Source of the DNA: Psychrilyobacter piezotolerans
Lineage (GTDB): Bacteria; Fusobacteriota; Fusobacteriia; Fusobacteriales; Fusobacteriaceae
DNA: 64,000 nucleotides
Assembly (NCBI RefSeq): GCF_003391055.1
Contig: NZ_QUAJ01000004.1
Location: 1-64,000, forward strand
Reading direction: 5' to 3'
Shown here: positions 1 through 64,000 of the stretch, piece after piece
Layout: every line of letters begins with the position of its first letter
How positions within the stretch are numbered: position 1 is the first letter of the stretch
Position numbers and translations under genes: made by a program
Notes under the pieces: model-generated
Seen by the model: the letters and a program-made list of their open reading frames with translations, nothing else
The model's database searches: none
What the model was told of the DNA's origin: nothing

Positions 1-2
1 CT

Positions 3-140
3 GCTATCATTCCTTTAACTTGGAGAGAACGTATTTTTAAAATTTATGGAAAAGATCCATTGATTTGTCCTAATTGTTTTACCGAAATGAAGCTAACTTC
101 TTTTCATCATAAAAAATATGGAGATTTGTATTATTCTTAA
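3..140 (+). pseudogene. IS91-type transposase, C-terminal end only (cut by window edge)
   Basis: The frame is open from base 3 to a TAA at 138-140 and encodes the last 45 residues of a protein. It contains a TWRERI segment followed by DPLICPNC, which resembles the C-terminal part of IS91/IS801-family transposases with a zinc-binding CxxC. No start lies inside the window, so I cannot tell whether the upstream gene is intact. The call rests on a short motif resemblance. Confidence 0.5.
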
Positions 141-310
141 ATTTTTACAACTTAATATTTTCGAAGAAGCTTATTTTCTAAGCCCCTTTTTATATACATT
201 TTTTTATTCATTTATTTCCTAAAAGTAATTTTTTCTCTAAAAATTCTTTATCATCCAACTAAACTTCTTCTTTTTTACAAATATTCAAATTTATAATTTC
301 CTAGATAATA

Positions 311-336
311 AAAAAACCAGCTGTTAACAGCTGGTC
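311..336 (-). terminator. Rho-independent terminator of the tRNA pair
   Basis: Read on the minus strand, a perfect 7-bp stem (CCAGCTG/CAGCTGG, loop TTAA, bases 317-334) is followed by a run of six T. It lies directly downstream of the two minus-strand tRNA genes and would end their transcript. Confidence 0.8.
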
Positions 337-347
337 TGAATTTTAAT

Positions 348-424
<77 letters not shown>

Positions 425-454
425 GCATGGATTTTTTTATCAATTAAAAGTCTT

Positions 455-530
<76 letters not shown>

Positions 531-689
531 ACTTTCAAAGACAAAATAAGTATACACCACTTTTTAAATAATGTCAATTATTTTTCATTATTATTTTATT
601 GTTTTTTTATTATTTTTTATTATTTCAATACCAATCTACATCAATAACTAATATATATCTAAACATTTTAATCTTTCATCACTAAAATT

Positions 690-764
690 GATGTTTATCG
701 GTGACTAAGTTTTAGCCACTCGTTACACTTATCGGGCAACCACAGGGCGTTACCTTTGCGGGTA
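690..764. other. GC-rich intergenic element, function unknown
   Basis: About 75 bases are clearly richer in G and C than the surrounding AT-rich DNA and contain no credible gene. The right end carries TATAAT, but I see no good -35 element. It may be a dispersed genomic repeat; a second GC-rich gene-free block with a comparable look begins near base 12835. I do not recognise the family. Confidence 0.35.
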
Positions 765-769
765 TAATG

Positions 770-800
770 AAAAAAGGAGATTATATAATCTCCTTTTTTT
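770..800 (-). terminator. Terminator after the ABC importer operon
   Basis: The hairpin GGAGATTATATAATCTCC is flanked by A6 and T7, so it can work in both directions. It lies a few bases beyond the stop codon of the minus-strand ABC ATPase gene and most likely ends that operon. Confidence 0.85.
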
Positions 801-806
801 ACGTTC

Positions 807-1871
807 TTATATTATATGTATTGATTCTTCATCAAAAATAAAAGTTAAATTTTCTCCAACTTTTTTAATTTCCTTTCCGTGGGGATTATTTAAGGATACT
901 TCTATTATCTGGTCCTCCACCTGAATTTCATATTCATGATTTTCTCCCATAAATATACTTTTTACAACTTTCCCCTGGTGTTTCGCTCCGTTGAATTTAA
1001 TCGATTCTGGTCTTGCCACGACTTCTACAACGTCTCCTTCTTTGTATTGAATTTCATCGGCTACTGTATATTCAGAACCTAATAAGTTAATTTTTGTTTT
1101 CCCCTCTTCCTTTGAAACTACTGTTGCCTTTAAAATATTAGCTCTTCCAATAAATTTAGCAATAAATTCACTGTTTGGTTTTTGGTATATTTCTATTGGA
1201 GATCCCACCTGCATAATCTCTCCATCTTTCATTATTACGACCTTATCAGACAGTGACATAGCTTCTGCCTGATCATGTGTTACATAGATAGAAGTTATCC
1301 CAACTTCCTGCTGAAGTTTTCTAATTTCATCTCTCATATGTAATCTCAATTTAGCATCTAAATTTGATAATGGTTCGTCAAATAATAATACCCCAGAATT
1401 CATTATCAATGCCCTTGCAAGGGAAACTCTCTGCTGCTGTCCTCCGGACATCTGTGAAGGAGTTCTCTCCGCAAAATCTTCCATCTTCATTAATTTTAAA
1501 ATATTCTGTACTCTTTCATTTATTTCTTGTTTAGATTTCTTTTGTATTTTTAGTCCGTATGCGATGTTATCATAGACATTCATATGAGGAAATAATGCAT
1601 AGTTTTGAAATACCATGGCAGTATCTCTTTTATCCGGAGTCAGGTTAGCCACATCTTTATCTCCTATAAATATACTTCCAGAAGTGGGGATTTCAAATCC
1701 TGCCAGCATCCTGAGCATCGTTGTTTTTCCGCATCCAGAGGGACCCAAGAGACATATAAATTCCCCAGGTTCTACAATTAAATTAATATCATTGACTGCC
1801 TTTACTTTATTTTTCCCAGATATAAATGTTTTTGTTAAATTCTTTATCTCTACTCTTTTAGATTCTTTCAT
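807..1871 (-). CDS. ABC importer ATP-binding protein, Fe3+/2-aminoethylphosphonate type
   Basis: This 354-residue cytoplasmic ATPase would energise the importer encoded just upstream. Visible motifs are Walker A GPSGCGKTT at about residues 43-51, the signature MSGGQQQRVSLARAL, Walker [12 protein letters not shown] and the switch histidine in VTHDQAEA. A TOBE-type regulatory domain follows from roughly residue 240. The length fits the FbpC/PotA/PhnT group. It is the last gene of a binding protein-permease-ATPase operon. Substrate cannot be decided from sequence; ferric iron and 2-aminoethylphosphonate importers share this architecture. Confidence 0.9.
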   Translation of the reverse strand: MKESKRVEIKNLTKTFISGKNKVKAVNDINLIVEPGEFICLLGPSGCGKTTMLRMLAGFEIPTSGSIFIGDKDVANLTPDKRDTAMVFQNYALFPHMNVYDNIAYGLKIQKKSKQEINERVQNILKLMKMEDFAERTPSQMSGGQQQRVSLARALIMNSGVLLFDEPLSNLDAKLRLHMRDEIRKLQQEVGITSIYVTHDQAEAMSLSDKVVIMKDGEIMQVGSPIEIYQKPNSEFIAKFIGRANILKATVVSKEEGKTKINLLGSEYTVADEIQYKEGDVVEVVARPESIKFNGAKHQGKVVKSIFMGENHEYEIQVEDQIIEVSLNNPHGKEIKKVGENLTFIFDEESIHII

Positions 1872-1893
1872 TGAACTACACTCCTAACTTACT

Positions 1894-3597
1894 TTATTTT
1901 TTTACACCTATTTTTGAGATGAATATCTTCATAGTTATCATTACTGTTGTTACTATTATAATTAATATTGTACAATAAGCCGATGCTATTCCTATCCTTC
2001 CGGTATCTATATTATCCATTACCGTAGGTGTCAATAACTTCCATTTGGCAGATATCAAAAATATAATCGTACTAACCAAGGTCATACTTCTTGCAAATGA
2101 ATAAATTAACCCACTGAAAAACGCTTCTTTTATCATAGGGATAGTCACACTTGAAAAAACTTTACTGCTTGAAGCTCCCAATATGCTTGCGGCTTCTTCG
2201 ATAGAAGGATCAATCTGCTGAAGAGAACTCATCCCACTTCTGACTCCTACAGGTAAACTTCTGATGATAAAGGCTATAACAATAATAAGTGCCGTTCCTG
2301 TAAGGGGCGGGATTAACGTTATATCTGTAAATGGTATCTTATAGGTAATGTTATAACTGATTACATATCCTAGACCTATTATTGTTCCGGGAATAGCCAG
2401 AGCCATAATTGTTGTAAACTCTATAAATGTTTTTCCTATAAATTTTTTCCTCACAATTAAAAATGCAAGGATCATGGAAAAAATACTTGTTATTATAGTT
2501 GCTATTACTGCTAATACAGTAGTTTGTATTATAGGATCCATACCGTAATCAAAAATATACTTATAGTGATCCAGAGTAGGGGTATAATTAATCCCCCATA
2601 ATTTTACAAATGATCCTATAGGGATCAGGATATACATCAATATTACAAACATAGTAAGACTTATTAAAGTTATAAATACAGGTATTGTTACTATCTTATC
2701 TTTAACCAAATCCCTGGCTCTGGAAACCTTTCCAGTTACGGTTATATAAGATTTTTTATTTATATAAAATCTTTGAACTACAAACATTGAGATAGACATG
2801 GAAAGTAAGATCATTGCAAGGGCTGTGGCTATTCCCAATTGAAAATTCCCTATCCCTTCCTGGTAAATTTTTACAGCAATTGTTGTAAAATTCCCGCCAA
2901 TTACTACAGGATTGGCAAAATCTGCAATGGATTGTATAAAAACCAGTAAAAAAGCATTTGCTATCCCCGGAATAACCAATGGAAATGTTACACTTGTAAA
3001 TACTTTTAATTTAGATGCTCCTAAATCCCTGGAAGCTTCCTCTACAGATGGATCGATTCCCTGTAATAAACCAACCAGCATTAAATATGCAATTGGGAAA
3101 AAACTTAAAACCTGAACTAATACTAAACCATGAAATCCGTAGATCTCAAAATCTGTAATCCCTAAAAGTCCCCTTGTAATAAGTCCCTGTCTTCCAAATA
3201 ATAATATTGCTGATAACGCCACAACAAAGGGCGGTGATATAATGGGCAGCATTGCTATAAAATCAAATATTTTTTTCCCTTTAATCTTCATATACGACGT
3301 ACTATATGCAAAGAAAAATCCAATAATCAGCGATAATGTTGCAGTTATAAAACCTAATTTCAAAGTGTTTAAAATTATTGCCACATTTCCGCTTCTTCCA
3401 AAGGCATTTTTATAATTTTCAAAACTAAATGTTTCTTTAAATGTAAAACTTTCCTTCAATACATTATAAAGAGGCACCAGTACAAAGAATGATACTACTA
3501 CCAATGAAAATATTATTGTTAAAAATAATGTGGGGTCATTAGTCAATTTTTTCATATGTTTTAATTCTTGATCTATTTTTAATTTAAGGTTATTCAT
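1894..3597 (-). CDS. ABC importer permease, two fused membrane domains
   Basis: The 567-residue integral membrane protein is a tandem fusion of two BPD_transp_1 domains, as in FbpB-type ferric permeases. Each half has about six membrane spans and its own EAA loop for ATPase docking: EEASRDLGASKLKVF in the first half and EEAASILGASSSKVF in the second. It is the middle gene of the importer operon, with the ATPase 22 bases downstream. The fused layout favours the Fe3+/aminoethylphosphonate subfamily over ordinary heterodimeric sugar permeases. Confidence 0.9.
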   Translation of the reverse strand: MNNLKLKIDQELKHMKKLTNDPTLFLTIIFSLVVVSFFVLVPLYNVLKESFTFKETFSFENYKNAFGRSGNVAIILNTLKLGFITATLSLIIGFFFAYSTSYMKIKGKKIFDFIAMLPIISPPFVVALSAILLFGRQGLITRGLLGITDFEIYGFHGLVLVQVLSFFPIAYLMLVGLLQGIDPSVEEASRDLGASKLKVFTSVTFPLVIPGIANAFLLVFIQSIADFANPVVIGGNFTTIAVKIYQEGIGNFQLGIATALAMILLSMSISMFVVQRFYINKKSYITVTGKVSRARDLVKDKIVTIPVFITLISLTMFVILMYILIPIGSFVKLWGINYTPTLDHYKYIFDYGMDPIIQTTVLAVIATIITSIFSMILAFLIVRKKFIGKTFIEFTTIMALAIPGTIIGLGYVISYNITYKIPFTDITLIPPLTGTALIIVIAFIIRSLPVGVRSGMSSLQQIDPSIEEAASILGASSSKVFSSVTIPMIKEAFFSGLIYSFARSMTLVSTIIFLISAKWKLLTPTVMDNIDTGRIGIASAYCTILIIIVTTVMITMKIFISKIGVKK

Positions 3598-3625
3598 AAT
3601 TCCTCCAATTTCCCTTTATATAAAG

Positions 3626-3655
3626 ACTTCCCTTAGTAAAGTTACTAAGGGAAGT
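3626..3655 (-). promoter_or_regulatory. Intercistronic hairpin between binding protein and permease genes
   Basis: A perfect 14-bp stem (ACTTCCCTTAGTAA with its complement, 2-nt loop) fills the gap between the two genes. On the minus strand it is followed only by TCTTT, a weak U-run. It fits an mRNA-stabilising or partial-termination hairpin that lets the binding protein be made in excess over the membrane parts. Confidence 0.7.
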
Positions 3656-3662
3656 ATCTTAA

Positions 3663-4694
3663 TTATTTTGTTGGGGCTGTAGTACTTGTTTCAGTACTAA
3701 ATCTTTCCACTAATCTTATTCTATTTTTTCCTGCCCAATCAAAGTCATATTTAATTAATTTTGTATCTTTTATTGGGTCTGCTTCTGCTGGCGGCATTGC
3801 GTCTTTATTTGTTAAAAATTGGAAAGATCCTACTGTTTTCCCCATTTCTTGAACTTTTTTAGTCAATACCCAGTCAATGAATTTTTTAGCAGCTTCCTGA
3901 TCCGGTCCATTTTTCAATAGTGCTACTCCACCAATTTCATATCCTGTTCCCTCAGATGGTGCAGAGATTACGATATCTTTATATCCTTCTTTTTTATATT
4001 TTATGGCATCGTGCAGGAATGTTATTCCAATTGTTGTTTCTCCCTGCCCTGCCATTCTTCCCGGTGCAGTACCAGATTTAGTATACTGTCTAACCTGCCC
4101 GTTGAATTTTTTTAAATATTCCATAGCTTCATCTTCACCCATAAGCTGCACTAAAGTAGCCAACATTGTATAAGCAGTTCCCGATGATCCAGGATGAGCC
4201 ACTACGATCTCTCCCTTATATTCAGGCTTTAACAGATCTGCCCATGATGCAGGCATTTTTAACCCTTTTTCATCTAACATTTTTTGGTTTCCTACAAATC
4301 CTAAATAACCAACATAAATTCCTGTCCAGTATCCTTCAGTATCTTTTAATCCATCTTTTATATTAGCTGCTTCAGGGGAAATATATGGTTCGATTAAATC
4401 AGCTTCTTTAGCTGCTACGAATGCATCCACGGGCCCGCCATACCACACAGATGCAGACATGTTATTTTTTTCTGCTTTTAGTCTGGCCAAAACTTCTCCA
4501 CTACTCATTCTTACGAAATTTGTTTTTATTCCCGTTTCCTTTTCAAATTCTTTTGCAACCATTGCGGCATGATCTTCCTGTAATCCTGCATAGAATGTCA
4601 AAGTCTGGTCTTTTTTTTCCGAATCTCCGGTTTCTTTCTTCCCGCAAGAGATTGTGAAGAGTAGAACTGTTAATAATAATAATATTTTTTTCAT
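3663..4694 (-). CDS. Periplasmic substrate-binding lipoprotein of the ABC importer
   Basis: This 343-residue protein begins with a lipoprotein signal peptide (hydrophobic stretch, then a lipobox ending FTISC with Cys17) and so would be anchored outside the inner membrane. The mature part has the FbpA/IdiA-type extracellular-binding fold signature (LTFYAGLQEDHAAMVAKEFE, then SSGEVLARLKAE and a WYGGPVDAF segment). It captures the ligand, most likely ferric iron or an organophosphonate, and delivers it to the permease. It is the first gene of the operon, behind a consensus promoter and an unusual leader (see 4702-4741). Confidence 0.88.
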   Translation of the reverse strand: MKKILLLLTVLLFTISCGKKETGDSEKKDQTLTFYAGLQEDHAAMVAKEFEKETGIKTNFVRMSSGEVLARLKAEKNNMSASVWYGGPVDAFVAAKEADLIEPYISPEAANIKDGLKDTEGYWTGIYVGYLGFVGNQKMLDEKGLKMPASWADLLKPEYKGEIVVAHPGSSGTAYTMLATLVQLMGEDEAMEYLKKFNGQVRQYTKSGTAPGRMAGQGETTIGITFLHDAIKYKKEGYKDIVISAPSEGTGYEIGGVALLKNGPDQEAAKKFIDWVLTKKVQEMGKTVGSFQFLTNKDAMPPAEADPIKDTKLIKYDFDWAGKNRIRLVERFSTETSTTAPTK

Positions 4695-4701
4695 GTCGTT
4701 T

Positions 4702-4741
4702 AAACTTTAAATAATTCGCATTTAAAGTTTATTCACCTCCT
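4702..4741 (-). promoter_or_regulatory. Hairpin between the strong SD and the start codon of the binding protein gene
   Basis: The only strong Shine-Dalgarno (AGGAGGTG, 4734-4741) is about 40 nt from the ATG at 4694. Between them is a perfect 11-bp hairpin (AAACTTTAAAT, 7-nt loop, ATTTAAAGTTT; 4702-4730). Folding would bring the SD to within normal distance of the ATG. Alternatively the SD serves a four-codon leader (ATG CGA ATT ATT TAA) inside the hairpin. Either arrangement suggests translational control. Confidence 0.6.
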
Positions 4742-4761
4742 ATTTTTATTGTCTATATCTG

Positions 4762-4790
4762 AGTATACAACATTATGTCCAGTATTTCAA
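4762..4790 (-). promoter_or_regulatory. Promoter of the ABC importer operon
   Basis: On the minus strand TTGAAA (4785-4790), a 17-bp spacer and TATACT (4762-4767) form a near-consensus sigma-70 promoter. It lies upstream of the binding-protein leader. Confidence 0.8.
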
Positions 4791-4810
4791 CGTTTAATTC
4801 TTTTTTAAAT

Positions 4811-4835
4811 AAAAAAAGGATTTCTTAAGAAATCC
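4811..4835 (-). terminator. Terminator after the esterase gene
   Basis: On the minus strand GGATTTCTTAAGAAATCC (9-bp palindromic stem, 4818-4835) is followed by T7. It overlaps the esterase stop codon and ends the channel-esterase unit. Confidence 0.8.
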
Positions 4836-5860
4836 TACTTTAAATATTTCCAGCTATATTTTAAAAATCTACCTATATCTTTGGCTATATAGTCCCATGT
4901 ATGGGTTTCACCCTGATAGATATAAGCCTCAAAGGGGAGGTTAAATCTTTTTATCCTTCCTACCATATCCACCCATTGATGAACCATATAATAAGGTTCT
5001 TTATCCTCGGTTCCAACTGAAAGGTAAAAATGTTTTCCCTGTTGTTTTGCAGTATTCAGCTGTTTTATAAGGGTGTAGGGATCTTCCTTGATAATAGCCT
5101 TCCCCCAAGATCCAAATATATTAACAAATTTCTTTTTATCTCCGTCTCTAAATAAAAATTCAGGAAGATAGATAAACTTAACTATTCTGGTAATTCTCTT
5201 ATTGATAGTCAGTCTCACTAAACTCACAGCCCCGGCAAAACTACCTATAACCTTAAATAATTCCAGATGCTTCAACCCTAATTTAAAAGCACCGTATCCA
5301 CCCATGGAAAATCCAGATATCCCGGCATTATCCACATTAAATCTTTTTTTCACATCTAAAATTAATTCATCTATAAAATAACTTTCATAATTTTTATTTT
5401 CCACCTTTTTAAAATCACTATACCAGGATTCACCGCAAAATCCCGAATTAGGGAGGATCATGATCATTTTCCCGATATCTTTCTGCTCCAGTAAAAGTTC
5501 ATAATTATCCAGCAGCCTGCCTTTCTCTATCCAATCATGGGCATTATCCCTCAGCCCGTGGAGCAAAAAAAGCACCGGGTAACTTTTTTCAGGATTATAA
5601 GATTTTGGTACCACTGCTAAATATGTCATCTCTTCATCTACATTTTGACTCTTTATCTTTAAACTCTGAACAATAAAATTTTTACTTTCAAGGGTCAGGT
5701 CTTCCAAAGGTTCAAAATCAACTACTCTGTTATTTTCAGGAATAATATTAACATTTTTATATGTTACAGTTTTCTTTATCTTGATTTTCATCCTCTGTTT
5801 TCTGCTGCCTGTAATAACAAATACTATATAGAATATAAATATACCTATTAAATAATACAT
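4835..5860 (-). CDS. Membrane-anchored esterase-D-like alpha/beta hydrolase
   Basis: The 341-residue protein has one N-terminal hydrophobic span (about residues 2-17), then an alpha/beta-hydrolase domain of the putative esterase family. The nucleophile elbow reads GFSMGG (near residue 180), an oxyanion-region HG motif lies near residue 100, and the catalytic histidine probably lies in GETHTWDY close to the C-terminus. It likely cleaves carboxylic esters at the outer face of the membrane; the substrate is unknown. It follows the potassium-channel gene by 17 bases, probably in one transcript. Confidence 0.8.
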   Translation of the reverse strand: MYYLIGIFIFYIVFVITGSRKQRMKIKIKKTVTYKNVNIIPENNRVVDFEPLEDLTLESKNFIVQSLKIKSQNVDEEMTYLAVVPKSYNPEKSYPVLFLLHGLRDNAHDWIEKGRLLDNYELLLEQKDIGKMIMILPNSGFCGESWYSDFKKVENKNYESYFIDELILDVKKRFNVDNAGISGFSMGGYGAFKLGLKHLELFKVIGSFAGAVSLVRLTINKRITRIVKFIYLPEFLFRDGDKKKFVNIFGSWGKAIIKEDPYTLIKQLNTAKQQGKHFYLSVGTEDKEPYYMVHQWVDMVGRIKRFNLPFEAYIYQGETHTWDYIAKDIGRFLKYSWKYLK

Positions 5861-5877
5861 AAACTCTCCTCAAGTCA

Positions 5878-6888
5878 TTAATTCGAAGCTATCTCTATTA
5901 ATTTTTTTATTTGATCCTTTGTCCCCAGTACCAGCAATTTTTCATTTTCTTTCAATAACTCATGGGACATGGGGTTTATCTTCATAATTCCATCCACTTC
6001 GTGACCAATAACTATCAGATTAGTTTTAGTGGGGATTTTTGCTTCCATAAGAGTTGTTTCTACCAGCTGTGATCCTTTTTTTATCTCAACCAGTTCAAAA
6101 GTCAACCCCTCTATCTTTGATTTTTTACTGAAAACATCTACAAAACTAATTAAGTTAGTCTGGGTAGCTGTGGCTATTATTCTGTCGGCAGCTATCTCAA
6201 AGGGTGAAATTATAAAGTCGGCTCCCCCTCTTTTTAATTTTTTTTCACTGCTGGCATCTACAGCCCTTGTTATCACCTGTATTTTTCCGTTTAAATCTTT
6301 TGTAGTAAGGGTTAAAAAAAGATTATCAGCATCTGTTGATAGGACCGATATCAATACTTTAGCACTTTTTACATTGGCTTGGAGGAGTGTTTCATCTTTT
6401 GTTGCATCTCCTATTACATAGAGTAATTTTTCCCTGTATATCTCCTTTAGTTTTTCAATACCTTTTTCATCATTGTCCACCACTACAAAATTTAAATCTT
6501 TTTTTAAAAAATCATTTATAATCTTTATTCCAGTTCTGCCGGCTCCACATACTATGTAGTGATCTTTTAATTTAGCTATCTTTTTATCCATCTTCCTCCA
6601 CCTCAAATAGGATTTTAGCTCCCCTTCAATAAAAAATTTAGTAATATTTCCCAATGTATAAACAACTACAGTTATTCCAGAGAATATCAGGATCGATGTA
6701 AAAACTTTCCCCTGGGGGCTAAGCGCCTGGACCTCTCCAAATCCCACTGTAGAAAGGGTGATAGAGGTCATATAGAAAGCATCTATTACATTATAATTTT
6801 CAATATAAATGTATCCAAAAATACCTATAAAAAATATTAAAGATAATATAACTCCAGGTATCAATATTTTTTTCATCTCAGATTTCAT
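5878..6888 (-). CDS. Potassium channel with TrkA-type RCK domain
   Basis: The 336-residue membrane protein has two transmembrane helices (about 8-28 and 62-84) around a pore loop whose selectivity filter is TVGFGE (47-52). A Rossmann TrkA-N/RCK domain begins near residue 112 (YIVCGAGRTG, nucleotide-binding glycines), and a TrkA-C domain occupies the last 80 residues. This is the MthK/Kch-type layout of a two-span ligand-gated K+ channel. The start is the ATG 7 nt behind GGAGGGCAG. Confidence 0.9.
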   Translation of the reverse strand: MKSEMKKILIPGVILSLIFFIGIFGYIYIENYNVIDAFYMTSITLSTVGFGEVQALSPQGKVFTSILIFSGITVVVYTLGNITKFFIEGELKSYLRWRKMDKKIAKLKDHYIVCGAGRTGIKIINDFLKKDLNFVVVDNDEKGIEKLKEIYREKLLYVIGDATKDETLLQANVKSAKVLISVLSTDADNLFLTLTTKDLNGKIQVITRAVDASSEKKLKRGGADFIISPFEIAADRIIATATQTNLISFVDVFSKKSKIEGLTFELVEIKKGSQLVETTLMEAKIPTKTNLIVIGHEVDGIMKINPMSHELLKENEKLLVLGTKDQIKKLIEIASN

Positions 6889-7188
6889 CTGCCCTCCATT
6901 TTCCCCTTTTAAAGATACATTTTATCATAATTTTTTCCATAATACCACGTCTGCAAATCTTTAACAATTTAAATTTTAAAGGATTTTATTGACCTTCCCG
7001 GTAATATATTTCAACAGGAAATAACTATATATTGATGGTTGCACTTAGAAAGCCCATGGTTTTTTATGTGTGCCCCATGGTGAAAGTTCAGTCATATATA
7101 TAAATATTAAGACCTTTTATTATATATATATATTGTAACTTTTTCCTTTATCTATAGTAAACTAAAATTTAATATTGGAGGTAAAATT
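6889..7188. other. Divergent intergenic region, no gene seen
   Basis: This 300-base gap separates the divergent channel and oxidoreductase genes and must hold both promoters. Visible features are two CCATGG blocks around 7053 and 7075, a run of TA dinucleotides near 7095-7135 and the GGAGGTAAA ribosome site before 7189. I found no convincing consensus promoter pair and no open frame with a ribosome site. Confidence 0.4.
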
Positions 7189-8556
7189 ATGTATGATTTA
7201 ATAATAATTGGTGCCGGTGCCGGCGGATTGACCTGTGCATATACGGCTAACGGACTGGGAAAAAAAGTACTCTTGGTGGATAAGGGTTTACCGGGAGGTA
7301 CCTGTACCTGGTCGGGATGTATGCCCAGCAAGGCTCTTATCAACATAGGCAAGGATGTTCATGCAGCCAAAAAATATTCATCTGTAGAAATAGATACTGC
7401 AAAGGTCATGAAAGATGTCAGAGATGCCATAGAGGAGGTCTATTCCCATGAATCCCCGGAAATTTTAGCTAAAGATGGGATCACATTTAAAAAAGGGGAA
7501 CAGATTAAAATAATCGATCCAAAAATTGTCCTGGTGGATGAAGTAGAATACCACGGGAAGAACATAGTTATATCTACTGGCACCTCGCCATTTATACCGC
7601 CCCTGGAGGGACTGGATAAGATAGATTACCTGACCAATCAAAACCTTTTTCAGTTGGAAAAACTCCCTAAATCCATGATAATTTTAGGAGGGGGAGCAAT
7701 AGGAGTGGAGATGGCTCAGTGCTTAAACAGGCTGGGAACAACAGTTCATATAATGGAGAGATCTTCCCGGATTTTCATCCGTGAAAGTGAGGAATTAGTG
7801 AATATTTTGTCTGAAACCTTGATAAAAGAGGGGGTCAATATCCATGTCAATACCAATGCTGTCTCTGTGACGCAGGATGATGAGATTATCAGCCTCAATG
7901 TGGAAACGGGTGGAGAGCCAAGGACAATTGAAGCTGAGGCCCTGCTGGTTTCTATAGGGAGGGTTCCCAATGTAGAAAATCTTGGATTGGATGAATTGGG
8001 GTTAAAATATAACAAAAAAGGGATCCAAGTAGACGATTACCTGAGGACAAATATCCACAATATTTACGGTGTGGGAGATGTGGCAGGTCCGTATCAATTT
8101 TCCCATACAGCTAATTACCAGGGAATTTTAGCAGTTAAGAATATGTTTTTACCCCTGAAGAAAAAAGTGGACTATTCCAATATAAGCTGGTGTACCTTTA
8201 CCTCTCCTGAACTGGCTTCCCGGGGACTTCCCGACCCAGAGGGAAAGGAAACTAAGATCTATTCCTATGGACGGAGCGATTCAGATAGAACCATGACAAA
8301 AAAAGGGGATATTTTTGAGATGAGGGTGGAAACTAACCATAAAAAAGAGATCCTGGAGGTAAAGATCCTGGCTGAAAGAGCAGGTGAAATGATCTCCTCC
8401 CTTCAAATAGCCGCTGCCAACCACCTTACTCTGGATAAACTTTCGCCGGTTATCTTTCCCCATCCAAGTTACAGCGAAATTTTAGGAAAGTTAGGAAAGA
8501 AAGCATATGTAGATAAATTATTGGAAAACCCGTTCATAAACATCTTTGCAAAATAA
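7189..8556 (+). CDS. FAD/NAD(P)-dependent disulfide oxidoreductase (dihydrolipoamide dehydrogenase family)
   Basis: The 455-residue flavoenzyme has the FAD-binding GxGxxG at residues 8-13 and the redox-active pair in GGTCTWSGCMPSK (Cys39/Cys44). A second Rossmann motif GGGAIGVEMA for NAD(P)H lies near 168, the FAD-contacting GVGDVAG near 295, and a C-terminal dimerisation domain has HPSYSE in place of the usual HPTxxE. It is a soluble homodimeric class I pyridine nucleotide-disulfide reductase. No lipoate-complex genes are adjacent, so a role as merA-like or general thiol reductase is as likely as E3. Confidence 0.85.
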   Translation: MYDLIIIGAGAGGLTCAYTANGLGKKVLLVDKGLPGGTCTWSGCMPSKALINIGKDVHAAKKYSSVEIDTAKVMKDVRDAIEEVYSHESPEILAKDGITFKKGEQIKIIDPKIVLVDEVEYHGKNIVISTGTSPFIPPLEGLDKIDYLTNQNLFQLEKLPKSMIILGGGAIGVEMAQCLNRLGTTVHIMERSSRIFIRESEELVNILSETLIKEGVNIHVNTNAVSVTQDDEIISLNVETGGEPRTIEAEALLVSIGRVPNVENLGLDELGLKYNKKGIQVDDYLRTNIHNIYGVGDVAGPYQFSHTANYQGILAVKNMFLPLKKKVDYSNISWCTFTSPELASRGLPDPEGKETKIYSYGRSDSDRTMTKKGDIFEMRVETNHKKEILEVKILAERAGEMISSLQIAAANHLTLDKLSPVIFPHPSYSEILGKLGKKAYVDKLLENPFINIFAK

Positions 8557-8571
8557 CAAAACTCTTTTAAT

Positions 8572-8600
8572 TTGACATTCTTATATATAAATTATATACT
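8572..8600 (+). promoter_or_regulatory. Promoter of the symporter gene
   Basis: TTGACA (8572-8577), a 17-bp spacer and TATACT (8595-8600) give an almost perfect vegetative promoter. It lies about 94 bases before the symporter start, leaving a moderately long 5' leader in which I see no known riboswitch. Confidence 0.85.
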
Positions 8601-8693
8601 ATCTCATAAAGTGTATTATTATTTTATATACTTATAATATTTAGCTGTAACATCTGTAGTAAATTTAATATTATTTTATGGGAGCGTGGTAGG

Positions 8694-9956
8694 ATGAAAA
8701 AAATGACTTTAACAACAAAAATTTTTATTGGATTAATTAGTGGGATAATATTTGGGTTGATTTTATACCCAATGAGAGAGGTTCCCTTTGTAGCAGATTA
8801 TATTATAGGATTTTTCCTGAAACTAGGGGGATCTGTATTTATAAATGCCATAAAGATGCTGGTAGTTCCGCTGGTATTTATCTCGTTAACTGTAGGAAGT
8901 TCGGCTATGGGAGATATTAAAAAATTAGGAAGAATAGGAGTAAAAACTTTAGGATTTTACCTTTTCACAACAGCTGTTGCAATTATTATAGCTCTTACTT
9001 TTGCAAATATAATTGATCCAGGAGCTGGATTATCAAGTGACAGCATTGAAAAAACTACTAAAACTATAAAAGCTTCAAAACCATTTGTAGATGTACTTAT
9101 CGATATCGTACCATCTAACCCCATAGCATCTATGGCTAAGGGAAATATGTTACAAATTATATTCTTTGCCCTTCTTACAGGTATGGGTTTAACTGTCTTA
9201 GGAGATAGAGTCAGCAAGGTAAAGGACCTGTTTGACCAAGCCAATGACCTGGTTTTAGAGATGCTAAACCTTATTATGAAAGTAGCTCCATTTGGTGTAT
9301 TCTGCCTTATCACTAAGACGTTTTCATCTCTTGGATATACGGCAATGATGCCACTGTTAAAATATATGCTTACAGTAGTTGGGGCATTATTTATTCATGG
9401 TTTATTCACTTACCAAGGGCTTTTAGTCGCTGTGGTTAAGATGAATCCATTAACTTTCTTTAAGAAGTTTTTACCTGCTATATCTGTGGCATTCTCTACA
9501 TCCAGTAGTGGAGCTACAATTCCAGTTACCCTTGAAACTGTTCAGGAGGAATTTGGAGTATCAAAGAGTATCAGTTCATTTACAATACCACTGGGAGCTA
9601 CTGTCAATATGGACGGAACTGCTATCATGCAGGGAGTTGCAGTAGTATTTATAGCAGCTGTATATGGAGTAGATCTAACTATGGGTGACTATGTCGCAGT
9701 AATTTTAACAGCTACACTGGCATCTATCGGTACAGCCGGAGTTCCTGGAGTAGGACTTATAATGCTATCTATGGTACTAGCTCAAGTTGGGCTGCCAATT
9801 GAAGGTATTGCTCTTATCATGGGTGTAGACAGAATATTAGACATGACTAGAACTGCTGTAAACATTACAGGAGATGCAGTTTGTACTCTTATTGTCGCTA
9901 AAACTGAAGGGGAAGAATTAGACCTATCTTCAGAAAAAGAAGTAGAAGTAGCATAA
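8694..9956 (+). CDS. Dicarboxylate/amino acid:cation symporter (DAACS family)
   Basis: The 420-residue inner-membrane carrier resembles GltP/DctA/GltPh and takes up glutamate, aspartate or C4-dicarboxylates with Na+ or H+. The re-entrant loop SSSGATIPVTLE (near 268) and the helix-7 motif NMDGTAIMQG (near 302) form the substrate and cation sites. A late-helix segment GVDRILDMTRTAVNITGD contains the conserved Asp and Asn. It is a single-gene unit with its own promoter and terminator. Confidence 0.9.
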   Translation: MKKMTLTTKIFIGLISGIIFGLILYPMREVPFVADYIIGFFLKLGGSVFINAIKMLVVPLVFISLTVGSSAMGDIKKLGRIGVKTLGFYLFTTAVAIIIALTFANIIDPGAGLSSDSIEKTTKTIKASKPFVDVLIDIVPSNPIASMAKGNMLQIIFFALLTGMGLTVLGDRVSKVKDLFDQANDLVLEMLNLIMKVAPFGVFCLITKTFSSLGYTAMMPLLKYMLTVVGALFIHGLFTYQGLLVAVVKMNPLTFFKKFLPAISVAFSTSSSGATIPVTLETVQEEFGVSKSISSFTIPLGATVNMDGTAIMQGVAVVFIAAVYGVDLTMGDYVAVILTATLASIGTAGVPGVGLIMLSMVLAQVGLPIEGIALIMGVDRILDMTRTAVNITGDAVCTLIVAKTEGEELDLSSEKEVEVA

Positions 9957-9972
9957 TTGATTGAAAATAAGC

Positions 9973-10000
9973 AAACCAGGGATATCTATCCCTGGTTTTA
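9973..10000 (+). terminator. Terminator after the symporter gene
   Basis: The hairpin AACCAGGGATATCTATCCCTGGTT is followed by TTATTTTT. It lies 16 bases beyond the symporter stop and could also serve the converging MarR remnant. Confidence 0.85.
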
Positions 10001-10003
10001 TTT

Positions 10004-10324
10004 TTATTTATACTTCTTTATTTCAGTATGCATATTTTTTACATTTTTAAGCATCTGATCCAGTGTATTTATCGTTTTAATATATTCTTCTTCCGGGATA
10101 TCTTTTATCATTTCTTTCAAAAAATCAGCTGCTTCAACTTTAATTGTCTTACAAGCCTCCTCTCCCTTAGGTGTCAAATAGAGATTAAAAGCTCTCTTGT
10201 CTTTATCATCGGGGATTTTTTCTATTAACCCGCTCTTCAAAAGTTTAGTAACGGCCTTGGTGGTAGTGGCTCTATCTATTAATAAATATTTACTCAGTGT
10301 CGTTAAAGAAAAACTTGGATTTTT
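10004..10324 (-). pseudogene. MarR-family regulator, 5' end missing
   Basis: Reading the minus strand from a TAA at 10325-10327, the frame encodes a winged-helix core (SLTTLSKYLLIDRATTTKAV and LLKSGLIEK, then a wing with DKDKR) and the C-terminal dimerisation helix. The first roughly 45 residues of a normal MarR protein are absent. A TTG at 10240 could start a 78-residue remnant, but this would lack the recognition helix. The break coincides with the left edge of the accessory stretch, so an insertion or deletion probably removed the 5' end. Confidence 0.75.
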
Positions 10325-10376
10325 TTATGCAAAAAAATCAAAGATAATGCATGAAGTTAAAAAAAGATTAAAACCC

Positions 10377-10418
10377 TTGAAAAAAAGCTAAAAAAGAGTT
10401 AATATATCGGTGATTAAC
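10377..10418 (+). promoter_or_regulatory. Promoter/dyad module A (GTTAAT-N9-ATTAAC)
   Basis: TTGAAA (10377-10382), a 17-bp A-rich spacer and TAATAT (10400-10405) form a promoter whose -10 box lies inside the dyad GTTAAT-N9-ATTAAC (10398-10418). The same layout recurs at 10847 and 12160, upstream of the next two genes, so the dyad is a likely shared operator. Confidence 0.65.
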
Positions 10419-10493
10419 CTCTTATCCATGGAAATAAGATGGTTGGATAGAGGATAAAAAAATTATACTAGAAAAAATGTGTTAGGGGGAAAA

Positions 10494-10682
10494 ATGAGTA
10501 TTGATTTGAAAGAAGCCAAATGTTTGGGGTGTGGATACGCTAAACTACAAAAAGAACTTATATTTTCAAAAGGAGAGTATGCGACTTCAAAGTTTTCAAT
10601 ATTATGCTTAGAAGATAAGAAAAATTGCATATATTTTAATTGTAGTGATGAGAGTTATTTAGAGTGTTCAAAGGCTCTTTAA
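10494..10682 (+). CDS. Small cysteine-rich protein, unknown
   Basis: The 62-residue product is not a family I recognise. It has six cysteines, with an early CLGCGY pair and later C residues in ILCLED, KKNC, FNCS and LECS, which suggests metal binding. The ATG at 10494 is chosen because AGGGGG precedes it by 6 bases; an upstream GTG in frame has no such site. It is a single gene between promoter module A and a terminator. Confidence 0.6.
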   Translation: MSIDLKEAKCLGCGYAKLQKELIFSKGEYATSKFSILCLEDKKNCIYFNCSDESYLECSKAL

Positions 10683-10767
10683 ACATAAGAATACGGAAAG
10701 TATTTTGATTATATTCAGGGAATGAAGTGAGGGATAATCAGGAAATTTAAAGATGTGCTTAAGAATA

Positions 10768-10793
10768 AAAGACAGCAGAGGCTGTCTTTTTTT
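10768..10793 (+). terminator. Terminator after the small Cys-rich gene
   Basis: AAAGACAGC and GCTGTCTTT form a 9-bp stem with a 4-nt loop, followed by a T-rich run. It separates this gene from module B. Confidence 0.8.
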
Positions 10794-10846
10794 ATATAGA
10801 AAATTTGAAAATAATACAGACGTTTACAAAAAAATAGTTAAAAATA

Positions 10847-10888
10847 TTGTAAAAAAACTAAATAAAAGTTAGTATATCTATAATTAAC
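10847..10888 (+). promoter_or_regulatory. Promoter/dyad module B
   Basis: TTGTAA (10847-10852), a 17-bp spacer and TAGTAT (10870-10875) lie in the same geometry as module A. The -10 box sits in the dyad GTTAGT-N9-ATTAAC (10868-10888). It precedes the HEPN-motif gene. Confidence 0.6.
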
Positions 10889-11013
10889 CTATTATTTATT
10901 AAGGGAATAAAATCAAAGTTCAACTTTCTATTATGGATGAAATCGATATTTGGACTAAGTAAAGATATAGAAAATAAAATTTAAATAAATTAATAAGTGG
11001 GAGAGAATGAAAA

Positions 11014-12030
11014 ATGGCATTTTTGGAAAAACAGAAAACAGATATTGTAAAAATAAAGGAAAATAAAGACGTTATCCAAATTAGAGAAATAAAAGAAAGA
11101 AATATATTTAATAAATTTGACAGTGAAATTTCTTTTAGACTTAGGAACATAAAAAATTTATTAGATGAAGCAAATAAATTAACAGAAAAAGAAGAGCTAT
11201 TAAGGTATATCCCTGTATCATTAATAGCTTTAATTGAAGGATCAATAAGACTTTGTATAAAAGAATTAATAGATTGTAATGAAGAGTATTTCTATAGGAG
11301 TGAAAAATTAATCACTAAAAAATTAGATTTTAGTATTTTAGGATCTTTAAACTCTAAAAAAATTACTACAGGTGAATTTATTTCACATTTAGTTTCAATT
11401 AATAGAATAGGTGACATAGATAATATTTTTACATCTTTATTAGGAGAAAAATTTTTTTTAACTCTCAAGGAAGTCAAAAATAATTATAAAATGAATTTTT
11501 CTGTTGAAGAAGACGAGTCTCTAGTGCCGGATTCGCCAATAATAAAAGATTTTTCTAAAGTCAAAAGTGATATAAGCAAATGCTTTGATTTAAGACATAT
11601 TTTAGCACACGAAATAGCAAGTAATCTAAAACTTTCATATATAGAGTTAGTTGATATTTTCCAGAGTGTCTCTTTATTTCTAAAAGGAACAGTTGAGATT
11701 ATACTAAACATAACTGCTCCAAGTCTAAAATATACTCAATTTGAAATGAATAAAAAATCTAAAAATGATTTAGATCTTATGGAAGAAATTATGAATGTTA
11801 CCATCAATGAAATCTTAAATGAATTTAAAGATTCTTGTCCTGATGATTATGAAGCTAAGAAAAAGTTTTTATATACTCAAACTAAATGGAAAGAATATGC
11901 TCTAAATGCTTCAAAATTAGAAGCTTTAAAGTATAAAGGAGGATCTATTCAACCAATGATTTATGCTATTGAAATGGCTTCTCGTACAAGAAAAAGAATT
12001 GAAGAGTTAGAAAAATACAAAAATGATTAA
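11014..12030 (+). CDS. HEPN-motif protein with LprI-like C-terminus
   Basis: The 338-residue soluble protein is mostly helical. Residues around 195-203 read LRHILAHEIA, an R-x4-H motif of the kind that marks catalytic HEPN ribonucleases. The last 50 residues (TKWKEYALNASKLEALK, then YKGGSIQPMIYA and a T-x2-RI-x-EL ending) resemble the DUF1311/LprI repeat. HEPN RNases often act in toxin or anti-phage systems, and the accessory setting agrees, but function here is inferred from the motif only. The gene has its own promoter module and no obvious cognate antitoxin. Confidence 0.6.
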   Translation: MAFLEKQKTDIVKIKENKDVIQIREIKERNIFNKFDSEISFRLRNIKNLLDEANKLTEKEELLRYIPVSLIALIEGSIRLCIKELIDCNEEYFYRSEKLITKKLDFSILGSLNSKKITTGEFISHLVSINRIGDIDNIFTSLLGEKFFLTLKEVKNNYKMNFSVEEDESLVPDSPIIKDFSKVKSDISKCFDLRHILAHEIASNLKLSYIELVDIFQSVSLFLKGTVEIILNITAPSLKYTQFEMNKKSKNDLDLMEEIMNVTINEILNEFKDSCPDDYEAKKKFLYTQTKWKEYALNASKLEALKYKGGSIQPMIYAIEMASRTRKRIEELEKYKND

Positions 12031-12159
12031 ACCTATCAACATCAAATAAAAGAATAAAAAATAGAAGGTACAAATTATACAAAACAGGTGACTATAAAGA
12101 CTGAAAAAAAACTAGAACAAAGTTTTATATTTATATAATTTGTGAGTTAACTAAAAAGC

Positions 12160-12201
12160 TTGTAAATTAATGTTAAAAAAAGTTAATATATTTTAATTAA
12201 C
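12160..12201 (+). promoter_or_regulatory. Promoter/dyad module C
   Basis: TTGTAA (12160-12165), an 18-bp spacer and TAATAT (12184-12189) overlap the dyad GTTAAT-N8-ATTAAC (12182-12201). It is the third copy of the module and drives the 98-residue gene at 12267. Confidence 0.55.
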
Positions 12202-12266
12202 TTAGTTAATAGTAAGAAAATATAATGATTTCAAATGATACAAAATTTAAAAATCTATAGGGGGGA

Positions 12267-12563
12267 ATGATGATTAATGACCAAGAGAAAATAGTTGAAA
12301 TAAATAGAATATTCGAAGAGTTAAAAAAATTAATAGACGAGACAGATTTCAAAACAATACAAGAAGGAGAAATAGTGTTTTTACTTAACAATGATGGTTA
12401 CAATATTTCAAATACATTTAACCCTATAAAGACTAATTATAACAAATTAAAGAGAGAAGGATTAGAAAATAATAATAGATTATCAAAGGATAAAAATCAT
12501 GATTTATTAAAGTTAGATGAAATGATGGAATTATATTATAGGTATGATGCAATTATAGGTTAA
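12267..12563 (+). CDS. Hypothetical 98-residue acidic protein
   Basis: The product is not recognised. It is helical and charged, with no membrane span or cysteine pair. A GGGGGG ribosome site lies 5-6 bases before the ATG, and promoter module C lies upstream, so expression is likely. It shares its regulation pattern with the HEPN gene and may belong to the same response. Confidence 0.55.
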   Translation: MMINDQEKIVEINRIFEELKKLIDETDFKTIQEGEIVFLLNNDGYNISNTFNPIKTNYNKLKREGLENNNRLSKDKNHDLLKLDEMMELYYRYDAIIG

Positions 12564-12589
12564 TTGTACATAAAAAGGTTAAATATTTA

Positions 12590-12739
12590 ATGGTTAAAAC
12601 AATAAGTGAATCATTAGATAATGCAGCATATGCTAAAACAAGGCTTTTTTATAAAAAAATTGGATTTTTACCCTTGGAAGAAATAGTTGAAATATGGGGA
12701 AAAAAAAGCCCATGCTTAATAATGGTCAAAACATTGTAA
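12590..12739 (+). pseudogene. GNAT acetyltransferase, C-terminal remnant
   Basis: Forty-nine codons encode the last beta strands and helix of a GNAT-fold N-acetyltransferase (MVKTISES, then YAKTRLFYKKIGF with the conserved motif-B Tyr and Phe, ending in IMVKTL). The acetyl-CoA-binding motif A that should lie upstream is missing, and the frame runs into the preceding gene. This is a decayed gene fragment. Confidence 0.65.
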
Positions 12740-12748
12740 AAAAACTAT

Positions 12749-12797
12749 GGGGCATAAAGACAGGCTGATATAAGCCTGTTCTTACGCTCCTTTTTTA
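12749..12797 (+). terminator. Long-stem terminator after the GNAT remnant
   Basis: An imperfect stem of about 18 bp (GGGGCATAAAGACAGGCT pairing with AGCCTGTTCTTACGCTCC, loop near GATATA) is followed by TTTTTT. It closes the accessory gene cluster. Confidence 0.75.
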
Positions 12798-12834
12798 TTT
12801 TTTATTTAGGTTTTAAACTTTTAATTTTGAAGTT

Positions 12835-13470
12835 TATAGTCGTTGAGCTTCGGCAGTAAATATCTTGCGAGTTTCGTCGTGCCCACCATGCCCGTCAGGA
12901 ACCCTACTAAGAAACGGGGATCACTTGCACTTGCCAGCAAAGACAATTATAAACTTCTTGAACTTTTTCGTTAGTTTTTCTTTCAAGAGAAAAAGTAACC
13001 CGTATCAAAGGCGGAAACTTTGGAATCTAATGGATATACAACTATTAAATATATTTTTAATTTTTAAGTAAACATTGAAAAAAGAAGGTTCTAAGGGTGC
13101 CACCCTTAACTGGCTCTGTTTCTTTTTATCTGAAAATGAAATAGAGGAAAGAAAAGCAGACTTTTTCTAAATGATGTTATAGGGGTAAGTCAGAGGTAAT
13201 GTCCGTCTTCTAATTGCGACAGTCCTCGTTCCACTGCGGAACTTATTCTGTTGGACGACTAAGTAGAATATTTACTGAGAAGCTAGGTAACATCTAGAAA
13301 AAGGATTTTAATCTAAAAAAAATTTATATCAAAGGCGGAACCTTTATTATATTGCTGAATATATATAGTGTGCTATCCATGGGGAAGGTAGAAACAGCCA
13401 TATAAGGCTGAGATAATCTGCCTAAGGACACCCTCTAGTGATAGAGGTAGAAGACTTCAAGTAAATAAAA
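12835..13470. ncRNA. Gene-free GC-rich block, candidate large structured RNA
   Basis: About 640 bases are richer in G and C than neighbouring DNA, lack a credible gene and show many local stems. Examples are the motif TATCAAAGGCGGAA(A/C)CTTT repeated near 13001 and 13327, and ACCTCTAGTGATAGAGGT near 13432. A two-part stem near 13388 has GGTAGA pairing with TCTGCC and CAGCC with GGCTG. This could be a large ornate RNA (for example ROOL- or GOLLD-like, known from phage settings) or a dispersed repeat. I cannot match either, and the strand is unknown. Confidence 0.35.
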
Positions 13471-13590
13471 AGAGCCTCCTATACATTAAAGGGTAGGAGG
13501 CTCGGAGGAATGTACAAGTAAATTTATATTATTTAATAAATTTACTGTGAAGGGTTCTATACATTAATCCCTGGGGGAGACTAGTGTATA
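13471..13590. other. Origin-like hairpin array R
   Basis: Three consecutive hairpins are visible. GAGCCTCCTA pairs with TAGGAGGCTC (13472-13503), and an 11-bp perfect stem AGTAAATTTAT/ATAAATTTACT lies at 13517-13546. An outer TATACA/TGTATA stem (13558-13590) encloses TCCC-TGG-GGGA. The last resembles the CTTGGG-loop hairpins of arrays Q and P. It may be a diverged copy of the same element. Confidence 0.5.
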
Positions 13591-13689
13591 TATATTAACT
13601 AAACCCACTACGGATTAATTTTATCTCAAATATAAATTAAAGTCAACTTAAATTTAGTGGAAATAGCGGATATAATAAGAAGGGAGAGT

Positions 13690-13838
13690 TAAACCTCCTA
13701 AAATAAATCACTGTTGCAATATTTCTATGAATAATAAAAAAGGCTCTTAGATTATTCAAGAGCCTTCTTTATACAATGGATGTAATGACTTCCCTTGGGG
13801 AGGGAGCAGCTTTAGATTAATACTGCAATATTCATTAC
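13690..13838. other. Origin-like hairpin array Q, homologous to prophage array P
   Basis: In order it carries CCTCCTAAAA (13694-13703), TCTATGAATA (13724-13733), an 8-bp hairpin AGGCTCTT/AAGAGCCT (13741-13765), and a GTAATGA/TCATTAC outer stem (13782-13838). The outer stem encloses a hairpin with CTTGGG in its loop. The same blocks occur in the same order at 41493-41633 upstream of the prophage Rep gene. Stem bases differ in compensating ways between copies. No Rep gene follows here, so this is a remnant or satellite copy. Confidence 0.65.
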
Positions 13839-13868
13839 ACATATATTCTATAGTTATTTAGAGAAAAA

Positions 13869-13909
13869 AACAACTTAAATGTTATCAGTTAACAACTTAA
13901 ATGTTATCA
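13869..13909 (+). repeat. Two 19-bp direct repeats, 22-bp period (iteron-like)
   Basis: AACAACTTAAATGTTATCA occurs at 13869-13887 and again at 13891-13909 with no mismatch. One helical-turn-multiple spacing next to the origin-like array Q is what Rep-binding iterons look like. A related TCAACTTAA stands near 13646 and near 41659. Confidence 0.6.
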
Positions 13910-14075
13910 ACCTTAATTAAGTTTCTTTAGTGTATTGATTAAATTAAACAGGGAAGGAGGGAGGAAAACTCTTAAGGAGCATAAAGGTGGGACCCTTGCC
14001 GGTAAAAACAATTTCTAAAGGTTGCATTTTAAATTAATAAAAGTTAAAAAAAAAGGGCTACATGGCCCTAATCAT

Positions 14076-14273
14076 TTATTTTTTATGAGCACCAGAACAA
14101 CAATGATCACAACCATTAGCATTTGTATAACCTTTAGATATAGCTGCTTTCACTGCTTTAACAGCAGTTGCATGAGTGCCTAAATTAATTTTATTCGCTG
14201 CAGGCATATTAGGACATTCTGCTTCATGAACTTCTTCTGTCGGACTATCAATGTAGTAAGCATAATGTTTCAT
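14076..14273 (-). CDS. Small Cys/His protein, paralogue of the prophage protein at 43739
   Basis: The 65-residue product ends in KGYTNANGCDHCCSGAH and has an earlier HEAEC. This is the H-x3-C ... C-x2-CC pattern of a small zinc- or metal-binding module. The prophage protein encoded at 43739-43933 shares the GYTNAN-C-x-HCC ending, similar length and the same position relative to hairpin array P. The function is unknown. GGAGGTA precedes the ATG by 6 bases. It probably belongs to the same mobile remnant as arrays Q and R. Confidence 0.65.
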   Translation of the reverse strand: MKHYAYYIDSPTEEVHEAECPNMPAANKINLGTHATAVKAVKAAISKGYTNANGCDHCCSGAHKK

Positions 14274-14321
14274 AATTTTACCTCCTTATTATTTGTCATA
14301 TTAAATAATAACATGAATCGT

Positions 14322-14365
14322 AAAAAAAAAGTACTGTGAGAGCTCCAGAAAGATTTACGGCGAAG
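14322..14365. other. Segment shared with the prophage terminase upstream region
   Basis: AAGTACTGTGAG followed by CTCCAGAAA and a G/C-rich CGGCGAAGAG stretch resembles AGGTACTGTGAG ... CTCTAGAAA ... GCGGTGGTGAGG at 43998-44045. In both places it lies just upstream of the same small minus-strand gene type. In the prophage this is the usual position of a cos site, directly before the Nu1-like gene, so this copy may be a remnant packaging site. Confidence 0.4.
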
Positions 14366-14390
14366 AGCCCGGGAGGTTTTTCATCTGTGA

Positions 14391-14642
14391 TTAGTTTAAA
14401 ACATCCATAATATACCCGAACAATTTTACACTTCCCACAGCTAAAACTCCCCCTGCTGCCGTTGCCAGAAAATCGGCAAATTCAACCTTTCCGTGTCCCT
14501 TACTATCCCACCATTCCTTCCATATACCCGCTCCGGTAGCCGCAATGATGGCCGTTATACCGCTGCCCGTCAGTAAAAGAGTCACAACGGATATTAAAGC
14601 ACCTGCAAGCAGGTGTACGATCTTATCTGCTCCTATCTTCAT
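14391..14642 (-). CDS. Small YfiM-like membrane protein
   Basis: The 83-residue product has a DKIVHLLAG start, one or two hydrophobic helices, then GIWKEWWDSKGHGKVEFADFL and a glycine-rich membrane segment. The D-K-x2-H, KE-x2-D and D-F spacing is that of the YfiM/periplasmic-lipoprotein-like family, whose role is unknown. There is no lipobox here. It stands alone between the mobile remnant and the GrpB operon. Confidence 0.6.
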   Translation of the reverse strand: MKIGADKIVHLLAGALISVVTLLLTGSGITAIIAATGAGIWKEWWDSKGHGKVEFADFLATAAGGVLAVGSVKLFGYIMDVLN

Positions 14643-14846
14643 AGATCCTCCTGTATAACGAAATTTAGATTACTCCCTATAAATTATGCAGCTTAAACAC
14701 ATTTAATAATAACTATAATATACAAGAAAAAATAAAAGATCCTTTTATTTTGGCAGGGATCCGTAGATTAAATGAAGGATTTCTAAAAAAATAGCAAATA
14801 TATTATTATATCTATTGTGAAAAACTGAAAAAAAGGAGGATAAATA

Positions 14847-14927
14847 ATGGATAATATCGTGAAATTTTATGACTTCCTGGTTCCGGTTTTATTTATAAAT
14901 TATTTTGAGGGTGATTTCTATGAGTGA
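14847..14927 (+). CDS. 26-residue leader-like ORF overlapping the GrpB start
   Basis: An excellent ribosome site (AAGGAGGATAAATA) stands before ATG at 14847. The 26-codon frame ends with TGA at 14925-14927, overlapping the GrpB ATG at 14920 by 8 bases. The peptide is hydrophobic in the middle (FLVPVLFI). It may couple translation to the downstream gene or be a shortened old gene. Confidence 0.5.
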   Translation: MDNIVKFYDFLVPVLFINYFEGDFYE

Positions 14928-15444
14928 AAAAACAGCGGAAAGTTTGGTGCCCTATGACCCCCAGTGGCACGAGAAGTTTATAGAGGAAAAAAAGAAAATC
15001 TTAGATGTGTTTTCAGGAAAGGGGGTAATATTTGAGCATATCGGAAGTACATCTGTTAAAGAAATGGAAGCCAGACCGATAATTGATATAATGATTGGTC
15101 TGGTAGACTTTGAGGAAAGTATTGAAATTACCAAGGCTGCTTTGAAAGCCAATAAGTATGATGAAATTTTTAATTTTTTTGATCTGGGACAGCGCGGCTT
15201 CTTTGTAAAGGAAGATCAAACGGGAAAAAGGATATTCACAGCCCTTGTCGTTAAGTACAATAAGCGTCTATGGCGGAAACATCTGGCGGAAAAAAGGCTG
15301 CTGTCAGCCTCAGAAGAAGCCAGAAAAAAATATATAGAGTTTAAAAAGAAAGCTTTGGAAAAATCGGAAGGAAATTGGGAAGAATATTATCGACTAAAGG
15401 AAAAATATTTTTCTACAAATAATAACATAAAAATGGAGGATTAA
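14920..15444 (+). CDS. GrpB-family protein (UPF0157 nucleotidyltransferase fold)
   Basis: The 174-residue cytoplasmic protein shows the family hallmarks: VPYDPQWHEKF near the N-terminus, then FEHIGSTSVKEMEARPIIDIMIGL with the GS and DI acidic positions of a minimal nucleotidyltransferase fold. The FVKEDQTGKRIF segment and C-terminal RKYIEFKK helix also fit. The cellular function is not established; some members are fused to dephospho-CoA kinase. The ATG at 14920 behind GAGGGTGAT is preferred over the TTG at 14905. The MscS gene follows after 1 base. Confidence 0.85.
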   Translation: MSEKTAESLVPYDPQWHEKFIEEKKKILDVFSGKGVIFEHIGSTSVKEMEARPIIDIMIGLVDFEESIEITKAALKANKYDEIFNFFDLGQRGFFVKEDQTGKRIFTALVVKYNKRLWRKHLAEKRLLSASEEARKKYIEFKKKALEKSEGNWEEYYRLKEKYFSTNNNIKMED

Positions 15445-15445
15445 G

Positions 15446-16276
15446 ATGGAGATATTAAATAATTTTAAACCGTTTTTTTTTGTTATACTGACATTGATCA
15501 TGACTTTTTATTTGGTAAAATTAATGAAAAAAATCTTCAATAAGGTTTTGAGAAAATCAGGTCAGGAAATTACTAAATTTAATTTTATTAAACACTTTAT
15601 TTCAGGAATAATTTATCTCCTAGGGATAGGTATTGCCCTATCTTTCATACCCATATTTAAAAATGTTTCCACTTCAATTTTTGCAGGATCCGGTATCTTA
15701 GCTATTATCATTGGATTTGCTTCACAACACGTACTAGCCAATATTGTAAGTGGTGTATTCATAGAACTGTTCAAGCCTTTTAAGATAGGAGACCGTATCA
15801 CTCTCATGGGAAAAACCACAGTGGGAATTGTTGAGGATATCACCTTGAGACATACAGTAATCAGAACATATGAAAATAAAAGAATCATAGTTCCAAATTC
15901 TGTAATAAGCAATGAGCTCATTGAAAATACCGATATTATCGAAAATAAGGTCTGTAAGTTCTTTGAAATAGGGATAAGTTATGATTCCGATGTAGATAAA
16001 GCAATGGATATAATAAAAGAGGAGGTATTAAAACATAAAGATTACTTTGATAACAGAACAATAGAAGAGGTAAATAGCGGGGAAGATCCAGAGGTCACAG
16101 TGAAGGTTGTCGGTTATGGGGAATCCTCGGTTAATTTAAAATCCTGGGTTTGGGCAAAAGATAATACAGTAGGAATTAAATTTTTATGGGATCTCAACTA
16201 TTCTGTAAAAAAACGTTTTGATGCCGAGGGAATCGAAATACCGTATCCTTACAGAACCATTGTCATGAAAAAATAG
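15446..16276 (+). CDS. Small-conductance mechanosensitive channel (MscS family)
   Basis: The 276-residue inner-membrane protein has three N-terminal spans. The pore helix GSGILAIIIGFASQHVLANIVSGVFIELFKPFKIGD-type region contains the Gly/Ala packing and the hinge typical of MscS TM3, followed by the beta domain (VEDITLRHTVIRT, ENKRIIVPN) and C-terminal alpha/beta domain. It opens under membrane tension to release solutes during hypo-osmotic shock. It is co-transcribed with GrpB (gap 1 base). Confidence 0.9.
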   Translation: MEILNNFKPFFFVILTLIMTFYLVKLMKKIFNKVLRKSGQEITKFNFIKHFISGIIYLLGIGIALSFIPIFKNVSTSIFAGSGILAIIIGFASQHVLANIVSGVFIELFKPFKIGDRITLMGKTTVGIVEDITLRHTVIRTYENKRIIVPNSVISNELIENTDIIENKVCKFFEIGISYDSDVDKAMDIIKEEVLKHKDYFDNRTIEEVNSGEDPEVTVKVVGYGESSVNLKSWVWAKDNTVGIKFLWDLNYSVKKRFDAEGIEIPYPYRTIVMKK

Positions 16277-16294
16277 GGGACTGATAATCCCCCA

Positions 16295-17275
16295 TTACAG
16301 CCATTTCTTTAATTTGAATATCCATAACTCTATAATACCTACAAATATCAAAACAATACAAACTATTAAAAATGCCATAGGATTTTCCACTCCGGGAATC
16401 CCCCCTACATTTATTCCCAATAAACCTGTGAGGAATCCAAGGGGAAGGAAGATTGTAGCAACAATGGATAATACATACATGGTCTGATTGAGCTGCTCAC
16501 TGTAAATGCTGTTAATCTCCTCATGGGTTATGGCAGCCCTGTCTCTGGCTGAATCTATCTCTTCCAGATACCTGATATACTTTTCTGTCAATTCCTTTAA
16601 TTTATAAATCTCTTTGAGTTTAAACCATGGCATCTCAAGGCTGTCTAAATAATGCAGTACTTCCCTCTGGGGAGAAAGAAAACGGCGTATATTGATTGCC
16701 TGCCTTCTCAGGGAAGACAATGCCGGCCGCAGTTTGAGATCTGCTTTTTCCACTATCGCTTCTTCAATTTCATCTATCTGGTCATCGATACTTTGAATAG
16801 ATTTCCCTATCCGGTAAGATATTTTGGATAAAATTTCCAATAGAAATTCATAGGAATCCTTCGGTCCGGTGCCGGTCTCAAGGGATGAAGCGACATTATC
16901 CACAGCCAGAACTTTGTTATGGCGAATTGTTATTATCCTATTCTTTTCCATATAAATATGGAGAAATACCATATCGTCAGGATCAGCCCCGGGATTGAAA
17001 TTTATAGCTCTCAACGAAAGAAAGAGCTTGTCTTCTTCCTTTAAAATACGAGGTCTGTTTCTTCTATTAAGTAAAGCTTCTGAGAGTGTTTTAGAAATCC
17101 CACTTCTTTTATTAATCCAGTTATTTATCGCATCTTCCGAGAGAGAAAGATGCATCCATAGAATCCCTTTTTCAGGAGACCAGGCATCTATATCATCCCA
17201 ATTATATTTAACAGCTCCTCCCTTTCCGTCTAGCAGCATGGAAAAAATTAATTCCTGATTAATATCTTCTCTCAT
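16295..17275 (-). CDS. CorA-superfamily metal transporter, ZntB-like
   Basis: The 326-residue protein has a large soluble N-terminal funnel domain and two C-terminal membrane spans joined by the signature loop GINVGGIPG. CorA magnesium channels have GMN there; GVN/GIN followed by VGGIPG is characteristic of ZntB zinc transporters. It therefore probably moves Zn2+ or another divalent cation. It converges with the MscS gene. Confidence 0.85.
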   Translation of the reverse strand: MREDINQELIFSMLLDGKGGAVKYNWDDIDAWSPEKGILWMHLSLSEDAINNWINKRSGISKTLSEALLNRRNRPRILKEEDKLFLSLRAINFNPGADPDDMVFLHIYMEKNRIITIRHNKVLAVDNVASSLETGTGPKDSYEFLLEILSKISYRIGKSIQSIDDQIDEIEEAIVEKADLKLRPALSSLRRQAINIRRFLSPQREVLHYLDSLEMPWFKLKEIYKLKELTEKYIRYLEEIDSARDRAAITHEEINSIYSEQLNQTMYVLSIVATIFLPLGFLTGLLGINVGGIPGVENPMAFLIVCIVLIFVGIIELWIFKLKKWL

Positions 17276-17478
17276 AACTTCCTCCCTATTTGTAAATAAT
17301 TATTTTTCTTCATCATTTAAAACTATCTTACTTTATTTAAATACCTGTATTTAATCAAGTTTCCTTTTTTTCGGAATAATTAAATTTGAAACCATTTATT
17401 TTCATTTTAATCAACTTTCTGGATCTTTTTTAGTTAACCTCGGAATACAGGCTTCAAAATATCCCCCCTATTTAATTG

Positions 17479-17507
17479 TTTCAATTTTAAAAAAATTAAG
17501 GTATACT
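17479..17507 (+). promoter_or_regulatory. Promoter of the riboswitch transcript
   Basis: TTTCAA (17479-17484), a 17-bp spacer and TATACT (17502-17507) lie about 30 bases ahead of the cyclic-di-GMP aptamer. Confidence 0.6.
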
Positions 17508-17533
17508 TTATTAAAACTTAATTAACAATTCTG

Positions 17534-17612
17534 AAAAAGGCAAAGCAGGTGAAATCCTGTGACGCAAAACTAAAGGGTCTAAGTCTATAGATATGACAGC
17601 CAGTTGCCAAAA
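17534..17612 (+). ncRNA. Cyclic-di-GMP-I (GEMM) riboswitch aptamer
   Basis: The closing stem GGCAA/TTGCC (17539-17608) encloses the left hairpin CAGG-TGAAAT-CCTG, the tetraloop-receptor-like GTGACGCAAAACTA and the right arm AGGGTCTAAGTC...TATGACAGCC. These match the conserved GEMM-I pattern (GUGACGCAAAGC, AGGGUC...GGCAGCC). Ligand binding would alter pairing with the following U-rich segment and terminator. There is no obvious target gene within 300 bases. Confidence 0.85.
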
Positions 17613-17615
17613 CTT

Positions 17616-17662
17616 TTTTAGAGGTATGCTATTTGTAGAATACAATGTAGCCTCTTTTTTTA
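17616..17662 (+). terminator. Terminator of the riboswitch expression platform
   Basis: AGAGG and CCTCT close an imperfect hairpin (inner ATTTGTA against TACAAT) that is followed by TTTTTTTATTT. It starts right after the aptamer, the normal place for a transcriptional expression platform. Confidence 0.75.
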
Positions 17663-17704
17663 TTTACCTAATTTTATTAATAATAAAATGTTTGAAATGT
17701 AAAA

Positions 17705-17735
17705 TGAAATAGAAATAGAAATAGAAATAGAAAAT
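17705..17735 (+). repeat. GAAATA hexanucleotide tandem repeat
   Basis: Four to five tandem units of GAAATA follow the riboswitch terminator. Such repeats can change copy number by slippage. It is not inside a gene. Confidence 0.7.
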
Positions 17736-17899
17736 TAGAAAAACTGATTTTTTGATAGTTTTTTAAGATTACTTTCCCAATGGATATGTATCATTAAAAA
17801 AAGTAAAAATCACAATTTTTTTTGTTAAAGATAGTAGGCGAGGAACATACGGTATTTACTTATGAACTCTGACCCCTACAATATTAGTTAGAATGTATT

Positions 17900-17928
17900 T
17901 TGGTATCCATAAAAATTTGAGGTATACT
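17900..17928 (+). promoter_or_regulatory. Promoter of the 48-residue zinc-ribbon gene
   Basis: TTGGTA (17900-17905), a 17-bp spacer and TATACT (17923-17928) stand 36 bases before the ATG at 17964. Confidence 0.55.
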
Positions 17929-17963
17929 AGAATTAATAAATTTTAATCAATGGTGGTGGAATA

Positions 17964-18110
17964 ATGACTAAGAAAAAAAATATGTGTTTGAAGTGCAAAA
18001 AAGAATTTAAAACAGATGTAGATTCTCTTGGAGTTCCATATAAAAAGATTTGTCAGTCATGCAAAAAGAAGACATCTCGTTATGCTCGGGGAATAAGTGG
18101 AAGAATATAA
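17964..18110 (+). CDS. 48-residue zinc-ribbon-like basic protein
   Basis: The short product carries two CxxC pairs (CLKCKK and CQSCKK) 24 residues apart and is rich in lysine and arginine, as expected of a small zinc ribbon that binds nucleic acid. GGTGGTGGA precedes the ATG and a promoter lies upstream. The family is not recognised. Confidence 0.65.
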   Translation: MTKKKNMCLKCKKEFKTDVDSLGVPYKKICQSCKKKTSRYARGISGRI

Positions 18111-18146
18111 TATTTTTATTTTCTAAAAAGTGATTTTATAAGTTTT

Positions 18147-18175
18147 TTGATGTATACTCCTATAGGTGATATAAT
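18147..18175 (+). promoter_or_regulatory. Promoter of the 46-residue rubredoxin-like gene
   Basis: TTGATG (18147-18152), a 17-bp spacer and TATAAT (18170-18175), with TG one base before the -10 box, form a strong promoter. Confidence 0.75.
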
Positions 18176-18219
18176 TCAAGACTTAAAGTTTTTAAAAAGT
18201 TTTTAGGGGAGGGGATTCT

Positions 18220-18360
18220 ATGTACGCAGCAGGTGAAAAACCAGGTGAAGGAAGTTATGTTTGTACTATGTGCCATTTAGAGATCATAATAGAAAATGAT
18301 GGCGAAGAGTTACCAAGATGTCCAGACTGTAGAGCTACTTTCTACAATGAAACAGTTTAA
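18220..18360 (+). CDS. 46-residue zinc-ribbon protein (chromosomal copy)
   Basis: The product has a YVCTMCHLEI knuckle and a second LPRCPDCRATFY knuckle, a compact four-Cys rubredoxin/zinc-ribbon fold. A close paralogue, sharing the GEKPG N-terminus, CHLE and CPDC, is encoded inside the prophage at 30932-31072. GGGGAGGGG precedes the ATG. Function is unknown; such proteins are often annotated only as zinc-ribbon proteins. Confidence 0.75.
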   Translation: MYAAGEKPGEGSYVCTMCHLEIIIENDGEELPRCPDCRATFYNETV

Positions 18361-18388
18361 AAGGGTGGTTAACCACCCTTTTTTATTT
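18358..18388 (+). terminator. Terminator after the zinc-ribbon gene
   Basis: AAGGGTGGTTAACCACCCTT is a perfect palindromic hairpin followed by TTTTATTTT. It starts at the stop codon. Confidence 0.85.
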
Positions 18389-18450
18389 TCAAAAATTAAA
18401 TATTTGATAATTATGATATACTTTATCTAATGAAAATTGGAGGTGCTGGT

Positions 18451-18921
18451 TTGAAAGGAAGAGTGTATTTAGAGCATGATTATCTTGGTATCATTAAGAT
18501 CATTGAAGAAACCCATGGAATAAGCGGTATTTATTTTTTAGATGAAAAAGAAGCAGAGGAAATATCCAGCCCTGAAGTGATAAAATGCAAAAAAGAATTA
18601 GAGGAGTATTTTGAAAAAAAGAGAACTAAATTCACTATAAATATTGATTTTAAAGGCGGTACAGAGTTTCAAAGGGCATGCTGGAAAGCCATGTATGAGA
18701 TCCCCTATGGAAAAACTATTTCTTATTCGGAAGAAGCTGCAGCCATCAACAATCCTAAAGCTGTGAGGGCTGTGGGAGGTGCAAATGGAAAGAATCCGAT
18801 TTCCATTGTAGTTCCCTGACACAGAGTAATAGGTAAGTCGGGTAAACTTACAGGATTTGCATCTGGTCTCTGGAGAAAAGAATATCTCCTAAACTTAGAG
18901 AAAGAAAAAAATAATGTATAA
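18451..18921 (+). CDS. ogt: Methylated-DNA-protein-cysteine methyltransferase with UGA at the active site (candidate selenoprotein)
   Basis: The frame encodes a 156-residue Ogt/MGMT suicide DNA-repair protein. The AdoMet-free helix-turn-helix part FQRACWKAMYEIPYGKTISY is followed by RAVGGANGKNPISIVVP. The codon for the alkyl-accepting Cys of PCHRVIG is TGA (18817-18819). After it the frame continues with HRVIGKSGKLTG and GLWRKEYLLNLE, fully conserved up to TAA at 18919-18921. A hairpin that fits bacterial SECIS rules follows the UGA. Either selenocysteine is inserted, or a single TGC-to-TGA change made a recent null allele. The TTG start at 18451 lies 7 bases behind GGAGG; an ATG at 18430 precedes that site. 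Confidence 0.8.
18833..18851 (+). promoter_or_regulatory. bSECIS-like hairpin behind the in-frame UGA
   Basis: GTAAGT (18833-18838) pairs perfectly with ACTTAC (18846-18851) around the loop CGGGTAA. The loop begins 19 nt after the UGA and has G in its second position, within the distance and loop rules published for bacterial SECIS elements. It lies in coding sequence, as bSECIS elements do. Confidence 0.6.
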
Positions 18922-18928
18922 ATTTAAA

Positions 18929-18960
18929 GGAAAACAATACCAAGTATTGTTTCCCTTTTT
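18929..18960 (+). terminator. Bidirectional terminator between ogt and the ABC ATPase gene
   Basis: GGAAAACAATAC and GTATTGTTTCC form a stem around CAA, followed on the plus strand by CTTTTTT. It sits between two converging genes, 7 bases after the full-length ogt stop and not after the internal UGA. Confidence 0.75.
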
Positions 18961-18970
18961 TGCTGCCAAT

Positions 18971-20095
18971 CTACACCAAAGATATATTTTCATCTGTTTC
19001 ATAGTCAAAAATATGACATTTTTCCATATCAAACCAGAAGTTATAATTTTTTCCATTTCCTGTTTCTTTAACATTTTCAGAAGTTAATCTGGCAGAATAT
19101 TGAATTCCATCTATTGTGAAGTAAATAAACTCCTCGTTCCCCATTTGTTCCACGATAGAGATCTTTCCTGTTATATACTCTTCCTTTTCTGGATGAGTTT
19201 CATGGGATCCTATATGCTCAGGTCTTATTCCAAACCACACTTTCTTCCCTACATGGTCCTTTACTTTTTCTGCTTTTTCCTCAGGGAGATGTAAGATAGT
19301 TTCTCCTACTTTCACAGCAACCTTTCCCCCATCCATCAATAATTCAGACGGAATGATATTCATAGAAGGCGACCCGATAAACCCTGCAACAAATTTATTC
19401 TTTGGTCTGCTGTATAGGTTGATAGGAGTGTCTACCTGTTTAATCACACCATATTCCAATACACAGATTCTGTCTCCCATAGTCATAGCTTCTACCTGGT
19501 CATGAGTAACATATACCATGGTAGCAGGCTGGCCGGCATCTTTTAATTCCTGATGTAATTGAGTGATCCTGACTCTCATAGAAACCCTTAATTTGGCATC
19601 TAAGTTTGATAGCGGTTCGTCAAATAGGAACACTTCAGGTTTTCTTACAATAGCTCTTCCCACTGCTACCCTCTGTCTCTGTCCACCAGACATCTCCTTG
19701 GGTTTTCTGTCCAATAGATCGGTTATCTCTAATTTTTCAGCTGCATCCCTTACCCTTTCATCTATCTCAGCCTTGGGTAATTTTTGTAATTTCAGACCAA
19801 ATGCCATATTTTCATAACAAGTCATATGGGGGTAAAGTGCATAGTTTTGGAATACCATGGCAATCCCTCTATCCTTAGGAGGCAGTTCATTTACAACTTG
19901 ATCTCCTATGATTATCTCTCCACCGGTAATATCTTCAAGTCCTGCAATCATCCTAAGAGTTGTAGATTTTGCACAACCAGATGGTCCTACAAATACCATG
20001 AATTCTCCATCTTTGATATCTAAATCTATACCATGAACTGCTTTAAATCCATTTGGATATGTTTTTTCTACCTTTTTTAATTTTACTACTGCCAT
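18971..20095 (-). CDS. ugpC: Carbohydrate ABC transporter ATPase (UgpC/MsmK/MalK type)
   Basis: The 374-residue ATPase has Walker [10 protein letters not shown] near residue 38, signature [15 protein letters not shown], Walker [12 protein letters not shown] and switch [15 protein letters not shown]-terminal OB/TOBE regulatory domain follows (FGIRPEHIG). These features place it in the multi-sugar or glycerol-3-phosphate importer group. No permease or binding protein is adjacent, so it may be a shared ATPase serving several importers, as MsmK does. The LacI regulator gene lies 16 bases upstream on the same strand. Confidence 0.88.
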
Positions 20096-20125
20096 TTTTA
20101 TCCCCCTGTATATAATTTAATAAGA

Positions 20126-21112
20126 TTAATTTTTATTTCCCGTGCTTTCCCTCAATACTATATTTAAATCTATCGATTGATTCCTTAAAAAAGTTTTCCC
20201 CTCTATCTCCTCAAAGATCATCTGCACTGCCATTATTCCCTTAGCAGAAAAATTCAGATCCACAGAACTCAGAGTAGGAGTTGTATACCGGCATGAATCT
20301 ATGTTATCAAACCCTATAATTTTTATATCTTCAGGTATTTTTTTACCGTTTTTTAAAAGAGATGATATTATCCCAAATGCCATTATGTCGGAAGCTATAC
20401 ACAGACCGTCTATATCGGTTTTAGAGATCATTTCTCCCAATATTAAGCCCCCTTGGTAGGTGGGCTGATCCAGATAGAGCCTTTCCTCCCCCAAAGATGA
20501 TTCTATAAGAGCACTCTGGTATCCAAGATATCTCCTGCTGTGAACCTCTATATCTTCACTCCCGACAAATCCTATATTTTTACAATTATTTTTGGCCAAG
20601 ATCTCTGTGGCATCAAATCCCCCGATGGTGTCATCACTATTAATATAATTAACACCATAGAGATTGTTCTTGTAGTTATCTATAAAAACTATGGGGATAT
20701 TTATTTTTTTTAAATCTTTTTCCGGGTCCAAATCTCCAACTATGACTATCCCCTCTAAATCTCTTTTTAATGCCCATTCCAATATATCCAGTTCTTTGGT
20801 ATTATTTCCAATTACCAGGTCATATGATTTTTTTGAAAGTTCAGAAGTTATTGAATTCACTATTTTTTGGTAGGAGTTATTTTTTCGAAAGATCTCATCC
20901 TCAACTGGAAATAAGATTCCAATTAAGTTAGATTTTTTACTGGCCAGGGTTCTTGCTGCGCAATTGGGTTTATACCCCACCTCTTCCATTAAGCTAAATA
21001 TTTTCTTTTGAGTTTCCAGACTGCATTTCCCCTTTCCATTTATCACGTTAGAAACGGTAGATACAGAGAACCCTGATTGTTTAGCAATATCTTTAATCGT
21101 TAATTTTCCCAT
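20126..21112 (-). CDS. LacI-family transcriptional regulator
   Basis: The 328-residue repressor has an N-terminal helix-turn-helix and hinge (LTIKDIAKQSGFSVSTVSNV, then the hinge ending RTLASKKSNLIG) and a periplasmic-binding-protein-like sugar-sensing domain. It probably controls the adjacent sugar ATPase gene and itself, because a perfect LacI-type palindrome lies at 21126-21141. The ATG at 21112 is preferred since GGTGGTGA stands just ahead; in-frame GTGs further up overlap that site. Confidence 0.88.
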   Translation of the reverse strand: MGKLTIKDIAKQSGFSVSTVSNVINGKGKCSLETQKKIFSLMEEVGYKPNCAARTLASKKSNLIGILFPVEDEIFRKNNSYQKIVNSITSELSKKSYDLVIGNNTKELDILEWALKRDLEGIVIVGDLDPEKDLKKINIPIVFIDNYKNNLYGVNYINSDDTIGGFDATEILAKNNCKNIGFVGSEDIEVHSRRYLGYQSALIESSLGEERLYLDQPTYQGGLILGEMISKTDIDGLCIASDIMAFGIISSLLKNGKKIPEDIKIIGFDNIDSCRYTTPTLSSVDLNFSAKGIMAVQMIFEEIEGKTFLRNQSIDLNIVLRESTGNKN

Positions 21113-21125
21113 CTTCACCACCCTT

Positions 21126-21141
21126 GGTAAAACGTTTTACC
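21126..21141. promoter_or_regulatory. LacI-family operator
   Basis: GGTAAAACGTTTTACC is a perfect 16-bp palindrome with the central CG that LacI-family hinge helices recognise. It stands 14 bases before the regulator start, with TATACT nearby (about 21150), which points to autoregulation of the regulator-ATPase operon. Confidence 0.8.
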
Positions 21142-21255
21142 TGTGATTAGTATACTATATTTTTTACGAAAATAAAACCTTTTTTTCAATAACAGTTCTA
21201 AAAGTTCCGTTTTTAACGATTTATATAAAAAATAACATATAACTGTAAAAAAAAC

Positions 21256-21284
21256 TTGCACTTCCTAAAAATAAATGATACTAT
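21256..21284 (+). promoter_or_regulatory. Promoter of the acetate transporter gene
   Basis: TTGCAC (21256-21261), a 17-bp spacer and TACTAT (21279-21284) lie 40 bases before the ATG at 21324. Confidence 0.7.
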
Positions 21285-21323
21285 ACTCTGTAAAATAATT
21301 AAATTTAGGAGGTAAAATTTAAA

Positions 21324-21884
21324 ATGGAAAGATCAATTAAAGATACAAGCGCTAACCCGGCTCCAATAGGATTATTAGGATTTGGAGCAACAACAATGTT
21401 ATTAAACTTACACAATGCAGGTTTATTTGAATTAAACAGTATGATTATGGTAATGGGATTATTCTACGGTGGAATTGCACAATTCGTTGCAGGTGTTCTA
21501 GAGAATAAAAAAGGAAATACTTTCGGATCTACAGCATTTATTTCATATGGTTCGTTCTGGTGGACTTTAGTAGGAGTATGGGTAGGAAATAAATTCGGTT
21601 TCTTCCCTACAGATCATATAGCAGTTGGTTCTTATATGGCAGTATGGGGAGTAATTTCATTAATATTCTTCGTTGGAACATTGAATGGTCCTACTATTGG
21701 AAAATTAGTTTTTGGAACTTTAGTATTATTATTCGCTGTATTAGCACTACATTTCTTCTATGAAAGTGCAGCTTTAGGAACACTAGCAGGATACATAGGA
21801 ATAGTATGTGCATCATGTGCTATCTATGAAGCCGCAGCTATAATTTTAAATGAAAAATACGGTAAAGTAATCTTACCAATGTAA
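21324..21884 (+). CDS. satP: Acetate/succinate transporter of the AceTr (GPR1/FUN34/SatP) family
   Basis: The 186-residue inner-membrane protein carries the family signature NPAPIGLLGFG at residues 12-22 and six predicted spans. Narrow-pore FLY-type residues occur in the middle (ALHFFYESAALG). Family members form hexamers that pass acetate or succinate. It is a single gene with strong promoter, GGAGG site and terminator, and its codon use is simple and A/T-ending, which suggests high expression. Confidence 0.88.
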   Translation: MERSIKDTSANPAPIGLLGFGATTMLLNLHNAGLFELNSMIMVMGLFYGGIAQFVAGVLENKKGNTFGSTAFISYGSFWWTLVGVWVGNKFGFFPTDHIAVGSYMAVWGVISLIFFVGTLNGPTIGKLVFGTLVLLFAVLALHFFYESAALGTLAGYIGIVCASCAIYEAAAIILNEKYGKVILPM

Positions 21885-21891
21885 TAGATGG

Positions 21892-21917
21892 GGCCTATGA
21901 AATTTCATAGGCCTATT
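21892..21917 (+). terminator. Terminator after satP
   Basis: GGCCTATGAAATTTCATAGGCC is an 11-bp perfect inverted repeat followed by TATTTATTTAT. Confidence 0.75.
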
Positions 21918-22011
21918 TATTTATACTTTTATCATCTCATTGAAATTTCTAAAATTCATTTTCTAAAAAATATGGTATAATATGGATTAGTTAGATCACA
22001 GAGGAGGTCAT

Positions 22012-22635
22012 ATGGAAAAATTATTAAAGGGACATCAAAAATTTAAAGCGATAAAGTTCAAAAAAAATAAAGATTTATTTTTAAAATTAGTGAAAGATGG
22101 GCAGCATCCGGGAACATTGTTTATAGGATGCAGTGATTCCAGGGTAATCCCGGGATTAATTACTGGCTCTAAACCTGGTGAACTGTTTACCATTCAAAAT
22201 GTAGGCAACTTCGTGGCTCCCTATAAACCTGATGAAGATTATCATTCAACAGCCTCAGCGATAGAATATGCAGTATCCGTTTTAAAGGTAGACGATATAA
22301 TAGTTTGCGGACATTCCCATTGTGGAGCTATCAAATCTCTCTATAAGGATTTGAATAAAAACGAGGATCTGATTCATACAAATAAATGGCTGGAATTAGG
22401 GAATGAAGCCAAAAAAGTAGCACAATTAGTAGGGGGATCGGAGGAAGAAAAACTTATTAATACAGAAAAAATTTCTGCTATGTTCCAGCTGGAAAACTTA
22501 TTGACATATCCTGCAGTAAAAAGAAGGGTCGATGAGGGATCATTGCACCTTCATGTCTGGTATTACAAGATAGAAACAGGCGAGATAGAGTATTATGACG
22601 ACACCAAAGGATCATTTATTCCTATGGAAGGTTAA
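22012..22635 (+). CDS. Beta-class carbonic anhydrase
   Basis: The 207-residue zinc enzyme interconverts CO2 and bicarbonate in the cytoplasm. Ligand and catalytic motifs are present: CSDSR (Cys40, Asp42, Arg44) and GHSHCGA (His and Cys near 101-104). The length is typical of the Can/CynT group. GGAGG stands 6 bases before the ATG, and a TATAAT box lies about 35 bases upstream. Confidence 0.92.
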   Translation: MEKLLKGHQKFKAIKFKKNKDLFLKLVKDGQHPGTLFIGCSDSRVIPGLITGSKPGELFTIQNVGNFVAPYKPDEDYHSTASAIEYAVSVLKVDDIIVCGHSHCGAIKSLYKDLNKNEDLIHTNKWLELGNEAKKVAQLVGGSEEEKLINTEKISAMFQLENLLTYPAVKRRVDEGSLHLHVWYYKIETGEIEYYDDTKGSFIPMEG

Positions 22636-22637
22636 AT

Positions 22638-22670
22638 AATAAGGGGTTGTCCAATGGACAACCCCTTATT
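22638..22670 (+). terminator. Terminator between carbonic anhydrase and pepD
   Basis: A perfect 15-bp stem (AATAAGGGGTTGTCC, loop AAT, complement) begins 3 bases beyond the stop. A/T-rich flanks allow function for both converging genes. Confidence 0.85.
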
Positions 22671-22692
22671 ATTTATACAATCTATTTATTTC

Positions 22693-24150
22693 TTATAAGT
22701 AATCTTTAGATGATTTCAACAGGTCTAAGAAATAGTTCCATACATTCTCAACTGAAGATACGGATAATTTCTCTTCAGGAGTATGAACGTCAAACATATT
22801 TGGACCAAAGGAAATCATGTCACAATGAGGTAATTTTTCACTTAATAATCCGCATTCTAATCCTGCATGAATAGCTTTGATTCCAGCTTTCTTACCAGTT
22901 GATTTTTCATGAACTTCTAATGCCATATCTTGTAATTTTGAGTTGGGATTAAATTTCCAGGCAGGATAAGTAGCACCTTGCTCAAACTCAGCTCCTGAGA
23001 TCATTGCAAGGGTCTCAACTTCCTTAGTTAATAGAGCTTTAGCAGCATCTACAGAACTTCTAATAGCTGATTGTAAAACAACACCTGCATCTTCTGTAGT
23101 AAGAACTCCCAAGTTAAGTGAAGTTTCTACCAGTCCCTCTATATCTAAACTCATCCTTTGAACACCATTGGGGTATAAGAATAAAGTATTGATAACTCTC
23201 TTAGTTGTATCCAGGTCCATCACTTTAGAAGGTTTTGTTCCCTCTGTCATGGTGATTTCAACACCTGCATCTGAAACTCTTAACTCTTCTACTATATCAC
23301 CAGTTACATCAGCTAAAATTTCATTTAAAGCCGCTGTATCTTTTTTAGCTGCCGAGATCATTGCGTCTCCCTCACGAGGAATAGCATTGGTTTTTGACCC
23401 GCCATTTATCTTTACTAAGTTAATAGTTAATTTATCCGATATAGCCTTTAATATTCTTCCCATGATCTTATTTGAGTTCCCTCTTTGCAGCTGGATCTCC
23501 ATCCCTGAATGCCCGCCGAATAATCCTCTAACACTGATATTATAGAATGAATCAAGTGCAGGTTCGGTGTATGTCACAGGAATTGTAAGGGTCGTTCTGT
23601 TCCCGCCTGAACAGCTCACATAGATCTCTCCCTCTTCCTCTGTGTCTATATTGAATAAATATTTACCTTCCAATAAATTCCCGTCTAAAGCCATAGCTCC
23701 AGACATCCCTGTTTCCTCATCAGAAGTCATTAATACTTCTAATTTTGGATGGGGAATATCCTTTGAATCCAATACAGCCAGTGCAAATGCAACAGCTATA
23801 CCATTGTCGGCTCCTAAAGTAGTTCCTTTAGCTTTTATATAATCTCCATCGATTAAAAGTTTTAAACCTTCATTTTCAAAGTCAAATTCAGTATCAAGAT
23901 TTTTTTCCCAAACCATATCCATATGTCCTTGGATAATTATAGCTGGTACATCTTCATATCCCGGAGTAGCATCCTTTTTGATTATTACATTGAGAGCCTC
24001 ATCCTGTATAGTCTCTAATCCTCTAGATCTTCCAAAATCTGCTAAATACGCACTTATTTGTTCCTCTTTCTTGGATCCTCTAGGAATAGCACTGATCTCC
24101 TCGAAAAAATTGAAGACCTTTTCAGGCTTTAAACCAGATAAAACGTTCAT
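22693..24150 (-). CDS. pepD: Aminoacyl-histidine dipeptidase (M20 family)
   Basis: The 485-residue cytosolic metallopeptidase hydrolyses Xaa-His and other dipeptides. Zinc-site motifs are visible: IQGHMDMVWEK (His and Asp), a LGADNGIAVA segment and SDEETGMSG with the catalytic Glu. A dimerisation (lid) domain with GLFGGHSGMEI and the C-terminal HAGLECGLL follow. The length matches PepD/carnosinase-type enzymes. It is encoded 36 bases downstream of the small gene that follows dnaN. Confidence 0.92.
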   Translation of the reverse strand: MNVLSGLKPEKVFNFFEEISAIPRGSKKEEQISAYLADFGRSRGLETIQDEALNVIIKKDATPGYEDVPAIIIQGHMDMVWEKNLDTEFDFENEGLKLLIDGDYIKAKGTTLGADNGIAVAFALAVLDSKDIPHPKLEVLMTSDEETGMSGAMALDGNLLEGKYLFNIDTEEEGEIYVSCSGGNRTTLTIPVTYTEPALDSFYNISVRGLFGGHSGMEIQLQRGNSNKIMGRILKAISDKLTINLVKINGGSKTNAIPREGDAMISAAKKDTAALNEILADVTGDIVEELRVSDAGVEITMTEGTKPSKVMDLDTTKRVINTLFLYPNGVQRMSLDIEGLVETSLNLGVLTTEDAGVVLQSAIRSSVDAAKALLTKEVETLAMISGAEFEQGATYPAWKFNPNSKLQDMALEVHEKSTGKKAGIKAIHAGLECGLLSEKLPHCDMISFGPNMFDVHTPEEKLSVSSVENVWNYFLDLLKSSKDYL

Positions 24151-24186
24151 ATTTGTTCCCCCTGTATATTAAATTAATGTTGTTTC

Positions 24187-24333
24187 CTATAAATTATCGA
24201 TTAATTCCTCCAGCTCCTCTTTGTCCTTAGTATTCAGATCATATCCTGATTCTAAAATCTTCAAAACGTTGGACTCACGGCCTGCCATGGAATTTTTTAG
24301 TATTTTAATTAACATTCTTTTATAAAAATCCAT
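24187..24333 (-). CDS. 48-residue conserved-looking protein downstream of dnaN
   Basis: The short frame starts at ATG 24333 with AGGAGG 6 bases upstream and encodes a charged, helical peptide (MDFYKRMLIKILKNSMAGRE; ending in a run of Glu, EELEELIDNL). It begins 8 bases after the dnaN stop and so is very likely co-transcribed with it. Function is unknown; I see no metal or membrane motif. Confidence 0.6.
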   Translation of the reverse strand: MDFYKRMLIKILKNSMAGRESNVLKILESGYDLNTKDKEELEELIDNL

Positions 24334-24341
24334 ATTTCCTC

Positions 24342-25433
24342 CTAATCTCTAAGGGCTAACGGCATTAAGATATAAGTATAATTCTCATTGTCCGCCTCTT
24401 TTAAGATAAACATCGAACTGGCATTGGTAGCTCTGATAATTATATTTTTTTCTATATTGTTTAAAAAATCTTCTATAAATTTTACATTTAACGAAGCTTT
24501 GAAATTATCGCCTTCTTTGATGGTATCCAGCTTTTGCATAGTTTTTGCACTTCCGGAAGATACCGATATCTTCAGTTTATTCCCGTTAAAATCAAAATAT
24601 GCACCATTTTTTGTCTCCTGGTTTCTTTTGGCAATGGTAAGCGCCTTTTTCAGGGCTGATTTAAGTTCTTTTAAGTTCATCTCAATGGTCTTAGTAGAAT
24701 TCATACTGTCCAAAATAGCGTTGTAATCAGGGAATGCCAGGTCTACCAGTCTGATAGAAAAAACTAATTTTTCAGATTTCACTCTCAATTGACTGCCGTC
24801 GATAAAGAAGTTTAAAGTTTCCTTGCTGCCTCTGAACAGTTTGCTTAAAATAGTAGCTCCTTCTAAAGGTATAGAGATCTCCTTATTCAGCTTGGTTTCA
24901 CTCTCTAAAACATAGTGGGTGAGCCTGTATGAATCTGTGGTAATCAAATAAATTTTATTGTCCTCTAATTTCATCCTGATGGTATTAATAGCCAAATTTT
25001 CAGGGGTCATAGAAGCCGAAAATGATACCTTGTCAAAAGCTTCTACCAGGGTATCTGCCTCGATATCTAAAAGTGAATCTCCTCCCACTATATTTAGTTT
25101 GGGATATTCATCACTGTCAAGGGTTGAAAACTCAGCATTATGGATAAATAACTTATTTTCAGTGGCACTGACCTCTATCTCATCCTGGTTTAATAATTTT
25201 ATATATTCTAAAACCAATCCGATTTTAAAGACAACGACCCCTTCCTCTATAATTTCACCATTTAAATATGATTTTATAGTAGTTTCCAGTGTTGTTCCGG
25301 TAAATCTAATTTCATCGTTTCTTACTTCTAATTTAGCCCCTGATATTGCAGGTCTTATGGAATTATCCTTAATAACTAAAGATAAGTCGCTTAGGTTGTG
25401 TATCAGTTCATTTCTATTGATTATGATTTTCAT
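24342..25433 (-). CDS. dnaN: DNA polymerase III beta sliding clamp
   Basis: The 363-residue product has the three-domain DnaN layout: the MKIIINRNELIHNL start, a central domain with ENLAINTIRMKLE and TTDSYRLTHY, and a third domain ending YILMPLALRD, close to the usual LMP-R clamp terminus. It forms a dimeric ring holding polymerase on DNA. No dnaA or recF is beside it; the prophage integrase lies 170 bases upstream. The ATG at 25433 follows GGAGGTAG. Confidence 0.92.
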   Translation of the reverse strand: MKIIINRNELIHNLSDLSLVIKDNSIRPAISGAKLEVRNDEIRFTGTTLETTIKSYLNGEIIEEGVVVFKIGLVLEYIKLLNQDEIEVSATENKLFIHNAEFSTLDSDEYPKLNIVGGDSLLDIEADTLVEAFDKVSFSASMTPENLAINTIRMKLEDNKIYLITTDSYRLTHYVLESETKLNKEISIPLEGATILSKLFRGSKETLNFFIDGSQLRVKSEKLVFSIRLVDLAFPDYNAILDSMNSTKTIEMNLKELKSALKKALTIAKRNQETKNGAYFDFNGNKLKISVSSGSAKTMQKLDTIKEGDNFKASLNVKFIEDFLNNIEKNIIIRATNASSMFILKEADNENYTYILMPLALRD

Positions 25434-25603
25434 TTCTACCTCCAAAAATCCTTTATGAAAATTATACTATATCCGCCATATAATTGCATAATTTTCTTGC
25501 TTTCTATTCTTTTTATTTGCTTGGGTTTGTTTCGTCTATTTTATATATATTCCTTTTTTTTATCGTTTACTAAAATTTTTAGGATCATTTTAGGAGCACT
25601 AAT
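25434..25603. other. dnaN upstream region and presumed left prophage junction
   Basis: A minus-strand TATAAT (25461-25466) stands 28 bases before the dnaN start and probably is its -10 box. The AT-rich remainder, up to the integrase stop at 25604, should contain the left attachment site, but the partner site is outside the window so the core cannot be defined. Confidence 0.45.
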
Positions 25604-26674
25604 TTAAAATTTTTCTAGTAAATCTATTACACTCTTTTCCTGTTCTGGGTAAAGATGAGAATATATATTCAATGTCGTTTCTATCTTTTCATGTCCAAGT
25701 CTTTTAGCTATTGATAATGGATTAACTCCTAAATTTATCAACACACTTGCATGACTATGTCGTAAATCATGAATTCTTATCTTTTTTATTCCGGCTTTTT
25801 CTGAATAAATTTTCATATCATACCTAAAAGTTTGTTTGCTCCCTTTGATAATTCTTTCATCATTAGAAACATTATACAGTAAAGACAAGTATTTTTCCAT
25901 AAGAGTGACTAATTTTTTAGTTATTCTTATATTTCTGATACTTTTTTGAGTCTTAGGTTCCGTTATCACATCACGTTTCCCTATCCTTTGGCATGATTTA
26001 TTAATTCTTATAATTTTATTATCTAAATCAATATCTTCTACTGTAAGAGCCAATAACTCGCCTATTCTTATCCCTGTCCAAAACAAGATGTTAAAGCCAA
26101 TATAAGAAACTGGTTTATGCTGTAATTCTTTAACAAATTTTTCAAACTCATCAACAGTCCAAATATTCATCTCTTTTGAATTATTACTTCCTATACTGCC
26201 TGCCTTATCGCAAGGATTTTCTTTTAAATCATGATATTTAACAGCATAGTTAAATACTGCTACCAAACTATTATTTATCATTCTCATATAAGTCTTACTG
26301 TAAGACTTATTTGTTTTTTTATTCTTGCTAGATATCAATTCATTTTGCCATTCTCTTATTAAGATTGGTGTTATCTTTCCAACTTCCATTTCACCAAAAA
26401 AAGGAAGTATTTTATCTGAAAGAACACATTTTTTTATATTCAATGTATTCTCTCTTAATCTATGCGAAAGATCTTCTAAGTACATATTGCATAATTCATG
26501 AAAGCTCATGCTTATTTCAAATTTTGACTTTGCTATAAAATTTCTTTCAAATTCCTGTGCTTCCCGTTTAGTTTTGAATCCCCTTTTAAATTTTTGGACT
26601 CTTTCACCTCGATAATTTGTAAAATAAAAACGGGAAATCCACTTCCCGTTTTTATCTTTAACACTAGACATCAT
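25604..26674 (-). CDS. int: Phage tyrosine integrase
   Basis: The 356-residue recombinase has an N-terminal arm-binding domain (KDKNGKWISRFYFTNYRGE, AP2-like), a SAM-like core-binding domain (about 60-160) and a catalytic domain. The catalytic residues are visible as Arg in GIRIGELLAL, the HDLRH box with a second HSHAS, the GH of KRLGHEKIETT and the nucleophile Tyr in NIYSHLYPE. It integrates and excises the prophage. It overlaps the end of the small DNA-binding gene, and both belong to a leftward operon with the ParA genes. Confidence 0.93.
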   Translation of the reverse strand: MMSSVKDKNGKWISRFYFTNYRGERVQKFKRGFKTKREAQEFERNFIAKSKFEISMSFHELCNMYLEDLSHRLRENTLNIKKCVLSDKILPFFGEMEVGKITPILIREWQNELISSKNKKTNKSYSKTYMRMINNSLVAVFNYAVKYHDLKENPCDKAGSIGSNNSKEMNIWTVDEFEKFVKELQHKPVSYIGFNILFWTGIRIGELLALTVEDIDLDNKIIRINKSCQRIGKRDVITEPKTQKSIRNIRITKKLVTLMEKYLSLLYNVSNDERIIKGSKQTFRYDMKIYSEKAGIKKIRIHDLRHSHASVLINLGVNPLSIAKRLGHEKIETTLNIYSHLYPEQEKSVIDLLEKF

Positions 26675-26846
26675 TACCACCTAATCCTAATTTTTCATAT
26701 AAAAAGCTTGAATTAACCCTTCCTCTAATAACCAAATACCCCTTCTCTTTCATTTCATCATTTATTTCTTTCATCAATCTGTATGCTCTCCCTTGCTTAA
26801 CTTTACATATTTTTTCAACTTCTTTTACAGTTAATAGCTCCGCCAT
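26664..26846 (-). CDS. Excisionase-like small DNA-binding protein
   Basis: The 60-residue product has a winged helix-turn-helix start (LLTVKEVEKICKVKQGRAYRL), as in Xis/MerR-like excisionases and DUF3173 proteins. It is encoded immediately before int with overlapping ends, the usual place for a recombination directionality factor. GGAGGTAGGAGC precedes the ATG. Confidence 0.65.
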   Translation of the reverse strand: MAELLTVKEVEKICKVKQGRAYRLMKEINDEMKEKGYLVIRGRVNSSFLYEKLGLGGNDV

Positions 26847-26896
26847 GCTCCTACCTCCATTTTATCAGTCTTGTATTTAATACTACCCCGTCACCA

Positions 26897-27766
26897 TTAA
26901 TTTAAAAATCTTTCTTCAAATTTAAACCAATCTGATCTATCAAATATTTCCATATCATGAAAAAGGTCATATACCCTACTTCTCCACCAGTCATTTTTTA
27001 AATCAATATCAGTATCTACCATTGCTCCTTCACCTTTTGATTTATATACCTCCAGCTCATTCATTACATCGTTATAAAGCTTATTAAATTTGACATCATC
27101 AAAAGTTAAATTATTTTTATGCTCCCATTCTTTTTCCTTTTTTTTAACAGCTTGTTTCATATCTTTTAAACAGATCGCTAAGGCATCTATGTCTGCCTTT
27201 AAAGAATTTAATTCATTTCCATCTTCTACTTTGGTGATCCTGGTTTTCATCTTCTCTAATTTTTTATAGTTTACATAGCTTTTAGTTCTCTCTTTAAATT
27301 CAATTGCTATTCGATCTCTTACAGGAGCTAATAATTCTTTTATTGTTTCGGCTTTTTTTATTCCCCCATCAATTATCTTTTCCCTGGCATCTGCTGTAAC
27401 ATCTTTATGGGTCAAAAATTTAACCGATTGGGTAGAGAGGGATGAGATGAAATCTTTTTTATCACTAAACTCCTGGAACAAGATAAATCTTTTATTGAAC
27501 TCTGAAATATTATCTTTAGTCAATCCATTAGCTTCATACCAATCCATAAAATCACCAGACTTTTTAAATTTTAAAGAAACCTGATTAAGAATTATACATA
27601 TATCATAAAGAGATTCAGAGATCCCCATAAATCTCTTTCTTAATTTTTGCTCACTATTTTTTATGAACTCAATATCTTCTTTTTCAATTTCGCGACTCCC
27701 GAAATCAAATTCCGAAACATATATTTCTTTTTTTACAGCTTCCTGGAGTTCCCCAAAGACATCCAT
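26897..27766 (-). CDS. Unknown 289-residue protein beside ParA (possible partition partner)
   Basis: The protein is helical and highly charged with no recognised family. The segment 70-130 (FMDWYEANGLTKDNISEFNKR) is reminiscent of a DNA-binding helical domain, and a coiled-coil-like basic stretch lies near 165-215. It starts directly after the ParA stop (no gap), as ParB genes do. A copy of the 19-bp prophage dyad lies inside its 5' coding end at 27687-27705. I infer, without motif proof, that it may be the centromere-binding partner. Confidence 0.5.
   Translation of the reverse strand: MDVFGELQEAVKKEIYVSEFDFGSREIEKEDIEFIKNSEQKLRKRFMGISESLYDICIILNQVSLKFKKSGDFMDWYEANGLTKDNISEFNKRFILFQEFSDKKDFISSLSTQSVKFLTHKDVTADAREKIIDGGIKKAETIKELLAPVRDRIAIEFKERTKSYVNYKKLEKMKTRITKVEDGNELNSLKADIDALAICLKDMKQAVKKKEKEWEHKNNLTFDDVKFNKLYNDVMNELEVYKSKGEGAMVDTDIDLKNDWWRSRVYDLFHDMEIFDRSDWFKFEERFLN
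27687..27705. repeat. Prophage dyad copy 1, ATTTCG-N7-CGAAAT
   Basis: ATTTCG and CGAAAT flank a 7-base centre which, read on the minus strand, has AGT in the middle. It lies within the 5' end of the gene next to parA. Three more copies occur at 51220, 51240 and 60762, and none in the chromosomal part of the window. Confidence 0.65.
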
Positions 27767-28480
27767 CTACATCACCTCCCTTACAATTTTTGCAAAGATC
27801 TGTTTTATATCATCATATTGTTTACTCTTAGTTTCCATGATTGTTTTGGATCTTTCTGTAAGCTGCATAATTTTTATAGTCTGGTAGATGGGATCAGTGA
27901 TAGCAGCTCCTACTCCCTCTAGCTTCTCTTTTAATTTATTCAGGTGCTCTCGTTCCATCTTACTCCTACCAACCCTATTAGGAACAATCATAGCTACCCT
28001 ATTCACTCCTACTTCTTTAATTAGGTTAATCATTCCCTTAGTTGTTACATTATCCAGGAAGGTAGGAATTACTACCTTGTCACTGACTTCCAGGAAGATG
28101 TTATCTAATTTTAATACTGGTGATCCATCTATAAGAATATAGTCATATTGAGTCTTAAAAATTTCTATTACATCCAGGAACCTAGTTTCAAAAGTTCTTT
28201 TTATCCCAGTAGATGTTAGAGGCACATAGAATAACCCCTCTCTTAACCTGATTAGATCTGAACCTCTACCATCAATATATCCCTGGAGTCCATCACCATA
28301 GCCTGATTTAGCTCCTGCCATTTGCATGATATTATTCTGTGAATCAGATGTAAGGATCAGTACTTTATTTTTCTCATCCTTTGATTTGGAAAGGGTAGAA
28401 AGGATATGACCAGTCCAGAAACATAATAAGGATTTGCCTACTCCTCCTTTATTATTTTTAAATAAAATTACTTTAGCCAT
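27767..28480 (-). CDS. parA: ParA-family partition ATPase
   Basis: The 237-residue protein has the deviant Walker A FKNNKGGVGKSLLCF (near residues 7-21) and an acidic Walker B (DYILIDGSPVL). A third motif region contains VIPTFLDN. Proteins of this size without an N-terminal helix-turn-helix are small, type Ib-like ParA/Soj ATPases that position plasmids or phage-plasmids. Its ATG overlaps the stop of the preceding 52-residue gene (TAATG), indicating coupled translation. In an integrated prophage this suggests a plasmid phase. Confidence 0.85.
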   Translation of the reverse strand: MAKVILFKNNKGGVGKSLLCFWTGHILSTLSKSKDEKNKVLILTSDSQNNIMQMAGAKSGYGDGLQGYIDGRGSDLIRLREGLFYVPLTSTGIKRTFETRFLDVIEIFKTQYDYILIDGSPVLKLDNIFLEVSDKVVIPTFLDNVTTKGMINLIKEVGVNRVAMIVPNRVGRSKMEREHLNKLKEKLEGVGAAITDPIYQTIKIMQLTERSKTIMETKSKQYDDIKQIFAKIVREVM

Positions 28481-28638
28481 TAGACAATCACCTTCCCTCT
28501 TTTTCTCTTGATCTCTGATTTAATTTGCTTGGTCTGTCTATTGGTCAATACATATTCACTTTTTAATATAAAGTTTAGATCCTCTAAACTCATAGCTATA
28601 ACCTCTTGATGATTTGGTCTTAATTTTTGTTTTTTCAT
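28480..28638 (-). CDS. 52-residue basic protein upstream of parA
   Basis: The frame starts at ATG 28638 behind GGAGGTAATT and ends in TAATG overlapping the parA start. The product is basic (ending IKRKRGKVIV) and may bind DNA. The overlap suggests a link to partition. No family is recognised. Confidence 0.6.
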   Translation of the reverse strand: MKKQKLRPNHQEVIAMSLEDLNFILKSEYVLTNRQTKQIKSEIKRKRGKVIV

Positions 28639-28640
28639 AA

Positions 28641-28823
28641 TTACCTCCATTTTTTCTCTATTTTAATGGCTTCAGAAGAAATTGCAATTAATGTTGTAGC
28701 TATAGTCCAAGTTATTGAACCTACTACATAACCTAAGTTAAGTTCTCCAAGATAATTAGCTAAAACTATACTTGAAAACACTACAATATAAGCCGAGATA
28801 TTAAACTTTGTTGATAATTTCAT
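28641..28823 (-). CDS. 60-residue membrane protein with two spans
   Basis: Two hydrophobic helices (about 9-25 and 30-50) make up almost the whole protein, with a basic C-terminus (KIEKKWR). The stop is 2 bases before the 52-residue gene, so it heads the leftward partition-integrase operon. Function is unknown; small phage membrane proteins often act in superinfection exclusion. Confidence 0.6.
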   Translation of the reverse strand: MKLSTKFNISAYIVVFSSIVLANYLGELNLGYVVGSITWTIATTLIAISSEAIKIEKKWR

Positions 28824-29003
28824 TTTCCTAACCCTCCTAACAAATCCTTATTTATTCTTTTATTTAACTCTTTTTTATTCTTCAATTTTATTGATAATTC
28901 TAATTTTTGAGGTATAAATAATAGTAGGGTCTATTTTATTATTTAGATTATTGCCATATAATTATTACGACACAATTTTAAAAAAAAGAGAGAGGTAATG
29001 TTT

Positions 29004-29108
29004 ATGAAGAAAATCATTATATTTATAACTTTAATCAGTCTTTTATTAATTGGATGTTCTGGTGTATCAGTAAGTGTTGGAGTATCAAAAGAAATTAAAA
29101 TAAAATAA
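29004..29108 (+). CDS. Very small lipoprotein, 34 residues
   Basis: The frame starts behind AGAGAGGTAATG and encodes a lipoprotein signal (MKKIIIFITLISLLLIGC) with Cys18, followed by only 16 mature residues. It runs opposite to its neighbours. It may be a lysogen-expressed surface peptide. The short length limits certainty, but the lipobox and ribosome site are good. Confidence 0.55.
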   Translation: MKKIIIFITLISLLLIGCSGVSVSVGVSKEIKIK

Positions 29109-29173
29109 TTTATACATATTACTCAACAAATAATTTTAGATTACTGTTTTCACAGTAGTCTTTTTCTTTTTCC

Positions 29174-29341
29174 CTACATTTTGAATTTGATTACTTCTCT
29201 TACTAAAAAGGATTCTCTTGCATATTTTTTTATATTCTTTTTATCTTTATAAGTCTCTCCCATGAATTGAAGTTCTTTTATGCTATCAAGCATGATGGTA
29301 CTAAATTTTACCCAATTTGAAATAGTTCCTTGGAATTCCAT
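29174..29341 (-). CDS. 55-residue phage protein, unknown
   Basis: ATG at 29341 follows AGGAGGGGTAAAG, and the frame encodes a soluble, slightly basic protein (MEFQGTISNWVKFSTIMLDS at the start, REVIKFKM at the end). It lies in the leftward early operon between the replication genes and the partition group. I recognise no domain. Confidence 0.55.
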   Translation of the reverse strand: MEFQGTISNWVKFSTIMLDSIKELQFMGETYKDKKNIKKYARESFLVREVIKFKM

Positions 29342-29414
29342 CTTTACCCCTCCTAAATTAAATACAATTTATATATTAGCTGCTATAATCTAGGCAGATC
29401 ATTAGCACTCCTAA

Positions 29415-29503
29415 TATTTTTTCTTTGGTCGGAAAGCTATATTTTGTGCTATAATTTACTTGCAGGAGCAGTCTACACACCTCTATTTTTTTCTTTGGTC
29501 GGA
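29415..29503 (-). repeat. Pair of direct repeats around TTCTTTGGTCGGA
   Basis: TATTTTTTCTTTGGTCGGA (29415-29433) recurs with one extra T at 29484-29503, 69 bases apart; the second lies in the last codons of the 81-residue gene. A related copy in opposite orientation is at 40641-40656. They may be operators or processing sites of the phage. Confidence 0.5.
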
Positions 29504-29718
29504 TAAATTTTAGATGTTGACTGCCCCTGCTTTTTTAATTCTTTTTTAGACTTCCAATTTTTTATTGCCCAAGATAACGTCTGCTCTGTAATCCCCAGAG
29601 CATCGCAGTACATTTTAATCTCGTACTCCGGGAGTTCTTTCCTAAGCTCCAGAATGGTTATTTTAAAGCGGTCTCTCAGTTCTTCAATTAAGCTGTTTGG
29701 TGTCATAATCTCATCCAT
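29473..29718 (-). CDS. Helix-turn-helix phage protein (81 residues)
   Basis: A helix-turn-helix is visible in YEIKMYCDALGITEQTLSWA (about residues 31-50), preceded by a helical region and followed by a Lys-rich tail. Its start touches the stop of the replication-initiator-like gene at 29718, so the two are translationally linked. It may be a replication accessory or regulatory DNA-binding protein. Confidence 0.6.
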   Translation of the reverse strand: MDEIMTPNSLIEELRDRFKITILELRKELPEYEIKMYCDALGITEQTLSWAIKNWKSKKELKKQGQSTSKIYPTKEKNRGV

Positions 29719-30812
29719 CAGTTCCCCCTATGAAGCTTGTTATATCTCTTACAAAAGATATTTTCTAACGCAATATTTACTATGTTTTCATCAGTTTTAT
29801 TCAGATTATTATATCTTTCATACCCAAATGATTTGGCCAACTGGTCACATAGATCATCAACTTCATCCTGTGCAGTAATTTTCAGCATATGCGCTACTTT
29901 ATCAGCCCTGGTAACCTTTTTTAAATCTACCGGCTCAACTACCTTGTGATCACCATCTTTCAAAATGGCTACCAAGATTTTGGAGTTTATAGCCTTATTT
30001 TTAAGTTTCATAAATTCCAGTACTTTTTCTACTTCATTCAGATTCCCATTGGAGAACTCTTTGATATTTTTCAAAGTCTGAGAATTATAGTTTTGAAAAT
30101 TATTTTTAATGAGTAGTTCTTTTAGGTTTTTTAAAAAAGTTTCATCAGAGGCAGCAGCAGGATCTTGCTCTATTGCTACTACTGTTTCTTTATTCTTAGT
30201 TTCTAGATACTTAGTTTCTTTATTTAGCGGGATATAGCCGTCACTGGTTACGGATATATCGGTAACTAGTGACAGGATTTCCCCGTCATTAGTGACAGGA
30301 TTTTCCGGTAACTGTAAGAAGTCAATAAGATTGGTAACTAAGGTAGATTTTTTTTCTTTACCGCTGTATTTAACTCCTAATTTCCGGCTTAAAAGTCTGA
30401 TATTATCCCGGCTCATTTTTAGGATGTTTTCCCTGGTAAACTCTACGTCACCAACTTCTCTACCATAAGCCAAATCACTTACACTATCATCACTTGATAT
30501 TTCTTCTAAAATCACTTTGTGATTGATATAGTAATAACTAGATATCGGCATTCCCTTCCTTACGATTTTAAACAACCCTTTTTCTACTCCTATTTTTTTA
30601 ATTGTAGAGATCCTATCAATATTAATTCCTGTATATAATTTGATAGAAGTATCCCGGCAATAAAATTCTTCTCCATCATAATATCTTTCCTGATCTATAA
30701 GATATGCCACAAGGGAAGCCAGCTCTAACCCATATTTTGCCATAAGCTTTTTATTAACCATTAATGTGGCTTCTTGGGATAATGTATTTTGTAAAATGTT
30801 TTTATAATTCAT
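29718..30812 (-). CDS. Replication-initiator/replisome-organiser-like phage protein
   Basis: The 364-residue protein begins with a winged-helix-type region (KKLMAKYGLELASLVAYLID, then KGLFKIVRKGMPISSYYYIN, the typical wing of phage Rep_org N-domains). A SAP-like DNA-binding segment follows (MSRDNIRLLSRKLGVKYSGK, near 133-160) and a helical C-terminus. This pattern fits phage or plasmid initiators that load helicase. It heads a leftward pair with the 81-residue protein. The assignment is by architecture, not by a diagnostic motif. Confidence 0.6.
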   Translation of the reverse strand: MNYKNILQNTLSQEATLMVNKKLMAKYGLELASLVAYLIDQERYYDGEEFYCRDTSIKLYTGINIDRISTIKKIGVEKGLFKIVRKGMPISSYYYINHKVILEEISSDDSVSDLAYGREVGDVEFTRENILKMSRDNIRLLSRKLGVKYSGKEKKSTLVTNLIDFLQLPENPVTNDGEILSLVTDISVTSDGYIPLNKETKYLETKNKETVVAIEQDPAAASDETFLKNLKELLIKNNFQNYNSQTLKNIKEFSNGNLNEVEKVLEFMKLKNKAINSKILVAILKDGDHKVVEPVDLKKVTRADKVAHMLKITAQDEVDDLCDQLAKSFGYERYNNLNKTDENIVNIALENIFCKRYNKLHRGN

Positions 30813-30931
30813 AACTGGCTCTCCTTTTAAATTCTTTAAGTTTTTTTTAGTTTCTTTTTAAGTTTTGGTGTATAATTCTAACAGATAATATATTTTAAAA
30901 TCTTTATGATTTTTTTAGGAGGTGAAACCCT

Positions 30932-31072
30932 ATGTACGTATCAGGTGAAAAACCAGGTGTAGGAACTTATATGTGTATGATTTGTCATTTAGAACTAATT
31001 ATAGAAAGCGACAACGAGAAATTACCAAAATGTCCAGATTGTGGGACAGGAATCTATAAAAAGATGGATTAA
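30932..31072 (+). CDS. 46-residue zinc-ribbon protein (prophage copy)
   Basis: The product is a four-Cys ribbon (MCMICHLE and PKCPDCG) with about two thirds of its residues identical to the chromosomal protein at 18220, including the GEKPG start. AGGAGGTG precedes the ATG and an extended -10 (TGTATAAT, near 30869) lies upstream. It is transcribed against the early operon, so it may be expressed in the lysogen. Confidence 0.75.
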   Translation: MYVSGEKPGVGTYMCMICHLELIIESDNEKLPKCPDCGTGIYKKMD

Positions 31073-31542
31073 TTCATCTTTTTTTCTTTCCCTCTCTTTC
31101 TTCCTATATTTTCTTTGATAAGTTTTTTCTCAATATTGGAATTTTCTATCTTCAGCTTTTCTCTGCAGCTCACCGCATATTCCAGGAGCCATACTCTCAC
31201 TTCATCATCCAAAGCTTCATACTGGACCTCCAAGGCATCTATCTGCTTTCTTTTTCCAAAGTATGTTTCATTGAATTCATTTATTTTTTTATCCAGATCT
31301 TCCAGGGCTTTTTTCATAGATGAAAGATCTGTTAGTTTTAGGATCTTAGCTCTGGTCTTAGAAAACGATTTCTGCATATCCTCGTTCCACTTATTTAAAT
31401 TGAAACTCTTTACCCTCCTCTCATCATCCAGTTCATCTATTACCCCTGCGTGTCTCAGGTGTTCTTCAAAGGTTTCCACCCTTACCTGCATATTCATGCT
31501 TCTTTCTAGCTCTAAGGATAGAGCTGAATCTGGTCTAGCCAT
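31069..31542 (-). CDS. Coiled-coil phage protein, 157 residues
   Basis: The protein is almost entirely charged helix with heptad-like spacing (residues 60-115) and a Lys/Arg-rich C-terminus (RKRGKEKK). No enzymatic motif is visible. It lies in the early leftward block. Its last codon overlaps the end of the converging zinc-ribbon gene by 4 bases. Confidence 0.55.
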   Translation of the reverse strand: MARPDSALSLELERSMNMQVRVETFEEHLRHAGVIDELDDERRVKSFNLNKWNEDMQKSFSKTRAKILKLTDLSSMKKALEDLDKKINEFNETYFGKRKQIDALEVQYEALDDEVRVWLLEYAVSCREKLKIENSNIEKKLIKENIGRKRGKEKKMN

Positions 31543-31633
31543 GTGTTACCTCCTAGGTTTACTATTAAAGCGTGCCTCCTAATATGTTATAATTTGATCA
31601 CCATAATAAAATTAATCACAAGGAGGCACAAAA

Positions 31634-31963
31634 ATGGATTATTCAAAAATAATTCTTAATGATTTAGAGAAACAAATATTAAAATTACTTTCTGCAAATA
31701 AAGTTCATCCTAATATAGATCACATCTATGGGTACTTAAAATTTCCAAATTATGACGAATTATCGACAGCTCTTCATAATTTAAAAAAGATAAATTTTTT
31801 ACATGAATATACGATTCAGACAGAACTTTATTGTCTTACTAAAAATTATGAACAATATGCTATCTACCAAAAACAATTAAAAAAGAAAAACTTTATAAAA
31901 TTTATCCTAGGTATTTCAAGTGCTGTAATAGCAGGATTATTATTAAAAATAATTGCAGATTAA
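31634..31963 (+). CDS. Winged-helix protein with C-terminal membrane anchor
   Basis: The first 75 residues look like a winged-helix domain (EKQILKLLSANKVHPNIDHI, then LSTALHNLKKINFLHE and a YCLT wing). The last 25 residues are a membrane span (FILGISSAVIAGLLLKIIA). CAAGGAGG precedes the ATG. A membrane-tethered regulator encoded against the early operon could be a lysogenic or exclusion gene. Function is not established. Confidence 0.55.
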   Translation: MDYSKIILNDLEKQILKLLSANKVHPNIDHIYGYLKFPNYDELSTALHNLKKINFLHEYTIQTELYCLTKNYEQYAIYQKQLKKKNFIKFILGISSAVIAGLLLKIIAD

Positions 31964-32075
31964 CTGCCACTATACAGATTAAAAAAACTATAAAAAATTT
32001 ATTTATCGATTCTCTGATTATAACTAAATTACGTGTTACAAGAGAAAAACTTATAACTAAAGGACATTCTTTCAT
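31902..32075 (-). CDS. Possible 57-residue membrane protein
   Basis: From an ATG at 32075 behind GGAGTGAGGTG the frame encodes a short N-terminus and a long hydrophobic stretch (FFIVFLICIVAVN and LFLIIILLL). It overlaps the end of the opposite-strand winged-helix gene by about 60 bases, which lowers confidence. It may end earlier or be unreal. Confidence 0.35.
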   Translation of the reverse strand: MKECPLVISFSLVTRNLVIIRESINKFFIVFLICIVAVNLQLFLIIILLLQHLKYLG

Positions 32076-32140
32076 TTCACACCTCACTCCTAATTTATTT
32101 AAAATTTTAGAGTAGATCTGTTTCTACTCTTTTTTTTCAT

Positions 32141-32281
32141 CTAAAATAATTTCCGTTTCTTCTCCCCGGTAGGAGTAACATCACAGGTCAGCTTTTTTAC
32201 TTTTTTTATAAATTCATTCTTTTTTATCTTATCTTTATTCCTGAAGACACTTTTTATAACCTTAGCATTTGAAATTTCCAT
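32141..32281 (-). CDS. 46-residue basic phage early protein
   Basis: ATG at 32281 follows AAGGGGGGAAC. The product is very basic (SVFRNKDKIKKNEFIKKVKK) with a single Cys, as in small early DNA- or RNA-binding proteins. It is second in the leftward transcript after the Cro-like gene. No family is recognised. Confidence 0.55.
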   Translation of the reverse strand: MEISNAKVIKSVFRNKDKIKKNEFIKKVKKLTCDVTPTGEKKRKLF

Positions 32282-32352
32282 AGTTCCCCCCTTGTTATTA
32301 AATAAAATTTTTTAATTTCGACATAATATTTCTTGTTTGCAAACGAGAAAAT

Positions 32353-32508
32353 CTAATTTAAAAATTCTTTTATTTTTTTTAGCGTTATAGGGTCTTGAAT
32401 TTTTATTTTTAAATACATATTTCTTCTCTCTAAACCAATGATATTAGATAGTTTAGTCATTGTTAATCCTTTTAAGATAACTTTTGATTTTATTTCATTC
32501 AGTTTCAT
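32353..32508 (-). CDS. Cro-like helix-turn-helix protein (51 residues)
   Basis: This is a minimal Cro-type fold: helix MKLNEIKSKVILKGLTMTKLSN, turn, then the recognition helix IIGLERRNMYLKI. It is the first gene of the leftward early transcript, divergent from the S24 repressor gene, and starts behind AGGAGGAGATAT. It likely competes with the repressor for the TCTCA operators in the 139-base gap. Confidence 0.7.
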   Translation of the reverse strand: MKLNEIKSKVILKGLTMTKLSNIIGLERRNMYLKIKIQDPITLKKIKEFLN

Positions 32509-32536
32509 ATATCTCCTCCTATACTTAGAACGCTGT

Positions 32537-32632
32537 TCTCAATTGAGATATTAACTTAATATTTCTCATTTGTCAACAGAAAATCAAATAAAATTTCTCA
32601 CTTGAGATCAAAAGATGTAAACTTAAATGAGA
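32537..32632. promoter_or_regulatory. Immunity operators (four TCTCA/TGAGA sites)
   Basis: TCTCAATTGAGA (32537-32548), TCTCATTTGTCA (32564-32575), TCTCACTTGAGA (32596-32607) and a half-site TGAGA (32628-32632) lie between the divergent repressor and Cro-like genes. The first two overlap the -10 and -35 of the leftward promoter, so occupancy would shut it off. Confidence 0.75.
32548..32576 (-). promoter_or_regulatory. Leftward early promoter
   Basis: On the minus strand TTGACA (32571-32576), a 17-bp spacer and TAATAT (32548-32553) form a strong promoter for the Cro-like gene and the early operon. It is embedded in the operators. Confidence 0.8.
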
Positions 32633-32647
32633 ATTAAAGGAGGAGTT

Positions 32648-33319
32648 ATGAATAAATATGTTGTTAACTCAGAAAAAAGAAAAAAACTAGGTGAATATAT
32701 AAAAAAAATCAGAGAACAAAAAAAATTAGGAATGAATCAATTATCTATAAAAATTTCAGTAACCAATTCATTGATTTCAAAATTAGAAAATGGATTAACA
32801 CAAAAAATTAGTCCCTTTTTACTTAAAGAAATAGCAAAGGGATTAAGAGTTGACTATAAAGAACTTTATAAAATCGTTGGATATTTAGAAGAGGACGATT
32901 GTCTTCCAGAGGGAAATCTAGACTTAGAATGCAATTTTAAAAAAATTCCTCTGTATGACTCTATTTCAGCAGGAGTAGGTCTAGAAGATTTAGAGAATGA
33001 AGATATTGACTTTATAACTGTTCCTGATATCAAGCAGTTTTCAGGAGACGTTGTTGCTATCAAGGTTTCAGGAGATTCAATGGAATATACTATCGAGAAT
33101 CGTTCTATTGTCTTCATAAGGAAAGATGTAGAAGTTCCTAACAAAAAGGTAGGAGCATTTATACATAATAACAAAGCATTACTAAAAAGATATATATGTC
33201 TTGATGAACATTGCTTCTTAAGATCAGATAACAGGGATTATCCAGATATTGAAATTAAAAAGAATGATGAATTTGTAGTAGTGGGTCGCTTTATAGGGCA
33301 ATTAAACGAGGAAGAGTAA
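32648..33319 (+). CDS. CI/LexA-type phage repressor (XRE helix-turn-helix plus S24 peptidase)
   Basis: The 223-residue repressor has an XRE helix-turn-helix (GMNQLSIKISVTNSLISKLE, about 25-45) and an S24 LexA-like domain. The cleavage site is probably SAGVGL (near 105). The serine in KVSGDSMEYT and the lysine in KKVGAFIHNNKALLKRY complete the Ser-Lys dyad. It should keep the prophage silent and self-cleave upon RecA activation. The ATG at 32648 behind AAAGGAGGAG is preferred over one 21 bases upstream. Confidence 0.88.
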   Translation: MNKYVVNSEKRKKLGEYIKKIREQKKLGMNQLSIKISVTNSLISKLENGLTQKISPFLLKEIAKGLRVDYKELYKIVGYLEEDDCLPEGNLDLECNFKKIPLYDSISAGVGLEDLENEDIDFITVPDIKQFSGDVVAIKVSGDSMEYTIENRSIVFIRKDVEVPNKKVGAFIHNNKALLKRYICLDEHCFLRSDNRDYPDIEIKKNDEFVVVGRFIGQLNEEE

Positions 33320-33371
33320 GTAAGACTTATTTTGTGAGCAGAAGAGGCAGGGGGAAAAGAAGGGAGAAAGC

Positions 33372-34073
33372 ATGGGCGAAATAATAATAAGTATTAACGA
33401 TGATTATAGCACTACTGTTAAAGGAAAGATTGAAGAGGAAATCTCTACTAATACTGGAGGATTATATTCAATTTGGGCAGAGATAATTGATATAAATAAA
33501 TTCATAAACTATTGGAGAGACAGAGAGGATCGTTATGAGAAACTTAAAAATCAATGTAAAGAGGAAAACTCTAGTACTAAAACGTCCCCTAAATTACCTA
33601 AGATATATAGTGAAATAACAAAAATAACTGAAAAACCATTTTTGGAAGGTACAAGCCAAATAATAAGAGACGTTAAAATAAAAGAAAAAATAAGGATAAC
33701 AAAAGTAAGTAATTATACATTACTTTATATCGGAGAAGCTAAAGATTTAAGAGACAGACTTAAGGCGCATATGAATGTATCTATAAATACTGCTGGACTT
33801 AAATTATTTGGAAGTAATAATAGTACTGAAACCATTCCATTACAAAGAATAACAGAAGAAGAGATTAATACGTTGAAAATAGATGGAAAGGTTCCTCACA
33901 TAAGGAATATTAAAATTAATTATATGAAAGTAAATAAAGAAAAAAAAGCGAGATTGAAGTTAGAAGGACAGTTACAACATAATTATAATTGTCTAATTGG
34001 CCTTAAAAGTGAAAAACGTTTTAATGAAGATATGACTGAAATAATAAATGAACTAGGATTGCCTACGGAGTGA
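33372..34073 (+). CDS. GIY-YIG-like nuclease domain protein
   Basis: The 233-residue protein has a GLYSIW strand (for GIY) and a TLLYIGEAKDLRDRLKAH segment (for YIG plus the catalytic Arg). LEGQLQHNYN near the end carries the metal-binding Glu. The first two motifs are about 90 residues apart, much wider than in classic GIY-YIG, owing to an insert at 40-105. It is the first cargo gene behind the repressor, so it may be expressed in lysogens. Possible roles are homing or defence; both are inference. Confidence 0.65.
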   Translation: MGEIIISINDDYSTTVKGKIEEEISTNTGGLYSIWAEIIDINKFINYWRDREDRYEKLKNQCKEENSSTKTSPKLPKIYSEITKITEKPFLEGTSQIIRDVKIKEKIRITKVSNYTLLYIGEAKDLRDRLKAHMNVSINTAGLKLFGSNNSTETIPLQRITEEEINTLKIDGKVPHIRNIKINYMKVNKEKKARLKLEGQLQHNYNCLIGLKSEKRFNEDMTEIINELGLPTE

Positions 34074-34150
34074 TGAAAGAGAAAGTAGGATTGCTTGTAA
34101 GGTAGTTTGGATTTTGAATAAAGCGTAGGAGAAAAGTTTTGGGGGGAGTT

Positions 34151-35401
34151 ATGTTAGATAAAGAACAATTTTTAAAAAAATATCATATTAAAGAAGATCA
34201 ATTTAATCAAATCAATTTACCTTGGGAAGACCTTAATCATATATATATAGATTATGAATCTTCAAAAAATAATATTGAAACCATTTTAGATAATATAGTT
34301 AAAGAATTAAGGCAATGTAAAAATATTCATTCAATAAGAGCTCGTGTTAAAGATTCTGAACACTTAATTGAAAAAATAATAAGAAAAAAGATTCAAACTC
34401 CTGAATGGAGAATAAGTATTGAAAATTATAAAAATGAAATAACTGATATTATAGGCGTAAGAGTAATTTGTTTATTTAAGAAAAATATGCAAGAAATTAA
34501 TAAGTATATACAAAAATTAGAATATGAATCCACTGGTAAAATAGAAGTAAATATAAGAAAAGGCGATGATGAAAGACCTTATAGTAACATTGGAGTAATT
34601 AAGGTTCGTAAAACAGGATATAGGTCTATTCATTATAATTATAAAGTTCAAGATATTAGAGGTAAAAAAATTATTTGTGAAATTCAATTAAGAACTATTT
34701 TTGAAGAAGCATGGGGAGAAATAGACCATACAATAAGATACCCTTATCTACAAGATGACCCGCATCTAAATGATTATTTTAAAGTTTTAAATAGATTATC
34801 TGGACTTGCAGATGAAATGACTAATTTTTCAGAAGATTTGGTAAAACTTATAACAAAGGCTAAAAAGTCAGAAGAAGCTGTAGAGTTAAATGGTGAATTA
34901 AGAAGATTAAAAAAAGAACTAGCAAAAAAAGATGAAAAAATTTCTAAATATGAAAAAGAACTAAAAATGAATAGAGATAGAAAAAGAAAAGTACAGTCTA
35001 TAACTTTAGAACCTTCGGTAGCAACTTTGAGTGCAACAGAACAAATTAGCCTATCACCTTCAAGGTCTGTATTAGAAGATTCCATTACATCTACATTAGG
35101 GCATTCCATATCGGGTTCGGTAGGAGCTTCATTGGCAAATTCGACTAGATCTGCATTAGTAGATTCAGTTAGATCTTCGCTAGGGCATTCCATATCGGGT
35201 TCGGTAGGAGCTTCATTGGCAAATTCGACTAGATCTGCATTAGTAGATTCAGTTAGATCTTCGCTAGGGCATTCCATATCGGGTTCGGTAGGAGCTTCAT
35301 TGGCAAATTCAGTTAAATCTTCGGCAGCTATATGTAGCAAATGTAACACTGTTAATTTTAGACCTAATCATGTTTGCTCTAAATGTGGAAATTTATTATA
35401 G
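34151..35401 (+). CDS. Small alarmone synthetase (RelA/SpoT domain) with repeats and zinc ribbon
   Basis: Residues 40-230 form a RelA/SpoT synthetase domain with the expected signatures: RARVKDSEHLIEKIIRKK, DIIGVRVICLF, TGYRSIHYNYK and EIQLRTIFEEAWGEIDH with its catalytic Glu. No HD hydrolase domain is present. A coiled coil (250-290) follows, then 28-residue Ser/Gly/Ala repeats (84-bp DNA repeats) and a C-terminal four-Cys ribbon (CSKCNTVNF ... CSKCGNLL). Phage-borne synthetases include toxSAS/CapRel-type defence enzymes, but here the tail is unlike those I know. The ATG at 34151 follows GGGGGGAG. Confidence 0.8.
   Translation: MLDKEQFLKKYHIKEDQFNQINLPWEDLNHIYIDYESSKNNIETILDNIVKELRQCKNIHSIRARVKDSEHLIEKIIRKKIQTPEWRISIENYKNEITDIIGVRVICLFKKNMQEINKYIQKLEYESTGKIEVNIRKGDDERPYSNIGVIKVRKTGYRSIHYNYKVQDIRGKKIICEIQLRTIFEEAWGEIDHTIRYPYLQDDPHLNDYFKVLNRLSGLADEMTNFSEDLVKLITKAKKSEEAVELNGELRRLKKELAKKDEKISKYEKELKMNRDRKRKVQSITLEPSVATLSATEQISLSPSRSVLEDSITSTLGHSISGSVGASLANSTRSALVDSVRSSLGHSISGSVGASLANSTRSALVDSVRSSLGHSISGSVGASLANSVKSSAAICSKCNTVNFRPNHVCSKCGNLL
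35098..35330 (+). repeat. 84-bp tandem repeats in the alarmone synthetase gene
   Basis: The unit starting AGGGCATTCCATATCGGG begins at 35098, 35182 and 35266. The first two units are practically identical and the third is partial. Each encodes 28 residues with G-H-S-I-S-G-S-V-G-A-S-L-A-N-S. Near-identity at silent positions shows recent expansion or ongoing slippage. Confidence 0.9.
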
Positions 35402-35425
35402 TAAAATAATTTTATGGAGGGAGTT

Positions 35426-35764
35426 ATGAAAAAAATAATTTTATTTTTACTACTATCAGTTTCTATCTTTGGAAAATTAAATTTAAAGGTTATATATTCG
35501 GATGCAATAGATAAAGGAATAACAATGGAAAGAGCTCAAAATTTTAATTCTGAAGAATTTGAGAGCTCTCTAAAAGAAGAGATAAAAGGTGAAAAAGTAA
35601 CCGTAAATGAATCTGACGAAAAGATAGAACATCTAGTATATGTAACTAAAAGCGGGAAGAAGTATCATAGAGAGAGTTGCAGGTATAATAAGAATACTAG
35701 AGCGATGAGTGTAGGAGAGGCTAAAGATAGAGGATTAGAAGCTTGTAAGGTTTGTAAGCCGTAG
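35426..35764 (+). CDS. Secreted protein with C-terminal metal-binding motif
   Basis: The 112-residue product has a signal peptide (MKKIILFLLLSVSIFG). A C-terminal module reads KYHRESCRYNKN, then AMSVGEAKDRGLEACKVC, the H-x3-C ... C-x2-C pattern of Ada-like/Excalibur-type small modules. The same logic appears in the short proteins at 14076 and 43739. It probably acts in the periplasm. The function is unknown. GGAGGGAG precedes the ATG at 35426; the upstream ATG overlaps that site. Confidence 0.6.
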   Translation: MKKIILFLLLSVSIFGKLNLKVIYSDAIDKGITMERAQNFNSEEFESSLKEEIKGEKVTVNESDEKIEHLVYVTKSGKKYHRESCRYNKNTRAMSVGEAKDRGLEACKVCKP

Positions 35765-35777
35765 GAGGTAATAGTTA

Positions 35778-36566
35778 ATGAATAAAATTATAGTATGGCA
35801 AATAATAATAACAATTATACTCCCTATTATGGTTTGGTATTTCAAAGTTAAAATACCTGCAAAAATAAAATATGATTATGATTTTAAACTTTCTGAATTA
35901 GAAAGTAAACTAAAATTAGAAGAAAAAGTAATGGAAGATTTAAGACGGAATGCAATAGTAGGAGCAGAAAAAAGACAAGGAATTCTTTACACTCGTAAAT
36001 TAGAAGCTTGTGATGAATTATGGGAAGAAGTGCAAAAACTAACTTCATTAAAAGCATTATCAACTTATTTAATGGGGATCAAAGAGGATGAATTTTTAAA
36101 ATCAGACTATAAAAATTCAAATAACAGTTTGCTTATTGAAAGTTTTGGAAAGATAACTGGATTTGAATCACAAAAAAAACAAACAACCAAAAATAAGCTT
36201 TCTTTACAAAGACCATATTTATCAGAACGCTTATGGGCATTGTATTTAGCACATAGCTCAGTATCGATTATAATAATAAATAAATATGAATCTTTAAAGA
36301 ATGGAATAGATATTAGAAACCTTATAGACTATAATGGTATTTTAAATTTAATAAAAAAAGTAGAACCATTAAAATTTAGTGCATACACAGAAATTAGTAG
36401 TGTTAATGCATTTATAATATTAGAAGTGTTAGAAAATAATGTGTTAAATGAAATCAAAAAAATTCATTCGGGAATTGAAGAAGATAAAAAAAATATAGAA
36501 ACTAATAGAGAAATAATTAAATATGCGGAAGAGCTTCGTATAAAAGAGAAGTTAAAGGATAAATAA
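35778..36566 (+). CDS. Membrane-anchored helical protein, unknown
   Basis: The 262-residue protein has one N-terminal span (about 5-22) and a long, charged, helical cytoplasmic part with a coiled coil near 35-60. No catalytic motif is recognised. It lies 13 bases after the secreted protein gene and within the rightward cargo run. Such membrane-tethered helical proteins are common in phage exclusion systems, which is only suggestive. Confidence 0.5.
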   Translation: MNKIIVWQIIITIILPIMVWYFKVKIPAKIKYDYDFKLSELESKLKLEEKVMEDLRRNAIVGAEKRQGILYTRKLEACDELWEEVQKLTSLKALSTYLMGIKEDEFLKSDYKNSNNSLLIESFGKITGFESQKKQTTKNKLSLQRPYLSERLWALYLAHSSVSIIIINKYESLKNGIDIRNLIDYNGILNLIKKVEPLKFSAYTEISSVNAFIILEVLENNVLNEIKKIHSGIEEDKKNIETNREIIKYAEELRIKEKLKDK

Positions 36567-36678
36567 ACTGTTTGGTAATCATAAGAAGAGTTTGTAGGTA
36601 CAAAAGAATACTAGGACTAATAAATAAAAAATAATTTAAATCTAATAATATTATAGAATTATAAAAGAGGGGGAATTA

Positions 36679-38109
36679 ATGAAAAATAAAATACTGCTAG
36701 ATGTAGATAAAATAGGTTTAGATTTTAGAAATCCAAGATTAGAGGAAAGTCAAAGCGAATTTGAATCGCTAAAATCAATGTTAAAAAATCAAAAAGATAA
36801 AATATATCCTTTAGCTTTGGATATCTTGGAAAGAGGATTAAATCCCTCTGAAAATATTATAACAACAAAAAAAAATGGAAAATATATAGTTCTAGAAGGA
36901 AATAGAAGAATCACATCTTTAAAACTCTTAAAAAATCCTAAACTTATAGAAAATATAGATATAAATTTATTCAAAAGATTTACTCGTCTTCATAAAAAAT
37001 TTATGGAAAATCCAATAGAAAAAATAGAGTGTATTAATTTTGAAAATGAAAAAGATGCTTTATATTGGATAGATTTAAAACATACAGGAGAAAATAAAGG
37101 AAAAGGTGTTGTTTCTTGGACAACCCAACAGCAACAGTTATTTCAAGGAAGATATAAAAATGAAACATCAAAAGAAATTAATGTCCTAAAATTACTTGAA
37201 AAATATGGAACTTTTAATGAAAGTTATAAAAATAAATTAGGAAATATCCCCTTAACAAATTTAAATAGACTATTATCTGACCCTGATATCAGAGAAGTTA
37301 TAGGTATTAATTTTAAAAATAATAATCTTTTTTTAAAAGAAGATAAGAAAATTGAAAAGACAATAGAATATCTTGAAGAAATTGGAAAAGATTTAATGGA
37401 TAAAAAAATTAAGGTCGGAGATATTTATACAAAAGAAAAAAGGGTTGATTATATTTCAAAAGTAAGTAGCAGAATTAAAGAAAAAGATAGTAGTGGAGAA
37501 AATAGGCAATCAGTTCAAAACCCTTTGGTTAAGAATAATCAAATCATTTTGGATGAAAATGAAAAAAAAGCAATAGAATTAAATGATTCAAATAAGAAAG
37601 TCCCTCCAGTAGAGAATAATTTAGAGATTTTTTCTAAAAAAACTAAGTCATATCCAACAACAAAAGCAAGAAAATATTTAATGCCTATAACTTTTAGATT
37701 GAAAATAGAGTCACAACGAATAAATAATATTTTTAGAGAATTAAAAACAATAGAGATAGATAAATATCCAAATAGCGTAGGAATTTTATTCAGAGTTTTT
37801 TTAGAATTGACTTTAGACTGGATAATTGACAAAAAAAAATTAACGGGGCACAGTGATATAAAATTAGTTAAAAAATTAGAAGTTGTAAGAAATTATATGA
37901 GAGAAAATAAGTTGATGGATAGAGAAGAACTGAAAATAATTAATACAGTAATTTCAACAAAAGACCATCTTTTTTCAATTACTACATTAAACAATTATAT
38001 TCATAATAAAAGTCATTCTCCAACTTCTAATGATTTAAAAACACATTGGGATAATTTTGAGATATTTATAGAAAAAATTTGGGATGCAGTAGAGGAGAAA
38101 AGTCAATGA
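36679..38109 (+). CDS. ParB/sulfiredoxin-fold protein of a three-gene cassette
   Basis: The 476-residue protein starts with a ParB-like N-domain (MKNKILLDVDKIGLDFRNPR, GLNPSENIIT, then VLEGNRRITSLKLL, the E-G-N-R-R box of ParB/DndB-type nucleases or NTPases). A middle region has WTTQQQQLFQGRY, and a C-terminal helical domain (about 330-470) resembles an adaptor. It overlaps the next gene by 4 bases (ATGA), and the methylase gene follows that. The cassette recalls anti-phage modules; activity is unproven. Confidence 0.65.
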   Translation: MKNKILLDVDKIGLDFRNPRLEESQSEFESLKSMLKNQKDKIYPLALDILERGLNPSENIITTKKNGKYIVLEGNRRITSLKLLKNPKLIENIDINLFKRFTRLHKKFMENPIEKIECINFENEKDALYWIDLKHTGENKGKGVVSWTTQQQQLFQGRYKNETSKEINVLKLLEKYGTFNESYKNKLGNIPLTNLNRLLSDPDIREVIGINFKNNNLFLKEDKKIEKTIEYLEEIGKDLMDKKIKVGDIYTKEKRVDYISKVSSRIKEKDSSGENRQSVQNPLVKNNQIILDENEKKAIELNDSNKKVPPVENNLEIFSKKTKSYPTTKARKYLMPITFRLKIESQRINNIFRELKTIEIDKYPNSVGILFRVFLELTLDWIIDKKKLTGHSDIKLVKKLEVVRNYMRENKLMDREELKIINTVISTKDHLFSITTLNNYIHNKSHSPTSNDLKTHWDNFEIFIEKIWDAVEEKSQ

Positions 38110-39722
38110 TTGAAAAGATTATGATAAAAAAATTTAGAGCATTAAAAAATTTAGAAATAGGATTAGGAGAAAATTTGACAGCTATTGCTGGGCAAAATGG
38201 AACGGCTAAAAGTACAATTTTAGGAATGATTGCACAGCCATTTGAAATAACTGGAAAAAAAGAAAAAGATTATTTAACTGAAGAAGATTTAAAAAAATCT
38301 TTAATAACTTCTAAAAGTTTTAATACTAAATTTAAAGATATTTTCAAATTAAGTCCTGTTCATGATTCTCATGGTGAAAGTAGGGGTAAAGAGGACCACT
38401 ATCATTATGAACTTTACTTTAATAAAGAGGATGAAATAATTTATGAAAATCCATTACAGGTAAAAGGGAATCCAAGAGACGTACCTCCTTATCTTAGGTT
38501 AGTAGCAGGGAAAACAAGAGATGCTGGTCATGGAAATATACCATATCCAGTAATTTACTTAGGATTAAGTAGAATATATCCTATAGGAGAAAGTCAAAAA
38601 TTAGAGAACAAGGATGATAATTTAACTACAGAAGAAGAAGAATTTTACAAAGAAAAGTACAAAAATATATTACTTTTAACCGATGAAAATTTAGAAAAAA
38701 CAGAAATGGTAGAAAAGGAAAAAGTGACTACTTTAGCAGTTAGTACAACAACCTATGATTGGAGAAGTATATCAGCGGGACAAGATAATATAGGGAAAAT
38801 AATTGCTAGTATTTTAGAGTTTAAAAGATTAAGTGAAAAATCAAATTATAAGGGTGGAATATTACTTATTGATGAAATAGAAAGCACTCTTTATCCTAGA
38901 GCCCAAGAAAAATTAATAGAATTTTTAAATCAACAGGCATCTAAATTAAATTTACAAGTCATTTTCACAACTCATTCTTTAGAAATATTGGAAAGAATGA
39001 TTATAGATAAAAAATATTCAAATAGTAAGGTCAATTTTTTAACTAAAAAATATGGACCATTAGTTGTAGAAAAAACTAACTCCATAGAAGAACTAAGAAA
39101 TAATTTATTGGTTTTACCTACAGGATCTGAAAAAAAAATTCCTAAAATTAACGTATATTTTGAAGATCAAGAAGCTGAAGAAATGCTAAAAAATATTATA
39201 AAAACAAAAAGTATCCTACAGTATTGTAATTTTTTAGTTTTGGAATTAGGTGCACCTCAAATTTCAGCTATTGCAACAAAAATTAATGAACTAAAAAATG
39301 GTATAATTGTTTTTGATGGTGATTGTAAAATATCAAAGGAAAAAGGAACAATTAAAAAAAACATGAAAAAACATAATTTTTATTTATATTTAATAGGGGA
39401 TAAAAGTCCAGAAAATATGTATCTAGATTATTTAGACAGTTGTAGTTCTTCACATGATATTTGGAAGAAGACTTTACGATCATATGGACGCCAAAACTAT
39501 CTAGATAATGCTCCTTTAAAAACAAAGAGAAATAGAGAAAATGTAAAAAAATGGTATAAAGAAGATAAAAAATATTTTGGTACAGATATGAATAGGCTAT
39601 ATAAAACAATATTAAACGAGGATAAAAACTTAGTAGAAGAAGAAGAGAGATTTAAGAAAGATTTTGTAGATAAATTAAAAAAATGTTATAATGAGACATA
39701 TGGAATGATATTTTTAAAATAA
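38106..39722 (+). CDS. OLD-like AAA ATPase with probable TOPRIM nuclease domain
   Basis: The 538-residue protein has Walker A AGQNGTAKST (near residue 31), an ABC-type signature region RSISAGQDNIGK, Walker B ILLIDEIESTLYP and an H-loop TTHSLEIL. A C-terminal domain (about 345-450) reads NVYFEDQEAEEML with an early Glu and GIIVFDGDCK with a D-x-D, which fits a TOPRIM fold. ATPase-TOPRIM proteins of the OLD/AriAB type are phage-defence effectors. The ATG at 38106 overlaps the upstream stop; an in-frame start 27 bases earlier is less likely. Confidence 0.7.
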   Translation: MIEKIMIKKFRALKNLEIGLGENLTAIAGQNGTAKSTILGMIAQPFEITGKKEKDYLTEEDLKKSLITSKSFNTKFKDIFKLSPVHDSHGESRGKEDHYHYELYFNKEDEIIYENPLQVKGNPRDVPPYLRLVAGKTRDAGHGNIPYPVIYLGLSRIYPIGESQKLENKDDNLTTEEEEFYKEKYKNILLLTDENLEKTEMVEKEKVTTLAVSTTTYDWRSISAGQDNIGKIIASILEFKRLSEKSNYKGGILLIDEIESTLYPRAQEKLIEFLNQQASKLNLQVIFTTHSLEILERMIIDKKYSNSKVNFLTKKYGPLVVEKTNSIEELRNNLLVLPTGSEKKIPKINVYFEDQEAEEMLKNIIKTKSILQYCNFLVLELGAPQISAIATKINELKNGIIVFDGDCKISKEKGTIKKNMKKHNFYLYLIGDKSPENMYLDYLDSCSSSHDIWKKTLRSYGRQNYLDNAPLKTKRNRENVKKWYKEDKKYFGTDMNRLYKTILNEDKNLVEEEERFKKDFVDKLKKCYNETYGMIFLK

Positions 39723-39735
39723 GGAGTGGTGAAGT

Positions 39736-40584
39736 ATGTCGTTTGCATCTCCGCTTAGATACCCTGGTGGTAAAACTAAAGTTTATGATAATTTAATATC
39801 TTTATTTAAAGAAAATACTATAGAAAAACCTACTTATATTGAACCATATGCTGGAGGAGCAGGATTAGCATTAAAGCTTCTTTTAAAGGGTGATGTATCA
39901 AAAATTATATTGAATGATTACGATATAGCGGTATATGCATTTTGGTATTCTATATTAAATTATACAGATGAATTTTGTGAATTAATAAAAAATACACCTA
40001 TAAATTTAAAAGAATGGGAAAATCAAAAAAAAATACAATCAAATGAAAATGTTTCTTTATTAACATTGGGATTTTCTACATTTTTTTTAAATAGAACTAA
40101 TCGATCTGGTATTTTGAAAGGTGGGCCTATAGGTGGAAAAGAACAAAATAGTAATTACCTTATTGATTGTAGGTTTAATAAAGAAGGTCTTATAAAAAGG
40201 ATAAAAAATGTAGCAGAATATAAAGATTTTATTGAAATTCATAATTTAGATGCTATTGTTTTTATAAATAAAATTATAATCCCTAAAAAAGAAAAAACAT
40301 TTACTTTTTTCGATCCACCATATTATAAAAAAGGTCCTGGACTATATGAAAATCATTATTTACATGATGACCATGAAAAAGTAGCTAAAACTATAGGGAA
40401 ATTAAAAGATCATAATTGGATAATCACCTATGATAATGTAAACGAAATAAAAGAAATCTATAAAAAATTTCATGTAGAAGAATATGGAATTACGTATAGT
40501 GCAGCTATAAAGATAAAAGCAAAAGAAGTTGTTATTTTTAGTGACAATTTAAAAAATAAAAAATTTGAAAAAAAAAGAGTATAA
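39736..40584 (+). CDS. D12-class DNA adenine methyltransferase
   Basis: The 282-residue enzyme has the D12/Dam-type layout: N-terminal LRYPGGKTKVYDNL, AdoMet motif I TYIEPYAGGAGLAL, and motif IV TFFDPPYYKKG with the catalytic DPPY. It should place N6-methyladenine at a short site. It starts 13 bases after the ATPase gene, so methylation could mark self DNA for the ParB-like/OLD-like pair. Equally it could be an independent phage anti-restriction methylase. GGAGTGGTG precedes the ATG. Confidence 0.85.
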   Translation: MSFASPLRYPGGKTKVYDNLISLFKENTIEKPTYIEPYAGGAGLALKLLLKGDVSKIILNDYDIAVYAFWYSILNYTDEFCELIKNTPINLKEWENQKKIQSNENVSLLTLGFSTFFLNRTNRSGILKGGPIGGKEQNSNYLIDCRFNKEGLIKRIKNVAEYKDFIEIHNLDAIVFINKIIIPKKEKTFTFFDPPYYKKGPGLYENHYLHDDHEKVAKTIGKLKDHNWIITYDNVNEIKEIYKKFHVEEYGITYSAAIKIKAKEVVIFSDNLKNKKFEKKRV

Positions 40585-40679
40585 CTCTTTTTTTTTATTT
40601 TATACTTAACAAAAACATAAAAAATATGCTATCTTACATAAGACCAAAGAAAAAAGTTTAATCGAGGAGGATATTTTAT

Positions 40680-40826
40680 ATGGAAAACAAAAAGATAGAT
40701 AAAACTGAAAAAATGTGTGAAGTTATAAAAAAACAAAAGACCAATAAATTCACTGGGAAAATGGAAATCAATTTTTTTAATGGTGTTCCTGAAACAATAA
40801 AAAAAACAAGTTGTGAAAAAATTTAG
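40680..40826 (+). CDS. 48-residue basic protein, DUF2292-like in outline
   Basis: ATG at 40680 follows GAGGAGGATATTTT. The product is basic and ends with a beta-rich part (FTGKMEINFFNGVPETIKKT) loosely like YezD/DUF2292 peptides. That resemblance is weak. It may have its own promoter, because a TTTCTTTGGTC-type repeat (inverted) lies just upstream at 40641. Confidence 0.45.
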   Translation: MENKKIDKTEKMCEVIKKQKTNKFTGKMEINFFNGVPETIKKTSCEKI

Positions 40827-40965
40827 TTGCGAACTGGATTAAAATAATGTATATTTAAATTGTAGTAAATAAAATTAAATAATTAAGTGGAAGGTTGAAT
40901 TTCAAATTGAGCTAATCGATAAAAAGAAAGCAGATTTGTCAGCATAAAACCTTTGGCCATGAACC

Positions 40966-41034
40966 AAACGTATAAAGCCGGGGTACATGATATAGACGAT
41001 ATAAGTCTATACATGTACTTCGGCTTTTTTTATT
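40966..41034 (+). terminator. Strong terminator closing the cargo block
   Basis: A long stem (AGCCG with CGGCT, GTACATG with CATGTAC, TATAGAC with GTCTATA) is followed by TTTTTTTATTTTT. It separates the cargo genes from the Rep and late genes. Confidence 0.85.
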
Positions 41035-41116
41035 TTTACTGGGAAAATATTCTATCAGATTTGGGGATATTTATAAATTAAGTCGGTGGGGACTTGATAC
41101 CCGATAGGGGGGAACT

Positions 41117-41365
41117 ATGAATTGGAAGAAGCAAAAAAAAATAAGATTATGTGAAATGCAAGCCCTGGAAGAAAAAAGAAAGGATCTTGCCAAAGTAGGG
41201 TGGTTAGCTATGAACAAAAAAGAAAAAGAGCAGCTGAGAAAATTGATAAATTTTAGCTGGGATAAAATACCAGGCTATGCCAAAGCTAAAATATCAAAAG
41301 ATGACTATATCAAATTTGAGACTCAGGAACATTGTGTAAAATTTGCCGAAAAATTAAAGAAATAA
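41117..41365 (+). CDS. Hypothetical 82-residue basic protein before Rep
   Basis: The product is charged and helical (LEEKRKDLAKVGWLAMNKKE) with a C-terminal half KISKDDYIKFETQEHCVKF. GGGGGGAAC precedes the ATG. It precedes the origin-like array and Rep and may be a replication accessory factor. No family is recognised. Confidence 0.55.
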   Translation: MNWKKQKKIRLCEMQALEEKRKDLAKVGWLAMNKKEKEQLRKLINFSWDKIPGYAKAKISKDDYIKFETQEHCVKFAEKLKK

Positions 41366-41701
41366 TTTTTCTATCTTGAACCAAACCAAAAAATTGAGCT
41401 GGTCTAAACGTCATAAAGGCAATATCAGCTTCTTGGTTTAGTTGAATGTAGAAATTAATATGTGTATTTTTAAAGATATTACATTAGGTGGACCTCCTAA
41501 AACAAATCACCAATGTAATATCTCTATGAATATATAAAGGCACCTAAAATTTAATTTAGGTGCCTGCTATACAAATAGTAACGAATTCTCTTGGGAGAGA
41601 GAATGGCATTTGGTTAAATACAATATTCGTTACATAAACATTCTACTATTATTTACTAACTTAGTCAACTTAAGAAACGATAAAATTTTAAAGGAGGGGA
41701 T
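41366..41701. other. Structured non-coding region upstream of Rep
   Basis: This 336-base gap has no gene. Its left part can form a long imperfect stem (GAACCAAACC with TTGGTTTAG, 41374-41447) and its right part is hairpin array P (41475-41633). A TCAACTTAA motif near 41659 recalls the iteron-like repeats at 13869. The whole fits a replication origin or regulatory RNA for the adjacent Rep gene. Confidence 0.6.
41475..41633. other. Origin-like hairpin array P
   Basis: In order: GATATTACATT/AATGTAATATC (11 bp, 41475-41522) around CCTCCTAAAA; TCTATGAATA; a 10-bp hairpin GGCACCTAAA/TTTAGGTGCC; then GTAACGAAT/ATTCGTTAC (9 bp, 41578-41633) enclosing TCTC-TTGG-GAGA. The same order and compensating stem changes occur in array Q at 13690. 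A CTTGGG loop sequence next to a rolling-circle-type Rep suggests a double-strand origin with its nick site. Confidence 0.65.
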
Positions 41702-42730
41702 ATGATAGGGCTGGACAGAGATAAGTTAGAGAGGGTAGGAATAGATAAGTTAGTCCTCTCTGGAATAAAAATAGAAACAGATAAAAAATCATTGTTTACT
41801 GAAGGTCAGGGATGGGTTGAGGAAAAATTTGAGATCAAAGAAGAACTCTTCAGTATAGAAAAAACTATTAAGTTGTATGAAAGTGGAGAAGTAAGGGAAA
41901 CCACATATTTGAGGTTTAATCCTAACAGACTCCTGCATGGTCACAATATATACAATGCAAGAAATTTTGAACTAAAAGAATCGATCAATAGATTAATGAG
42001 TTTATTAGACAGCAAAAATATATCCATAGATCTTTCTGAAGCTAAGATCAGTGAAATCGAGATAAATATAAACCTGGATCTGATATTTGAAGAATATAAG
42101 GAGGTATTTACTCTATTATTCCTCAAGCTGCCTAAACTAAGAAAGATAGGCAATATCAATTTAAACGAATCATATAAAAAACTATTTGCAGATTCTACCC
42201 TGGATGGAGGATGGAAGAGCCATAAAGTCAGAATTTACGACAAACAAAGAGAAGTGGATGATAAACATCTTTTAGGTTTTGATTTGACCAGACTGGAGTG
42301 GTGGCTATCCAGTTCAACATATAAATACTATGCCAGTGAAAGATTTAATATTGATAATACACTAGAAGCACTATTAGGAGACCACAATATCTTAGATAAG
42401 ATATTTATAGAGTTATGTTATGAAAAACTATTTAAAGAAGCATATAGATACCTGGAGAAAGAACTAGAACCAAATTTGGAACTGAGCTATTTAGAATTTA
42501 AAAAACAGAATAAATTAGCCAGGGCTACCGGTAGATCTTCTCAAAGAAATGTATATAAATATCTGGAAGATAACTCCTGGATCTTTGATTATTCCAATTT
42601 AGAAAATATTATATCAATTCACGATAAGCCACATAAGACCAGGGAAATAGAAAGGATAAAAAAGAACTATTCTCATTTAAATAACAAGGAAAAATTAAGT
42701 TATTTAGTGGGAAAAATTTTTAACCACTAA
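41702..42730 (+). CDS. Rep protein of the filamentous-phage gpII/X (CRI) family
   Basis: The 342-residue protein shows the gpII/X-type pattern: FNPNRLLHGHNIYN in the N-terminal third, EIEININLD in the middle, then KVRIYDKQREVDDK and LTRLEWWLSS, and a basic C-terminus. These initiators nick the double-strand origin and start rolling-circle replication of inoviruses and some plasmids. Finding one in a tailed prophage, behind array P, is unusual. GGAGGGGAT precedes the ATG. Confidence 0.7.
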   Translation: MIGLDRDKLERVGIDKLVLSGIKIETDKKSLFTEGQGWVEEKFEIKEELFSIEKTIKLYESGEVRETTYLRFNPNRLLHGHNIYNARNFELKESINRLMSLLDSKNISIDLSEAKISEIEININLDLIFEEYKEVFTLLFLKLPKLRKIGNINLNESYKKLFADSTLDGGWKSHKVRIYDKQREVDDKHLLGFDLTRLEWWLSSSTYKYYASERFNIDNTLEALLGDHNILDKIFIELCYEKLFKEAYRYLEKELEPNLELSYLEFKKQNKLARATGRSSQRNVYKYLEDNSWIFDYSNLENIISIHDKPHKTREIERIKKNYSHLNNKEKLSYLVGKIFNH

Positions 42731-42921
42731 TCCCAAATAGTGGTTAAATTTAAAAAGTACAAATTTCTTCTCTAGCCATTATAAATATTGCCCTAGAAAA
42801 GAAATGACAAAAAATAATTGTGACACAGTTTCCCTAAGTAATGAGGCAGAAAATTTAAAGTGATTTATTACATTTTTATGACATAAAAAGAAGTTTGGAG
42901 GTGAGTGTCATAATTTTAAAA

Positions 42922-43206
42922 ATGAAAGAAAAGGAATTTACACAGATGATGCAGAATTCAGAAAGATTTAAGATCTCATCTTTTGAGACAGACCGATCCC
43001 AAGAAAAAATAAATATACTGGCTAACAGCTATGTCTATAGTTTTAGTGAACCGTATTTTAGTGTTGTATCCGGTAAAGATCCAAAAGCATTTAGAGAAGC
43101 TATCTTAAGAAGGATAAATACTGAGCAGATTATGGGAGTTAAACTTATCAACATCATGGAAACAAATCACAGTATTGATCTCAGTATGATTAAGGCTGAT
43201 TACTAA
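42922..43206 (+). CDS. Hypothetical phage protein (about 94 residues)
   Basis: A soluble alpha/beta protein of unknown function (SSFETDRSQEKINILANSYV in the middle, MKADY-like end). GGAGGTGAG lies about 20 bases before the ATG at 42922; an in-frame TTG at 42895 or GTG at 42901 overlaps that site, so the true start may be an uncommon codon between them. The stop overlaps the next ATG (TAATG). Confidence 0.5.
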   Translation: MKEKEFTQMMQNSERFKISSFETDRSQEKINILANSYVYSFSEPYFSVVSGKDPKAFREAILRRINTEQIMGVKLINIMETNHSIDLSMIKADY

Positions 43207-43712
43207 TGGCCAGATACAGAAAAATTGATAACAAAATAAAAAAAGAGATCAAGAAAGCATATGAGGCCGGGATGGATCTGATAGATATATCTCTACAATA
43301 CATGATTAACTATGGAACTCTCAGGAACTTATCCAGTAAAGACGGGTGGATTAAGGGGAAGAGTAAGGCAATACTTCAGCAGGCATTTATCGAAGATGAT
43401 ATGAGCAAAAGAGTTGAATTGAGAGATAAGGTCATAACTGATTACAGGACTCTCCACCAGTCTAACTTAGCTTATCTTATGGAGTTGAATAAAAGCGGAA
43501 CAAAACCAAAGGTAAAATCTTATGAAGAAGCCTTAAAGAATAGAATCCAGGCTACCGCAGAGCTGTATAAGCTGGGCAAGGAGCTATTCAGTATTCAGAC
43601 CCCTTCAGAAAAAATAGAGCTTCAGCTTAGACAGATAAAGTTTGAAGAAGGCAAGAAAGCTATTGAAAAGCGTAAAGGCATAATGTTTATGGATGAAGAT
43701 GAGGAGGAATAA
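43206..43712 (+). CDS. Terminase-small-subunit-like helix-turn-helix protein
   Basis: The 168-residue protein has an N-terminal helix-turn-helix (KKAYEAGMDLIDISLQYMIN, then TLRNLSSKDGWIKGK, as in phage terminase small subunits and DUF1804 proteins). A long helical middle for oligomerisation and an acidic tail (MDEDEEE) follow. It starts on the overlap with the preceding gene. A second, Nu1-type small-subunit candidate is encoded at 44104, so only one of the two may be the packaging factor. Confidence 0.6.
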   Translation: MARYRKIDNKIKKEIKKAYEAGMDLIDISLQYMINYGTLRNLSSKDGWIKGKSKAILQQAFIEDDMSKRVELRDKVITDYRTLHQSNLAYLMELNKSGTKPKVKSYEEALKNRIQATAELYKLGKELFSIQTPSEKIELQLRQIKFEEGKKAIEKRKGIMFMDEDEEE

Positions 43713-43738
43713 AAAAAAGGACTAAACAGCCCAGTCAT

Positions 43739-43933
43739 TTATTTTATATGAGTACTAGGACAGCAATGAGAACAAGCATTAGCATTTGTGTAGCCTTTAA
43801 GTTTTGCGTCGGCTACTGCATCCTTGCAGCTATCAAAACGACCTAGAAAACCTTTGTCTTGGTTTTTCTGAGGGATATATCGACACCCCAGTACATGAAC
43901 TTGACTTGTCTTGAGATCAATACAATAAAGCAT
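43739..43933 (-). CDS. Small Cys/His protein (prophage copy)
   Basis: The 64-residue product ends KGYTNANACSHCCPSTH and carries VHVLGCRY earlier, giving a likely metal site. It is the only minus-strand gene in the late half of the element, an insertion-like moron between packaging genes. The chromosomal protein at 14076 is its paralogue. GGAGGTA precedes the ATG. Confidence 0.65.
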   Translation of the reverse strand: MLYCIDLKTSQVHVLGCRYIPQKNQDKGFLGRFDSCKDAVADAKLKGYTNANACSHCCPSTHIK

Positions 43934-44103
43934 TAACGTACCTCCTTATTAGCTAGTGTACTAAAAGTATAGCACAAAAAATAATAGTAACAAAATAAAA
44001 GGTACTGTGAGCACTCTAGAAAAAAGCTTTGCGGTGGTGAGGCGCAGAACTTTGACCGTAACAAAATTTTTATTTGGGACTTCCAAAAATTTTAGGAGGA
44101 TAT
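43934..44103. other. Gap before the Nu1-like gene, candidate cos region
   Basis: This 170-base gap holds the start region of the minus-strand gene, then GGTACTGTGAG...CTCTAGAAAAA and a G/C-rich GCGGTGGTGAGGCGCAG stretch that is partly repeated at 14322-14365. In lambda-type phages cos lies directly upstream of the small terminase gene, which is the position here. The cut site itself cannot be read from one sequence. Confidence 0.4.
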
Positions 44104-44556
44104 ATGGATCAACTAATTTTAATCGGTGAAAAACAATTAGCTAAACAATTTTTAATCACTGAAAGACAAGTAAGAACTTTATTTAAAAATTTTAAATACG
44201 CTCCGGGAGAATATATCTATGGGAAGTGCGTTAAAGAATACATCAAACAAATTAAAAGTAAAGATGGAGATCATAACCTTGAAGATCAAAAATTAAAAAA
44301 AGCAAAACGTGAAACACAAGAATTTAATTTAAAGATTTTAAAAGATGAATATTACCCTGACCATGTAGTCAGAGGGGCCTTGTCTGATATGCTTATAAAG
44401 TTTAAATCTCAGTTACTCAGTACCAGTAGAAAAATAACAATTGAGATAGAGCAAAATGAAGATCCGGATATTAAAAAGATCGTAGAAAAGCATGTATTAA
44501 AAACCCTGGAGGAGTTAGAAAAATATGATCCTCCAAGTAATAAGGGTGATAAATAA
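44104..44556 (+). CDS. Nu1-type terminase small subunit
   Basis: The 150-residue protein begins with a winged helix (LIGEKQLAKQFLITERQVRTL), as in lambda Nu1 (DNA-packaging HTH). A central helix and a segment YYPDHVVRGALSDMLIKFKSQL follow, the latter typical of Nu1/phage DNA-binding packaging proteins. It recognises the packaging site and recruits GpA. The ATG at 44104 follows TTTAGGAGG. The stop overlaps the large-subunit start. Confidence 0.75.
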   Translation: MDQLILIGEKQLAKQFLITERQVRTLFKNFKYAPGEYIYGKCVKEYIKQIKSKDGDHNLEDQKLKKAKRETQEFNLKILKDEYYPDHVVRGALSDMLIKFKSQLLSTSRKITIEIEQNEDPDIKKIVEKHVLKTLEELEKYDPPSNKGDK

Positions 44557-46340
44557 TGAATGGAAGAAAAAAAGTAAGAAAGTTATTTAAAGAATGCCTA
44601 GAATTATTAAAACCGCCACTTAAACTAAGTATCAGTGAATGGGCAGATGCAAACAGGATTCTATCTTCAGAAGGTTCTAAAGAGATAGGGGCCTGGGAAA
44701 CTAAGAGAACTCCATACATGATAGAGATCTATGAAAAATTAGAATCTGGAGAAGTTAGAGAAGTGATACTTATGATGGCTTCGCAACTTGCGAAATCAGA
44801 ATTCATTAATAATATCTTTGGAAAATATGCACACCTGGATCCTTGTCCAATGCTGTTAGTACAACCAACAGATACTATGGCAATAGCATACTCTAAGGAA
44901 CGGATAGCTCCTATGATAAGAGATACCTATGTACTAAAAGCCAGAATCAAAGATGCAAATTCAAAGAACTCAGGAAATACAGTTTCCCACAAGATGTTTC
45001 CGGGAGGATATCTTGCCTTTATCGGGTCTAATTCACCAAGTAAGTTAGCAGCCAGGCCGATAAGAATAATCTTCTTTGATGAAGTAGACAGGTATCCGGA
45101 GTCTTCAGGTAGGGAAGGAGATGTAATATCCCTTGGGCGAAAAAGATTAACAACCTATGGGGATGAAAGTAAATGTATTATCACCGGGACACCTACCGTA
45201 AAGAATAAAAGTGCCATAGAAAAAGAATTTGCAAATGGATCACAAGCAGTATGGAAGTTACCTTGTCCCCATTGTGGAGAGTATCAGGTATTAGATTTTA
45301 AAAACCTAAAATGGATTGATGATGATCACGAAACAGTAGAGATGGTTTGTAATGAATGTGGAGCCTTGGCCCATGAAAAAGCATGGAAAAGAGGAAATCA
45401 GTCTAAAGGAAAATGGGTACATAAATTCCCAGAAAGAAAAAAGAAATTAAGTTATCACTTGAGCGCTCTAGCTAGTCCATGGAGAACTTGGGAATCAATA
45501 GTTGAGGAATGGATAGAGTCCCAGGGTGATATAGAAAAGATAAAGACATTTAAAAATACTGTATTGGCTGAAACTTGGGAAGAAGAAAACATCAAGACAA
45601 TAGACTATATGGCTCTATTTAAAAGACGAGAGACCTATGAGGCTGAAATACCTGAAGGAGTATTATTACTAACTGCAGGAGTCGATGTGCAGCATAACAG
45701 AATTGAGTTAGAACTCAAAGGTTGGGGATTAGGTAGAGAAAGTTGGGGGATTACATACCAGGTATTTTATGGGAACCCTTCAAAAGAAGAAGTTTGGAAT
45801 GAGTTATATGAATTCTTAAAATCAGATTTCTATTTTAAAGATGGAACTGCTCTTAAGATTTTTGCTACTTGTATCGACACCGGTTACAACACACAAAATG
45901 TATATAACTTTGTTTCCGATAAAGAGGATGAAAGAATCTTTGGAATTAAGGGTCAAGGTGGGATAGTCCCAATAAACAATGGATTTAGAAGGACTAAAAA
46001 TAATGAAATCAATCTTTATTCTGTAGGAGTCAATGCATTAAAAGATTCAACTATGAGTAAATTGAGGATTAAAAAACCTGGACCAGGGTTCTGTCATTTC
46101 CCTAAAAGTCCGACTAGAAACTACACGGAAGAATATTTTTTAAGTTTAACTGCTGAGGTTCGAGATCCTAAGAGTAACAAATGGATAAAAATTAGAGAAA
46201 GAAATGAGGCATTAGATTTACACAATTATTCTGAAGCAGCATTGGAAATATATGATTATGATATGAAAATTTTAGCAACTCTATCTAAAGAAGAATTAAG
46301 TCTATTATCTAAAGTTGGATATCTAGAAAGGGAGGAATAA
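44556..46340 (+). CDS. Terminase large subunit, GpA family
   Basis: The 594-residue DNA-packaging motor belongs to the lambda GpA family. An ATPase half has the adenine/Walker region (MMASQLAKSEFINNIFGKYA), IIFFDEVDRYPES as Walker B and ITGTPTVKNKS. A zinc-ribbon-like insert CPHCGEYQ...CNECG follows, and an RNase H-like nuclease half has LLTAGVDVQHNRIELE and a later CIDTGYNTQ. It cuts concatemers and pumps DNA into proheads with Nu1. It overlaps both neighbours by a base. Confidence 0.9.
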   Translation: MNGRKKVRKLFKECLELLKPPLKLSISEWADANRILSSEGSKEIGAWETKRTPYMIEIYEKLESGEVREVILMMASQLAKSEFINNIFGKYAHLDPCPMLLVQPTDTMAIAYSKERIAPMIRDTYVLKARIKDANSKNSGNTVSHKMFPGGYLAFIGSNSPSKLAARPIRIIFFDEVDRYPESSGREGDVISLGRKRLTTYGDESKCIITGTPTVKNKSAIEKEFANGSQAVWKLPCPHCGEYQVLDFKNLKWIDDDHETVEMVCNECGALAHEKAWKRGNQSKGKWVHKFPERKKKLSYHLSALASPWRTWESIVEEWIESQGDIEKIKTFKNTVLAETWEEENIKTIDYMALFKRRETYEAEIPEGVLLLTAGVDVQHNRIELELKGWGLGRESWGITYQVFYGNPSKEEVWNELYEFLKSDFYFKDGTALKIFATCIDTGYNTQNVYNFVSDKEDERIFGIKGQGGIVPINNGFRRTKNNEINLYSVGVNALKDSTMSKLRIKKPGPGFCHFPKSPTRNYTEEYFLSLTAEVRDPKSNKWIKIRERNEALDLHNYSEAALEIYDYDMKILATLSKEELSLLSKVGYLEREE

Positions 46341-46576
46341 TGAGTGTTACAGGAATAACCCTGGAGATGTGCCAGGAGAAATTAAAAATGTATTTAAAAG
46401 CTGAAGAAAAAGTTTTATTAGGTCAGGCATATAACATCGATGGAAAAGAAGTTACTAGAGCAGATCTAGGAAGGATACAGTCAGGAATTAAACTATGGGA
46501 AGAAAGGTGTAGAAAGCATGGGAATCCCGATGATGTGGGAATGACAATAGAAAATGTAAGACCAGGAAGACATTAG
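46340..46576 (+). CDS. gpW/DUF6148-type head-tail connector peptide
   Basis: The 78-residue product (ITLEMCQEKLKMYLKAEEKV, then GKEVTRADLGRIQSGIKLWE) is typical of the small helix-hairpin proteins found between GpA terminase and portal genes, now grouped as DUF6148 and similar to lambda gpW. It is likely a connector stopper. It overlaps the terminase stop. Confidence 0.7.
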   Translation: MSVTGITLEMCQEKLKMYLKAEEKVLLGQAYNIDGKEVTRADLGRIQSGIKLWEERCRKHGNPDDVGMTIENVRPGRH

Positions 46577-46585
46577 GAGGAATAA

Positions 46586-48070
46586 ATGGAACTATCATTA
46601 AAAAAAATATTTCCTGGATTAGCAGCTAGGAGAATAAGAGCAGAAACAAAGCTCTATCATGCTGAGAAAACCTATGAAAATGTAGTTCAATATCATAATC
46701 ATGGAGCAGGAAACCAAAATGCTATGGATTATGATGATGAGATAAATAATTCTGATATAGATATAGGAGAATCAAAAGACACTCTTATGGCTAGATCTAG
46801 AGATGAATTTATGGGGAACGCCATAGCAAATGGAGCTATTAAAAGAATCAGATCTAATGTTGTAGGGATTGGGATAAAACTAAAATCATCTATAGACAAC
46901 AATATTTTAGAAATAGAACAAGAAAAAAAAGAGGAGATAGAAAAAAACATAGAGAATCTATGGAGAATGTGGACCGAATCTACTGAATGTGATTGGGGAA
47001 GACAATCTAAATTAAGTCATATTCAATCTTTGGCCATCTTAACATCTTTAATCGATGGAGAATGTTTTGCAGCTCTCTCATTTAAGCTTCATCCTGGAGA
47101 ACTCTTTGGATTAAAGGTAAGGTTATTAGATCCGGCTAGTTGTGTTAATCCTTCAGATATTGGGGATAAAGACATAAAAAACGGTGTAGAAAAGGATAAA
47201 AACGGGATAATAACTGCTTATCACTTCAAAAAGAATAAAGATGGGTCTGAAACTACTAAGATCCAAGTTCATGGAAGTAAGACAGGCAGGAAAAACCTAT
47301 TGGTTCTCATGGATAAAGAAAGAATAGGTCAGAGAAGAGGAGTTCCTTTAATAGCACCAGTTCTTGAAATTCTTCATCAGATGAGAAAGTTTACCCATGC
47401 AGAACTGATGGCAGCTACTGTTAATTCATATTTTGCAGCTTTCATAGAAAATGAAACTCAGGAAACTAAATCTCAAAGTCCTTTTAAAAGTAAAGGGGGA
47501 AAGGATATCACATTAAAAAGTGGAATTGTTAGTAATTTGGCTCCTGGACAAAAGATAAAATTTCCTGATTCTAATAGACCTAATTCTGGGTTTACTAAGT
47601 TTATGGATACTATGTGTGTTCATTTAGGGGCGGCTTTAGAATTAGCGCCTGAACAACTATTACTTAAGTTTTCTAATAACTATTCAGCTTCAAAGGGGGC
47701 TCTATTAGAATCCTGGAAGATGTTAAAAACTAGAAGACAATGGTTTACAGATGATTTTATGCAGCCTATCTATGAAGAATTTTTAGATTATTGCGTGGCT
47801 ATGGACTATATAGATCTACCTGGATATGAAGATCCTTTTAAAAGAAGAGCATATCAAAAGACCCAGTGGTTTGGACAAGCTCAAGGGTCATTAGATCCTA
47901 AAAAAGAAGCTCAAGCAGCAGAAATTAGAATTAAAAATAATCTGAGTACAAGTGCTAGAGAAAGTATGGAGATCAATGGAAGTGATATTGATGATAATAT
48001 CGAGCAGCGAGGTCGAGAAGTAAAGAAAATGAAAAAATTTGGATTAATGAAAGAAGGTGGAAAAAAATGA
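46586..48070 (+). CDS. Portal protein, lambda gpB family
   Basis: The 494-residue protein resembles lambda-family portals. It has an N-terminal arm, NGAIKRIRSNVVGIGIKL early, a GECFAALSF segment and a conserved KERIGQRRGVPLIAPVLE stretch. A core APEQLLLKFSNNYSASKGAL follows, and an acidic/basic C-terminal tail. Twelve copies should form the DNA channel at one capsid vertex. Its stop overlaps the protease start. Confidence 0.9.
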   Translation: MELSLKKIFPGLAARRIRAETKLYHAEKTYENVVQYHNHGAGNQNAMDYDDEINNSDIDIGESKDTLMARSRDEFMGNAIANGAIKRIRSNVVGIGIKLKSSIDNNILEIEQEKKEEIEKNIENLWRMWTESTECDWGRQSKLSHIQSLAILTSLIDGECFAALSFKLHPGELFGLKVRLLDPASCVNPSDIGDKDIKNGVEKDKNGIITAYHFKKNKDGSETTKIQVHGSKTGRKNLLVLMDKERIGQRRGVPLIAPVLEILHQMRKFTHAELMAATVNSYFAAFIENETQETKSQSPFKSKGGKDITLKSGIVSNLAPGQKIKFPDSNRPNSGFTKFMDTMCVHLGAALELAPEQLLLKFSNNYSASKGALLESWKMLKTRRQWFTDDFMQPIYEEFLDYCVAMDYIDLPGYEDPFKRRAYQKTQWFGQAQGSLDPKKEAQAAEIRIKNNLSTSARESMEINGSDIDDNIEQRGREVKKMKKFGLMKEGGKK

Positions 48071-49191
48071 GTTTATTAAATGCAGTAATGCAGGGGGATA
48101 AAAAAGCTGAAATAAGGATCTATGGAGTTATTGGAGAAGGATGGGCCGCTGATGTAACATCTGAAGATATCAATAGAGAACTAGATGCCTTAGGAGATGT
48201 TACAGAAATAAGTGTTCGAATCAATTCCCCTGGAGGAGGAGTCGGCGCAGGGTGTGCAATATATAACAGTCTAAAAAGACACAAAGCTAAAATAATTGTC
48301 TATATCGATGGAATATGCGCTTCTATTGCTACTGTAGTAGCCATGGCAGGGGATGTAATCATTATGAGTAGAGTTGCCATGATGATGGTACATAACCCAT
48401 ATTTCCCTAGAACAAGTGGTGGAGCAAAAGAACTTAGAAAGCAAGCAGATGACCTAGATAAATTTAAAGAAGTTTCAATAGGGGCCTATTTAACTAAGGT
48501 AAAGATCACAAGAGAAGAAGTCATAGAAAAAATGGATTATGAAACTTGGATGAACGCAGACGAAGCTAAAGAATATGGATTTATTACCGAGATAGAAAAT
48601 GATTCTGAAGCCAATATGATGGCTGTAAATAATAATATGCTTATGTGTGGAAAAGATCTGCAGCTAGACATCTCAAAATATAAAAACCTAAATAGTTTTT
48701 TAAAAAAAGAGCATCTACTTAAAACTAAGCCAGTAAACAAAAATACAAATATAGATAATTTAAATAACAAAGGAGATGAAAAAATGGAGTTAAACCAATT
48801 AATGCAACAACATCCAGATCTATACAAGCAAATAGTTCAGGTAGGAGTTAACCAGGAAAGAGACAGAATTAAAAACTTAGAAACAATAGAGCAAAGAGCA
48901 GGAAGATCATTGGAATGTATCCAAAAGGCTAAATTTGAAACTCCTTTAGAAGCTACTAACCAGGAATTAATGACTGATATTCTTCAGGAGATGACAACTC
49001 AGCCTAAAAATACTGAAAAACAACCTAAAGCTCAGAATAAAATGGATATTTTATTAAACAAAATCGATGATGCAAAAGCAGGAGGAATCCAAGAGCAAAT
49101 CTTAGATGGAATGACTAAAGAAGAATTGGAAGCAAAGCAAGAGGAAGAAGAGATCGATGACATAGTAGCATTAGCAAATGAAATTGAATAA
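48067..49191 (+). CDS. Head maturation protease (ClpP/S14-like) fused to scaffold
   Basis: The 374-residue product has an N-terminal ClpP-like serine protease: VRINSPGGGVGAG, nucleophile Ser in DGICASIATVVAMAG, and catalytic His in MMVHNPY. A linker near 225-238 is rich in Lys and Asn. The last 135 residues are a helical scaffold rich in Glu and Lys, also expressible from an internal start (see 48784). This is the lambda C/Nu3 arrangement. The protease trims scaffold and itself during prohead maturation. Confidence 0.88.
   Translation: MSLLNAVMQGDKKAEIRIYGVIGEGWAADVTSEDINRELDALGDVTEISVRINSPGGGVGAGCAIYNSLKRHKAKIIVYIDGICASIATVVAMAGDVIIMSRVAMMMVHNPYFPRTSGGAKELRKQADDLDKFKEVSIGAYLTKVKITREEVIEKMDYETWMNADEAKEYGFITEIENDSEANMMAVNNNMLMCGKDLQLDISKYKNLNSFLKKEHLLKTKPVNKNTNIDNLNNKGDEKMELNQLMQQHPDLYKQIVQVGVNQERDRIKNLETIEQRAGRSLECIQKAKFETPLEATNQELMTDILQEMTTQPKNTEKQPKAQNKMDILLNKIDDAKAGGIQEQILDGMTKEELEAKQEEEEIDDIVALANEIE
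48784..49191 (+). CDS. Nested scaffolding protein (internal start in the protease gene)
   Basis: AAAGGAG at 48768-48774 stands 9 bases ahead of an in-frame ATG (48784) inside the protease gene. The resulting 135-residue protein is the scaffold part alone, ending in the acidic IDDIVALANEIE. This mirrors Nu3 made from within lambda gene C, where free scaffold is needed in excess. An ordinary coding sequence would not need such a strong internal ribosome site. Confidence 0.7.
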   Translation: MELNQLMQQHPDLYKQIVQVGVNQERDRIKNLETIEQRAGRSLECIQKAKFETPLEATNQELMTDILQEMTTQPKNTEKQPKAQNKMDILLNKIDDAKAGGIQEQILDGMTKEELEAKQEEEEIDDIVALANEIE

Positions 49192-49206
49192 GGAGAGTGA
49201 TTTTAA

Positions 49207-49530
49207 ATGGCTAAAGAAACAATAACACCTGAGAATCTAAAAGCAGGAGGAGTAGTTCCCTACCTGGTAGAGCCTATGGGATTTACCGCGGGAATATATA
49301 CAAGGGGGATGCTTCTAGAGTTAGATCCTGCAACTTTAAAATTATCTAAGTGTACCGATGAAACTAAGTTCTTTGGAGTACTAAGTGAGGATGTAGTAGT
49401 AACAGGAACTGAAACAGCGATGGTTTATGTTAGTGGAATGTTCTATAAAACTGGAGTCATTAAAGAAGATGCTACAGATATAGAAAAAATAAGAATACAC
49501 GGTATTCCTAAAAATATCTATATGAGATAA
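49207..49530 (+). CDS. Head decoration protein, gpD family
   Basis: The 107-residue product matches the head-decoration family in size and order (protease, gpD, capsid E). It has a LVEPMGFTAGIYTRGMLLEL segment and ATLKLSKCTDETKFFGVL. Trimers would lock onto the expanded capsid and stabilise it. GGAGAG precedes the ATG. Confidence 0.78.
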   Translation: MAKETITPENLKAGGVVPYLVEPMGFTAGIYTRGMLLELDPATLKLSKCTDETKFFGVLSEDVVVTGTETAMVYVSGMFYKTGVIKEDATDIEKIRIHGIPKNIYMR

Positions 49531-49559
49531 AGCTAAAAAATTAAAAGGAGTGATTAAGA

Positions 49560-50588
49560 ATGGCAGGACCATATGAAGCTAGAAAGATAACCGCAGCAAT
49601 TGAGAGGGTAAAAAGACCAGTTAATTTCCTATGGAATATCTTGATTGGTAAAGAGATAGAGGAAGTAGTCCAGGAGATTGAGATCCACTCTAAGGATAAC
49701 GGAAGAGTAAGAGCCGCATTTGTAGGGCCTATGTCTAATGGAATTCTTATTGAGAGAGATGGATTTGCAGTTGAAAGGTACAAACCACCATTTATCTCTT
49801 TAAAGATACCGGCAACTGCTGAATCAGCATATAAGCAGCAATTCGGTGAAGGGATCTATGTTACTGGTAAAAAAGATCTGAATAAGATTTTAAAGAAACA
49901 GGTGGCAGAAGATTTAAAGACTTTAAAAGCAATAACTCATAGGACTAAGATCTGGGCATTATCCCAATTGGTAATGACTGGAGTATTTCCTATGGGGAAT
50001 GGAAAAGAAGGGATCAAATATGGCGATTTCGCCTTAAAAGTATTAACAGGGGCAGATAGATTTTCCGATACTAATTCAGATATCATTGGATGGTTAAGTA
50101 ATCAAAAACTTGAGGTTCAAAAGAACACAGGGAATGTAGTGGATACAGTAATAGTTACCCCAGACGTAGCCAGGTCAATTATCAACAATAAACTTCTTAT
50201 GGAAAAGATAAGAATTCTCAATGACACTCTTATTAACCTTAAACCAAAAGAAAAAGAACCAGGGGTTTCATACATTGGATATATCCCAGAGATAGATACT
50301 AAGATCTATTCATACATGGATTGGGTAAAAGAATATGGCAAACCTACTGAAGAACCTATCCTACCGGATGGAACACTTTTATACTTTAAAGCGAAGAGTT
50401 TTAGAGTAAATTATGGAAGTTTCCCATTCAGAGAAAAAATTACGGATAGAGCAAAGATATTTGTAGGAAAAGAAGCTGTTAAAACTGTTCCTTCATCTGA
50501 AGGTAATACAGATCTATTAGAAATCAGATCTTCACCATTAATCATACCAGAAGATGCACAAGGTTGGATTGCAGCTAAAGTAATATAG
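49560..50588 (+). CDS. Major capsid protein, lambda gpE family
   Basis: The 342-residue protein has the gpE/HK97-like order: an early helix (ITAAIERVKRPVNFLWNILI), the RYKPPFISLKIPATAESAYK loop, a spine helix region with DLKTLKAITHRTKIWALSQL and a VIVTPDVARSIINN A-domain. The RAKIFVGKEAVKTVPSSEG stretch near the end resembles other E-type capsids. Hexamers and pentamers form the icosahedral shell. GGAGTG precedes the ATG. Confidence 0.88.
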   Translation: MAGPYEARKITAAIERVKRPVNFLWNILIGKEIEEVVQEIEIHSKDNGRVRAAFVGPMSNGILIERDGFAVERYKPPFISLKIPATAESAYKQQFGEGIYVTGKKDLNKILKKQVAEDLKTLKAITHRTKIWALSQLVMTGVFPMGNGKEGIKYGDFALKVLTGADRFSDTNSDIIGWLSNQKLEVQKNTGNVVDTVIVTPDVARSIINNKLLMEKIRILNDTLINLKPKEKEPGVSYIGYIPEIDTKIYSYMDWVKEYGKPTEEPILPDGTLLYFKAKSFRVNYGSFPFREKITDRAKIFVGKEAVKTVPSSEGNTDLLEIRSSPLIIPEDAQGWIAAKVI

Positions 50589-50597
50589 GGGGTAAAA

Positions 50598-50909
50598 ATG
50601 AAAAAATGTAAGGTTAAATTAACGGCCATTGAATATAAGGGGAAGATATATAAGCCAGGGAAGGTTATAGAACTAGATGATAAAGATGCGGTGGATCTTA
50701 TCAAATCTGATTTTGTAATTGAGATAAAATCTCACTTCCAGGAAGAGAAAACTCCTGAAGAGTTAGCATATGAGAAAAGAAGAAAAGAACTGGATGATTT
50801 AAATGTCTCAGAGTTAAAAGAGATGGCAGTGGATATGGAACTTCAATTAGAGGTGACCAGAAAAGCTGAGATCATAGAAGCAATTATGGAAGCTGAAGAT
50901 GAACTTTAA
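50598..50909 (+). CDS. Head protein with C-terminal HeH/SAP-like domain
   Basis: The 103-residue product has an N-terminal small beta domain (KLTAIEYKGKIYKPGKVIEL, as in phage mu-type gp FI or packaged connector proteins). The C-terminal helix-extended loop-helix (LNVSELKEMAVDMELQLEVT, then KAEIIEAIMEAE) is of the HeH/LEM kind. Such proteins follow capsid genes and may act in DNA packaging or completion. The stop overlaps the next start. Confidence 0.65.
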   Translation: MKKCKVKLTAIEYKGKIYKPGKVIELDDKDAVDLIKSDFVIEIKSHFQEEKTPEELAYEKRRKELDDLNVSELKEMAVDMELQLEVTRKAEIIEAIMEAEDEL

Positions 50910-51216
50910 AGATCTGATGGATGAAGATCTAGATCTCCTCTTTGATCCTGAAGAGATAGGAGAAACTGTTTCCTTTGAAGGCAATCAGATCGTGGTGGTT
51001 AAGTCTTCAGAAACTTTTAGGACAAAGTATAAGGGCAAAGCTGAGGAGATGGGGATCTATACCAATGGAATCTGTGTATCCATAAGAAAAACAGACTTCC
51101 CATCAGGTTTAGCACCTAATGACAGAGTAGAAATGGACAATGAATCCTATGAAATTTTAGACATAGAAGATCTAGGTAATACATACCGGATAGATATAGC
51201 TACTAATTACAGATAA
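50899..51216 (+). CDS. Head-tail joining protein (gpFII-like position)
   Basis: The 105-residue protein is acidic at the N-terminus (MDEDLDLLFDPEEIGETVSF) and beta-rich thereafter (DRVEMDNESYEILDIEDLGN), like lambda FII/XkdH-type head-tail completion proteins. The gene position after the capsid genes supports this. The ATG overlaps the end of the preceding gene by 11 bases. Confidence 0.6.
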   Translation: MNFKDLMDEDLDLLFDPEEIGETVSFEGNQIVVVKSSETFRTKYKGKAEEMGIYTNGICVSIRKTDFPSGLAPNDRVEMDNESYEILDIEDLGNTYRIDIATNYR

Positions 51217-51219
51217 TCA

Positions 51220-51258
51220 ATTTCGTAAGTTCCGAAATGATTTCGGGACTTACGAAAT
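51220..51258. repeat. Prophage dyad copies 2 and 3, arranged as one large palindrome
   Basis: Two ATTTCG-N7-CGAAAT units (51220-51238 and 51240-51258) face each other across one base. The 39-base unit therefore can also fold as a single 19-bp hairpin with one wobble pair. It fills the gap before the gpZ-like gene. No U-run follows, so it is not a standard terminator. Confidence 0.8.
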
Positions 51259-51275
51259 ACTGAAGGTGAAATTTT

Positions 51276-51830
51276 ATGATTGAAATTGATAGCGAATTAC
51301 TGGATAAAATCAAAAAAGAGTTAGAAGGAATTACAGATGGAATAGAAACTGTAGTTTCAAAAGTGTCTAATAAAACAGCGCAAAGAGCCAAAAGATATAT
51401 AATCGATCGTATTATAGAGGATTTTTATATTAATAAAAACAAAGTGAATTCTGGTATTTCAATGAGAAAAGCTGGAGGGCAACACACAATAGCTGAGTTG
51501 ACTAATAATAGAAAAAAGGATCATTTTGGACTACAAAACTTTAGAGTGGATGTACCTAATAATGGGCCCATTAAAATTGGATTAAGAAAAAGTGGAGGAC
51601 TCGTAGATTTAAGAAGGGCTTTCCTCCAAGATCCTAAAAACCAACCAGGGAACATAATGGTCTTTAGACGTAGAAGTAATGATCCTCGTTTTAGAAAGAG
51701 TATTGAAAGACAATACGGGTATAGTTTTGGTGGGATGATGGAACATAATCCAAAACTTATAAAAGAATGGATCAATCAAGAATTAGATGAAGAACTAGAA
51801 ATTCAATTAAATAATTTCTTTGAAAAATAA
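51276..51830 (+). CDS. Minor tail protein Z-like
   Basis: The 184-residue protein matches the prophage minor tail protein Z pattern: helical N-terminus (SNKTAQRAKRYIIDRIIEDF), a beta part with GPIKIGLRKSGGLVDLRRAF and a MVFRRRSNDPRF segment ending in LIKEWINQEL. It likely completes the tail end at the neck. GAAGGTGAAATTTT precedes the ATG. Confidence 0.75.
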   Translation: MIEIDSELLDKIKKELEGITDGIETVVSKVSNKTAQRAKRYIIDRIIEDFYINKNKVNSGISMRKAGGQHTIAELTNNRKKDHFGLQNFRVDVPNNGPIKIGLRKSGGLVDLRRAFLQDPKNQPGNIMVFRRRSNDPRFRKSIERQYGYSFGGMMEHNPKLIKEWINQELDEELEIQLNNFFEK

Positions 51831-51847
51831 AAAATAGGAGGACAAAA

Positions 51848-52741
51848 ATGATAATTAATGGAAGAAAATTTAGCGCGGTAATAGTGATAGTAGTTATAGG
51901 GATATTAATGACATTTAAATCGTGTCATAGAATATCAGCAGGATATGTAGGAGTTGTATACAGCCCTAATGGAGGAGTACAAGAAAAGGTATTAACCCAA
52001 GGATACAACTTTATCAATCCTTTTAAAAATGTAACAGAATATACTGTAGGAACAGAACAAGCATATTTATCTGCAGATGAAAGGGAAGGTTCAGAAGATA
52101 ATGATTCCTTTATAGTTCCTACTTCAGATGGAAAGATGGTCAATGTAGATTTAGAGTATTCATATAGATATGATGAAAATAAAGTAGCTCAAATATTTAC
52201 TCGATTTAAAGGTAAAAGCGGAGAACTTATTCAAAATACATATACCAGAGTAAAGATAAAAGCGTATGTTTCCGAAGTAACTTCTAAATTTAGTGTCCTT
52301 GATATTTATGGGTCTAAACGGGCAGATCTAAACTTAAAGGCTTATCAGCATATTAAAGAAAAGTTTGCTAAAGATGGAATAATCATTGAATCTGTTAATT
52401 TCTCAAGAATAGGATTAGATAAAGCCACTGCTACAGTTATTCAACAAAGAGTAAATACACAACAAGAATTAGAAAGACAAAAGATTGAAAAACAAAAAGC
52501 TCAAATTGAAGCTGAAAGAAATACTATCCAGGAACAAGGAAAAGCAAATGTCAAATTAATTCAAGCTAAAGCAGAAGCAGAAAGAATATTAACTGTAGCT
52601 AAAGCCCAATCTAAAGCCAATGATCTGAAGAAAAAATCTTTATCTACTGAGTTAATCAAATATGAGCAAACTTTAAGATGGGATGGGCAATTACCGCAAG
52701 TTACTTCTGGAGGAACTCCAATAATAGATATTAGAAACTAA
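51848..52741 (+). CDS. SPFH/prohibitin-family membrane protein (phage moron)
   Basis: The 297-residue protein has one N-terminal span (about 7-22) ending near Cys26 and an SPFH domain (GYVGVVYSPNGGVQEKVLTQ, INPFKNVTEYTVGTEQAY, KMVNVDLEYSYRYDENKV). A long Gln/Glu/Ala coiled coil follows (190-270), as in prohibitins and HflK/C. These form large membrane rings that modulate proteases and membrane domains. It interrupts neck genes but shares their strand and spacing. A host-membrane or exclusion role is inferred. Confidence 0.8.
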   Translation: MIINGRKFSAVIVIVVIGILMTFKSCHRISAGYVGVVYSPNGGVQEKVLTQGYNFINPFKNVTEYTVGTEQAYLSADEREGSEDNDSFIVPTSDGKMVNVDLEYSYRYDENKVAQIFTRFKGKSGELIQNTYTRVKIKAYVSEVTSKFSVLDIYGSKRADLNLKAYQHIKEKFAKDGIIIESVNFSRIGLDKATATVIQQRVNTQQELERQKIEKQKAQIEAERNTIQEQGKANVKLIQAKAEAERILTVAKAQSKANDLKKKSLSTELIKYEQTLRWDGQLPQVTSGGTPIIDIRN

Positions 52742-52750
52742 GGAGGCATT

Positions 52751-52864
52751 ATGTCAGCTAAAAACATAGATAAGGAAATTTTAAATATTGTTAAAGATAT
52801 TTCAAATGTCGTTAAAGAATCTCCACCAATAAATATCAATAAAAAGGAGAAACCATGTCGGTAA
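52751..52864 (+). CDS. 37-residue peptide between SPFH and tail completion genes
   Basis: GGAGGCATT precedes ATG at 52751, and the frame ends at TAA 52862-52864, overlapping the next ATG at 52855. The peptide is a single charged helix (MSAKNIDKEILNIVKDISNV) with a basic end. Unknown; it may be a moron companion of the SPFH protein or a translational coupler. Confidence 0.5.
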   Translation: MSAKNIDKEILNIVKDISNVVKESPPININKKEKPCR

Positions 52865-53334
52865 GAAATCTAGAACAAGAGATCAAAAGAAGAATAACTG
52901 AAGCTGTAAAAGGTATCCAGTTAATAAATGATAAAGGTGAGTTTGTTTTACCCTTGATTGAAACGGGAGCACTGCCTAAATCAGCAGTTAGAGGAGAACC
53001 ATATATATTAATCCAAACCACTCATATTAAAGATGAAGAACTAAGTGGTATAGCAGATATTAATATCTTGTATGGAACTATTGGAGTAAGCCGGGAAGAT
53101 ATGAAACATGATGTTTTTAAAAACCAAAGTCATGCAACTGGTCATTGGGATGTACTTTCAGTAATTGATAAGATTAGAGAAGATTTTTTTAAAGATACAA
53201 ATTTTCAGTTTGGGATTTTAAAAAGATCCATGAAACATGATGTTTATGGTGAAATAGAATTCCCTCATTATCTGGGTGAAACTAAATGTTCATTTGAAAT
53301 AGCAGTAACGCAGCCGCAAGATGACTATTTGTAA
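52855..53334 (+). CDS. Tail completion/terminator-like protein
   Basis: The 159-residue protein resembles neck or tail-terminator proteins of contractile phages in size and position just before the sheath gene block. It has LEQEIKRRITEAVKGIQLIN, a beta region GEPYILIQTTHIKDEELSGI and a repeated MKHDV element. The precise family is not certain. AAAAAGGAGAAACC precedes the ATG. Confidence 0.55.
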   Translation: MSVRNLEQEIKRRITEAVKGIQLINDKGEFVLPLIETGALPKSAVRGEPYILIQTTHIKDEELSGIADINILYGTIGVSREDMKHDVFKNQSHATGHWDVLSVIDKIREDFFKDTNFQFGILKRSMKHDVYGEIEFPHYLGETKCSFEIAVTQPQDDYL

Positions 53335-53343
53335 GGAGGAGAT

Positions 53344-53688
53344 ATGGCAGAAAAAAAAGAAACCAAAAAGAATAAAAAAAATATTGATTCTAAGCCTTTG
53401 GAAGGTGTAGACACAAAGGCAAAAAAAGAGAAAGCTCCTAAAATGAAAACAAGAACGACAACTTTTTATATAGGTCCTGGTGTGAAAAGAGGGATCCTGG
53501 ATAATGGAACTATATTCAGGGGATCATTACCAAAAGAGGTTGAAAAGTTAAAGGAAAAATATAAATCTATAATTCCATTATTTGTATCCGGAGAAAATTA
53601 TGTCAAAGCTATAAATGAAGTTAATGAACCGGGTAAGAGGATGAATATTCTTTTTAATAGAGCATTGGAGGAGGTATATAAGAAATGA
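53344..53688 (+). CDS. Hypothetical 114-residue basic tail-region protein
   Basis: The N-terminal 45 residues are lysine-rich and low in complexity (KKETKKNKKN), followed by TFYIGPGVKRGILDNGTIFR and a small C-terminal domain. It lies between the completion gene and the sheath gene, overlapping the latter start. Function unknown, but the position suggests a structural or assembly role. Confidence 0.55.
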   Translation: MAEKKETKKNKKNIDSKPLEGVDTKAKKEKAPKMKTRTTTFYIGPGVKRGILDNGTIFRGSLPKEVEKLKEKYKSIIPLFVSGENYVKAINEVNEPGKRMNILFNRALEEVYKK

Positions 53689-55121
53689 TAAATCATGGAG
53701 TTTCAACAAGTGAAAGCACTACTTCCATAGCTAGTATTATTAAAAGTGGTAATACTGCAGTAATAATAGGAACCGCACCAGTTAATATGGCAAAAAATCC
53801 AAAAGTTAATACACCTGTTCTTTGTTATACAGAAAAGGAAGCATTGGAAGCATTTGGGTATTTAGACGATTGGGGAAATTATACCCTTTGTGAGGCTATT
53901 AGTGTCTTTTTTAGGCTGTTTAAAGTAGGACCTGTAGTTTTCATAAATGTATTGGATCCTGCAATACACAAGAAAGATGTGATAGGCACATCAGTAACAA
54001 TAACAAAAAAAATAGGTAAAATAAGTCAAACTGGAATATTACAAGAAAATTTTGTTTTAAAAGATAGTGGAGATGTAGTAGTCGCAGCTGAAAAATATAT
54101 TACTACATTTGATGATAATGGAAACTTAGAAATAGTATTCATCGATGAAGCATTAGCGGATGGGGATTATAAGGCGACATACAGCCAATTAGATCCTAGT
54201 TTAGTTGATAGTGATGACATTATAGGCGGAATAGATGGCGCTACCCTTAAAAGCGAGGGATTTGCTCTAATAGAACAAATTTTTCCTAAGTTTAACAGGG
54301 TTCCAAATATTGGATTGGCTCCAGGATGGACCCATGATAGTAAAGTAATGACTGCATTAGTATCTTCTATGAAGAAAATAAATGAAGTATTTCGAGGGGT
54401 AGCATTAACCGATATAGATACAGAAACTATAGATAATTATAGCAAGGTAACAGCCTGGAAAAATGATAATAGCTATATTCATGAAAATCAATACAACTTC
54501 TGGCCAATGGGATCCATAGGAGAGGATATTTATCATTTATCCACCTTAGCAGCAGCCTCTATCTATTCAGTAGATGATAAGAATGGCGGGATCCCATATG
54601 AATCTCCATCGAATAAGCCGCTAAACATTACAGGGATCTGTTTAAAAAATAAAACAGAGGTAGATCTTACCTTAGCCCAGGCTAATTATTTAAATGATAA
54701 TGGGGTGGCTACAGCTATTAATTTTAATAATGGCTGGAGATTATGGGGGAATAGAACAGCGTGTTATCCATCGAATAGAGATATTAAAGATAATACTATC
54801 TCAGTAAAAAGGATGTTTATCTGGGATAACAACAACTTCACACTAACTTATTGGCTGGATGTGGACAAACCCGCTAACAATAAGCTCATGGATAAGATAG
54901 TAGACAGCTATAACGACTACTACAATGGATTAGTGACTCAAGGAGCTATACTTGGCGGAAGGATAGAGTTTAATGGACATGATAACCCAGTAGGCAGCTT
55001 AATAGATGGAAAATATAACTTTAAAAGATATATGACACCAGTAGGAGTAGCTGAATGTATTATGTCAGATCTAGAATACGATATAGATTATCTAAAGAAC
55101 CTATTTGGAGGTGGTAACTAA
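53685..55121 (+). CDS. Contractile tail sheath protein
   Basis: The 478-residue protein is a P2 FI/Mu L-type sheath. It starts with NHGVSTSESTTSIASI, GNTAVIIGTAPVNMAKN and a subtilisin-like-fold sheath core. The conserved C-terminal domain contains NGWRLWGNRTACYPSNRDIK and IWDNNNFTLTYWLDVDKPAN. It assembles around the tube and contracts on infection, so virions are myovirus-type. Confidence 0.93.
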   Translation: MINHGVSTSESTTSIASIIKSGNTAVIIGTAPVNMAKNPKVNTPVLCYTEKEALEAFGYLDDWGNYTLCEAISVFFRLFKVGPVVFINVLDPAIHKKDVIGTSVTITKKIGKISQTGILQENFVLKDSGDVVVAAEKYITTFDDNGNLEIVFIDEALADGDYKATYSQLDPSLVDSDDIIGGIDGATLKSEGFALIEQIFPKFNRVPNIGLAPGWTHDSKVMTALVSSMKKINEVFRGVALTDIDTETIDNYSKVTAWKNDNSYIHENQYNFWPMGSIGEDIYHLSTLAAASIYSVDDKNGGIPYESPSNKPLNITGICLKNKTEVDLTLAQANYLNDNGVATAINFNNGWRLWGNRTACYPSNRDIKDNTISVKRMFIWDNNNFTLTYWLDVDKPANNKLMDKIVDSYNDYYNGLVTQGAILGGRIEFNGHDNPVGSLIDGKYNFKRYMTPVGVAECIMSDLEYDIDYLKNLFGGGN

Positions 55122-55636
55122 TGAATGGATTTCCAATATCCCTACAGGGATTTAGTTTATATATAAACGCATTAAAAGAAGTAGGAACAGTAGATTTAGA
55201 TCTTCCTAATATCCAATTTATGACCGATACAGTTATAGGGTCAGGAATAGGAGGAGAGATAGAAGTACCTATTGCAGGATTAACTAAATCTATGACAATG
55301 AAGATAAAGAAAAGATCTGTAAATAAGCAATTTACAACATTGATTGCGCCTATCATGCATCAGCTAGCCTTTAGAGGAAACTTACAAATGGTTGACCCAG
55401 GAAGCCCAATAGGTAGAATGAGAAATAGGAAAATTAGAATAATGGCTAAGGTAACACCTAAAAATAAAAACTTAGGGAAGGCAGAAACAGCCAAAGCTAT
55501 GGATACAGAGGCAGAATTTGAAGTTTTCAGTATAAGAGTATTTATCGATGAGATAGAAAATCTTCATATTGATAAACTTAATAATAAATTTGTAGTCGAT
55601 GGGATTAATTATCTAGATGAAGATGATTTTTTATAA
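55121..55636 (+). CDS. Major tail tube protein (P2 FII family)
   Basis: The 171-residue protein follows the sheath gene with overlapping stop/start and resembles P2 FII in size and pattern (INALKEVGTVDLDLPNIQFM, GGEIEVPIAGLTKSMTMKIK). It forms the inner tube through which DNA passes. Confidence 0.88.
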   Translation: MNGFPISLQGFSLYINALKEVGTVDLDLPNIQFMTDTVIGSGIGGEIEVPIAGLTKSMTMKIKKRSVNKQFTTLIAPIMHQLAFRGNLQMVDPGSPIGRMRNRKIRIMAKVTPKNKNLGKAETAKAMDTEAEFEVFSIRVFIDEIENLHIDKLNNKFVVDGINYLDEDDFL

Positions 55637-55645
55637 GGGGGAAAA

Positions 55646-56023
55646 ATGAAAGAAACTAATGAGACTGAAGATAAAAATATAGAAGAAAAGGCAGAAACTC
55701 AACCTAAAAATATAAAACCTAAAATAGAACTAAAAGAAGATAAAGTAATAGTGACCTTAGGAGGTCCTATTACTTTTAATGGTGAAAAGATAGGAAAGAT
55801 AGAGCTAGATTTTAATTCCATTACAGGAGCAGAGATCTGTGAGGCGGAAAGTGAATCTTTAGGTAAATTTTTCACTCCATTACCAGATGTAAATTATTCT
55901 ACTGCATACCAAGCAGCAATAGCCGCAAAAGCTTCTGGGATTCCTTTTGAAGCAATCTTAGAATTAAAATCTAAGGATTTCAGAGTAATAACGGAATGTA
56001 CCAAGGGTTTCTTGCTAGGATAG
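55646..56023 (+). CDS. Tail assembly chaperone gpE-like (0-frame product)
   Basis: The 125-residue protein belongs to the Mu gp41/P2 gpE assembly-chaperone type. It has an N-terminal charged tail, then IKPKIELKEDKVIVTLGGPI, a FNSITGAEICEAESES helix and a conserved terminus near FRVITECTKGFLLG. The slippery heptamer G GGT TTC (56005-56011) lies in frame four codons before the stop, allowing -1 frameshifting into the E' frame that continues to 56166. Chaperone pairs made this way guide tape-measure folding. Confidence 0.82.
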   Translation: MKETNETEDKNIEEKAETQPKNIKPKIELKEDKVIVTLGGPITFNGEKIGKIELDFNSITGAEICEAESESLGKFFTPLPDVNYSTAYQAAIAAKASGIPFEAILELKSKDFRVITECTKGFLLG

Positions 56024-56166
56024 ACTTAAACTCAAAAGAAAAAATAAAAAAATTAAGAGAGTCTATCCTTATGGCCGGAAAAATAACTAAAAGTGGTGCT
56101 GATTTCTTTCACAGGATGAAACTCAAAGAATTAGTTAGTTGGTTGGAGGCGATACCTAGTGAGTAA
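56012..56166 (+). CDS. gpE' extension reached by -1 frameshift
   Basis: After slippage at GGGTTTC the -1 frame continues ARIDLNSKEKIKKLRESI, then AGKITKSGADFFHRMKLKEL and VSWLEAIPSE to a TAA at 56164-56166. The basic, aromatic ending is like P2 gpE'. There is no ribosome site for an independent start at the internal ATG (56071). The tape-measure GTG overlaps its end. Confidence 0.75.
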
Positions 56167-58789
56167 TAGAGATTTTATAATGAAGATAGGGGGGTATGTA
56201 GATCCTTCTTTAACTAAGAGTTTTAATCAAAGTTCTCAGGAAGTAAAAAAACTTAGTGGCCAAATGAAAAAAATGAAAGATACAAATTTTAGTAAGAGTG
56301 CTAAAGAGATAGAGAAACTAAGTCATGAAATGAGAACTCTTAAAACTACAAGTAGAGAGATTTCAAAATTAGAAGAAAAAAGTAAAAAATTAGAAAATCA
56401 ATTTAAACAAAGTAGAAACAGCTATTCAGAACAGCAAAGATCACTATTTGAAATGACTCAAAAAACAAAAGATTTAAAAAAGGCTCTTGAACGAACCTCC
56501 AAACCAACTAAGAAAATGGTAAACGAATTTAAAAAAGCTAAGTTAGCTGAAGATAAATTGAGAGATAGTACCGATAAAGAAAGAAAATCATTAACTGATA
56601 TGATGCGAAAAATGAAGTCAGTTAAACAGGAATCAAATAAATATGGGGCTAGTCAAGAAGATCTAGCCAAACAGATAAGTCAAGTTTCCAAGAGGCAACA
56701 CACCCTGGCTAAAAGTAATGAGATGACCAAAAGATATAAGGAACAGATCAGATTATCTAAAGAGATGAAAAAGGCACTATACCAGGAGAATCAGGAACGA
56801 TTTAAACAGTTCCGAGATAATAATAAAGAAAAGGGGAAGAGCTCCCTATATAAGGGGACTGGTCAAGCAGTAGCTATGGGAATTGGAGTAAAGTTTGCAG
56901 TAGATGATGAATCAGCCTTCGCGGATGTAAAAAAACAACTAACTTTGACTGATGAGGGTGAGATACAAAAATTCAGACAAGAATTATTAAAAACTACTGA
57001 AACAATTCCATTAATGAATAATGAAATCTATGAAATTGCTGCTGCTGCTGGTAGAGCAGGAATTGCCCAAGAAGAATTGACTAAATTTACATTTGATACC
57101 GCAAAAGTGGCTGTAGCCTTCGGTGTAGACGCAGAGGAGGCAGGATCTAATCTTGCTACATGGAGAACATCTTTAAATATGTCTCAAAAAGAAGTTATGG
57201 GATTAGCTGATCAGATAAATGTATTAGGGGATAATATCAACGTTACTCCTAAACAAGTTGGAGATATAGTTACTGCCATGGGACCACTTGGAAAAATAGC
57301 AAATGTCACAGCAGCTCAAACAGCTACATTAGGGGCTAGTTTAATTGATTTTGGTGTAAAAGATGCCAGTACTGCCAGTACTGCTCTGAGGAAATTATAT
57401 TCTACTATGTCCAGTGGAAATGCTGCTAGTAGTACAAAAAAATCAGCATTTCAGGCATTGGGGTTTGATCCTGTACAAATATCAGAAGATATGCAAAAAG
57501 ATTCTATGGGAACTATACAAAAAGTAATGGGAGCCTTTAAAAATTTGAGTGAAAGTGAAAAACTATCGGTTGGAACTCAGTTATTTGGAGAAGAAGCAGT
57601 AGGGGCATTATTACCACTCTCTCAACATCTAGACAAAATCTCAAATAATCTAAAAATGGTAAACGATAAGCAAAAAGTAGCAAATAGTGTCGGAAAAGAA
57701 TTTGCTAATGTTAATAAAACTACAGCAGCACAATTAAAAATATCACAGAGAGCAATATTAAATTTATCATTAGGGTTCGCCAATACGATGTTACCTGCCA
57801 TTCAATCAGCAACTAAAGGAGTGACTTCATTTACAAATGGAATGAATTCCCTTACGGCAGATCATCCACAGATGACTAAGGCTATTTCCTATGGGGCAGC
57901 AACATTAGTTGGATTAAGACTAGCTTCAGGTGGAGCTAGACTAGGATTAGAACAAGTATTTAAAATGAAAGATGACTATAAGACCTTTATGGCAGCAGGG
58001 AAAAAAATCAAAGAATGGAAACAATGGGGACCCATGTTAAGCAAAATAAAAATAATCGGTGGTTCAACCTTTAAAATGTTAGGTAAAGGTGCTATGGCAT
58101 TTGGAAGATTAGCCTTAGCTAATCCATGGATAATAGCAATCGCGGCTATAGCTGCAGGAGCATATTTAGTCTACAAAAATTGGGATAAGGTAAAAGAAGG
58201 GTTTAGCGTAGTTAAAGCTAAAATAACTGAATTATGGGATAAATTTAAAGAAAGCCCAATAGGTAAAATATTTGAATATACTCCTTTAGGATCATGGATT
58301 AAAGGAATCAAAAGCCTTTATGGTTACTGGAAAAAATTTAAAGGTAAAAAAGAAAATGAAAACCCTTTAAAAACTCCTGGACTAAACAAATCAAGAATAA
58401 AAACGTATGTCCCAGCTTATGCTAAGGGTGGGATAATGACTACTCCTCATTTGGCAATAGTAGGGGATGCACCAGAAACTATTGTTCCCCATGACGGCAG
58501 TCAGCAATCAAAAAACCTTTGGTATCATGCAGGAGCTAAATTGGGAATGTTCGCAGGGAAAGGGATTCCGGCATTAGCATCTAATGTTAAAGAAAAATTA
58601 TCCAAAACAAATATTAAAAATAAGTTTGAAGTTAATGTAGATTACAATCCTATTATCCAGGGAAGCATAACAAATATCAATGAAATGTTAAAAAGCTCAA
58701 GCGAGGATCTCGTTAAATTAATAGAAGAAACACTTGAAAAAATAATAAGTAAAAACATGAAATTAGAGAGGAGGGTAAGTCTTGACTAA
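56159..58789 (+). CDS. Tail tape measure protein
   Basis: The 876-residue protein has a long N-terminal coiled coil (residues 15-220, many Lys and Glu) and a TP901-type core domain (ASTALRKLYSTMSSGNAASS, QLFGEEAVGALLPL). Hydrophobic helices include NPWIIAIAAIAAGAYLVYKN, and a C-terminal region has AKGGIMTTPHLAIVGDAPET. Its length sets tail length. The start is GTG at 56159, overlapping the E' stop. It is long for P2 type, implying a longer tail. Confidence 0.92.
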   Translation: MSNRDFIMKIGGYVDPSLTKSFNQSSQEVKKLSGQMKKMKDTNFSKSAKEIEKLSHEMRTLKTTSREISKLEEKSKKLENQFKQSRNSYSEQQRSLFEMTQKTKDLKKALERTSKPTKKMVNEFKKAKLAEDKLRDSTDKERKSLTDMMRKMKSVKQESNKYGASQEDLAKQISQVSKRQHTLAKSNEMTKRYKEQIRLSKEMKKALYQENQERFKQFRDNNKEKGKSSLYKGTGQAVAMGIGVKFAVDDESAFADVKKQLTLTDEGEIQKFRQELLKTTETIPLMNNEIYEIAAAAGRAGIAQEELTKFTFDTAKVAVAFGVDAEEAGSNLATWRTSLNMSQKEVMGLADQINVLGDNINVTPKQVGDIVTAMGPLGKIANVTAAQTATLGASLIDFGVKDASTASTALRKLYSTMSSGNAASSTKKSAFQALGFDPVQISEDMQKDSMGTIQKVMGAFKNLSESEKLSVGTQLFGEEAVGALLPLSQHLDKISNNLKMVNDKQKVANSVGKEFANVNKTTAAQLKISQRAILNLSLGFANTMLPAIQSATKGVTSFTNGMNSLTADHPQMTKAISYGAATLVGLRLASGGARLGLEQVFKMKDDYKTFMAAGKKIKEWKQWGPMLSKIKIIGGSTFKMLGKGAMAFGRLALANPWIIAIAAIAAGAYLVYKNWDKVKEGFSVVKAKITELWDKFKESPIGKIFEYTPLGSWIKGIKSLYGYWKKFKGKKENENPLKTPGLNKSRIKTYVPAYAKGGIMTTPHLAIVGDAPETIVPHDGSQQSKNLWYHAGAKLGMFAGKGIPALASNVKEKLSKTNIKNKFEVNVDYNPIIQGSITNINEMLKSSSEDLVKLIEETLEKIISKNMKLERRVSLD

Positions 58790-58991
58790 AGAAACAGATA
58801 TATATGGGACCATCCAAGGAGATACATGGGATGGGATTAGTTTTAAAGTCTATGGGGAAGATAAATTTTCCAAACAGCTAATGAGGGCAAATCCTAGATA
58901 TACGAACATAGTTATTTTTAGTGGTGAGATAGAACTGATCTGCCCTGATATATCTAATACTCAAAACTTAACCCTCCCTCCTTGGAGGTAA
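58782..58991 (+). CDS. Tail protein X (LysM-like)
   Basis: The 69-residue product is a compact LysM-like domain (GTIQGDTWDGISFKVYGEDK, then LMRANPRYTNIVIFSGEIEL), typical of P2 gpX. It starts at TTG behind GGAGGGTAAG and overlaps the tape-measure stop. It lies before gpD as in P2-like clusters. Confidence 0.82.
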   Translation: MTKETDIYGTIQGDTWDGISFKVYGEDKFSKQLMRANPRYTNIVIFSGEIELICPDISNTQNLTLPPWR

Positions 58992-58992
58992 T

Positions 58993-60027
58993 ATGAAGTC
59001 CAGGAGAAGCTATATAAATATAATCTATGAAGGGAAAGATATTACAGGGGAGCTATCCCCATATCTAAAAGGTTTATCATATACAGATAATTTAGATAAA
59101 GGTGATAGTGTAACTCTGAGTCTCACAGGAGATAAATGGATAAAAGAATGGGCCATCTTAAAGGGAGATAAACTAAAAGTCGAGATAGGAGTAATTAACT
59201 GGAGGAATGAAGGGGATAATAGAGTCTTGAAATGCGGGACTTTTACCATAGATGATCTATCTTTTTCAGGCACACCAGACACCATGAATATCTCAGGGAC
59301 ATCTATAGACATAACCAAAAATCTTAAAGGAGTGAAAAAAGATAATACCTGGGAGAATGTATCTCTAAAAGAGATTGCACAGGAAATATCTAAAACTTAT
59401 TCTATGGATCTGTTCTATGACTGTACTGAAGAATTCACTTTTGATAAAGTAGATCAGATGAAAGAATCAGATTCAAGTCTACTGGCTAGAATATCAAAAG
59501 AGCAGGGAATGGCTATAAAGATAACTATGGATAAAATCATTATCTTTGATGAAAAGACATATGAAGATAAAGAAACAGTAATTACATTTAATAAATCTAA
59601 TCTTATGAGATATGACCTTCAATGCGATGACTTAGAGGTCTATGACGGGTGTGAGCTAACATTCTATGACCCTATCTTAGGTGAATACTTAAAAGGCAAA
59701 TATGAGGCTCCTGCAAGTGAATTCTATAAAGTGAAAACAGGTAAGATCCTCTATCAAAATATTGATACTGGAGTAACGGGAACCACAAAGGAAGAGAAAG
59801 AAAAGTTTTTAAATGAACGAGCAAAAAAAATACTTAGAAATATGAATAAAAATGAAACCAAAATTAAAATATCTCATATGGGAGATCCGGAATATTTAGC
59901 TGGTATAACAACTAAAATTTTAGGGTTTGGAAGGTACGATGGAGTCTATCTAATTACTTCAGTTACCCATGATATTAATAAGGGGTATAACTGCAGTTTA
60001 GATATGAGGAGGAGGTTGGACTTTTAA
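58993..60027 (+). CDS. Baseplate hub/late control protein gpD
   Basis: The 344-residue protein resembles P2 gpD: the N-terminal YEGKDITGELSPYLKGLSYT beta barrel, GTFTIDDLSFSGTPDTMNIS, a SLLARISKEQGMAIKIT segment and a C-terminal ISHMGDPEYLAGITTKILGF. It forms the trimeric hub above the spike. It overlaps the gpV gene by one base. Confidence 0.88.
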   Translation: MKSRRSYINIIYEGKDITGELSPYLKGLSYTDNLDKGDSVTLSLTGDKWIKEWAILKGDKLKVEIGVINWRNEGDNRVLKCGTFTIDDLSFSGTPDTMNISGTSIDITKNLKGVKKDNTWENVSLKEIAQEISKTYSMDLFYDCTEEFTFDKVDQMKESDSSLLARISKEQGMAIKITMDKIIIFDEKTYEDKETVITFNKSNLMRYDLQCDDLEVYDGCELTFYDPILGEYLKGKYEAPASEFYKVKTGKILYQNIDTGVTGTTKEEKEKFLNERAKKILRNMNKNETKIKISHMGDPEYLAGITTKILGFGRYDGVYLITSVTHDINKGYNCSLDMRRRLDF

Positions 60028-60623
60028 TGGAGTTTAGGTTTTTAAGGACTGGAAAGGTATCATCTATAAATCATAAGGCAACTACAGCAAGGGTAGAATT
60101 TGATGATGCTCCTGGAATCATATCTAAACCTTTAAAAGTTTTAATGGATCATACGAATACAGAAAAAAATTATTCAATGCCTAGTATAGGAGAAAATGCC
60201 GTATGCATCTTCCTTCCCCATGCACCAAGTGTAGGATTTATCTTAGGGAGTTATTCCAGCGAAAAGAATCTTCCTAAAGATACCGGTAAGATGAAATATA
60301 TTATCTTTCCAGATGGGACTAAGATTAAATATAACTTTGAAACACATCTATTAGAGATAAATTGTGTAGGAGATATAGATATAAAGGGAGCTAATAACGT
60401 AAATATATCTTCTAAAAATATAGTGATGACAACCGATAACCTAACTATCAATGCTAAGGCTACTTCTATTGCAGGTGCTTCATTAGATATAAATGCTGTA
60501 ACAACCGCTAAAAATATCACAGCTGAAGAAGTAGGAGTAACTAAATTAAGCACTCCTAAGGGAGATGTGGATAAGCACAAACATAAGGATGCTGAGAGCA
60601 GAGAAACTACAGCCCCAGTATAA
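60027..60623 (+). CDS. Baseplate spike protein gpV
   Basis: The 198-residue protein has an N-terminal OB-type domain (KVSSINHKATTARVEFDDAP), then a beta-helical C-terminal part with repeating N-I and D-I units (VGDIDIKGANNVNISSKNIV) and a final HKHKD cluster that probably binds iron at the spike tip. This matches P2 gpV/gp5-like membrane-piercing spikes. Confidence 0.88.
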   Translation: MEFRFLRTGKVSSINHKATTARVEFDDAPGIISKPLKVLMDHTNTEKNYSMPSIGENAVCIFLPHAPSVGFILGSYSSEKNLPKDTGKMKYIIFPDGTKIKYNFETHLLEINCVGDIDIKGANNVNISSKNIVMTTDNLTINAKATSIAGASLDINAVTTAKNITAEEVGVTKLSTPKGDVDKHKHKDAESRETTAPV

Positions 60624-60780
60624 TAGTCAACAAATAATAAAAGCCCTAACTTCAAAAGTCAAGGCTTTTATTAGAGAAAAAAATACATAAAACTAAACTT
60701 ATGAGGTTTAATTAATTTGAGTATACTCTATAAATTATAAAAAACTAAATTTAATTTTTATATTTCGCGAGTAACGAAAT
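60624..60780 (+). promoter_or_regulatory. Terminator-like hairpin, possible promoter and dyad in the tail gene run
   Basis: This 160-base break in an otherwise tightly packed operon holds a hairpin AATAAAAGCC...GGCTTTTATT (60635-60672) with few U after it. A TTGAGT...TATAAA-type promoter candidate lies around 60717-60745, and dyad copy 4 at 60762-60780 ends just before the ribosome site of the next gene. It may restart transcription or mark a lost gene. Confidence 0.45.
60762..60780. repeat. Prophage dyad copy 4
   Basis: ATTTCG-CGAGTAA-CGAAAT has the same arms and AGT centre as copies at 27687 and 51220-51258. It ends one base before the GAGGTGA ribosome site of the gpU-like gene. Confidence 0.75.
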
Positions 60781-60793
60781 CGAGGTGAAAACA

Positions 60794-61294
60794 ATGATAG
60801 GAAAATTAGGAGATATACCCTTTGAAGTCTCCTTTGATGGTAAGAATAAAAAAATATTAAATTTTACTGATTTAAAATTAAGTGGTGGAGCTAATTATGA
60901 GAAACATACTCGTAAAGGACAGAAACCTGCTCTAGAATTTATAGATCTAAATACCGATGTTGTTTCTTTTAAAATGATTCTTAGGAGTGATTTTGGAGTA
61001 GATCCACAGGAGCTTTTAAAAAAATTAAATGGATATAAAAATATTGGTGAAACATTAGATTTTACATTAGGGAATAAGCCTGTAGGAAGCGGTCAATACG
61101 TCATTACTTCCTACAATGCAGGATATGAATATATAACCAATGGTGGGAAGGTAAGAAAGATAGATGTTTCCCTTACGTTGGAAGAATATGTAGAGATGAT
61201 GTACAAAAATAGAGATATAATAATTAAACCTAAAAAAGAGACAAAGAAAAAGATAGTTCATAAGGATTTTAATCAAGGAGCTATATCCAGATAG
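60794..61294 (+). CDS. Tail protein gpU-like
   Basis: The 166-residue protein follows the gpU pattern: IGKLGDIPFEVSFDGKNKKI, a central QKPALEFIDLNTDVVSFKMI and a late GSGQYVITSYNAGYEYITNG before LTLEEY. gpU caps or terminates tail polymerisation. Its place after gpV rather than before gpD is unusual compared with P2. The ATG at 60794 follows GAGGTGA; the GTG at 60785 overlaps that site. Confidence 0.7.
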   Translation: MIGKLGDIPFEVSFDGKNKKILNFTDLKLSGGANYEKHTRKGQKPALEFIDLNTDVVSFKMILRSDFGVDPQELLKKLNGYKNIGETLDFTLGNKPVGSGQYVITSYNAGYEYITNGGKVRKIDVSLTLEEYVEMMYKNRDIIIKPKKETKKKIVHKDFNQGAISR

Positions 61295-61308
61295 AGGTGA
61301 GAAATAAG

Positions 61309-61608
61309 ATGACCTATACATTGGAACCACAAAATAAAATCAATCTAAAAGCTACAGGTAACGAGCGAATACTTCAAAATGGAAGAAATATCCTTTCTGT
61401 AATAATAGGCGAGGTTATCTTAGCCAGGGGAATAGGTATAAATGGAGATATAGTGGATTCACCATTAAATAGGAGTGCTGCCTTAATGGATATACAGACT
61501 CAGTTTAAGAAATTTGAACCTAGACTTAAGATCCATAAAATTGCATATATAACAGATCATCAAAGGGGATCTTTAAAGCCCATCATGGAGGTGAGCATAG
61601 TTGAATGA
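61309..61608 (+). CDS. Baseplate wedge protein gpW/gp25-like
   Basis: The 99-residue product resembles the lysozyme-like gp25/P2 gpW family (GNERILQNGRNILSVIIGEV, RGIGINGDIVDSPLNRSAAL, then a beta end with MEVSIVE). It joins the baseplate wedge to the tube. The ATG at 61309 follows AGAGGTGAG. It overlaps the gpJ start. Confidence 0.8.
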   Translation: MTYTLEPQNKINLKATGNERILQNGRNILSVIIGEVILARGIGINGDIVDSPLNRSAALMDIQTQFKKFEPRLKIHKIAYITDHQRGSLKPIMEVSIVE

Positions 61609-62698
61609 TTTAAATATACATAATGAAAGTTCTGAAGAGATCCTTGGGCGAATGGTGAACAAATATGAGGAATTAAGCGGTGTTTCTTTAGGATTAGCTG
61701 ATGAAAGGAGATGGCTCCTTCAGACCGTAGCTTACTCTCTTTTTATCAGAAATGAAACTACCAATGAAGGACTTAAGATGAATCTTCTAAGGTATACCAA
61801 GGGAGACTATGCCACTGAGATGGGAGCCTTTACCGATACTGAAAGATTAGGAGCTAAGAAAGCAAGTGTACTTTTAAATTTTGAGATAGAAGAAGCAAAA
61901 GAACATCTTTTAGGGGTTAATCCGGTAAGGGTTACACCAGGGAATAACATATATTTTCTAACACCGTATTTTGAGTTTAAGCCTGGGGAAACTATTAAAG
62001 AAGTTATTGCTATTTGTACAAAAGAAGGAATAGTTGGGAATGGATATCTTCCAGGAGAAATAAATAAAATAGTTGATCCTTTTCCATTTTTTAAATCAGT
62101 AATAAATATGGAAATATCCCAGGGAGGAGCTGAGATAGAGTCAATTGAGAGTTTAAAAGAAAGAATTCGGAATGCCCCTAGTAAATTTTCAACTGCAGGT
62201 CCGGGAGACGGGTATATCTATTGGGCTAAAACTGCAAACCAAGAGATTATAGATGTAAATGTAGAGATGACTGCACCAGGAACAGTCCGTATAACCCCTC
62301 TAATGAAGGGCGGAGTTCTTCCTACTGATAGTGTGCTCCAAGATGTGAAAGCTATCTGCAGTGCAGATAAGAGAAGACCATTAACTGATAATTTACTAGT
62401 GAATAAACCAACTCAAATAAACTATAATATAGATTTTACTTACTATATTTCAAATAAGAATATAGGGCTAGTAAATGAGATCCAGGAGAACGTAAATAAG
62501 GCAGTGAGTGAATATGTAACATGGCAAAAGGCAGCCCTTAAAAGGGATATAACGCCTACTGAATTAGTATATTTAGTTAGAAACGCAGGTGCTAAAAGGG
62601 TTAGCATTGTATCTCCAGTTTTTAAAAAAGTCAATTCTTTTGAAGTAGCTAAAGAAGTAAATGTTAATCCAAAATATGGAGGGGTTGAAGATGATTAA
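61601..62698 (+). CDS. Baseplate assembly protein gpJ
   Basis: The 365-residue protein is a baseplate J-family wedge component: the N-terminal EEILGRMVNKYEELSG, LGAKKASVLLNFEI, a core with SIESLKERIRNAPSKFSTAG and GPGDGYIYWAKTANQEIIDV. A C-terminal domain near APGTVRITPLMKGG follows. Start is TTG behind GGAGGTGAG, overlapping gpW. The stop overlaps gpI (ATGATTAA). Confidence 0.9.
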   Translation: MNDLNIHNESSEEILGRMVNKYEELSGVSLGLADERRWLLQTVAYSLFIRNETTNEGLKMNLLRYTKGDYATEMGAFTDTERLGAKKASVLLNFEIEEAKEHLLGVNPVRVTPGNNIYFLTPYFEFKPGETIKEVIAICTKEGIVGNGYLPGEINKIVDPFPFFKSVINMEISQGGAEIESIESLKERIRNAPSKFSTAGPGDGYIYWAKTANQEIIDVNVEMTAPGTVRITPLMKGGVLPTDSVLQDVKAICSADKRRPLTDNLLVNKPTQINYNIDFTYYISNKNIGLVNEIQENVNKAVSEYVTWQKAALKRDITPTELVYLVRNAGAKRVSIVSPVFKKVNSFEVAKEVNVNPKYGGVEDD

Positions 62699-63296
62699 AA
62701 TAGATGATATTTCTCTTTTAAAACTTCTCCCTAATTTCCTTCAGGAAGATAAAGAAATACAATTCTTAACCCAAGTTATCCAGGAAGAGATGGACCTAAT
62801 TAATACCAGGGAAAAAAATCTTTTTCTTTATGGGAATTTTAGCAGCTTAAATGAGCCTATTCTGGACGAATTAGCTTATCAATGGAAAGTTGAAGGGTAT
62901 GACCAGACTTTATCTAAAGACATTAAAGCCGATTTAGTAGAAACAGCATATATTGTTAGGAAAACTAAAGGGACAAGATATGCAGTCGAAACAACAATTA
63001 AAGATATTCATGGGGATTTTGAGTTACTAGAGTGGTATCAATATGGTGGAGATCCATACCATTTTAAAGTTGTAGGAGAAACTGCCCCAACAGGCGAAAA
63101 ATTAGAAAAATTATATAAATCAATTAATACAACAAAAAATGAGAGAAGTTCTTTAGATGGAATAATAGTCAGCAGCCAGTGGGAAGGTATAAACTACCAT
63201 TCTACACTATATCATTCATCTATTTTTGAGGAGATCCCGCTTGACCCCAATGTAGCTTCAGATTTTGAAGAATATTTAGGAGGAATAAATGGCTAA
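62691..63296 (+). CDS. Tail protein I
   Basis: The 201-residue product belongs to the gpI family: an early ISLLKLLPNFLQEDKEIQFL, ELAYQWKVEGYDQTLSKDIK, then VRKTKGTRYAVETTIKDIHG and LLEWYQYGGDPYHFKV. It is a wedge/fibre connector. The ATG at 62691 lies in the gpJ stop overlap with GGAGGGG ahead; the upstream in-frame ATG at 62661 would overlap gpJ needlessly. Confidence 0.88.
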   Translation: MIKIDDISLLKLLPNFLQEDKEIQFLTQVIQEEMDLINTREKNLFLYGNFSSLNEPILDELAYQWKVEGYDQTLSKDIKADLVETAYIVRKTKGTRYAVETTIKDIHGDFELLEWYQYGGDPYHFKVVGETAPTGEKLEKLYKSINTTKNERSSLDGIIVSSQWEGINYHSTLYHSSIFEEIPLDPNVASDFEEYLGGING

Positions 63297-64000
63297 ATAT
63301 ATAGGAACAATACTTACAAAAAAAGGGAAAGACTTGTTAGTTAGAGCTGCCCTAGGGGAGGTTATGACTTTCACAAAGGTAGAAATAGGGAAAGGGATAA
63401 TTTCTCAAGGATCAAATAAAGAAGATTTAGTATCACTTATAGAAAGTTTTAAAACTTTAAGTATTACAAGCACAACTATTTTAGAAGCAGGTAATTATAG
63501 GGTAAGAGTAGCCTTTAATAATAGTGGGGTATTAGAAGACACTTATTTAAGAGAGATAGGAGTTTTTGCCAGGGGTGAAGATGGCATAGAGGTGCTTTAT
63601 TCCTACTGTGACACAGCTACCCCCGATCTTATTCCAAGAGAATCTAGTGGGATATTAGAAAGGGTTGAAGATATTATCACCTATATTTCAAGCGCAGCAA
63701 CTGTTAATGCAGTTATAGACCAAAGCAATGTCTATGCAACTATAAAAGATCTTACAGAAGGGTTAGCTTTAAAAGAACCTAAATTCAATAAAAATAGCGG
63801 GTTTAATCTCGTGATCTCTCATGTAATTAATTCAACCAGCAAAATATTAGTTGCTTCAGCATATGCTGTGAAACTTGCTTTTGATAAGGGAAAAGAGGCA
63901 CTAGGTTTAACAGTTATAAATAAAAATCAAATTCAAAATAACCAAGAACAAATAGAGAGTTTATCTCTTAAAGTCTATGATATGGCAATTCCAAAATCTG
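63289..64000 (+). CDS. Tail fibre protein gpH-like, N-terminal part (cut by window edge)
   Basis: The frame is open from ATG 63289, overlapping gpI, to the window end (237 residues). It begins with a tail-collar/DUF3751-like fibre start (KYIGTILTKKGKDLLVRAAL, TFTKVEIGKG, then LREIGVFARGEDGIEVLYSY). It continues into shaft-type repeats (KFNKNSGFNLVI, STSKILVASAYAVKLAFDKG). It anchors the receptor-binding fibre to the baseplate. The distal tip is not in the window. Confidence 0.82.
   Translation, partial: MAKYIGTILTKKGKDLLVRAALGEVMTFTKVEIGKGIISQGSNKEDLVSLIESFKTLSITSTTILEAGNYRVRVAFNNSGVLEDTYLREIGVFARGEDGIEVLYSYCDTATPDLIPRESSGILERVEDIITYISSAATVNAVIDQSNVYATIKDLTEGLALKEPKFNKNSGFNLVISHVINSTSKILVASAYAVKLAFDKGKEALGLTVINKNQIQNNQEQIESLSLKVYDMAIPKS

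Follow-up and report, generated by a model that had tools for sequence, protein, structure and literature searches.

The window analysed here, a 64,000-nt stretch of Psychrilyobacter piezotolerans DNA, contains three hairpin arrays (P, Q and R) that appear to encode RNAs. Array P reads as two things, a hairpin (hp1, 41463-41537) and a putative minus-strand small-RNA gene (41529-41668). It is rather probable that a small-RNA gene, opposite to the rep strand, lies within P and within Q and makes up the whole of R, and that its product acts as a countertranscript repressing rep. Inside a prophage, array P is preceded by an 82-aa ORF and followed by a Rep-like gene of 342 aa, so that the preliminary description, which was based on the sequence and placed the array upstream of a Rep-like gene, is borne out on this point, and the blocks it named are present at the positions it gave. 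The phage is a temperate tailed phage, with a CI-like repressor (32627), small (44074) and large (44556) terminase subunits and a lambda-type portal (46586). The features of the two regions are:

41117-41365, plus strand: 82-aa ORF, preceding hp1 in most prophages compared.
41368-41454, strand not assigned: forked hairpin 5' of hp1, GAGCTGGTYTAAWCGTC..GGCAATATCAGCT.
41463-41537, plus strand: hp1, a 75-nt hairpin with loop GGACCTCCTAAAACAAAT and an anti-Shine-Dalgarno ACCTCCT at 41492-41498; covariance model match.
41529-41634, minus strand: predicted small RNA P, about 106 nt, with a three-way junction, a C-rich loop CUCCCA and a terminator.
41538-41565, minus strand: putative Rho-independent terminator of small RNA P, the GGCACCT/AGGTGCC hairpin of the preliminary description.
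41578-41633, minus strand: three-way junction core, outer stem GTAACGAAT/ATTCGTTAC with the CTTGGG hairpin described earlier.
41640-41645, minus strand: putative -10 box TAGAAT of small RNA P, 17 nt from the -35 box.
41663-41668, minus strand: putative -35 box TTGACT of small RNA P; TTAAGTTGACT is common to P- and R-type units.
41702-42730, plus strand: Rep-like gene, 342 aa, putatively of the distant gene II/X family; Shine-Dalgarno AGGAGG at 41692-41697.
13463-13612, minus strand: predicted small RNA R, about 150 nt, with three hairpins and a terminator at 13472-13503.
13618-13623 and 13641-13646, minus strand: putative promoter of small RNA R, TAAAAT and TTGACT.
13690-13733, plus strand: hp1 relic at Q, right half and loop only.
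13732-13839, minus strand: predicted small RNA Q, the P homologue in a prophage relic; terminator at 13740-13766.
13845-13850 and 13868-13873, minus strand: putative promoter of small RNA Q, -10 TAGAAT and a weak -35 TTGTTT.
14076-14274, minus strand: 65-aa gene, phrog_4298, intact downstream of Q; homologue of the prophage gene at 43739-43933.

The predicted small-RNA genes share a common layout. The sequence AGTCAACTTAA, conserved past each junction, is the -35 box on the opposite strand, with TAGAAT or TAAAAT 17 nt on; the predicted RNA starts with the outer stem, and its last hairpin is followed by a T-run, both in the minus-strand sense. With their promoters, the genes extend over 41529-41668 (P), 13732-13873 (Q) and 13463-13646 (R), promoters and terminators being recognised by sequence match only. 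TTGACT-N17-TA(G/A)AAT or a close match occurs in P, L086, L063, L064, L068 (two units), L074, L177 and six R units, and weaker -35 boxes are found in Q, L065a, L065b, L066, L070, L072 and L176. A unit of promoter plus terminator is present on the minus strand only, both in the P leader (1 of 2000 shuffles) and in the Q/R region (2 of 2000); the terminator search in P found one against a shuffle mean of 0.2. The minus strand gives the more stable fold in 13 of 14 P/Q-type units and five of six R units, and the small RNA P region folds on this strand at -36.6 kcal/mol. Where the outer stem departs from Watson-Crick pairing, the plus strand shows A.C six times and no G.T, which corresponds to G.U on the minus strand (6 versus 0). 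In the predicted minus-strand folds the C-rich motif is unpaired, in loops CUCCCA, CCCCA or ACCCA. The P unit does not overlap the rep Shine-Dalgarno.

Array P folds at -52.3 kcal/mol (z -7.1), a value reached by none of 200 shuffles, and Q at -47.5 kcal/mol (z -3.5). The earlier proposal that compensating changes between P and Q place the fold under selection is supported by homologues of the genus, which extend the P/Q pair to an alignment of 13-14 sequences: covariation then exceeds that of shuffles for hp1 and the junction, and it does so for the R units as well. The outer stem of the three-way junction is kept in 14 of 14 sequences when read on the minus strand, and its covariation score is equalled by 2 of 500 shuffles; in the R unit, 93.9% of cells are paired over 41 pairs, 13 of them with two-sided changes, and 0 of 500 shuffles reach the score. 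Because the copies of the units are homologous, all such counts and statistics measure the strength of a pattern and are not independent trials. Some of the architecture first described needs qualification. The common order and blocks of P and Q hold for the second module, which is homologous, while the first hairpin is shared in its right part only, Q being without the left arm; R, described as of similar architecture, is the same kind of unit but a separate one and not a degenerate copy of P. Against Rfam 15, with both strands searched and lax thresholds included, no family reached its gathering score and matches were at chance level. If transcribed, the units would represent RNA families without an Rfam entry. 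Integron attC sites were considered and rejected, as the outer-stem ends misfit RYYYAAC/GTTRRRY (by eye).

The hairpin hp1 probably acts as an RNA of the rep-sense strand. In its alignment, 97.7% of the cells of 23 pairs are paired, six pairs show two-sided changes and 0 of 500 shuffles reach the covariation score. On the plus (rep-sense) strand, its consensus pairs are G.U 39 times and A.C four times, two columns supplying most of these. The strand assignment is weakened because the reverse complement is equally or slightly more stable by MFE in 10 of 14 sequences, and a search for a plus-strand promoter near hp1 found none. Since any Shine-Dalgarno pairs with an ACCTCCT-type loop, the diverged loci L075 and L178 are the informative cases: in both, the hp1 loop of the locus is the best for its own Shine-Dalgarno (-22.7 versus -15.4 with other loops in L075, and -16.9 versus about -12 in L178). 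With moderate confidence, hp1 is predicted to be a probable translational lock, in which the ACCUCCU loop of the rep-sense RNA would cover the rep Shine-Dalgarno and so add to control by the small RNA. A small coding ORF on the minus strand of hp1 (a Shine-Dalgarno followed by ATG in P) was rejected, its start not being conserved in homologues.

The Rep-like protein appears to be only distantly related to gene II/X proteins. It matches the phrog_702 replication protein (E 3.8e-6), six of 17 relatives match Phage_CRI (best 9e-5), and Y179, K181, R197 and E199 are invariant in the 17. The AlphaFold model (pLDDT 86) has no match under E 0.001 in a PDB fold search and weak matches among viral structures, including an Inoviridae Rep (E 5e-5, TM 0.26). 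Rolling-circle activity, implied by the type first assigned to this protein, is plausible at most: the match to TIGR01629 (E 0.0034, 16.4 bits) is below the cut-off of 29, and the second H of the HxH motif, N or D in several relatives, is not conserved.

Comparison of 16 loci defined the modules. hp1 occurs in nearly all such prophages of the genus (not in L114). The gene 3' of it is rep, a cluster 22 Rep-like replacement gene (for which Fusobacterium phage Funu1 has a 42% homologue), a ParB-methylase gene or, in L178, a gene of 120 aa. Hairpin 2 and the three-way junction together form the second module, which is present in P, L063, L064, L066, L068 and L086. Prophages L067, L069, L071 and L085 do without the P-type unit, which is therefore not essential for phage life; in L067, L069 and L204, which carry hp1 only, Rep is 86-93% identical. 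R occurs at six loci (L063, L084 and four more, including that of the window) and only directly upstream of hp1. Intact prophage copies are always antisense in the leader between the 82-aa ORF and the Rep-like gene, and the others lie in relics without rep. The forked hairpin at 41368-41454 recurs in L067, L114, L120 and three viral contigs, where it stands directly 5' of rep or methylase-rep; one occurrence belongs to a phage of another genus.

A covariance-model search for homologues beside Rep genes had been proposed in the preliminary description, and further copies do adjoin rep in related prophages, all of one genus. Models R1, R2 and R3, run over 61 genomes of the family, recovered the elements in the window's own genus and in no other of 14 genera, and BLASTN matches beyond the genus were short and at chance level. 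Other Rep relatives have different upstream hairpins, and beside Rep outside the genus no P-type minus-strand promoter was found. Phage records searched with P DNA and with Rep yielded nothing, a pattern scan of genome contigs gave three unrelated matches, and an IMG/VR scan with the Q-type loop matched 13 contigs. Among the Rep relatives, L095, L098, L103, L104, L108 and L112 have a short hairpin and then an GGTTCGGGAAAGGGGTTGGC-like sequence immediately 5' of rep, a candidate origin or regulatory site.

In the mechanism proposed, minus-strand RNAs of about 105-150 nt, each with a sigma-70-type promoter, a C-rich loop and a Rho-independent terminator, would be countertranscripts of the leader joining the 82-aa ORF to the Rep-like gene. 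Pairing with the leader would lower Rep expression; the prophage would then stay silent and incoming relatives would be repressed. Such an arrangement is known from pMV158, where RNAII is encoded on the opposite strand of the copG-repB intergenic region and inhibits repB translation (PMC4485353). Like RNAII, the predicted RNAs lie on the opposite strand between a small upstream gene and rep, have their own promoter, are structured and are complementary to the leader throughout (PMC4485353). The 82-aa ORF may be seen as the positional counterpart of copG. In contrast to RNAII, a single hairpin of 48 nt, the RNAs predicted here are 105-150 nt long and would fold into a three-way junction or three hairpins; as many as two types stand in tandem, and the phage that carries them is tailed and temperate. 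Phage antisense RNAs involved in immunity or exclusion include the c4 RNA of P1/P7 and the sas RNA of P22 (PMC12197685). The likeness is that of a phage-encoded antisense RNA, here a predicted one, regulating phage genes; compared by description, the present units differ in their predicted target, a replication gene, and in the persistence of copies in relics. If the units are transcribed, plasmid-style countertranscript control would be placed in a temperate tailed phage.

Alternatively, the minus-strand small RNAs may mainly act in trans, binding Shine-Dalgarno sequences of other mRNAs from phage or host, the position in the rep leader being incidental; this we consider rather doubtful. The CUCCCA/CCCCA loops recall RsaE and LhrC, small RNAs of low-GC bacteria that bind Shine-Dalgarno sequences with UCCC loops (PMC4132741). 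As in these, a C-rich loop could bind a Shine-Dalgarno and the units are multicopy, but RsaE and LhrC act in trans on host mRNAs, whereas the units here are encoded antisense to a phage leader. The retention of small-RNA units in relics without rep fits trans action, as does a possible target in two small prophage genes (L085, ~581; L069, ~7198), whose ribosome-binding site, CCTTGGGGAGGG(A/T)G, complements the Q-type loop almost perfectly. However, sites of this type occur in only two places in eight genomes of the genus and not in the window's own, and an energy-based scan of 62 ribosome-binding sites in the window revealed no outstanding target for the C-rich loops. Nor does rep stand out as a partner of the C-rich loop, ranking 13-19 among these sites; the best match of R was the 82-aa ORF. 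That intact copies always occupy the same rep leader also argues against an incidental position. Cis-antisense control of rep is preferred over trans action because of the pMV158-like anatomy.

The origin region of filamentous phages adjoins gene II and has a cluster of hairpins. The array, a hairpin cluster 5' of a distant gene II/X-type Rep, was first described as a likely double-strand origin or regulatory RNA. The regulatory RNA has proved the better half of this proposal; that the array serves the phage as a rolling-circle double-strand origin (or single-strand origin), with nicking or priming at the hairpin folds, now appears quite improbable. Its fixed orientation and its modules, optional and swapped as those of single-strand origins are, would suit such a role, but the unit is missing beside Reps 86-93% identical (L067, L069 and L204, assuming functional phages) and is therefore not an obligatory origin, and hp1 also precedes a methylase gene in place of rep. 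The CTTG loop proposed as the nick site is not kept in L068 (CCTGGG), L074 (CTTAGG), L176 or the R units (CCTGGGG). Unlike a filamentous-phage origin, the optional modules carry a putative promoter and terminator, show no conserved nick site and belong to a tailed phage; the minus-strand promoter and terminator are unexplained by an origin and, with the G.U strand bias, indicate RNA. Non-autonomous mobile repeats (MITE-like) gathering near rep are more improbable still: there are several copies per genome, tandem copies (R plus Q, two in L068) and solitary ones, but the solitary copies lie in prophage relics with fragments of orf82, rep or tail genes, two sites are orthologous across species, R occurs only beside hp1, and no target duplication was seen.

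Units not beside an intact rep are Q, L065b, L070, L072, L073, L074, L176, L177 and L179. Several of these adjoin fragments of orf82, the rep start or tail genes, often together with an intact phrog_4298-family gene. Orthologous relics in different species form two pairs. For L074/L177, 112 of 116 positions are identical in the junction unit versus 109 of 151 just downstream (Fisher p 5e-8); identities are 97% for the junction unit, 94% for R, 93% for the downstream gene and 72-75% for the flanks (gaps counted), and hp1 is largely deleted in one member. Conservation of the junction unit does not differ significantly from that of the downstream gene (p 0.17). In L065b/L072, the unit is identical at 138 of 154 positions versus 102 of 154 for the rep relic (Fisher p 1e-6), with identities of 90% for the unit, 66% for the rep relic and 92% for a neighbouring gene. 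In these relics, where hp1 or rep has decayed, the RNA units have held up no worse than genes, which hints that they may have a function without rep. A bolder and unlikely extension is that relics retain the RNA genes after the loss of rep because their RNAs act in trans to silence rep in related phages that enter the cell, with different specificities provided by the several RNA types of a genome. If true, dead prophages would leave RNA-based immunity behind. If the units are transcribed, their survival would offer a clear, cheap test of protection by relic RNA alone.

Other elements lie near the arrays. The phrog_4298 family (14076-14274 and 43739-43933) comprises minus-strand genes of 64-73 aa with their own Shine-Dalgarno, which are present many times over in prophages and relics. 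Immediately 5' of R, a non-coding element of about 500 bp (12817-13345) holds TATCAAAGGCGGAA(A/C)C twice; the genome carries partial copies with 86-96% identity on its contigs C14, C16, C30, C34 and C35, and pieces also occur in further genera of the family. A prophage gene at 34139-35401 encodes a domain of RelA/SpoT type (Pfam E 7e-19) and also matches PDC-S33 weakly. The region 36679-40584 is probably an anti-phage defence system carried by the prophage: 5' of the 82-aa ORF lie the PD-Lambda-5 A protein (36679-38109, E 9e-133) and the PD-Lambda-5 B D12 methyltransferase (39736-40584, E 2e-118), with an AAA ATPase gene (38079-39722) between them.
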